Shown here: positions 1 to 24,880 of the stretch, piece after piece
Layout of the letters: each line of letters starts with the position of its first letter
How positions within the stretch are numbered: position 1 is the first letter of the stretch
DNA from: a virus
Virus record (IMG/VR): IMGVR_UViG_3300034374_000432
Location: 1-24,880 of that record
Strand: one strand, 5' to 3'
Length of the DNA stretch: 24,880 bases
Position numbers and translations under genes: made by a program
Notes under the pieces: generated by a model
The model's input: only the letters and a program-made list of their open reading frames with translations
Told to the model about the DNA's origin: nothing
Database searches by the model: none

Positions 1-1
1 T

Positions 2-1198
2 ACAGTAGCTAGGTTTGAATCACAGAACCTGTCAAACAGGCAGCAATCAGCAATGCTGGCTGCAGAGCAACGTGCTAGGTTTATGGGTCAAGAGTTTGAC
101 CAGACATTCCAAGCAAAGGTAATGAACGCTAGTAAGATTAGTGACATTGCCAACCAGAACTTTACAGCAGAGCAACAGGTACAGCTAGAGAACTCACGTG
201 CTGCTAATACAATGAATCTGCAGAACTTGTCTAATACACAGGCTCTTGTAATGGCTGAAGCTGCTGCATTGGCACAGCTTGATACGGCTAACCTGAACAA
301 TCGTCAACAAGCAGCAGTACAAAACGCACAGAACTTCTTGCAGGTTGACATGGCTAACTTGTCTAACCGCCAGCAGACTGAACTGTTCAAGGCACAGCAG
401 CGTACACAGGCATTGTTTACTGACCAAGCTGCACAAAATGCTGCACGTCAGTTTAATGCATCTAGCCAGAATCAGGTTGACCAGTTCTTTGCTAATCTGT
501 CTAGCCAAGTGTCGCAGTTCAATGCTACACAGCAGAACGCACAGTCACAGTTTAATGCAGGTCAGACAAATACAATTGCACGTTTCAATGCTGAATTAAA
601 TAACCAGCGTGACCAGTTCAATGCACAGAATCAGCTTGTGATTGCACAGGCTAATGCTCAATGGCGTAGACAGATTGCTACAGCAGATACAGCAGCTATC
701 AATCGTGCTAATGAATTAAATGCTTCAGCTATTCTGGATATTAGTAAAAATGCATATGACAATCTGTGGAACTACTATGCTGACACAATGGAGTGGGCAT
801 GGACATCTGCAGAGAATCAGATTGACCGTAACAATGCCTTGGCTATTGCAGAACTAGACGCTAAAGCACGTGGCGATGTCGCTAAAGAACAATCTTCTAC
901 TGCTGCAGGTAATGCTATTGGTAGCTTAATTGGTACATTAGGTAGTGCTTGGCTAATGGGTGGCGGCTTGTGTTGGGTTGCACGTGAAGTATATGGTCAA
1001 GAAGATATGCGGTGGTTTATATTCCGTACATGGTTACAATATCAAGCACCATCTTGGTTTAAAACTTTATACGAGACACACGGTGAAAAATATGCTAAAC
1101 TAATATCTAAAGTGCCACCATTAAAATGGGCAACTAAAAAGTTAATGGATTTAGTAGTTGAAAAGAAAAAAGGTAGATTAAATGTCCAGACAGTATAA
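2..1198 (+). CDS. Repeat-rich virion protein with conserved Cys-Trp C-terminal domain (5' partial)
   Basis: The reading frame is open to the left edge, and the codons before the first internal ATG (53) continue the same repeat pattern, so the true start lies outside the window. The first two thirds are a Gln/Asn/Ala-rich repeat array with recurring units such as ANLSNRQQ and QFNA, lacking Pro and predicted to be long helices or coiled coil. A Gly-rich hydrophobic stretch follows (GSLIGTLGSAWLMGGG). The last ~70 residues form a distinct domain starting CWVAREVYG and containing FRTWLQ and aromatic/His residues, ending in a Lys-rich tail. That ending resembles the CFI-box-type C-terminal domain found on varied phage and bacterial proteins (recalled, not searched). 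It leads a cluster of virion genes and overlaps the next gene by 17 bases. A structural or tail/internal role is inferred from context only. Confidence 0.75.
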   Translation, partial: TVARFESQNLSNRQQSAMLAAEQRARFMGQEFDQTFQAKVMNASKISDIANQNFTAEQQVQLENSRAANTMNLQNLSNTQALVMAEAAALAQLDTANLNNRQQAAVQNAQNFLQVDMANLSNRQQTELFKAQQRTQALFTDQAAQNAARQFNASSQNQVDQFFANLSSQVSQFNATQQNAQSQFNAGQTNTIARFNAELNNQRDQFNAQNQLVIAQANAQWRRQIATADTAAINRANELNASAILDISKNAYDNLWNYYADTMEWAWTSAENQIDRNNALAIAELDAKARGDVAKEQSSTAAGNAIGSLIGTLGSAWLMGGGLCWVAREVYGQEDMRWFIFRTWLQYQAPSWFKTLYETHGEKYAKLISKVPPLKWATKKLMDLVVEKKKGRLNVQTV

Positions 1199-1391
1199 TC
1201 CTGCTGTTGCAGCATATAACAGTCTTAAAATAGATATGACGGAAGCACCAAAGCCTAAAACTCTTGGTGGCTTACTTGCGCCTAAAGCAATGCCTAAACC
1301 ACAAGAAGAAGATATGTCACAGCCAATGTCTCGTGTTGCTGCTCACGTAAAGGCTATACGTCAAAGAAGGATGGAAGAAGATGGCTCTTGA
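1182..1391 (+). CDS. Small hypothetical protein in virion cluster
   Basis: Encodes 69 residues, Pro/Lys/Met-rich in the middle with a basic C-terminus (HVKAIRQRRMEEDGS) and no cysteine or membrane segment. The ATG overlaps the end of the upstream gene by 17 bases, and its own end overlaps the next gene by 11, as expected for a coupled phage late operon. I do not recognise the family. Low complexity and small size suit a minor virion component or a scaffold-like adaptor, but nothing in the sequence shows which. Confidence 0.6.
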   Translation: MSRQYNPAVAAYNSLKIDMTEAPKPKTLGGLLAPKAMPKPQEEDMSQPMSRVAAHVKAIRQRRMEEDGS

Positions 1392-1890
1392 TATAATGAG
1401 ATCATTTGATGCGCCTGTACCGGGTCAGTCTCTTACGGCTGAACTTGGCGCACGTCCTTGGCAAAGTCCACCTCAATATCCTACTGTAGATGAAGCTATT
1501 CAGTATTATATGCGTAGCATGACTACTGAAGAATTTATGGATCAAATTATTGATGTTCTTGAAATGGGTGTTTCTGTAGCTGATGTAGCAAACGTAATGC
1601 AAGTAAAAAGCGTTATGGATGGTATTCACTCTGTTGATGTTGGCATAATGGTAACTCCTGTAATTATGGAAATGATTATGTTCCTTGCAGATAGCGCAGG
1701 TATTGAATATGAAAAGGGTACAGAAAATCCCGATAAGAAAAAACTTAGTGGTGCTAAAAAAGCACGTGTTCTTCAACAACTAAAAGAAGAAACTGAAGAT
1801 ATGGATATGGCAGAAGAAGCTGAAGAGACTGTTGAAGAAATTGAAGTATCTAAAGAAGAGCCTAAAGGCTTAATGGCACGGAGATCGTAA
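1381..1890 (+). CDS. Hypothetical virion-cluster protein, acidic tail
   Basis: Encodes 169 residues. The N-terminal half has a Pro-rich lead (RPWQSPPQYPTVDEAIQYY) followed by helical, Met- and Val-rich segments (about residues 45-105) that could pack as a hydrophobic helical domain. The C-terminal third is highly charged: Lys-rich, then an acidic run around residues 135-160. The Shine-Dalgarno is the GGATGGAAGAAG just before the ATG, inside the end of the upstream gene. It ends TAATG, overlapping the next start by one base. Family not recognised; a structural role is inferred from neighbours. Confidence 0.65.
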   Translation: MALDIMRSFDAPVPGQSLTAELGARPWQSPPQYPTVDEAIQYYMRSMTTEEFMDQIIDVLEMGVSVADVANVMQVKSVMDGIHSVDVGIMVTPVIMEMIMFLADSAGIEYEKGTENPDKKKLSGAKKARVLQQLKEETEDMDMAEEAEETVEEIEVSKEEPKGLMARRS

Positions 1891-2984
1891 TGGGTGCGTT
1901 TGGTACAGGATTACTTACTGGTCTAGCGACAAGCATTGAAAGAGGTGTTCGTCAAAACATTGACATGAACATGGAAGAATTGTCAAATGCCAAGAAATAT
2001 ATGAGGGCTAGGGAAGAGCAAGAAAGTGCTAGATATAGAAAAGACCTAAAAGAGTATGAAGATACCGTTAAGGACTTGGCACGTTTTGTTGATACCAGTA
2101 CTTTGCCACAAGGTGCAACTGCATATGATGTGGCTGGGGCTTATCTTGAAAAAATGGGTGGTAGCATTACTGCTGCTCGTAGTATGGTTGAAGAATTACA
2201 AAAGTCTACTGTTCTTGGAAAAGATGCACCAAAACTTATTTTTGATAAAGCTAATCAAATGGGATACAGTGCTTCAGATGTAGCTAAAATGTACACTGAT
2301 CCTATGGACCTTGCTTATATTCGCGGTGGAAAACAGATGGGTACTGGACTATTCTTTGATAAAATGGATATTCGTGCCAAAGCCGAAGAAAGTCTTGCTA
2401 TGCCAACGATTGAAAAGCAAATGGATCGTTCAGGTCTTGGTACAGCTAAGACTACTGGTACTATGCTTTCTGAACAGGAATATGTAAGAGAAAAAGAAAA
2501 AGAAGATTTAGCTATGAAACAAGCACGGCTAACTCTACAAAAAACGGAAGCAGAAATAGCGGATTTAGGCGGTCTTGACGATACGGCTGGTAGAATGTAT
2601 TTAAAAGATGCTTTAGCTAAAGCAGCAACTAACAAAGGTTTTGAAATAAATGTAGATGGAACACCAGATTTTAAAACTACCCCGGAGAAATTACAAGATT
2701 CAAGAGATGCTTTTTCTGAAGCATTAACAAATGCTACTAATTATTTTAATAGTACAGGTACAACTAAAAAACTATCTGGTAAAAATCAATTATATGGTTT
2801 TGTATCTGCTAATCTTCCTTTTGCAACAAAAAATAAAGCACCTGTAATTGATGGTCAATTAGATAAAACCTCTATGCAGGTTGGTACTATATATGCTTGG
2901 AAGGCGGCAGGTCAAAATGTAAGTGGTGTATATCTTGGCCCAGAGTTTGGTGCAGATGATTTCTTAATGCTTCCGGGATTTTAA
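1890..2984 (+). CDS. Probable internal virion protein
   Basis: Encodes 364 residues. The first ~15 residues are Gly/hydrophobic (MGAFGTGLLTGLATSIERG), followed by a strongly charged helical region (residues ~25-70, many E/K/R) that looks like coiled coil. A second charged helix lies at ~195-225 (EYVREKEKEDLAMKQARLTLQ). The C-terminal ~120 residues are more mixed and end in GAEFGADD-like, Gly/Phe-rich sequence. No enzymatic motif seen. It sits between a small virion-cluster protein and a 1193-residue protein, an arrangement reminiscent of the internal core/ejection genes of podoviruses (T7 gp14-gp16 in role, not in visible sequence). Function is inferred from order and composition. Confidence 0.65.
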   Translation: MGAFGTGLLTGLATSIERGVRQNIDMNMEELSNAKKYMRAREEQESARYRKDLKEYEDTVKDLARFVDTSTLPQGATAYDVAGAYLEKMGGSITAARSMVEELQKSTVLGKDAPKLIFDKANQMGYSASDVAKMYTDPMDLAYIRGGKQMGTGLFFDKMDIRAKAEESLAMPTIEKQMDRSGLGTAKTTGTMLSEQEYVREKEKEDLAMKQARLTLQKTEAEIADLGGLDDTAGRMYLKDALAKAATNKGFEINVDGTPDFKTTPEKLQDSRDAFSEALTNATNYFNSTGTTKKLSGKNQLYGFVSANLPFATKNKAPVIDGQLDKTSMQVGTIYAWKAAGQNVSGVYLGPEFGADDFLMLPGF

Positions 2985-2985
2985 T

Positions 2986-5900
2986 ATGGCAGCAGTATCA
3001 ACAAGGATTGAAGAAGCTGATGATGATTATGTGTCTTCATCAGGGACATTAGCACCTAGTGTGCAACAACCCGCTTCTTCAGCAGCAACAGTAAACGTAA
3101 TAAACGAAGGCATTGAACCTGCTGATGATTCATATGTTATGGAAACTCAGAAACCAGAGCCTCCAAAACTTGTATCAACAGAAGAACGTCTAGCGCAAGA
3201 GCCTGTAGAACCTCGTGGTCCTCGTTCCAGAAAAGAAATGGAACAAGACGAAGAACTTATGGCTGATATTAAGCAGCATTTAAAAGATCGTTATGATATT
3301 GATGCGGATGAACGTCTTCCTGATTTCTTCAGTGGCTACCTTTTTGGTGGTGATGAAATAAATAATGAAGAAATACTTGAACAGTATATGGATAAGTGGC
3401 GCATGATGACTGGCAACTCTATGGACGCTGGTTTTGAAATTGCGTGGTTAAAAGAACTAGAACAAAAAGAAAATGATGCTCGTGCTGCAGCCGAAAAAGG
3501 TGATGATAAGGCAGCAGAGCAAGCCAACATATATGCAGAACAACGGGCCAGAGCATTACGTGTGTACCAACGTGCAGACGAAATGGCTGGCCTTTTTGGT
3601 TCTAAGCGTTATGAAGGTATGTCAACTCTTGAAATGATTGGAGAGATTGGTGAAACAGTAGGTGTTAATGTTCTTGCTGCTATATCTGATCCTACTACCG
3701 CATTGTCAGCGGGTGCAGGTAAGTTAGTTGGTCTTGGTGCATCAGCTTCTGGTGCTAGTCTAAAATCTGCAATACTTAAAGCTGCAGGTACTGGTGCTGC
3801 AATTGAGGCTGTTGCCTCTGCAGGTACAGACGTTGCTATACAGCAGATGGAAATTGAAATGGGTGCTAGAGATAGCATTGACTACAAGCGAACTGCAGCG
3901 GTAGCTGGTTTAGCTGCTGCAACCGCAGGTGTAGTTTCTGGTCTTTCTACTAAAAATGCTGTAACTCGTGTTGATAAAGTTACAAGAGGTGAGTTAACTT
4001 CTGCACTTGAGGTACAAAAAGAGGTGCAACTTAAAGCAGCAAAAGAAACACAAAAGAAACTACGTCAAACTTCAACAGATATTCGTGAGCGTTTAGCTAA
4101 ATCCATTGAAGACACCTATGGTAAAGAGGCTATTATACGTCACAAGAATGGTAAAGTAAAAGAAATCAATTCTAAATTTATTCGTGAATCTGAAGACGCT
4201 AACGGTTTGTATAAAGAAGTGGAAGTTTCAGATACAGATTTCATTGATCCCGCTATGAGTGTTAATACATTTGAACGTGTAGTCGCTTCTACTGCTGAAT
4301 TGTTTGAAGGCGTTAAAAATGGAACAATTAAATTAACAGATGAACTTACAGGAAATCCTTTAACAAAAAGACAGCTTAGTGATTTAACATCAAAACTGCA
4401 ACCCGGTGAAATGGTAAGTGAACGTATGCTTACTATTCTTAAAAACACAGCAGATAACGAATCTGATGATATAGTTGCACAATTATTAGGCAAATATGGT
4501 ATTACTCGTAGAGAAATAGCCGCTGTAATGTTTGCTGATGCAAGTAAAGCTGGTCAAAAACTTAATCGTTTATCTCAACTAAGCCGTGTTATAGGACGTG
4601 CTGGTAGAATTAAAACAGCAGGAGAAATGGCAGAAGAAGCAGAAGCCGCTGTTACAGATAAACTAAGTAGTACTTTTCGTAGACTGGAAGACATTCGCCG
4701 CTTAACACTTGTTAGTGGTGTAGCTACTGCTGTGCGTAACAATATTTCACAGGTGATGCGGTCTGGTGTTGATACACTTGTTTATGGTTTTGAATCTGCA
4801 ATCAATCCAAATAAAAAGTTTGGATTTAAAAATACACTTGCTCAAGTATCAAACACATTCTTTAACTCAAAAGATTCAGCTACAATGGCTCAGTTTTTGC
4901 TTGACTTAGCACCTGAACAAAAAGCTAGATTCTATAATATGTATTCTGAAGTTAATAATACCTTATCTAAAAAGAATCCGGGTCAAGCATCTATGGCTTC
5001 AAAGGCAAATGGGCTTCAAAAAGAAACACCAATATTAGATGCTTGGGAAAATGGTATAACAACTTTAAACTTCTTAAACCGTTTTCAGGAAGCGGCATAT
5101 CGTAACGGTTCGTTCACTACATCAATACAACGTCAATTGTTTGACCAAGGAATTGATATGATTGATGTACTAAAAAAAGGAACCGTTACTGAAAATATTT
5201 CACAAGACATGATTGCTAAAGCAGTTGATGATGCGCTTGAATTTACTTATGCAAGTCAGCCTAAGACTGGATTGTTTCAACTTGCTAATAATTTCATTGT
5301 AAAATCTGGTGCAACTATAGCAATACCGTTCCCACGGTTTATGTTTAAAGCAATTGAAATGACATACAATTATAATGCTACAGGTGCTGCAACCGCACTT
5401 ACACGTATGTTGTTACAAAAATCTCGTGGTCAACAAATAACTGATGGTATGTATCGTCAGCTTGCAGAGGGTGTTGCTGGTGGATTGCCTATGATTAGTC
5501 TTGGCTATCTTCTTCGTGATCCCGAAAATGGTATGGCGGGTTCTGAATGGTATATGTTGCAGGATGGTAAAGGAAATGAGTTTGATGCACGTCCTTACTT
5601 CCCACTTACACCTTATCTTTTGATTGGTGAAGTTATTCATCGGTATACAGATGATAGACCTATTCCAACTAAAATTGACACACAAGAACTATTAGAGGGT
5701 TTTACTGGTGCAAACTTCCGTGGTTCAGGTGCTATTTCAAAAATCACAGAGGATTTGTTCAAAGCTATTGAAACAGGTGGCGATGATCTTGGTTTCAAGT
5801 ATAGCATGGCTACATTAGGTGAATATCTTGGTGAAGCAGCTAGTGGTTATCTTCAGCCTGTTTATCAACTTGGTGATCTTGAATTACGTGGAGATATGAT

Positions 5901-6567
5901 TCAGCGTAAGAAGGATTATAATGAAGACCCTGACTATAAAGATGGTGTGGATGGTTTCTTTGAAGGCTTTAGTAGACCATTTGAAAAGCGTCTTGGGCGT
6001 ATTGCTGAAACATATACAGACATGATGGAAGATAAACCAGACATGGAAGACCCACGATTTGCTGATCCACAGTATCGTATTATGCCTTTCTTGAAAGTAA
6101 TGTTTGGTGCTACATTTACACGTGTACCACCTAAATATGTTCTTGATTTAAATCGTATGGGATTTAAGTATCGTGATTTTACTACAAGCACAGATACGCC
6201 ATCATTCAATCGCTACATGAATAAAGAAATGGGCGAAATGATGAATTATGAAATGGATGAGTATTTAAAAACTCTTAGAGAAGAGTATAAAGGTGACGAA
6301 CAAATGGTTGCTAATGGTATTCGTCAATATATTAGTAGCACTAAAACCCTACTTTATAACTTTGCAAAAGTGAAAGATGACCAAAGTGGTAAGGCTGCTC
6401 TTATGAATAAGTTTAAAAGAATGTCGCCATACTCTCGTATTGCTGCAATGAAACAGTACAAAAAAGATTATGAGGGAAAAGAACCAGAAACTGTTGACGA
6501 TTGGATGGAGTTAAACAACTATGCATCTCAAATAAGATCAGGTGTAAAGTCAATAATAGGAAGATAA
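2986..6567 (+). CDS. Large internal virion / DNA-ejection-type protein
   Basis: Encodes 1193 residues, the largest protein in the window. The acidic, low-complexity N-terminus (residues 1-90, with two ADDxYV-like repeats) is followed by charged helices. A long Ala/Gly/Ser stretch at about 225-320 (AAISDPTTALSAGAGKLVG, TAAVAGLAAATAGVVSG) could insert in or cross a membrane. The rest is helical and charged, with several hydrophobic patches (for example around 795-810, IAIPFPRFMFKAIEM). No lysozyme or peptidase motif could be picked out by eye. Size, position as last gene of the late cluster and the Ala/Gly segment fit the ejection proteins podoviruses use to build a channel across the cell envelope. 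This is inference; sequence identity to a named family was not tested. A hairpin terminator follows immediately. Confidence 0.7.
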   Translation: MAAVSTRIEEADDDYVSSSGTLAPSVQQPASSAATVNVINEGIEPADDSYVMETQKPEPPKLVSTEERLAQEPVEPRGPRSRKEMEQDEELMADIKQHLKDRYDIDADERLPDFFSGYLFGGDEINNEEILEQYMDKWRMMTGNSMDAGFEIAWLKELEQKENDARAAAEKGDDKAAEQANIYAEQRARALRVYQRADEMAGLFGSKRYEGMSTLEMIGEIGETVGVNVLAAISDPTTALSAGAGKLVGLGASASGASLKSAILKAAGTGAAIEAVASAGTDVAIQQMEIEMGARDSIDYKRTAAVAGLAAATAGVVSGLSTKNAVTRVDKVTRGELTSALEVQKEVQLKAAKETQKKLRQTSTDIRERLAKSIEDTYGKEAIIRHKNGKVKEINSKFIRESEDANGLYKEVEVSDTDFIDPAMSVNTFERVVASTAELFEGVKNGTIKLTDELTGNPLTKRQLSDLTSKLQPGEMVSERMLTILKNTADNESDDIVAQLLGKYGITRREIAAVMFADASKAGQKLNRLSQLSRVIGRAGRIKTAGEMAEEAEAAVTDKLSSTFRRLEDIRRLTLVSGVATAVRNNISQVMRSGVDTLVYGFESAINPNKKFGFKNTLAQVSNTFFNSKDSATMAQFLLDLAPEQKARFYNMYSEVNNTLSKKNPGQASMASKANGLQKETPILDAWENGITTLNFLNRFQEAAYRNGSFTTSIQRQLFDQGIDMIDVLKKGTVTENISQDMIAKAVDDALEFTYASQPKTGLFQLANNFIVKSGATIAIPFPRFMFKAIEMTYNYNATGAATALTRMLLQKSRGQQITDGMYRQLAEGVAGGLPMISLGYLLRDPENGMAGSEWYMLQDGKGNEFDARPYFPLTPYLLIGEVIHRYTDDRPIPTKIDTQELLEGFTGANFRGSGAISKITEDLFKAIETGGDDLGFKYSMATLGEYLGEAASGYLQPVYQLGDLELRGDMIQRKKDYNEDPDYKDGVDGFFEGFSRPFEKRLGRIAETYTDMMEDKPDMEDPRFADPQYRIMPFLKVMFGATFTRVPPKYVLDLNRMGFKYRDFTTSTDTPSFNRYMNKEMGEMMNYEMDEYLKTLREEYKGDEQMVANGIRQYISSTKTLLYNFAKVKDDQSGKAALMNKFKRMSPYSRIAAMKQYKKDYEGKEPETVDDWMELNNYASQIRSGVKSIIGR

Positions 6568-6573
6568 AATAAA

Positions 6574-6600
6574 AGGGGGCAATTAAGCCCCCTAATTTTT
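6574..6600. terminator. Bidirectional Rho-independent terminator between convergent operons
   Basis: GGGGGC (6575-6580) pairs with GCCCCC (6587-6592) around an AATTAA loop, and A6574-T6593 can extend the stem. On the + strand it is followed by TAATTTTT; on the - strand by TTTTATTTTAT. It lies 7 bases after the stop of the large virion gene and touches the stop of the leftward MazG gene, so it can end transcripts from both sides. Confidence 0.92.
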
Positions 6601-6937
6601 AGCGATTATCTCCATCACCCTGTAGGCGATTTCTAGCTTTCCTGTCGGCTAGTTTCTCTAAGTTGTCTTTCATGATTCTACCAAGATTCATATCCACTTC
6701 TCTAGCAAGCATTGCGCAGTACCACAACACATCACCTAATTCGTGACCTATAGCATTTAACTTAGCGTGATAATCTTCCCTGTCTGCACCATCTCGTATT
6801 AGCTTTTTAGCTTTGTTAGCAATCTCACCAGCCTCACCAGCAAGCCCAAGAGTTAAATACTCAAGGGCTTTTTCTTTAGGGAAGATGGCAGTCTCTGCTG
6901 CTTTGTTTTGATATTCTGTTGCTGTAATGTCACTCAT
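6599..6937 (-). CDS. mazG: MazG-like nucleoside triphosphate pyrophosphohydrolase
   Basis: Encodes 112 residues of the all-alpha NTP pyrophosphohydrolase fold, which hydrolyses (d)NTPs to monophosphates and pyrophosphate. The metal-binding signature is visible: E35-x-x-E38 in GLAGEAGEIA and E66-x-x-D69 in HELGDV. I chose the ATG at 6937 because AGGAGA lies about 5 bases upstream; the longer in-frame start at 6982 would overlap the previous gene and has no such site. Phage MazG proteins are proposed to tune nucleotide pools or lower the alarmone ppGpp in the host. It is the last gene of the leftward unit, next to the shared terminator, and works in the same pathway space as the ribonucleotide reductase upstream. 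Confidence 0.85.
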   Translation of the reverse strand: MSDITATEYQNKAAETAIFPKEKALEYLTLGLAGEAGEIANKAKKLIRDGADREDYHAKLNAIGHELGDVLWYCAMLAREVDMNLGRIMKDNLEKLADRKARNRLQGDGDNR

Positions 6938-6959
6938 ATATCTCTCCTTCATCCACTGT

Positions 6960-7202
6960 TTAGCTTCTTCCTCTAGCCTCATTAAACTGTACCTCTTCTA
7001 GCTGCTCATAGTAGGCATCGTTCCACCCACGTTGCCACTCACGTGCTTGCATAGTATGTGTGTCCATATTAGGGCGATGCTCAATAAAGATATTTTTCTT
7101 ACCCTTCTTAGTCATCCTACCACCATGCTTAAACGCTTCGTAGCCCCACTGGTATTGAATACGCAGTGGAGCATCATATTTACCAAGACCATTACGCCGC
7201 AT
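6960..7202 (-). CDS. Small protein resembling ribosome modulation factor (Rmf/CrpP-like)
   Basis: Encodes 80 residues. The pattern QWGYEAFKHGG (17-27) followed by REWQRGWNDAYYEQL (54-68) matches the layout of Rmf-type proteins (E. coli Rmf: QRGYQAGIAGRS then QWLGGWREAMAD), in which two short helices carry GYxA and WxxGW. The middle here is about 12 residues longer and lacks the CPY of Rmf. Strong Shine-Dalgarno AAAGGAGAAAC before ATG 7202. Rmf inactivates ribosomes by promoting dimers; related small proteins occur in phages and plasmids with other proposed roles. The call is by pattern only. The gene overlaps the end of a 38-residue gene by 11 bases. Confidence 0.55.
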   Translation of the reverse strand: MRRNGLGKYDAPLRIQYQWGYEAFKHGGRMTKKGKKNIFIEHRPNMDTHTMQAREWQRGWNDAYYEQLEEVQFNEARGRS

Positions 7203-7308
7203 CTTGTTTCTCCTTTTCTTTTTGTTTCAACCATTCTTCTCTGCTTGGGTGATGAGCAGGTGGGTTATGTTGCACCCACCCCTCACCTTTCTTCCATACT
7301 ACACTCAT
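7192..7308 (-). CDS. 38-residue hypothetical protein coupled to ribonucleotide reductase
   Basis: The ATG at 7308 overlaps the TGA of the ribonucleotide reductase gene (ATGA junction), and the frame stays open for 38 codons to TAA at 7192, filling what would otherwise be a ~100-base gap. The protein is MSVVWKKGEGWVQHNPPAHH followed by a charged Lys/Glu tail. The tail codons AAA-GAA-AAG-GAG supply the Shine-Dalgarno of the next gene, whose start it overlaps by 11 bases. No family recognised. Both boundaries fit the operon exactly, which is the main support that it is translated. Confidence 0.55.
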   Translation of the reverse strand: MSVVWKKGEGWVQHNPPAHHPSREEWLKQKEKEKQDAA

Positions 7309-9230
7309 GCTGCAGCAATGTCAACTATTTCACAGACACCTGCAGTACAAGCCAACTCACGTCCACCTGATGTAGTATCTTCCTTCTCAAACTCTTGAAG
7401 CAAAGACCAGTCTACATTCTTTGGCATCTTAGCCGCCCATTCTTTGTATGTGTCAGCATCAATGTCCTGATAAGGTGCTTGCTGATATGTATGCTCACTG
7501 AATGGCAGGAAGCTGATACCACTAACCTCATCAAAGTGTTTGTACACCCATGCACCTACAGCCATCCATTCGTTTTCCTTTACAGAAATAGTGACTGATG
7601 GTTTATGTTCGCACCAGTGACGCTGATAAGTCAGCCACAGTTCAAGCTGTTCAATGGCTGTCATACCTGTGCGTGTCACTGCGTTCTTGGGTGACTTCAT
7701 AGGGAATGAGAAGACTGTAGTGCTGTCGGGTTTCATTACGTCTGGCTCACTAGGTATGCCCTGTGAAATCAAGAACTGTGTCAATGGGTCTTTGTTGTCA
7801 CCACGGACAGTGCGAATGTAATATGGATTGTGTCTAGCATGAATACCAGAGGCACTATCCACAAGCTGTGATACTGTACCACTAGGCTTGACACAGGTAA
7901 TAGCAGCAGACTGTTGAATACCAAGTTCCCACGCCATAGCTGCGTTAGCTTCAATGGCAGTAACACGTAGCATCTCAAGTGTATCAGCTACCTCTTTACC
8001 TTTATGCAATGCAGCACAGTCCATGATGCCTGTCAGTGATACACCAAGCAAGCGTTCTTCCTCTGTATTATTCTTCCAAATCTTACGCAGATAACGAAAG
8101 TTTGTTAGTGTAGCTTGGAATGTACCCAGAATAGTAGCAAGCCGTACCTTCTCTTTCAAAGAGAGAAGCGTATCTGTTTCACGTGCAACTACCTCAGACA
8201 AGTTACAGAACTGGTATGGACGAAGGATAATCTCAGAGCAAGGATTACAACCAAAGTCTTGGTCAGCATCACGCCTACCATTCTTGGCTGCTTGCTTCTT
8301 AGATGATTCACGATTGAAGATACCACGTTCACCTGACTTGCTGTCGTACAGTGACAACCATTCACGCATGAATGTACCCATCTCTGGCTTCTGCTTGTAC
8401 GCTACAGAGTTATTAGCCAACGCACGTTGCCCTTCATTCTCCCACCACTGACCTGATTTAGCGTGAGCCATCTGGTCATCGTTAAGATTAGACAATGAAA
8501 TCAATGCACTACGGCGTACACCACCAACGACTACCACTTCACCAATCTTACACATGATGTCGTGACATTCTATTGGGTAGAGTCTACGTCCCTTTGCACC
8601 TTTGAACTTCTGTATGACAAACTCAAACAGTTCTACCAATGGCTGTGGGCCTGACGCACGACCACCGAATGTCTTCAGCCTTGCACCTGCTGGGCGTACC
8701 TCTGATACATCCCACTTAGGAACCTGACCAGTGTACAACATAGCAATCAATTCTTTCAGTGACTTAGCCCAACCCGGACGACTGTCACCTACCTTGATTA
8801 CTGTGTCTGTGTTATGAAACTCTTCATTCACAATAGGCAGCTTCTCAATATTGTGACGTTCAACGCTAAAGCCAACGCCAGTGCCACACATAAGGATGTA
8901 CATAGTCTCATCAAAGGCACGTGGGCTATCCACAGGTACGTATGAACAGTTGTATCCACCTACATGGCAACGGTCTAGTGCTGGGCCGCTAGTCATCAAT
9001 GCCCTCATACTAGGCATGATTGACTGATTCAATACAGCTTCTTCCAGTTCAGACCTCAAGTTGTCAGATAACTTATAATTATTATTGATAGCCAAGTGAT
9101 TAGCCATATAATCAAAATATCTTGATACTGTTTCATTCCAAGTTTCTCTTCTTTGTTCATCTTCTTTCCACCTTGCATAGCGTGAGAGGGCAATAAAATT
9201 TTGATAGTCTGTTGGTAGCTGATTGTTCAT
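7305..9230 (-). CDS. nrdJ: Class II (adenosylcobalamin-dependent) ribonucleotide reductase
   Basis: Encodes 641 residues. It reduces ribonucleotides to deoxyribonucleotides using a cobalamin-derived radical, so it needs no oxygen and no second subunit. The core active site is N329-P-C331-S-E333, with the radical-forming thiyl Cys expected at C331. C95 (GYNCSYV) and C342 (FCNLSE) fit the reducible pair, and KPSGTVSQLVDSASGIH (448-464) is the conserved substrate-loop region. The C-terminal C628-x4-C633 (CTAGVC) fits the swinging dithiol arm of monomeric enzymes like Lactobacillus RTPR (~739 aa; this one is shorter). Dependence on host or scavenged B12 is implied. Its start at 9230 lies directly next to the stop of a 49-residue gene, and a 38-residue gene overlaps its stop. 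With MazG it forms the nucleotide-supply part of the operon. Confidence 0.93.
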   Translation of the reverse strand: MNNQLPTDYQNFIALSRYARWKEDEQRRETWNETVSRYFDYMANHLAINNNYKLSDNLRSELEEAVLNQSIMPSMRALMTSGPALDRCHVGGYNCSYVPVDSPRAFDETMYILMCGTGVGFSVERHNIEKLPIVNEEFHNTDTVIKVGDSRPGWAKSLKELIAMLYTGQVPKWDVSEVRPAGARLKTFGGRASGPQPLVELFEFVIQKFKGAKGRRLYPIECHDIMCKIGEVVVVGGVRRSALISLSNLNDDQMAHAKSGQWWENEGQRALANNSVAYKQKPEMGTFMREWLSLYDSKSGERGIFNRESSKKQAAKNGRRDADQDFGCNPCSEIILRPYQFCNLSEVVARETDTLLSLKEKVRLATILGTFQATLTNFRYLRKIWKNNTEEERLLGVSLTGIMDCAALHKGKEVADTLEMLRVTAIEANAAMAWELGIQQSAAITCVKPSGTVSQLVDSASGIHARHNPYYIRTVRGDNKDPLTQFLISQGIPSEPDVMKPDSTTVFSFPMKSPKNAVTRTGMTAIEQLELWLTYQRHWCEHKPSVTISVKENEWMAVGAWVYKHFDEVSGISFLPFSEHTYQQAPYQDIDADTYKEWAAKMPKNVDWSLLQEFEKEDTTSGGRELACTAGVCEIVDIAAA

Positions 9231-9380
9231 TTAATACTCCATTACTGTTCTAATTGTTTTAATTGTTACACCATCTATGTCATGTAAAATATCAACTAAA
9301 GCATCTTCTAATTCTTCATCTACACGTCCATCTGCTGGTATAGCGTATTCCTCATCGTCAATATTAAAAGTTATAAACAT
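9231..9380 (-). CDS. 49-residue acidic hypothetical protein
   Basis: An ATG at 9380, one base after the stop of the DUF3310 gene, opens a 49-codon frame ending in TAA at 9231, directly next to the ribonucleotide reductase start. The protein begins MFITFNIDDEEYAIPADG and is strongly acidic, with an alternating pattern (DILHDIDGVTIKTIRTV) suggesting a small alpha/beta fold. It exactly fills the space between two genes. The Shine-Dalgarno is weak (GCGAG), so coupling to the upstream stop is likely. No family recognised. Confidence 0.55.
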   Translation of the reverse strand: MFITFNIDDEEYAIPADGRVDEELEDALVDILHDIDGVTIKTIRTVMEY

Positions 9381-9381
9381 T

Positions 9382-9702
9382 TTAACTCGCATCTGCCATA
9401 ACCTCTTCAATCAACTTATCCAGATACCATCTGGCTTTCTCTAAATCCTCTACAGGCTTTTCTTTGTAGTCAAATCGCCATAGATACTTCATAATATTAC
9501 CTTGCAGATAATATTTAAAGCCATCACCAGTAGCTGCAGAGATAGCATGAATACATTCAATACCTGTTTGATTGTAATGTGGTGGACTGTTGACCATATC
9601 TACTGCATCTGATTGCTTATTAGCTTGCTCAGATTTAGTATTCATCCACCGACTATCTACCTCTGTAGCTTTAGCTTTCATAAACTCCTCGTGTCTCATC
9701 AT
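9382..9702 (-). CDS. DUF3310 (SaV-like) phage protein
   Basis: Encodes 106 residues. After a ~35-residue Lys/Gln-rich lead comes the hallmark of the DUF3310 family: VNSPPHYNQTGIECIHAI (37-54), then YYLQGNIMKYLWRFDYKEK and a DLEKARWYLDKLIEE helix. The family is common in phages, is found near replication genes, and has no settled biochemical role. The start ATG at 9702 overlaps the upstream TGA (ATGA). The short lead may be variable; a start at the second Met is also possible. Confidence 0.85.
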   Translation of the reverse strand: MMRHEEFMKAKATEVDSRWMNTKSEQANKQSDAVDMVNSPPHYNQTGIECIHAISAATGDGFKYYLQGNIMKYLWRFDYKEKPVEDLEKARWYLDKLIEEVMADAS

Positions 9703-10031
9703 GCGTTCCCCTTTGTTTTACTGCCAAAACTTAACTTAACTACATTAGAATCTGTATATTCTACTTTTGCTATTCTATCCTCAATATCTTCTATTTCATC
9801 TGAGTTGTCAAGCATATAGTGTTCCATAGTCTCTAAAAATTGTGGGTTTTCATCCATATAAGATACACAACAGGCAACTAAATTTGTCAAATGCATAAGA
9901 TGTAACATACTCTCTCTATCCATTGGATTTGTTTTGTCTGTAACAATATTTACTTCTAATTCCCCTGTCCATGAATTTTCATCATCTAACATTGGTTTTA
10001 GTTCCACATAAAATGATTCTGGATTATACAT
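9699..10031 (-). CDS. Hypothetical acidic protein
   Basis: Encodes 110 residues with excellent Shine-Dalgarno AAAAGGAGATAATC before ATG 10031. The N-terminus looks like beta structure (SFYVELKPM, TGELEVNIV), followed by a helical stretch containing a Cys pair (HLTNLVACCVSYM) and an acidic region ending in a small basic tail (GSKTKGNA). No motif assigned. It lies between endonuclease I and the DUF3310 gene, coupled to both by tight spacing (2 bases upstream, 4-base overlap downstream), which suggests DNA metabolism but does not prove it. Confidence 0.7.
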   Translation of the reverse strand: MYNPESFYVELKPMLDDENSWTGELEVNIVTDKTNPMDRESMLHLMHLTNLVACCVSYMDENPQFLETMEHYMLDNSDEIEDIEDRIAKVEYTDSNVVKLSFGSKTKGNA

Positions 10032-10033
10032 GA

Positions 10034-10495
10034 TTATCTCCTTTTAATTTTTGTACCGCTAAACTTTATAAAGTTAGGGTAGCTGTTCTTACCTTTTTCC
10101 TTCAACCAATCTTCGGGTATAATCCGGTCATAATATCGGAAGCCATATTTTGTACACCATTCACCATATGTAGACTTAGCACCCTTACGTAGTTTGCGTC
10201 TGCTGCTTTCAAACACAAAACGAATATCCAATTTGGGATGCTGCTTTTGTATAGCCAGATGCTTGCGTCTATCTGCTGCGGTGAACATACCTTTTGTTTC
10301 AATAATGATACCATTGAACAGCACGAAGTCTGGTGTGTAGGTTCTGTATGCAAGGTCTTCCCACTCAATCTTAACTTGCTCATATAAGAAGTCTACTTTG
10401 AGTTCTGTTAGGTAGTCAGATACCTTGAGTTCCAGACCGCTACGATAGCCATACTTTCGTGCTGCTCTGAATTGTTTTGCGTTAGGCAATGTCAC
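10034..10495 (-). CDS. Endonuclease I, T7 gp3-type Holliday junction resolvase
   Basis: Encodes 153 residues, close to T7 endonuclease I (149). The catalytic residues align by eye with T7 E20, D55, E65, K67 as E22 (RSGLE), D56 (TYTPDF), E66 and K68 (IETKG). Further matching blocks are RKHLAIQKQHPKLDIRFVF and the STYGEWCTKYGF segment. The enzyme cuts branched DNA and, in T7, also degrades host DNA and supports recombination and packaging. The start codon is GTG at 10495, placing 17 residues before RSGLE, similar to T7; there is no strong Shine-Dalgarno, and the gene overlaps the upstream gene by 14 bases, so reinitiation is likely. Confidence 0.93.
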   Translation of the reverse strand: MTLPNAKQFRAARKYGYRSGLELKVSDYLTELKVDFLYEQVKIEWEDLAYRTYTPDFVLFNGIIIETKGMFTAADRRKHLAIQKQHPKLDIRFVFESSRRKLRKGAKSTYGEWCTKYGFRYYDRIIPEDWLKEKGKNSYPNFIKFSGTKIKRR

Positions 10496-10718
10496 GCCAT
10501 AGCATTGATGGTAAGGTGTATCTGTAATTTGTATTACGATACCCTAAAGATTTAAGTTCTTCCTGAATTGCTTTATCCGCTTCATTACGTGCTGCAATAG
10601 CATCTCGCAACCCAGCAGTTTTTCTGTCACGATACTCTTTACGCAATTCAACAAGGCGTTGTTCTGTAGCTTTAATTTCATCCAATAAAGCATCAAATTC
10701 CAGTCTGTCATCATTCAT
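10482..10718 (-). CDS. Small coiled-coil hypothetical protein
   Basis: Encodes 78 residues. Residues 1-55 are a charged, heptad-like helix (LDEIKATEQRLVELRKEYR) expected to form a coiled coil; the end is aromatic and basic (SLGYRNTNYRYTLPSMLWRD). Shine-Dalgarno GAGGAG 7 bases before ATG 10718, inside the end of the nuclease gene it overlaps by 8 bases. It also overlaps endonuclease I by 14 bases. The position between two nucleases suggests an accessory role in DNA processing; family not recognised. Confidence 0.65.
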   Translation of the reverse strand: MNDDRLEFDALLDEIKATEQRLVELRKEYRDRKTAGLRDAIAARNEADKAIQEELKSLGYRNTNYRYTLPSMLWRDIA

Positions 10719-11571
10719 CTTTATACTCCTCTTTTAGTTCAATGTATTGCACAATTTTAGGAAACTTAGCCTGTGACTTTACCTGTTCTCGTTCAATTAG
10801 ATTAGGCCAACAAGTATTTTTAAAATCACAGAATGTACAGTGTTTATTAAGTACTTTGTTTCCTGTTTCCTTTCCCCTGAAGGTTTCAGTCTCAGGCTCA
10901 AAGCATCTTTTAAATTCGTTAGCCTTAACCGTTTTGACTGCTTTCTTTATATTGGTTATTTCTTTTTCAATGTCAATACCTGTAGCTGGTACATATTTAA
11001 ATTTTCCATTGGCTTTGTTTACTACCCACCAGCCGCCAGCTTTTTTACCAGAAGCCTTTGCATAACCAGCGAGTTGTCCTATGTAGCCAAAGCCATCACC
11101 GCTGGCAAGGGTGCTGTAGGATTCAAACTTGTTTCTGTATGACCAGTCTGAAGCTGATTTAATATCATCAACTGCACCATCAAGGATAAGGTCATAAGAA
11201 CCAGAAATGCTATCGTCACCAACATCAAGAGTAACTTTGTCCGTGTCTTCATACTTTACTCCCGCCTCTGTTAATAGTCCTTTGAAGACAGCTTCAACGA
11301 TGTCTCCAATCATCATGTTCATTACGAAGTTATTTGATTTAGTTTGCGCAGCCTCTGGCTTGTTTTTTTCAAACCATAGTTGACAGGTTGGCCTACCAAC
11401 ATTAGACATACGCAAACTAAATTCTTTTTTCTCACGCTTACCGAATTGGCGGCGTAAGGCATCCATTATGTCAGTGCCAATTTGTTTAATAGTTTCTTCT
11501 GAAATTTCACTATTACCATTGGCAGCGTCACTCATGTACTTATGCAACGCCAATTCAGCAGGGTGATTCAT
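10711..11571 (-). CDS. PD-(D/E)XK nuclease with probable Fe-S cluster (Cas4/RecB-like)
   Basis: Encodes 286 residues. The nuclease core shows D127 (GSYDLIL), D136-x-K138 (VDDIKSA) and the Q166-x3-Y170 motif (GQLAGY) typical of RecB/Cas4-type exonucleases. Four cysteines are placed like an AddB/Cas4 iron-staple: C63 near the N-terminus (RPTCQLWFEK) and C245, C248, C254 near the C-terminus (HCTFCDFKNTCWP). Such enzymes resect DNA ends in recombination and can degrade host DNA. The likely partner is the adjacent upstream ssDNA-binding-like protein, joined by a TAATG junction. In T7-like phages this slot between polymerase and late genes holds the gp6 exonuclease, so a functional substitute is plausible. 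Confidence 0.85.
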   Translation of the reverse strand: MNHPAELALHKYMSDAANGNSEISEETIKQIGTDIMDALRRQFGKREKKEFSLRMSNVGRPTCQLWFEKNKPEAAQTKSNNFVMNMMIGDIVEAVFKGLLTEAGVKYEDTDKVTLDVGDDSISGSYDLILDGAVDDIKSASDWSYRNKFESYSTLASGDGFGYIGQLAGYAKASGKKAGGWWVVNKANGKFKYVPATGIDIEKEITNIKKAVKTVKANEFKRCFEPETETFRGKETGNKVLNKHCTFCDFKNTCWPNLIEREQVKSQAKFPKIVQYIELKEEYKDE

Positions 11572-12506
11572 TATGCTGCTCCTTCTTCCAGTTCAATGTC
11601 AATAAAATCTTCAACAATATCAACATCTTCTTCAGACATAGCTGCTTCTTGACGCTGACTTGTTTTAGCATCCCACTCTTTGTAGATATAGTCATTGAAG
11701 TTTTTTACCCAAGCAAGAAAGTTTCCAAACTGCTCGTGATCTTCCGCTTCAATCTCGTGTGATGCTTTCAGGTTAGCTTTACAAATTGGTGTAAAGTAAC
11801 TTGATCCATTCGGAAGTTTGTTTTCTTTTGGATCAGAGAAAACAATTTCGTGTTCTGGTGGAACAAGTTCCAGTTTAGTAAACTTACCAAACTCTTCACC
11901 TATAATCTTAAAGGCTTCCTTGTTGTCAATTTCCCATATGAAAGGTGTTGTGACATTATCAACAGGTTTACCCTGCGAATCAACAGCATCCTTCATAGTG
12001 ACAATACCAAAGATAATACGAACACGTTTAATCTGACGAATTAAATCCTGCATATCTGCTGGTAGTGCTTTGAAATCCTCAATCCATCCAGAAGGTTTTC
12101 CACAGTTAAATTTACCTGTGTTGTCTTTAAGATCATCATCAAGTGATATATCCATTATTGTACGATGGAATGTACCCTTTGGCTCATTAGGCTTTGGGTT
12201 TTTATTGGCAACGTATCTACGATACTGAAAGCGTTGCATAAAAGGACGAACACTTATGTTCTTGCTGTAATAGAATGTTGAATTTTCACCTTCTACTACT
12301 TCAAGACGATATGTGCCACCCTCAACAACTTCCACATTTGTTAGTTTACCGTTAATTTCAGCTTGACCCATCACAGGTTGATGCCATAGACGAAGACGAT
12401 TTAATGTACTGGTCTTCTTAGTACCCTTCGCTCCATCAGCAGCAAATCCCATTAACTTGTTCATTGCTGCATAATTATCGGTGTGTATTGTTACAAGATC
12501 ATTCAT
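11571..12506 (-). CDS. Probable single-stranded DNA-binding protein
   Basis: Encodes 311 residues. There is no diagnostic motif, but two features suggest an SSB: a beta-rich middle (GTYRLEVVEGENSTFYY, VRPFMQRFQYRRYV) with many aromatic and basic residues, and a very acidic C-terminal tail (EEDVDIVEDFIDIELEEGAA) like those T7 gp2.5 and bacterial SSBs use to contact replication partners. It lies directly between the DNA polymerase and the exonuclease, the position of SSB in many replication operons. Shine-Dalgarno AAAGGAG sits before ATG 12506, 39 bases after the polymerase stop. A recombination-annealing protein is the main alternative. Confidence 0.5.
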   Translation of the reverse strand: MNDLVTIHTDNYAAMNKLMGFAADGAKGTKKTSTLNRLRLWHQPVMGQAEINGKLTNVEVVEGGTYRLEVVEGENSTFYYSKNISVRPFMQRFQYRRYVANKNPKPNEPKGTFHRTIMDISLDDDLKDNTGKFNCGKPSGWIEDFKALPADMQDLIRQIKRVRIIFGIVTMKDAVDSQGKPVDNVTTPFIWEIDNKEAFKIIGEEFGKFTKLELVPPEHEIVFSDPKENKLPNGSSYFTPICKANLKASHEIEAEDHEQFGNFLAWVKNFNDYIYKEWDAKTSQRQEAAMSEEDVDIVEDFIDIELEEGAA

Positions 12507-12545
12507 ATAATTTTACTCCTTTCGTGTCTTGAACGCATAGTTATA

Positions 12546-14588
12546 TCACGCTACATCCTTAGTGTCAAGCCAATTCGGTCCTATTTTTGCTTCTAATAAA
12601 AGAGGAACATTTAACTGTATTTTAAACTTAGAATTAACTAAGTCTGTTAAGTTATTGTTTGTCTCATTTATTATTGCAATTACCTTCTGCTCTTCATCTG
12701 GATGAATATCTATAACAATAGAATCGTGTACAGTATTCACAATGCAACTATGCATATTTTCTAGTTGCTTGTCAATATATAAAAGTGTTAATGGCACAAT
12801 ATCTGCTGTTGCAAATGACTGCACAGGGTAGTTTTTTATCTGTGTAAAGTTTGTAACTGTACCATTTTGTCTTCTGGTTACGTTAGGAAAATAAAACTGC
12901 CTACCAGAAGGTGTAGTTATCATATTAGTTGTTACAGCTTCTTTAGCCAGTCTGGTATGCCAAGCTGCGACCCCTTTGTACTTTTCTGTAAAGTGTTCGT
13001 AGTATGCCGCTTCTGCTGGTGTTCTGCCGAAACCTGTCGCACCGTAGAGTGGCGCGAATGTATGTGCTTTCGCATCCTGTCTACTCGTAGGTTGACCAGC
13101 ATCACTAATAACTTTAGCGGTGTATGAGTGTACATCAAATCCAGTAGATACTTCTTCAATAGCAACTCCATCTTGTGATAAAAATGCGGCGGCACGAAAC
13201 TCAAGCTGGGCAAAGTCAGCTTCCATTATCTTACCACCCTCAAATCGTGACACAAATACTTTCTTAACAGGGAATGTGCCGCCACGAGGCATATTCTGCA
13301 TATTAGGATCAGCACCAGAAAAGCGACCAGTAGCTGTGCGATGCTGTAATAGACGGACGTGTAACTTACCATCCGCTTTTGTGAAGGTTTCAATGCCTTC
13401 AACAAACGAAGATAAATACGTATCTAAAGCACTAAGGCGTTTTACTTTATGTAAAAAACTCTTTGCTTCATCCATATTCTTTTCTTTTGCAAAACTCTCA
13501 AGAATGTCTAGGTTTGTTTTGGATGTAGTAAATCCATGCGCACTTATCCATTTAGCTGTAGGTGCAGAGAAACGAAGACCAGCAATTTCATTAGTAGGTA
13601 TAAAGTGAAACCCAACACCAGCACAATCCTTGCAAGTAGAAGGTTTAGCATATGGTGTACCATTCTTTTTCATCTTATGAACTTTACCACGACCATAACA
13701 GCTAGGGCATTGCTTTGCTTTTGTTTTAAAAACAAGTTCAGAATTTTCCCTTACAGTATCTTTGAATACATCTTTTTTCATGTAAGGATCAAAGCAATTC
13801 TGCCACATAGCTTTATCAATAGGCTTACGACTATAAATAACTTGAGATAACTGCTCTGGGCTATTTAAGTTTACTGGCGTATCCCCCATCAAATCAGACA
13901 CCTGCTTTTGTAGTTCGTTTGTAAGTTGAATCTTCTCTTGTTCAAATTCTGTACGAACAGATGCTAATGCTTCTTTGTCTACAGAGAAACCACGCTGATA
14001 TATACGTGCGAGGCAAACAGCTACCTGATTAGTCAGTATAACTGTTTCCATTAACCCTGCATCCTTTTCTGTATTAAGACGATAATACAATTTATCAGCT
14101 AATTGCTGAGTAGCATGAAGGTCAGCAGATAGATATTCACATAACTCATTGTGAGGTATATCACGAGTACTATAACCCTTCTTGAAGTATTCTTTTAGTG
14201 TGTCTTGCTTTTTAGTATCCAGTTCATAGCGTTCTGCACAAGCCTCAAGAGATAATGGTTCTTTTTGTCCACGTTGTAGTACATACTCTCCTAACATTGT
14301 GTCAAACACAGGCCCATCATATTTAAATCCAGATTCCCACAGCCACATCAAATCGTAGGCGGCATTGTGTGCGATGATGATAGTAGCTTGGTCAAGCCAC
14401 TTTTGAAGCAGGTTGTGTCCGTGGTATGTATGCTCACGCTCACTGTGGTCAAAGGTAATCAGGTCTTCCTGCCCTTGGTCAGTAAGCACACCTACCATAA
14501 CCAATGTATTCTCTGGCTCAAATGGGTCAAGGTGCATCTTACCATCACGTTGTGTTACTGTATTTTCTATATCAAGTGTTAATTTCAT
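12546..14588 (-). CDS. polA: Family A DNA polymerase with 3'-5' exonuclease and DnaJ-type zinc insertion
   Basis: Encodes 680 residues and replicates the phage genome. Exonuclease domain (1-~200): D6-x-E8 (LTLDIEN), N75-x3-D79 (HNAAYD), Y152-x3-D156. Polymerase domain (~330-680): motif A around D458 (EADFAQLEFR), motif B R503-x3-K507-x3-F511-x3-Y515-G, motif C H621-D622-S623. Between them (290-328) is an insertion with C294-x2-C297-x-G-x-G and C319-x2-C322-x-G-x-G, the zinc-binding repeat of DnaJ chaperones. I recall a partial DnaJ domain in the polymerase as a noted feature of phage HMO-2011. F511 is at the place of E. coli F762, and the residue there affects discrimination against dideoxynucleotides. 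Shine-Dalgarno AAGGAGAAG precedes ATG 14588, which overlaps the HNH gene by 17 bases. Confidence 0.96.
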   Translation of the reverse strand: MKLTLDIENTVTQRDGKMHLDPFEPENTLVMVGVLTDQGQEDLITFDHSEREHTYHGHNLLQKWLDQATIIIAHNAAYDLMWLWESGFKYDGPVFDTMLGEYVLQRGQKEPLSLEACAERYELDTKKQDTLKEYFKKGYSTRDIPHNELCEYLSADLHATQQLADKLYYRLNTEKDAGLMETVILTNQVAVCLARIYQRGFSVDKEALASVRTEFEQEKIQLTNELQKQVSDLMGDTPVNLNSPEQLSQVIYSRKPIDKAMWQNCFDPYMKKDVFKDTVRENSELVFKTKAKQCPSCYGRGKVHKMKKNGTPYAKPSTCKDCAGVGFHFIPTNEIAGLRFSAPTAKWISAHGFTTSKTNLDILESFAKEKNMDEAKSFLHKVKRLSALDTYLSSFVEGIETFTKADGKLHVRLLQHRTATGRFSGADPNMQNMPRGGTFPVKKVFVSRFEGGKIMEADFAQLEFRAAAFLSQDGVAIEEVSTGFDVHSYTAKVISDAGQPTSRQDAKAHTFAPLYGATGFGRTPAEAAYYEHFTEKYKGVAAWHTRLAKEAVTTNMITTPSGRQFYFPNVTRRQNGTVTNFTQIKNYPVQSFATADIVPLTLLYIDKQLENMHSCIVNTVHDSIVIDIHPDEEQKVIAIINETNNNLTDLVNSKFKIQLNVPLLLEAKIGPNWLDTKDVA

Positions 14589-15030
14589 CTAACTTCTCCT
14601 TATGTGCTTGTAGGTATTTAACTGCGTTAATTACAGTTGTCAAGTCATCTCTGAAACCACCAAGCCCATCATTACAGTGTTTACATATATAACCACGAAA
14701 AGTATTTGTATCGTGACAATGATCAAGTACCCATGTCCCCAATAGCTTTTGTCCATATTTATTTACTTCGTCAATGGTACGTTTACAAATAGGACATTCA
14801 TAGTCTGCTTCCTGTGGATACAGGTTTTCCTTTCTCAACTCAGCAATTACTTTACGATGTCCCGACTGGCAAGACCTACAGGTTCTTTTAATTTCAGCCT
14901 CACCAGTTTTTGTGTAGGACATCTGTTGAAAGTTAGTCACAGGCTGTCTGATGTCACATTTGATACAGACTAAACCATCTTCACATAACTCATCTAGTTT
15001 ATCTTCTAAAAAGAAATCTAATTGTGTCAT
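14572..15030 (-). CDS. Endonuclease VII-like HNH nuclease
   Basis: Encodes 152 residues. Zinc-binding CxxC pairs occur at C22/C25, C51/C54, C79/C82 and C116/C119; the last two frame the treble-clef His-Me site D103-H104-x-H106 (WVLDHCHDT) and N120 (KHCNDGLG). This matches the recombination endonuclease VII fold of T4 gp49, with an extra N-terminal pair of CxxC motifs. I chose ATG 15030, which overlaps the helicase stop as ATGA; the longer frame to 15084 lies inside the helicase gene. It could be a second junction/mismatch nuclease, or a free-standing mobile HNH nuclease lodged between helicase and polymerase. Both neighbours are intact. Confidence 0.85.
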   Translation of the reverse strand: MTQLDFFLEDKLDELCEDGLVCIKCDIRQPVTNFQQMSYTKTGEAEIKRTCRSCQSGHRKVIAELRKENLYPQEADYECPICKRTIDEVNKYGQKLLGTWVLDHCHDTNTFRGYICKHCNDGLGGFRDDLTTVINAVKYLQAHKEKLDEINT

Positions 15031-16256
15031 GCCGTATACCGTCCAGTACGGTAATCTAGTTCGCAGTGTACAACCCCATGCCACCCAGATAACTTGTTCT
15101 TAACAACATTGAGGTGACGCTGTAGGTCTTCAACATTGGGGTCATCGTCTTGCTTCATTGGATTCTTTGCAATCAATATCATAAGGTCAGCTTCTGCAGC
15201 TTTACCTGTACGAGAACCTTCCATCATTGACTGATTGAGAAGAACCTTACCTTCTGCCTCTGCAGATAACTGAGACATATAAAAGACTGCACATTCATAT
15301 TGCTTTGCAATCATACGAGCATGAATTGCATTAGCCTTTAGTGCCTCATCAGGACGAGCAAAGCCACCAGTACGAGCAAACTTATCGCCCATGTCTAGCA
15401 GAACAACATCAGGCTTATATGTTTTGCATACAGATTCAACCCATGCCATGTCACGTCCTGTAGCATCTTTAATCTTAATGCGTTCTTTTACAGGTGAGTA
15501 TAAGTCACGAGCCTTTGCTGGATTAGATTTAATCTCTTTCATTGTCATACCTGTAGCGGCTGTAAGATAACGTGCGCCTACACGATGGCTACCTTCCTCA
15601 TTACAGAGAATGATACAGTTAGCACCTTGAGATGCTAGACCGCCCGGTGATGCAATCAAGCTGGCATGAAAAGATGTCTTGCCTGTATTTGGTCTTGCAC
15701 CAATCTCAATAAGATGTCCAGCATTGATACCTTCAACCTGACGTGTAAGGCTAGGAATATTAAACGTCCAACGTGCCTCAAGGTCATTCTTTGCAAGCAG
15801 TGTTTCAATGTCCATGTCATCCCACTCCACGTTAAGGTCAGGGGTAAAGTCATCATTGTATTGTTCAATTAAACGCCGCAACGGTTCTAGGCTCGTCTGT
15901 GTACCATTAACAAAGTCAAAGCCAATGTTGGCTACATCTTCACCAACTACCTGCTGAAACAATTTAGATAGCACTTCCTGTGCTACATCTTCACCAAGCG
16001 GCTGTTCTTTCTTTACCTGCGCAAACAGAGCCGCATAAGCAGTCTTCTGTGCAGTGGTCATTGATGGGTTGTTTGAGATAAACAGTGCCTCTACTTCATC
16101 AGGTGTAACGGTACGTTCATAACGTGACATAGCTGAATCAATAGTCTGCTTAATCTTACGAGCATCCTTGCCAAACAAACGGTCAGGACACCTAGCCCCA
16201 CGATGATTGTCGTAGAACTGTTTATTCATTAAACTTCTAATGAGTGATAATTCCAT
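15027..16256 (-). CDS. DnaB-like replicative helicase
   Basis: Encodes 409 residues with a RecA-type motor domain from about 165. Walker A is GARPNTGKTS (186-195, K193), Walker B ends KPDVVLLD (281-288), YMSQLS (326-331) fits the Q-containing switch motif (H3), and the segment from about 342 to 365 matches DnaB motif H4, including R349. The N-terminal ~160 residues are helical and probably bind the primase or form the collar. It unwinds duplex DNA at the fork. The start at 16256 has GGAGAAG 5 bases upstream and overlaps the primase gene by 20 bases. Helicase and primase are separate here, unlike the fused T7 gp4. Confidence 0.9.
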   Translation of the reverse strand: MELSLIRSLMNKQFYDNHRGARCPDRLFGKDARKIKQTIDSAMSRYERTVTPDEVEALFISNNPSMTTAQKTAYAALFAQVKKEQPLGEDVAQEVLSKLFQQVVGEDVANIGFDFVNGTQTSLEPLRRLIEQYNDDFTPDLNVEWDDMDIETLLAKNDLEARWTFNIPSLTRQVEGINAGHLIEIGARPNTGKTSFHASLIASPGGLASQGANCIILCNEEGSHRVGARYLTAATGMTMKEIKSNPAKARDLYSPVKERIKIKDATGRDMAWVESVCKTYKPDVVLLDMGDKFARTGGFARPDEALKANAIHARMIAKQYECAVFYMSQLSAEAEGKVLLNQSMMEGSRTGKAAEADLMILIAKNPMKQDDDPNVEDLQRHLNVVKNKLSGWHGVVHCELDYRTGRYTA

Positions 16257-17010
16257 TTAGCTTCTCCATATCTGTCGGGTTACGATATTTCAAATCGTCT
16301 TTAATGCGTAGTACACGAACATCGTTTACATGACCACGTAATTCTTTTGCAAACTGCAAATTCTTAGGTAGGGCATCGGGGTCTAATGCAACTACGGCTG
16401 TTGAGAACTGTGCAAGATACCCTTTATGCGATTCTTGTAGAGATGTACCAAGTATCGCAACCCCGACAAAGGATTTAATGCCACCAACCACGGCTGCACT
16501 CACACAGTCCTCAACAACAACTGCGACTTTACCATGTCCATACGAATATGGCAAGCCACTATTTCCATATCTTTTCCATTTAGGTAGACGCTTACCTATG
16601 GCACGGCCTGTAGCATCTACAGTTACACCATCGTGTATAACGGGGAAGACCACCCTATCGTCCTTCACATCGTACATCACACCTAATTCGTCAGGGTCTA
16701 ACTGATAGCGATAACAGAAGGCCAGTACAGTACGTTTGTTACGATGTGGAACAATGTAATTGGGCATTTCAAATGTCTGTGTTTCTGTAGCATCTGCTAC
16801 ACTACGCATATTCTTTATATCCTGTACTGATAACCGTACACGAGCATTACCACCAACAGTACAAGATACTTTGTAGCAATTCCACAATAAAGCACCCATA
16901 TTATTTGTCACAGTAAATGTTTTATAGCCACCACAAATAGGACAATTAAGCCTACGAGATTCACCATTAGAAACATTTAAGTCTTCTACATAAGTTTTCA
17001 TGTTCATCAT
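16237..17010 (-). CDS. DNA primase (zinc finger plus Toprim)
   Basis: Encodes 257 residues and makes RNA primers for replication. The N-terminal zinc-binding domain has C23-x2-C26 (NCPICGG) and C45-x4-C50 (NCYKVSC); the Toprim core has E167 (VVVEDCVSAAV) and D210-x-D212 (ALDPDA). I prefer ATG 17010 because AAGGAT lies 7-8 bases upstream; the frame extends to 17109, but that would overlap the integrase gene. A copy of the 16-bp palindrome lies in this gene (16786-16801), encoding V-A-D-A-T at residues 71-75. It feeds directly into the overlapping helicase gene. Confidence 0.9.
   Translation of the reverse strand: MMNMKTYVEDLNVSNGESRRLNCPICGGYKTFTVTNNMGALLWNCYKVSCTVGGNARVRLSVQDIKNMRSVADATETQTFEMPNYIVPHRNKRTVLAFCYRYQLDPDELGVMYDVKDDRVVFPVIHDGVTVDATGRAIGKRLPKWKRYGNSGLPYSYGHGKVAVVVEDCVSAAVVGGIKSFVGVAILGTSLQESHKGYLAQFSTAVVALDPDALPKNLQFAKELRGHVNDVRVLRIKDDLKYRNPTDMEKLNGIITH
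16786..16801. promoter_or_regulatory. 16-bp palindrome copy 1 (intragenic, primase)
   Basis: TGTAGCATCTGCTACA has perfect 7-bp arms and centre TC. It lies wholly inside the primase coding sequence, the leftmost copy and 2 kb from the next. It encodes V-A-D-A-T, so it could be partly coding constraint, but the full palindrome makes chance unlikely. Confidence 0.6.
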
Positions 17011-17080
17011 TATAATATCCTTATTATATATGTTTATATATAGTCCGTTGGGCAATGACGATGTTTTAATATCATATATT
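17011..17080. other. AT-rich gap between integrase and primase
   Basis: This 70-base stretch is the only sizeable spacing in the replication block. It is mostly A and T with alternating TATA runs (17029-17042) around a short GC patch (GTCCGTTGGGC). It directly follows the integrase gene, a common place for a phage attachment site, and TATAAT-like sequence on the - strand could serve a promoter for the primase. Neither can be shown: no tRNA-like core and no good -35 were found. Confidence 0.3.
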
Positions 17081-17971
17081 TTAACTACCGTCAATCCCTT
17101 TTCGTGCATTTAATGCTAAATTAGCACTAGCAAATGTGTTTTTCATGTATGGTTTAACTGACTGTGGATTAGCGTGTCCTGTAACCGACATAATTTGTGC
17201 CATATCCACACCCGCATCTACCATTTCAGTTGTACCTGTACGCCGCAAGTCAGATAATCGTAGTTCATCTGGTAATCCAGCCTCTTGCATCACCTTACGT
17301 GCTAGTTTAGGTAGCTTTGTAAGGCCGTAGGGGGCGTATACACCGCGTCTAGGGCGTGTAGAGGGGGCTACATACTCCTGAAAGCCAAAGGCCCCTCTCT
17401 GGTCTTCTAGCATTGATGCTAATTCTTCTGAAATTGGCAAAAATACCTCTGCCCTACGTTTTGATTGCTTGATGTGTACACGTTTATTGTCTAAGTCTAA
17501 GTCAGACCATTTCAATACTCGCATATCCCCTAGTCTCTGACACCATTCATAGGCCATATGTGCTATAAGTCCTATGTTTCTTGTATGAAACTCTGTGTAC
17601 GCCACATCAAGAAACTTGAGTACCTGTTCACGTGTCCAGACAACCTTACGAGGCTTCGTTCCACGCCTTTTAACACTCAAGAATGGATTGATGAGGCACA
17701 ATTCCATATTCAGCCCATGATTGATGGCAATACGAGAGGCAGACAAGACGTGGTTTGCCAATGCCACGCCTCTGTCACACCATTCATTGTACGCTTCTTT
17801 AGCCATACGAGAAGAAACTTTTTCACAATCACACTCGCCAAATCTTTTGTCTTGTACAACTGTGTCCAACATAATACCGATATGGTACTTATATTGTGCT
17901 TTAGTTTCTTCCCGCAATTGCTTGAAATCATAGGAAGAATAGTAATCTTTTACTACTCGTTCTAGTTTCAT
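17081..17971 (-). CDS. int: Tyrosine-family site-specific integrase
   Basis: Encodes 296 residues. An N-terminal SAM-like core-binding domain (~1-105) is followed by the catalytic domain with R146 (CQRLGDMR), a probable beta-hairpin Lys near K171 (KQSKRR), R243 (SDLRRTGT), H266 (VTGHANP) and the nucleophile Y275 (KPYMKN). The usual His of the H-x-L-R box is Ser240 here; the other catalytic residues are intact. It would recombine attP with a host attB. The start ATG at 17971 overlaps the DUF932 stop (TAATG), so it is translated in the same leftward unit as the replication genes. Together with the repeated operator-like palindromes it suggests capacity for lysogeny. Confidence 0.9.
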   Translation of the reverse strand: MKLERVVKDYYSSYDFKQLREETKAQYKYHIGIMLDTVVQDKRFGECDCEKVSSRMAKEAYNEWCDRGVALANHVLSASRIAINHGLNMELCLINPFLSVKRRGTKPRKVVWTREQVLKFLDVAYTEFHTRNIGLIAHMAYEWCQRLGDMRVLKWSDLDLDNKRVHIKQSKRRAEVFLPISEELASMLEDQRGAFGFQEYVAPSTRPRRGVYAPYGLTKLPKLARKVMQEAGLPDELRLSDLRRTGTTEMVDAGVDMAQIMSVTGHANPQSVKPYMKNTFASANLALNARKGIDGS

Positions 17972-18816
17972 TATGCTGCCAATGCTCTAAATTGAGGTGC
18001 TTCAATCCACTTAGCAACTTCCTGTTCTCTAGCCCACATAGACTGTGCTTCAGTGTCGTTGCCCGTGTTACGAAGATTAAAACCATTACGCTCGTCAGCA
18101 TAGCTGGCGTAGTTGGTAAAGGCAGAGTACAATGCCCAGAGATTACGTCCACGAGTGGCAACCTCTTGGTTATATAAGCTGAACATCTTCTCTGATTTAT
18201 TTTCTGATTTAATTATAGCGTCCAGCAGATTTTTTACATTTTCAGCTTTTAGACTGATTGTTGCCCAACGCTGAAACATATCAGCAGACTTATCAAAGTC
18301 TTTAATGGTTGTCTTTAACTGATTAATAAACACACCCAAATTAAAGTTTGATGTATTCTTACGCTTAACTTTATCATAATCGCCTGTAATCATTCCATTA
18401 GTGCAAAAGAAATCAATCGCACCAAAGAACACCATATTACTACAGGAACCATCAATACCATGTAAGGCAATCAAACGAGGCGCAATGGTTGTTGTGTGCT
18501 TATCTGTTTCAATCTTACGCAACTTGTTTGGCATAGTCATGTCCATCATAGCCCATGCATTATTTTTAGCAGTGCTATATTTTATGTTCATGTTGTTGCA
18601 TACATCAGAACCCAAGTGTTCAGAGATTGTGTTATGTGTTCTGGTAAAAAAATCACCGTGACTTGCACAAGTAAAGTCCTTACCAACAATCCCAAGATAT
18701 TCGCCTGTATTTCCATTGATGACGTATTTAGATTTGTCAAACTTTGTAGTTTCAAATTCTACAGGAAAGTTTAGGTGGTCTGGAACCAATTCATTTGCTG
18801 TAAAGTCTAATGGCAT
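17971..18816 (-). CDS. DUF932 family phage/plasmid protein
   Basis: Encodes 281 residues. The segments GEYLGIVGKDFTCASHGDFF, RLIALHGIDGSCSNMVFF and the FFCTNGMI box match the DUF932 family (phage/plasmid-like TIGR03299 group), which is common on mobile elements near replication and ssDNA-handling genes and lacks an agreed function. Shine-Dalgarno AAAGGAGAATAGAT precedes ATG 18816. A good sigma70-like promoter and one 16-bp palindrome lie just upstream, so this gene heads a sub-operon that runs through integrase, primase, helicase and polymerase. Confidence 0.8.
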   Translation of the reverse strand: MPLDFTANELVPDHLNFPVEFETTKFDKSKYVINGNTGEYLGIVGKDFTCASHGDFFTRTHNTISEHLGSDVCNNMNIKYSTAKNNAWAMMDMTMPNKLRKIETDKHTTTIAPRLIALHGIDGSCSNMVFFGAIDFFCTNGMITGDYDKVKRKNTSNFNLGVFINQLKTTIKDFDKSADMFQRWATISLKAENVKNLLDAIIKSENKSEKMFSLYNQEVATRGRNLWALYSAFTNYASYADERNGFNLRNTGNDTEAQSMWAREQEVAKWIEAPQFRALAA

Positions 18817-18837
18817 ATCTATTCTCCTTTTCTAAAG

Positions 18838-18853
18838 TGTAGCACCTGCTACA
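18838..18853. promoter_or_regulatory. 16-bp palindrome copy 2 (leader of DUF932 gene)
   Basis: TGTAGCACCTGCTACA has perfect arms. It lies between the -10 box of the promoter at 18871-18899 and the Shine-Dalgarno of the DUF932 gene, about +11 to +26 from the expected transcription start. This suits an operator that blocks promoter clearance or elongation into the integrase/replication genes. Confidence 0.75.
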
Positions 18854-18870
18854 GTGCCAAGTGATACTGT

Positions 18871-18899
18871 GTTATATAGGGTTATAGACGCAGTGTCAA
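18871..18899 (-). promoter_or_regulatory. Sigma70-like promoter upstream of DUF932-integrase-replication genes
   Basis: On the - strand, TTGACA (18899-18894) and TATAAC (18876-18871) are separated by exactly 17 bases, 11 of 12 consensus positions. The -35 box overlaps the stop codon of the preceding gene. Reading goes toward the DUF932 start, with the palindrome at 18838-18853 in the leader. Confidence 0.8.
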
Positions 18900-19162
18900 G
18901 TCTCAATGTTGAAATCGTGCTTAACTTGATCTGCGGCGGCTTCAAGTTCTTGAAGTTCATATGCAGGAATATACTTAACACCAGTATAGATACCGTCATG
19001 TGCAATACTTTCAGCCCATTTGTGTAGTTGTATGACGCTTGCAAGCAAGTCAACAGGAACTTGATTAACAATCTTTTGACGTTCTTTACGTTCTTGTTCA
19101 CGCTTCTTTTCAAAGAAAGCCATACGTTCATCCATAGTCATATTATCTAGTTTTTTTGTCAT
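18896..19162 (-). CDS. Hypothetical small helical protein
   Basis: Encodes 88 residues, mostly charged helix: an N-terminal run rich in E/K/R (FEKKREQERKERQK) and a second helical part (LLASVIQLHKWAESI), with IPAYELQELEAAADQVKHDF at the end. Shine-Dalgarno AAAGGAGATATGAT precedes ATG 19162. No motif recognised. Its stop codon overlaps the -35 box of the next promoter. Confidence 0.7.
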   Translation of the reverse strand: MTKKLDNMTMDERMAFFEKKREQERKERQKIVNQVPVDLLASVIQLHKWAESIAHDGIYTGVKYIPAYELQELEAAADQVKHDFNIET

Positions 19163-19174
19163 ATCATATCTCCT

Positions 19175-19228
19175 TTATAGTAAAGCAAGTAGGGGTAACA
19201 CTACAAATATAAATACTACAACATCCAT
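19175..19228 (-). CDS. Candidate 17-residue hydrophobic micro-ORF
   Basis: ATG at 19228 has GGGAG about 8 bases upstream and encodes MDVVVFIFVVLPLLALL, nearly all hydrophobic, stopping just before the Shine-Dalgarno of the next gene. It overlaps the last four codons of the upstream gene in another frame and fills the 53-base gap. It could be a tiny membrane peptide or a leader for translation coupling; 17 codons can also be open by chance. Confidence 0.25.
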   Translation of the reverse strand: MDVVVFIFVVLPLLALL

Positions 19229-19713
19229 TGTGGCATCTCCCTTCCTTTGTTGTATCGTGCAAAAGCACTTTTGTCAACCTTGTAGAACCTGCGATAAGCA
19301 ATGATAGGCCAGTTCTCATCCGTCTTTAGGTCATCGTGTCCACTGAAACACTGTGGATGTGGTGTCATAAAGTTGGTTGTGTCAGGTATTTTGCAGACAC
19401 CAAACTCCAATGCATGATAATGCTTGCCAGCACCATGCTGTTTGCCATAGCGGTGTGTATACTCACGAAGCATTGCATCATATAGCCGGAAGGCATAGCC
19501 GTAGTTACGCTGGTTGTCCATTGCCCACAGTGTGCAAGGGTGCTTCTGATGCACAGGCTTGTATAAACCACGAGCCTCTGCATACTCAGGTGCATGATGC
19601 CACAGTGCAGTACATAGCATCTGTGCTTCTTCCAATGGCATCTTGACAATATGCTGGTCACACAGTGACTTAGCGATAGCATCGGGGTGATGCTCAATTA
19701 AAAACCTGTTCAT
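19216..19713 (-). CDS. Putative pyrimidine-dimer glycosylase-like protein
   Basis: Encodes 165 residues. The blocks CDQHIVKMPLEEAQMLCTALW, LYKPVHQKHPCTLWAMDNQRNYGYAF and REYTHRYGKQHGA match a phage family usually annotated as pyrimidine dimer DNA glycosylase (Pyr_excise), which would repair UV damage; this is by recalled pattern only. Many conserved His, Cys and Tyr residues suggest metal or nucleic acid binding. Start ATG 19713 overlaps the upstream TGA and has GGGAG 8 bases upstream. The first eight residues (MNRFLIEH) are identical to the start of the upstream gene product. Confidence 0.6.
   Translation of the reverse strand: MNRFLIEHHPDAIAKSLCDQHIVKMPLEEAQMLCTALWHHAPEYAEARGLYKPVHQKHPCTLWAMDNQRNYGYAFRLYDAMLREYTHRYGKQHGAGKHYHALEFGVCKIPDTTNFMTPHPQCFSGHDDLKTDENWPIIAYRRFYKVDKSAFARYNKGREMPQWML
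19249..19277 (-). promoter_or_regulatory. Promoter-like sequence inside coding region
   Basis: TTGACA (19277-19272) and TACAAC (19254-19249) are 17 bases apart on the - strand, with the small inverted repeat GTGC-TTTT-GCAC in the spacer. It lies near the 3' end of the preceding gene and could drive the 88-residue gene. The coding context makes chance a real alternative. Confidence 0.3.
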
Positions 19714-19889
19714 GTGTCATTCTCCCACTTTATGTTGAGTTCAATTTCATTCCACGCAGATTCATAGGCAGCATCCCAATTAGTATGGTATCCTCTGTCT
19801 ACGTCTTCGTCAGCCATTAAGATTGCCCAATGGTTAATGCAAGGCTCGTGGTCTAGTGGTAACTCATGCTCAATTAGAAATCTATTCAT
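19710..19889 (-). CDS. Small acidic hypothetical protein (WAIL type A)
   Basis: Encodes 59 residues from ATG 19889, which overlaps the upstream TGA (ATGA) and has GAGGAC 8 bases upstream; an in-frame TTG two codons earlier is less likely. It starts MNRFLIEHELPLDHEPCINH, then HWAILMADEDVD and an aromatic, acidic end. The first eight residues equal those of the following gene product, and the WAIL-x-A-D/E-E block resembles that of the gene at 20052-20210. No known family. It ends within GAGAATGACACATGA, which carries the next start. Confidence 0.6.
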   Translation of the reverse strand: MNRFLIEHELPLDHEPCINHWAILMADEDVDRGYHTNWDAAYESAWNEIELNIKWENDT

Positions 19890-20065
19890 CTGCAATCGTC
19901 CTCATCAAATTTACAACGTGTTGTGTAGTATGCCATCAACAGTGCGGCAACCTCTGGGAATGTTTCCCAATCAGGTCTGCTACAATTCCACTGATGGTCA
20001 ATCTCGCTGTCAAGCGCAACCAGTATGGCGTTGACTTGTTTCTTTGGTAAGTTAAGTGTTATCAT
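19886..20065 (-). CDS. Small hypothetical protein
   Basis: Encodes 59 residues from ATG 20065, 6 bases after GGAGA; the ATG two codons earlier is too close to the Shine-Dalgarno. Sequence MITLNLPKKQVNAILVALDS suggests a beta strand followed by a helix; the end is acidic with two Cys (TRCKFDEDDCR). It overlaps the upstream gene by 14 bases and the downstream one by 4. No family recognised. Confidence 0.55.
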   Translation of the reverse strand: MITLNLPKKQVNAILVALDSEIDHQWNCSRPDWETFPEVAALLMAYYTTRCKFDEDDCR

Positions 20066-20210
20066 CTTCATTCTCCTCTGCGTCTAAGATAGCCCAATAT
20101 TGGTCAAAGGTATACACTTGTGTATCTGTTTCAACTTCCATTGGGTATGCACCGAAATGGGCATAGTGTTCATACACATATTCTTTGATGGCTTCATAGT
20201 CCACGTTCAT
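20052..20210 (-). CDS. Small acidic hypothetical protein (WAIL type B)
   Basis: Encodes 52 residues from ATG 20210 (AGGAG 7-8 bases upstream; upstream in-frame Met codons are too close to it). Tyr-rich start (MNVDYEAIKEYVYEHYAHFG), then YWAILDAEENEDDNT. The last codons, GAGGAGAATGAAGATG, hold the Shine-Dalgarno and start of the next gene. The WAIL-x-A-E-E segment resembles that of the gene at 19710-19889, suggesting related modules. Function unknown. Confidence 0.55.
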   Translation of the reverse strand: MNVDYEAIKEYVYEHYAHFGAYPMEVETDTQVYTFDQYWAILDAEENEDDNT

Positions 20211-20364
20211 CCTCATTCTCCTTCGGTAAGTATACATCTACATCACAGCCACAGTTAGGGCAGTGCAAGTTAGTCACCATTGCATATGTATCTTCACATC
20301 CATATGCTTCAGCATCATGGTCACATCCCCATATCAGTTCTGTATTACAGTGCCAACAGTTCAT
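20194..20364 (-). CDS. Zinc-ribbon microprotein
   Basis: A 56-codon frame from ATG 20364 (inside an ATGA overlap with the upstream gene, GAGGAG upstream) to TGA 20194. The protein begins MNCWHCNTELIWGCDHD and later has LHCPNCGCDVDVY: two CxxC knuckles (C3/C6 and C35/C38) about 30 residues apart, the spacing of a zinc ribbon. It ends in KENEDERGL, whose codons form the next Shine-Dalgarno. Small phage zinc ribbons often bind nucleic acid or host RNA polymerase, but no target is visible here. Confidence 0.65.
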   Translation of the reverse strand: MNCWHCNTELIWGCDHDAEAYGCEDTYAMVTNLHCPNCGCDVDVYLPKENEDERGL

Positions 20365-20501
20365 GTGTCATTCTCCTCATCAAAGTAAAAGAATATACGG
20401 CACTCATCACCCATGTCATCAGCAAGAAACCAACCTGATGGTTCAGCATTTTCTTTTGCAGGGCAAGTCAGCATCCATTCCCAAAACTCTTGTCGTGTCA
20501 T
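20361..20501 (-). CDS. 46-residue acidic hypothetical protein
   Basis: ATG 20501 overlaps the upstream TGA (ATGA) and has GGGAG 7 bases upstream. The protein starts MTRQEFWEWMLTCPAKENAE and ends in IFFYFDEENDT; it is Trp/Phe-rich and acidic, with two Cys. The final codons GAT-GAG-GAG-AAT-GAC-ACA-TGA supply the next gene's Shine-Dalgarno and ATG. No family recognised; perfect nesting at both ends supports real translation. Confidence 0.6.
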   Translation of the reverse strand: MTRQEFWEWMLTCPAKENAEPSGWFLADDMGDECRIFFYFDEENDT

Positions 20502-20707
20502 CGTATAACTCCCAATACCCAATTCTCTGCACAGTTTTCGGCATACACCTCACTGTGTCCTTTGATGTTGCGTTCCTCAATGATAGCACCATCCTGCATC
20601 ATGTACACAGTATAGCTACCATCAGGCTCTACAAAGACAGTCGCTTTGCGGTATGCACCCATGCCACGACTGCAATCTTCATCACTATAAAACTCATGCA
20701 ACAGCAT
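20498..20707 (-). CDS. Small hypothetical protein
   Basis: Encodes 69 residues from ATG 20707 (GGAGA 6 bases upstream, inside the preceding gene). Sequence MLLHEFYSDEDCSRGMGAYR then beta-like YTVYMMQDGAIIEERNI suggests a compact alpha/beta or beta-hairpin fold. It overlaps the preceding gene by 14 and the following by 4 bases. No family recognised. Confidence 0.6.
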   Translation of the reverse strand: MLLHEFYSDEDCSRGMGAYRKATVFVEPDGSYTVYMMQDGAIIEERNIKGHSEVYAENCAENWVLGVIR

Positions 20708-21200
20708 CTTCATTCTCCTCTGCGTGTTCAGCTATGTATTCACTAATACCAAACTCATCATCCAGTTCGGGGTAATCTTCCACTACACTTTCCACATCAG
20801 TAGTACACCAGTCATCACCATCGGTATATTCACCAATGTATCCCCAACCTTCATCAAGGTAACGTGCTGTCACCTCAAAGCCCATGTCTACCAGCTTGTC
20901 ATAGATAGGCATAGGTGGTGACCATGCAGTGTAGAAGTACAGTTGTAATGTGTTAGCGTCAAAGCGAGTGCAGTGTGATTCATACACATCCCACTTTGTA
21001 CCCCAATTCTGTAGACGCCACTCGTACCAGCCTGTCACACCATTCTCATCAAATCCTGCTGTGCCTTCAAGTTCCTTTGGCATAGGGATAAGTGTCTGGC
21101 ACAGTGGCGTGTCATCTGTGTTCATGATGTTGTAAATCATGTCAATCTGCTGGCTGTCAGCGTGTGACAGGATTACTCTGTTGTCTGTATGATTAGGCAT
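20694..21200 (-). CDS. Api92-like protein with ferredoxin-like fold (DUF1281-type)
   Basis: Encodes 168 residues. The block GWYEWRLQNWGTKWDVYES followed by LQLYFYTAWSPPMPIYDKL is the signature of Api92/YubB-like phage and plasmid proteins, which also start MPNxxxNR as here. The C-terminus is very acidic and ends AEENEDAVA, overlapping the next gene's Shine-Dalgarno. Shine-Dalgarno AAGGAG precedes ATG 21200. The family is frequent in accessory regions of mobile elements; no molecular role is established to my knowledge. Confidence 0.8.
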   Translation of the reverse strand: MPNHTDNRVILSHADSQQIDMIYNIMNTDDTPLCQTLIPMPKELEGTAGFDENGVTGWYEWRLQNWGTKWDVYESHCTRFDANTLQLYFYTAWSPPMPIYDKLVDMGFEVTARYLDEGWGYIGEYTDGDDWCTTDVESVVEDYPELDDEFGISEYIAEHAEENEDAVA

Positions 21201-21201
21201 A

Positions 21202-21294
21202 TCAAAACTCCTTCCATGCTATGTAAAACATTACAAGTATACACACTATATAAAACGCTAGTATGAATCCCATTACAATGCCATCTGTTTCCAT
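21202..21294 (-). CDS. 30-residue single-span membrane protein
   Basis: ATG 21294 opens a 30-codon frame to TGA 21202, one base from the next ATG. It begins METDGIVMGFILAFYIVCIL, continues VMFYIAW and ends KEF: about 20 hydrophobic residues with a short acidic front and a charged end. The palindrome copy at 21296-21311 ends one base before the ATG, and its AGGTG is the only Shine-Dalgarno-like sequence available. The stop region AAGGAGTTTTGAT serves the next gene. Confidence 0.5.
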   Translation of the reverse strand: METDGIVMGFILAFYIVCILVMFYIAWKEF

Positions 21295-21295
21295 T

Positions 21296-21311
21296 TGTCG
21301 CACCTGCTACA
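21296..21311. promoter_or_regulatory. 16-bp palindrome copy 3 (one mismatch)
   Basis: TGTCGCACCTGCTACA, the only copy with an arm mismatch (A to C). It fits exactly between the stop at 21313 and the ATG at 21294, so on the mRNA it covers the ribosome-binding region (AGGTG) of the 30-residue membrane protein. Confidence 0.65.
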
Positions 21312-21312
21312 A

Positions 21313-21465
21313 TTAAGTAGTCTGTCCATAGTTAAGCATACGTTCCTGTGTATGACGCTTGAACTTAGCCAGCTTACGGCGATTATGCTTGGCAGACCAG
21401 TCACGACTGTTCTTCTTGCCCTTTGGCTGACGCTTTGCTTTTTCTATATTCATGTTCCCATGCAT
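21313..21465 (-). CDS. 50-residue very basic hypothetical protein
   Basis: ATG 21465 has AAGGAGC about 6 bases upstream; an in-frame ATG four codons on is also possible. The protein starts MHGNMNIEKAKRQPKGKKNS and continues with RRKLAKFKRHTQERM: nearly half Lys/Arg/His, no hydrophobic core, so it probably binds nucleic acid or is ribosome-associated. Its first 65 bases overlap the upstream gene in another frame. It ends 2 bases before palindrome copy 3. Confidence 0.5.
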   Translation of the reverse strand: MHGNMNIEKAKRQPKGKKNSRDWSAKHNRRKLAKFKRHTQERMLNYGQTT

Positions 21466-21571
21466 CTTTCTGCTCCTTTTTACGATTGTATTTGGTATTG
21501 TCAGGCACTACCTGTGACCTACGTCTGTTCTGTAACATAGTCTTTGCAATAGGATTTATGCGTTTAATCAT
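21401..21571 (-). CDS. 56-residue basic protein of a common small phage type
   Basis: ATG 21571 follows GAGG by 5-6 bases. Sequence MIKRINPIAKTMLQNRRRSQ then VVPDNTKYNRKKEQ: the NPxAK, QVVP and KYNRK pattern recurs in small proteins of many marine and alphaproteobacterial phages, and is vaguely like the ribosome-rescue factor ArfA (short basic, KxSYxRK-like). That link is weak. The last 65 bases overlap the next gene in a different frame. The palindrome at 21597-21612 lies 26 bases upstream of its start. Confidence 0.55.
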   Translation of the reverse strand: MIKRINPIAKTMLQNRRRSQVVPDNTKYNRKKEQKDAWEHEYRKSKASAKGQEEQS

Positions 21572-21596
21572 AATTGCCTCATAATCCTTCCATATT

Positions 21597-21612
21597 TGTA
21601 GCAGGTGCTACA
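21597..21612. promoter_or_regulatory. 16-bp palindrome copy 4
   Basis: TGTAGCAGGTGCTACA with perfect arms, one base from the stop codon (21614-21616) of the Cys-rich gene and 26 bases upstream of the next start at 21571. Confidence 0.75.
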
Positions 21613-21613
21613 C

Positions 21614-22315
21614 TTAGTGTTGATGTAATAGAATAGTCTTACGCTTACCAATGGTAGTCTGCGAGAAACAGCCAGCTTTGCAGATACCACAGTGACCTTT
21701 CAAGCCCTTGCCAGTCTTAGGGCAGTCAAACAAACGCTCACCATCGGGGTCATGCGTCACGCTGTCATCACCATAAAACATAATATTCCAGCCATCACGC
21801 TTGAGCATATCCCACTCATCATGTGAATTGCTAGGATCAAGTGACGCATTGACAGCCATGTTGGGCAAGGTCATCAAGTCCTGTTCAATCATCAGCTTGA
21901 GCATTGGACTACGCCATGCCCTAGTCGGCATCCACCACACAGTATCAGGATTAGCCAAGGCAATCTCACGTACACGATACACATCTGCCGCATCCTTGAT
22001 AGCTTCGCCACGTGTCATATGACGTACACGTTTGGTTTGCTTACGCTTACGCTGAAGCCATGACGATATACCACCAGCATTGATTCGGTTAATCGTCTGC
22101 CAAACAGTCTCACACCTATCGTCACGTTTAGCCATGTTTGGATATAGCTTGTATAGCTTGACGTTGTAGCAAGTGACATCACAAAACTCAGTACGATGGT
22201 CACATGAACCTGTGTGGTTTTCTGTGTCATTGATAGGGCGGTCATTGGCAAACATACCAATGTCATCACACCAACGAAACAAATCGTCTAATTGAACTTT
22301 TGTAAGAGCAGTCAT
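21614..22315 (-). CDS. Cys-rich hypothetical protein, possibly GP88-like
   Basis: Encodes 233 residues. Cysteine clusters sit near the start (GSCDHRTEFCDVTCYNVKLY, three Cys) and near the end (DCPKTGKGLKGHCGICKAGC), with a middle block MPTRAWRSPMLKLMIEQ and WNIMFYGDD. Such paired clusters around a conserved core suggest a metal-binding fold and resemble the phage GP88-type family, but I cannot confirm membership. Shine-Dalgarno GAGGTG precedes ATG 22315. The leader carries palindrome copy 5 and a second inverted repeat (22341-22366). Confidence 0.7.
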   Translation of the reverse strand: MTALTKVQLDDLFRWCDDIGMFANDRPINDTENHTGSCDHRTEFCDVTCYNVKLYKLYPNMAKRDDRCETVWQTINRINAGGISSWLQRKRKQTKRVRHMTRGEAIKDAADVYRVREIALANPDTVWWMPTRAWRSPMLKLMIEQDLMTLPNMAVNASLDPSNSHDEWDMLKRDGWNIMFYGDDSVTHDPDGERLFDCPKTGKGLKGHCGICKAGCFSQTTIGKRKTILLHQH

Positions 22316-22340
22316 AATACACCTCAGTGTTTAGGGGTTA

Positions 22341-22366
22341 GGGGTGACACACTATTGCATCACCCC
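22341..22366. repeat. Inverted repeat in leader of Cys-rich gene
   Basis: GGGGTGA (22341-22347) and TCACCCC (22360-22366) are perfect 7-bp arms around a 12-base loop, 2 bases from palindrome copy 5 and preceded on the + strand by tandem TTAGGGG. No T-run follows on the - strand, so it is not a standard terminator. It could be an mRNA hairpin or a second operator. Confidence 0.5.
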
Positions 22367-22368
22367 AT

Positions 22369-22384
22369 TGTAGCAGGTGCTACA
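22369..22384. promoter_or_regulatory. 16-bp palindrome copy 5
   Basis: TGTAGCAGGTGCTACA with perfect arms, 2 bases after the stop of the 81-residue gene (22387) and 54 bases upstream of the next start. On the - strand the right arm continues AAT, giving TACAAT, a -10-like hexamer. Confidence 0.75.
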
Positions 22385-22386
22385 GT

Positions 22387-22632
22387 CTATCGTGCCTCAT
22401 GGATAACAAAGTCGTTGCCATTCTTTGAGACAACACGATACAGGTTCCAGAATGGGTTGCCATAGTAGCGAACATGATACCCATCATTTACCTGTAGGAA
22501 TTTGCCACTGGCTGAAGTACCCACATAGTACTTGCCAAGGCGGTTATATTTACGAGTGTTAGTGCGATCAATAGTTGGCTTGATCCCAGATACACGATTG
22601 ATAAAGTTAGTCATTTTTACTTTCATATACAT
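22387..22632 (-). CDS. Hypothetical small basic protein
   Basis: Encodes 81 residues. Basic N-terminus (MYMKVKMTNFINRVSGIKPT), then alternating aromatic/hydrophobic segments (KYYVGTSASGKFLQVNDGYH, WNLYRVVSKNGNDFVIHEAR) that look like a small beta barrel. Shine-Dalgarno AAGGAGA precedes ATG 22632. It has its own promoter (22672-22700) and a palindrome next to that promoter's -35. Family unknown. Confidence 0.7.
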   Translation of the reverse strand: MYMKVKMTNFINRVSGIKPTIDRTNTRKYNRLGKYYVGTSASGKFLQVNDGYHVRYYGNPFWNLYRVVSKNGNDFVIHEAR

Positions 22633-22671
22633 GGCACATCTCCTTTTCTGCCAAAGTTTTAACGTACCCTT

Positions 22672-22700
22672 ATTATGGGGTAGGGCAACCCTTATGTCAA
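22672..22700 (-). promoter_or_regulatory. Sigma70-like promoter for the 81-residue gene
   Basis: TTGACA (22700-22695) and CATAAT (22677-22672) with a 17-base spacer on the - strand, 11 of 12 consensus positions. Palindrome copy 6 ends one base upstream of the -35 box, so a bound protein would touch the polymerase at this promoter. Confidence 0.75.
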
Positions 22701-22701
22701 G

Positions 22702-22717
22702 TGTAGCAAGTGCTACA
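22702..22717. promoter_or_regulatory. 16-bp palindrome copy 6 (upstream of -35)
   Basis: TGTAGCAAGTGCTACA with perfect arms and centre AG on the + strand. It sits between the stop of the 55-residue membrane gene (22720) and the -35 box of the next promoter, the only copy placed directly upstream of a clear promoter. Confidence 0.75.
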
Positions 22718-22719
22718 CA

Positions 22720-22887
22720 TTATTGGTGGGCAAAGGTGAGTATAAATGCCACCATAGATGATGCAGACAAAAACAATGCTATACCTGCCCCATTCATATG
22801 ACCACCATACATCAGCACAAAGCTGACAAAGAACCACAAGATGCACATACCCAATGCAATCACCATGAGTGTTAGTTTTTCTGACAT
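22720..22887 (-). CDS. 55-residue two-helix membrane protein
   Basis: ATG 22887 has GGGAG 7 bases upstream and opens a 55-codon frame to TAA 22720. It begins MSEKLTLMVIALGMCILWFF, has a short GGHMNGAG turn, then a second hydrophobic helix (IALFLSASSMVAFILTF): a hairpin with two membrane spans. The topology could suit a holin-like, superinfection-exclusion or stress-type small membrane protein; its early-region position argues against a classic lysis role. It overlaps the upstream gene by 16 bases. Confidence 0.6.
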   Translation of the reverse strand: MSEKLTLMVIALGMCILWFFVSFVLMYGGHMNGAGIALFLSASSMVAFILTFAHQ

Positions 22888-23078
22888 ATCAATTCTCCCA
22901 AAGTAACTTGTTTGTCGGCAAGTTTAGCCGCCATAATTAAGGCATCACACCAATCACCGCCAGTCTCACGCCACACGTGTATTTTGAATGTGTGCCAGTC
23001 AATCGGATCACATATACCTACACAATCAAGCACATGATCTTTGTATGTAGCCATACGCATTTCAGCATCAGTCATCAT
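22872..23078 (-). CDS. Hypothetical small protein
   Basis: Encodes 68 residues from ATG 23078 with GGAG 8 bases upstream (the second Met is also possible). Four Cys residues and a WHTFKIHVWRETGGDWCDAL core; the C-terminal part (ALIMAAKLADKQVTLGEL) is helical. The Shine-Dalgarno lies in the last codons of the upstream gene, 3 bases away. No family recognised. Confidence 0.65.
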   Translation of the reverse strand: MMTDAEMRMATYKDHVLDCVGICDPIDWHTFKIHVWRETGGDWCDALIMAAKLADKQVTLGELICQKN

Positions 23079-23081
23079 TGT

Positions 23082-23360
23082 TTAGTCTCCATTAAATGAT
23101 AGGATTGTAGCAGATGCTACAGTTTTCTTAGCACCAAAGATTTTATGCCAACGTGCTGTACGTTCTTGTTTAGCTACAGCCTCAAGATAAGCCTTGATAT
23201 TGTTAGCCGACATCATAACGCCATCACGTAATTCAGGATGTCTACCTAAATATGCTACACGTTCTTGATCAGGTGCTACTCTTTCAAGTGTACCATTTGA
23301 GCGAAGCCTACCCATACGATTGACATTCACCATGCGTCCATTTTCAAAGTTTTTAGCCAT
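23082..23360 (-). CDS. Hypothetical basic protein
   Basis: Encodes 92 residues: a basic N-terminal half (NGRMVNVNRMGRLRSNGT), a GRHPELRDGVMMSANNIKAY segment and a helical C-terminal part. The last codons contain palindrome copy 7, giving V-A-S-A-T before ILSFNGD. Shine-Dalgarno AAAGGG sits upstream of ATG 23360, at the end of the preceding gene. A small DNA- or RNA-binding protein is possible from charge alone. Confidence 0.65.
   Translation of the reverse strand: MAKNFENGRMVNVNRMGRLRSNGTLERVAPDQERVAYLGRHPELRDGVMMSANNIKAYLEAVAKQERTARWHKIFGAKKTVASATILSFNGD
23106..23121. promoter_or_regulatory. 16-bp palindrome copy 7 (in 3' end of a gene)
   Basis: TGTAGCAGATGCTACA with perfect arms, lying in the last ~13 codons of the 92-residue gene and 28 bases upstream of the next start at 23078. 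The centre GA is the reverse complement of copy 1. Confidence 0.7.
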
Positions 23361-23365
23361 GAGTT

Positions 23366-23542
23366 TTAGCCCTTTTTTCTGTTTGCTAAGTTAAAGTCCC
23401 GATTATCAACAGCATCAATACAACATTGTTCGGTTGATGTATAGTGTAAACACTCGCCTGTATCCGCATCACACACAAAATAATCTCGCACTTGGTTATT
23501 GTGGTCATGCCAAAAAATCTTATAGCCTTTGTAATTAAACAT
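23366..23542 (-). CDS. 58-residue hypothetical protein
   Basis: ATG 23542 has GGAG 9 bases upstream and a 58-codon frame to TAA 23366. It begins MFNYKGYKIFWHDHNNQVRD and continues YFVCDADTGECLHYTS with a C-C pair (TEQCCIDAV) and a basic tail whose AAAAAGGGC helps the next gene. The YKGYKIFWHD/YFVCDADTGE pattern suggests a small beta sheet. Palindrome copy 8 lies 17 bases upstream, just before the Shine-Dalgarno. Family unknown. Confidence 0.6.
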   Translation of the reverse strand: MFNYKGYKIFWHDHNNQVRDYFVCDADTGECLHYTSTEQCCIDAVDNRDFNLANRKKG

Positions 23543-23558
23543 TTTGTGTCACTCCGAT

Positions 23559-23574
23559 TGTAGCAGGTGCTACA
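23559..23574. promoter_or_regulatory. 16-bp palindrome copy 8
   Basis: TGTAGCAGGTGCTACA with perfect arms, between the stop at 23590 and the start at 23542, directly upstream of the Shine-Dalgarno. The flanks on the - strand (ACTGTAGCACCTGCTACAAT) are identical to copies 5, 9 and 12. Confidence 0.75.
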
Positions 23575-23589
23575 GTTAAAATGTGAAAC

Positions 23590-23823
23590 CTAATTGCCAC
23601 CATTACCAATGACAACCTGCATTGTTTTACGATGAGGCACTAAATAGCCCATGTCAAGCGCAAACTGTTTGGCATCAGATTCGGTTGGAAAATCCCTAGT
23701 CAATATGTGGGACGTTTTACCGGATACGCCATAGCTAACATTTAGACGACTACCCTCAATGCCCCATCCAGATGTGTATGAAACATAGAAGTTTTTAGCG
23801 GTAACTGTTCTTAACTCTTGCAT
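23590..23823 (-). CDS. Hypothetical small protein
   Basis: Encodes 77 residues: a beta-like first half (LRTVTAKNFYVSYTSGWG, RLNVSYGVSGKTSHILTRDF), a helix (TESDAKQFALDMGY) and a Gly-rich end. Shine-Dalgarno GAGG 7 bases before ATG 23823. It is the first gene behind the promoter at 23896-23924, with palindrome copy 9 in its leader. No family recognised. Confidence 0.65.
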   Translation of the reverse strand: MQELRTVTAKNFYVSYTSGWGIEGSRLNVSYGVSGKTSHILTRDFPTESDAKQFALDMGYLVPHRKTMQVVIGNGGN

Positions 23824-23842
23824 CTTGTGACCTCATTAAAAT

Positions 23843-23858
23843 TGTAGCAGGTGCTACA
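23843..23858. promoter_or_regulatory. 16-bp palindrome copy 9 (leader)
   Basis: TGTAGCAGGTGCTACA with perfect arms, about 30-46 bases downstream of the start expected from the promoter at 23896-23924 and 20 bases upstream of ATG 23823, just before the Shine-Dalgarno. Confidence 0.75.
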
Positions 23859-23895
23859 GTTAGGGTTGAAATAGCCTGATTTCCAAGCATCATCT

Positions 23896-23924
23896 ATATT
23901 ACCCCATGCCCATGCTTATGTCAA
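23896..23924 (-). promoter_or_regulatory. Sigma70-like promoter for small-gene operon
   Basis: TTGACA (23924-23919) and TAATAT (23901-23896) with a 17-base spacer on the - strand. It lies in a gene-free stretch after the terminator of the upstream gene, so it probably starts the transcript for the genes below 23823. The TTGACATAAG start is shared with the promoter at 22672-22700. Confidence 0.7.
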
Positions 23925-24005
23925 GTCAGCCCCATACCCATGCTCCATACTATCACGTACTGACATAATATGTTCATCCCCATGTCGTCCCCATGCCCTG
24001 TGTAC

Positions 24006-24017
24006 TGTCATATGACA
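24006..24017. repeat. 12-bp palindrome TGTCATATGACA
   Basis: A perfect palindrome between the terminator at 24033-24058 and the promoter at 23896-23924. Its TGTCA/TGACA arms resemble TGACA-CC-TGTCA at the right edge (24823-24834). It may be a second kind of operator; only one perfect copy was seen. Confidence 0.35.
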
Positions 24018-24032
24018 CGCCAAATTGTGGGC

Positions 24033-24058
24033 AAAAGAAAACCCCGCCGAAGCGGGGC
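24033..24058 (-). terminator. Rho-independent terminator with UUCG loop
   Basis: On the - strand CCCCGC-TTCG-GCGGGG is followed by TTTTCTTTT. A GC-only 6-bp stem with the very stable UUCG tetraloop, 27 bases after the stop of the 196-residue gene, so that gene forms its own transcription unit. Confidence 0.93.
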
Positions 24059-24073
24059 AAGTGTTGGGGAAAG

Positions 24074-24089
24074 TGTAGCAGGTGCTACA
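24074..24089. promoter_or_regulatory. 16-bp palindrome copy 10 (overlaps a stop codon)
   Basis: TGTAGCAGGTGCTACA with perfect arms. The TAG within the - strand copy is the stop codon (24085-24087) of the 196-residue gene. It lies between that gene and its terminator, with no gene start within 250 bases downstream, so it cannot act as a simple promoter operator. Confidence 0.75.
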
Positions 24090-24675
24090 TTGCGGCGGAT
24101 TGTTTAGCAGGTTTTTCGTTTGCTTCATCAAACCAGAATGCAATCACCTTGTCAAAATCAATACCGCTTGCCTTGGCAAATTCTTCTATAGCGGCAAATT
24201 GCGCTTGCCAATTTTTTGCGTTGGTTTCTGTCCAGACTGTAGCAGGTGCTACATTTTCTGCAGGTGCTTTTTTGCCTTGTCCAGATTTGCCTTGGCGTTT
24301 TGCTTTTGCTTTTGCAATAGGCATACCATTGTCATCTAATTTTGATACCTTTTCGCGTATGCCTCGCACATGAGTAACGTTATCCAATAGACCATTTTGA
24401 ACAGCGTTTTTCACTCTTTTGGCGTTTGTATCAATCCAAACGATTGCGGCCAGTTTATCATGTGCCGCATTTTGACGCCCTGCAAAGAGTGAATACCCTG
24501 CTTTTGTTAAGGCATCAATTAGCGGTTGTCCGCGCAATTTACCTTTAATTGCTACCACGTTTTTTGCATCCTGCAAAATCGCGTCAATATTATCATATAG
24601 AAAACCGGCTTGCCGATTTTCCAAACGTGACATTGTTTGATCATGGTTTTTTTCAAATTTAACTAGTACAGACAT
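24085..24675 (-). CDS. Hypothetical protein, first gene of the leftward region
   Basis: Encodes 196 residues from ATG 24675, chosen because GAGAGG lies about 8 bases upstream; the frame extends to 24738 with no such site. It has a helical, charged N-terminal half (MSVLVKFEKNHDQTMSRLEN, then DAILQDAKNVVAIKGK), a basic Lys/Gly/Ala linker (AKAKAKRQGKSGQGKKAP, ~122-139) and a C-terminal helical domain with Trp residues. No helix-turn-helix could be recognised by eye. It has its own promoter and terminator, with palindromes upstream, inside and at its stop codon, so it is the gene most tightly tied to the palindrome. That makes it a candidate, unproven, for the protein that binds it. Confidence 0.65.
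   Translation of the reverse strand: MSVLVKFEKNHDQTMSRLENRQAGFLYDNIDAILQDAKNVVAIKGKLRGQPLIDALTKAGYSLFAGRQNAAHDKLAAIVWIDTNAKRVKNAVQNGLLDNVTHVRGIREKVSKLDDNGMPIAKAKAKRQGKSGQGKKAPAENVAPATVWTETNAKNWQAQFAAIEEFAKASGIDFDKVIAFWFDEANEKPAKQSAAM
24238..24253. promoter_or_regulatory. 16-bp palindrome copy 11 (intragenic)
   Basis: TGTAGCAGGTGCTACA with perfect arms inside the 196-residue gene, encoding V-A-P-A-T just after its basic linker. It is 150 bases from copy 10. Confidence 0.75.
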
Positions 24676-24728
24676 TTTTTTATTCCTCTCAAAATGTGGC
24701 GTTGGCGGTATTGCCTTGCCGATAATTA

Positions 24729-24757
24729 AAAGTATCAAATGCTAGCGTTTATGTAAA
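24729..24757 (-). promoter_or_regulatory. Sigma70-like promoter for the 196-residue gene
   Basis: TTTACA (24757-24752) and TACTTT (24734-24729) with a 17-base spacer on the - strand, about 55 bases upstream of ATG 24675. The -35 is good, the -10 moderate. Palindrome copy 12 lies 14 bases upstream of the -35. Confidence 0.5.
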
Positions 24758-24771
24758 GCACAACGTGACAT

Positions 24772-24787
24772 TGTAGCAGGTGCTACA
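24772..24787. promoter_or_regulatory. 16-bp palindrome copy 12
   Basis: TGTAGCAGGTGCTACA with perfect arms, the rightmost copy. It lies upstream of the first leftward promoter and next to the repeat cluster at the window edge. Confidence 0.75.
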
Positions 24788-24798
24788 GTGATGAATAA

Positions 24799-24880
24799 TT
24801 GACACCTTGCCCGTCAATACCTTGACACCTGTCATTTTTTTGACGCTACTATCATGTGTACTATCGTACAACTATCATTA
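24799..24880. repeat. Gene-free repeat cluster at the right edge
   Basis: Two TTGACACCT copies (24799 and 24822), the inverted repeat GTCAA-TACC-TTGAC, TGACA-CC-TGTCA (24823-24834), and three direct repeats ACTATC(A/G)T starting at 24848, 24860 and 24871, that is 11-12 bases apart. A weak rightward promoter (TTGACA 24822, TACTAT 24847, 19-base spacer) is possible. The cluster is cut by the window edge; it may be a divergent control region or iteron-type origin. Confidence 0.45.

Follow-up and report, generated by a model that had tools for sequence, protein, structure and literature searches.

Small genes of an HMO-2011-type phage probably form an array of single-gene cassettes exchanged at Shine-Dalgarno-to-ATG joints

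Two models have been put forward for the mosaic genomes of phages. Short conserved boundary sequences have been described between the modules of lambdoid phages (Susskind and Botstein 1978; Clark et al. 2001, for HK620; both as cited in PMC3233612 and PMC3029335). As those two papers present the models, boundary sequences (Clark et al.) are set against illegitimate recombination followed by selection. The argument between short boundary homology and random joins filtered by selection is still open, and most mosaic borders are said to lack boundary sequences. Genes 67 and 68 of mycobacteriophage Island3 have their C-terminal 18 residues in common (PMC3029335). Cluster K mycobacteriophages carry Start-Associated Sequences (SAS), which have a fixed 13-nt consensus and are well conserved at bases outside the Shine-Dalgarno sequence (SD) (PMC3203893). 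Phage Rad52-like recombinases carry out homologous recombination of short, diverged sequence, and have been proposed as a route to mosaics at limited homology (PMC3945230).

The stretch of DNA that we analyzed (the window) is a whole IMG/VR record of 24,880 bases. Its genes mark it as a fragment of the genome of an HMO-2011-type phage. A DnaJ-like CXXCXGXG insert is present in the polymerase (12546-14588), as CPSCYGRG and CKDCAGVG, and a zinc insert of this kind is typical of the polymerases of HMO-2011-type phages (PMC9038755). The order integrase, primase, helicase, polymerase agrees with that of Puniceispirillum phage HMO-2011. Genes were called with one simple in-house script. Eight overlapping genes run in a single direction on the minus strand from 21200 to 19216, with overlaps, in order from the first gene (A168) to the last (B165), of 14, 4, 4, 11, 14, 4 and 4 nt. 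Taking all the evidence below as a whole, the best explanation, and one we consider likely, is that this chain is a single-gene cassette array in the early (replication-side) operon of HMO-2011-type phages.

The chain begins with A168 (20694-21200, 168 aa), which has a weak DUF1281_C (Api92-like) domain, and ends with B165 (19216-19713, 165 aa), which has a Pyr_excise domain at residues 1-91. Between them lie six small cassettes: s71 (20498-20713, 71 aa, or 69 aa from a better-spaced ATG at 20707), s46 (20361-20501, 46 aa), s56zn (20194-20364, 56 aa), s52 (20052-20210, 50 to 52 aa, starting at GTG 20204 or ATG 20210), s61 (19886-20071, 59 to 61 aa, starting at 20065 or 20071) and s59 (19710-19889, 59 aa). 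Domain searches gave weak hints to the functions of the small proteins; s56zn has two CxxC pairs and is zinc-ribbon-like, under the Pfam cut-off. Start calls at the joints of such a chain are unreliable, and annotators should treat them with caution. The chain is not the only part of the window with SDs inside an upstream gene; the starts at 10718, 9392 and 7202 are among the others preceded by one, so gene overlap as such is habitual in this phage.

A preliminary description of this DNA had drawn attention to five C-terminal tails rich in E, N and D, and all five are present on the minus strand: AEENEDAVA at the end of A168 (stop at 20694), DEENDT of s46 (20361), KENEDERGL of s56zn (20194), AEENEDDNT of s52 (20052) and KWENDT of s59 (19710). 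It had also proposed that each of these gene ends serves the following gene as its ribosome-binding site, and the GGAG of the next gene does lie inside each of the five tails, where the overlaps are 14, 4, 11, 14 and 4 nt. The two remaining junctions (s71>s46 and s61>s59) have a 4-nt overlap each and other upstream tails, VLGVIR and FDEDDCR. Of 639 cases in which GGAG lies inside an upstream gene, 410 have the frame xxG-GAG, 166 have GGA-G and 63 have xGG-AG. The third frame is rare because, at the commonest spacing from the first G of GGAG to the ATG (11 nt), it coincides with that of the next gene, so that both genes would be fused. The xxG-GAG frame gives Glu-rich tails that run a few codons into the next gene, where AAT-GAx encodes Asn-Asp/Glu; the GGA-G frame gives a Gly-Glu/Asp tail, and the stop is often the TGA of GGAGAATGA. 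The E/N/D tails would thus be mainly a by-product of the frame in which the SD is read. For annotators, the caution is that the neighbor, and not function, may set the last residues of such small proteins.

The preliminary description also reported an identical pair of 20-mers. The repeat is real and its second copy lies at 20705-20724 as reported, but the first copy occupies 20063-20082, one base from the position given (20062). The exact repeat extends to 21 nt: the box ACGCAGAGGAGAATGAAGATG lies on the minus strand at 20705-20725, at the A168>s71 junction, and includes the SD and the s71 start, and the identical 21 nt lie on the same strand at 20063-20083, at the s52>s61 junction. Dinucleotide shuffles of the window gave no matches to the 20-mer repeat, even when 3 mismatches were allowed. 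We also used a harder null, in which the 37 minus-strand start regions of the window were shuffled column by column with the SD and ATG retained. The longest shared run in 3000 such trials had a mean of 8.8 nt and a maximum of 15, compared with the 21 observed. A second repeated box, the 18-nt GGAGAATGACACATGAAC, had not been listed before; it lies on the minus strand at 20359-20376 (s46>s56zn) and at 19708-19725 (s59>B165).

We scanned IMG/VR for both boxes. In all related contigs outside the lineage of the window, the 19-nt core of the 20-mer was confined to the A168>s71 junction, and the s52>s61 copy was restricted to the window's lineage. We therefore rejected the 20-mer as a general joint. 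The 18-mer was present twice in the window's lineage; elsewhere it occurred at single sites, and the context of several of these was unrelated. In other phages, GCAGAGGAGAATGA is part of the own ends of both A168 and s52, so the 20-mer repeat may be a shared box or may be partly a coincidence of similar tails.

To compare the chain with its relatives, we collected loci from viral contigs by means of three protein anchors, together with three isolates. Called genes were grouped in families and near-identical loci were merged, which left 124 non-redundant loci; 1834 unique junctions were compared, and because the loci are related by descent, counts of turnover and of junctions are not independent. 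Comparison of gene content between the junctions, which the preliminary description had recommended, gave 32 arrangements in 34 zones from A168 to D281, with 1 to 13 genes in between and with joint sequence shared; a uniform gene order without junction conservation was not seen. In contrast, the adjacent order of integrase, primase and helicase was nearly invariant, with INT followed by one family (at the primase position) in 68 of 72 unique junctions.

Individual genes of the chain had many different neighbors in the relatives. There were 36 families upstream and 35 downstream of A168, 39 upstream of B165 and 14 downstream of s56zn. Single genes at approximately 85-99% nucleotide identity adjoined differing neighbors. 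A copy of s52 that is 98.6% identical lies upstream of A168 in one relative (L007), and s71 is joined directly to s61 in two (L089 and L123), to s56zn in another (L098) and to B165 in other contigs; f15, f32 and others also follow s71. Isolate HMO-2011 has the same architecture with another gene order, in which s61 is directly upstream of A168, and neighbors differed across the isolates HMO-2011, CRP-1 and CRP-345. Two copies of any one family were found in only 4 of the 124 loci. Within the window there was no paralogy among the cassettes, except for a shared start of 8 residues.

The borders of the exchanged segments were concentrated at gene starts and stops. Ends of blocks with at least 85% identity fell between -18 and +6 of a start in 40% of cases, compared with 6.7% in the null, and between -18 and +6 of a stop in 26%, compared with about 7%. 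Conserved genes separated by variable spacers would mimic this pattern, so we repeated the test on overlapping joints only. Where the upstream neighbor differed, identity was 0.9 at the start codon and fell to background by -18. Where the downstream neighbor differed, identity was approximately 0.9 up to -18 before the stop and approximately 0.8 from there to the stop, and dropped to background right after it. These profiles place the switch in the stretch from the SD to the overlap, and the borders of the swaps thus lie in the SD-to-ATG joint of roughly 20 nt. As in phage mosaics, near-identical segments stand beside unrelated ones, with borders at gene ends.

We asked how much sequence is shared at the joints themselves. 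A junction with a known left relative and a known right relative was treated as a hybrid joint (n = 63, from 42 family pairs). The best crossover touched the region from -18 to +3 in 58 of these. For the null, real unrelated SD-containing joints were scored in the same way with simulated matched divergence, which replaced an earlier null based on exact runs. The stretch matched by both relatives was 6.3 nt, or 5.9 nt when counted by event, compared with a null of 2.16 nt (99.9th percentile, 3.16), a comparison that treats alike a recombinant and an ancestor of both "parents", so that the longer stretch may partly be an inherited joint. If the junction is the ancestor, then the shared stretch needs no targeting, and targeting by homology is for this reason a step that we infer.

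Joints between different genes also shared long runs. For junctions in which both flanking families differed, there were 103 shared runs of at least 13 nt (30 expected from column shuffles) and 29 of at least 16 nt (4.5 expected). The suggestion that the genes are joined at a shared junction therefore holds in that unrelated genes share junction sequence above the column-shuffle null, but not in the sense of a universal 20-mer. The motif GGAGA[AT]TGA was found at 15.6% of GGAG starts at overlapping joints and at 9.5% of intergenic ones, a moderate, 1.6-fold difference. The commonest 9-mers at joints were GGAGAATGA (32 of 381) and GGAGATTGA (24 of 381), and the others were diverse. Outside the SD and ATG, the average similarity of unrelated joints was slightly above background.

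In two cases the joint has moved together with a small piece of a neighboring gene. The first 8 codons of s59 (MNRFLIEH) are the same as the start of B165, while the usual start in the s59 family is M(x)ELPLDHEP; the head of s59 is a graft from B165. The s61>s59 junction (19880-19912, minus strand, 33 nt) has a 94% match in two relatives (L145 and L143), where s59 ends with the FDEDDCR of s61 and the same junction leads into another gene (f164); one junction of 32 nt is common to two phages, in which it connects different genes. The s59 tail in L145 and L143 is a graft from s61.

A separate observation concerns the interior of B165. Its first ~33 codons (19616-19713, the Pyr_excise-like N-terminus) recur at 81-89% nucleotide identity in L005, L014, L020, L025 and L038, and the remainder of the genes with this start aligns poorly. 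Recurrence of the N-terminus suggests that exchange occurs within genes too.

Neighbor turnover, the position of the breakpoints, the shared joint sequence and the grafted heads and tails were observed directly, and it is probable in our judgment that the chain is an array of single-gene cassettes exchanged by crossovers in the SD-to-ATG joint. Each cassette would extend from its own ATG, usually with its own SD, to the next SD or just past it, and crossovers between phages inside the ~20-nt joint would swap cassettes. After a crossover there, the new neighbor would come with a ribosome-binding site that works, and in one of the two frames in which the upstream protein terminates. Homology in the joint (SD, flanking purines and ATG) would help to target the crossover, selection for intact, translated genes would remove the remaining joins, and translation along the chain would be coupled. 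A further reading, which we offer tentatively, is that the joint, and not the gene, may be the lasting unit. Boxes of SD and ATG would persist while the flanking genes are replaced. As natural adaptors, these boxes would both target recombination and secure translation and, in two of three frames, termination, with the adjoining gene setting the C-terminal residues of the small proteins.

The same breakpoint pattern could arise by random illegitimate recombination, with selection keeping the joins after which both genes are still whole and translated; the joint would then have no targeting role, and its similarity would reflect SD constraint and shared descent. This is the default model where no boundary sequence is visible (PMC3233612, PMC3029335), and it agrees with the near-background similarity of unrelated joints outside the SD and ATG and with a joint motif enriched just 1.6-fold over intergenic starts. 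It does not predict a shared stretch at hybrid joints that is ~3 times the null from real SD-containing joints, the excess of runs of at least 16 nt (29 compared with 4.5) common to joints that differ on both sides, or heads and tails of ~8 codons copied along with the joint, and we regard it as possible but somewhat doubtful. Ordinary translational coupling alone, with SDs in tails arising from small overlapping genes and the 20-mer from a coincidence of two AEENE tails, seems improbable. It draws on the SD-in-tail overlaps elsewhere in the window, on GCAGAGGAGAATGA in the conserved ends of A168 and of s52, and on the reading frame, which accounts for most tails; it leaves neighbor turnover with breakpoints in the joint and grafted heads and tails without explanation, and the 21-nt match lies beyond all 3000 column shuffles. 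For the array as a whole it is contradicted, and for the exact 20-mer it may still hold.

Growth of the cluster by duplication or by exchange of cassettes had been suggested. Exchange is well supported by the neighbor swaps and by breakpoints at the SD and ATG. Tandem duplication of one gene-plus-joint unit could account for the repeats in the window (the 21-nt box, the 18-nt box and MNRFLIEH, each present twice), yet the cassette proteins lack paralogy and so few loci (4 of 124) hold two copies of a family that we rejected this origin as very unlikely. With three silent differences over their 24 nt, the MNRFLIEH starts are not a recent copy made in place. Because the relatives are mostly metagenome contigs, chimeric assembly might have produced apparent swaps, but the isolates HMO-2011, CRP-1 and CRP-345 vary in their neighbors as well and many joins recur in separate contigs; we rejected this explanation, which has almost no chance of being correct. 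Integron-like cassettes were rejected too, as the joints are purine-rich and, as read from the sequence, without dyads, and the integrase is of the phage tyrosine type.

The recombination genes in the window encode a Cas4-like exonuclease, endonuclease VII and endonuclease I. There was no match to Redbeta, RecT or Erf, and no dedicated annealing recombinase, among the window proteins searched. A conserved 311-aa protein with an acidic C-terminus (11571-12506) adjoins the Cas4-like exonuclease and had no family match in our searches. Its predicted model is weak (pLDDT 62), with a weak match to phage SSBs, and we do not claim it as an annealing protein.

There were two other features of the window. 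A 16-nt dyad, TGTAGCANNTGCTACA, occurs 12 times in the window (16786, 18838, 21296, 21597, 22369, 22702, 23106, 23559, 23843, 24074, 24238 and 24772), mostly between early genes and never inside the cassette chain; the copy at 21296 is a variant with C in the left arm. This dyad was absent from the relatives checked. Several relatives have multi-copy dyads of their own: TGTCAC-4-GTGACA 8 times in L126, GTCCAA-2-TTGGAC 7 times in L170 and L048, GTGTTA-2-TAACAC 6 times in L028, another 5 times in L089, and others in L005 and L132. The pattern resembles that of a repressor system with many operators and with a specificity that varies from one relative to another. The second feature is another variable spot, from the end of D281 to the start of INT (17971 in the window), with 21 downstream families. 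In relatives such as L089 and L123, D281 ends in AAGGAGTTGATTGCAGCATG (tail KELIAA) and varied small genes follow before the integrase; L007 also has this variable spot.

Several properties of the array can be compared with the systems described above. It differs from integrons, as no attC-type inverted repeats were found at the chain joints and the window integrase is not an integron integrase. Like SAS, it has a repeated AGGAG-containing sequence just before the starts of unrelated genes (PMC3203893). Unlike SAS, only GGAGA[AT]TGA recurs, at ~15% of GGAG joints; the 9-mers at joints are diverse, and one fixed consensus, conserved outside the SD and placed before many genes, was not found. 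Mosaics at limited homology are what the Rad52-like route would yield; the window proteins searched gave no match to Redbeta, RecT or Erf, and the candidates among them are the three nucleases named above and the 311-aa protein with its weak SSB-like fold. As in Island3 genes 67 and 68, a 3' end is repeated in neighboring genes, which was interpreted there as a scar of recombination (PMC3029335). Island3 is a single case, whereas here tail and head grafts occur more than once and the joint also has an SD.

The closest parallel is the lambdoid boundary model as it is summarized in PMC3233612 and PMC3029335. In both, the units of exchange end at gene boundaries, a short boundary sequence is shared and the genomes are mosaic. 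A border sequence common to different neighbors, beyond what function needs, was found here too, of moderate size and with ambiguous polarity of ancestor and recombinant. Unlike in that model, the boundary in the array coincides with the SD-to-ATG overlap, and each swap can therefore alter the final residues of the upstream protein. The array differs also in its units, which are individual small genes, and in its setting, a common group of marine phages that allows many family pairs to be tested at once. Numerous natural joins are available here within a single group of phages, and the bases shared at each join can be measured.
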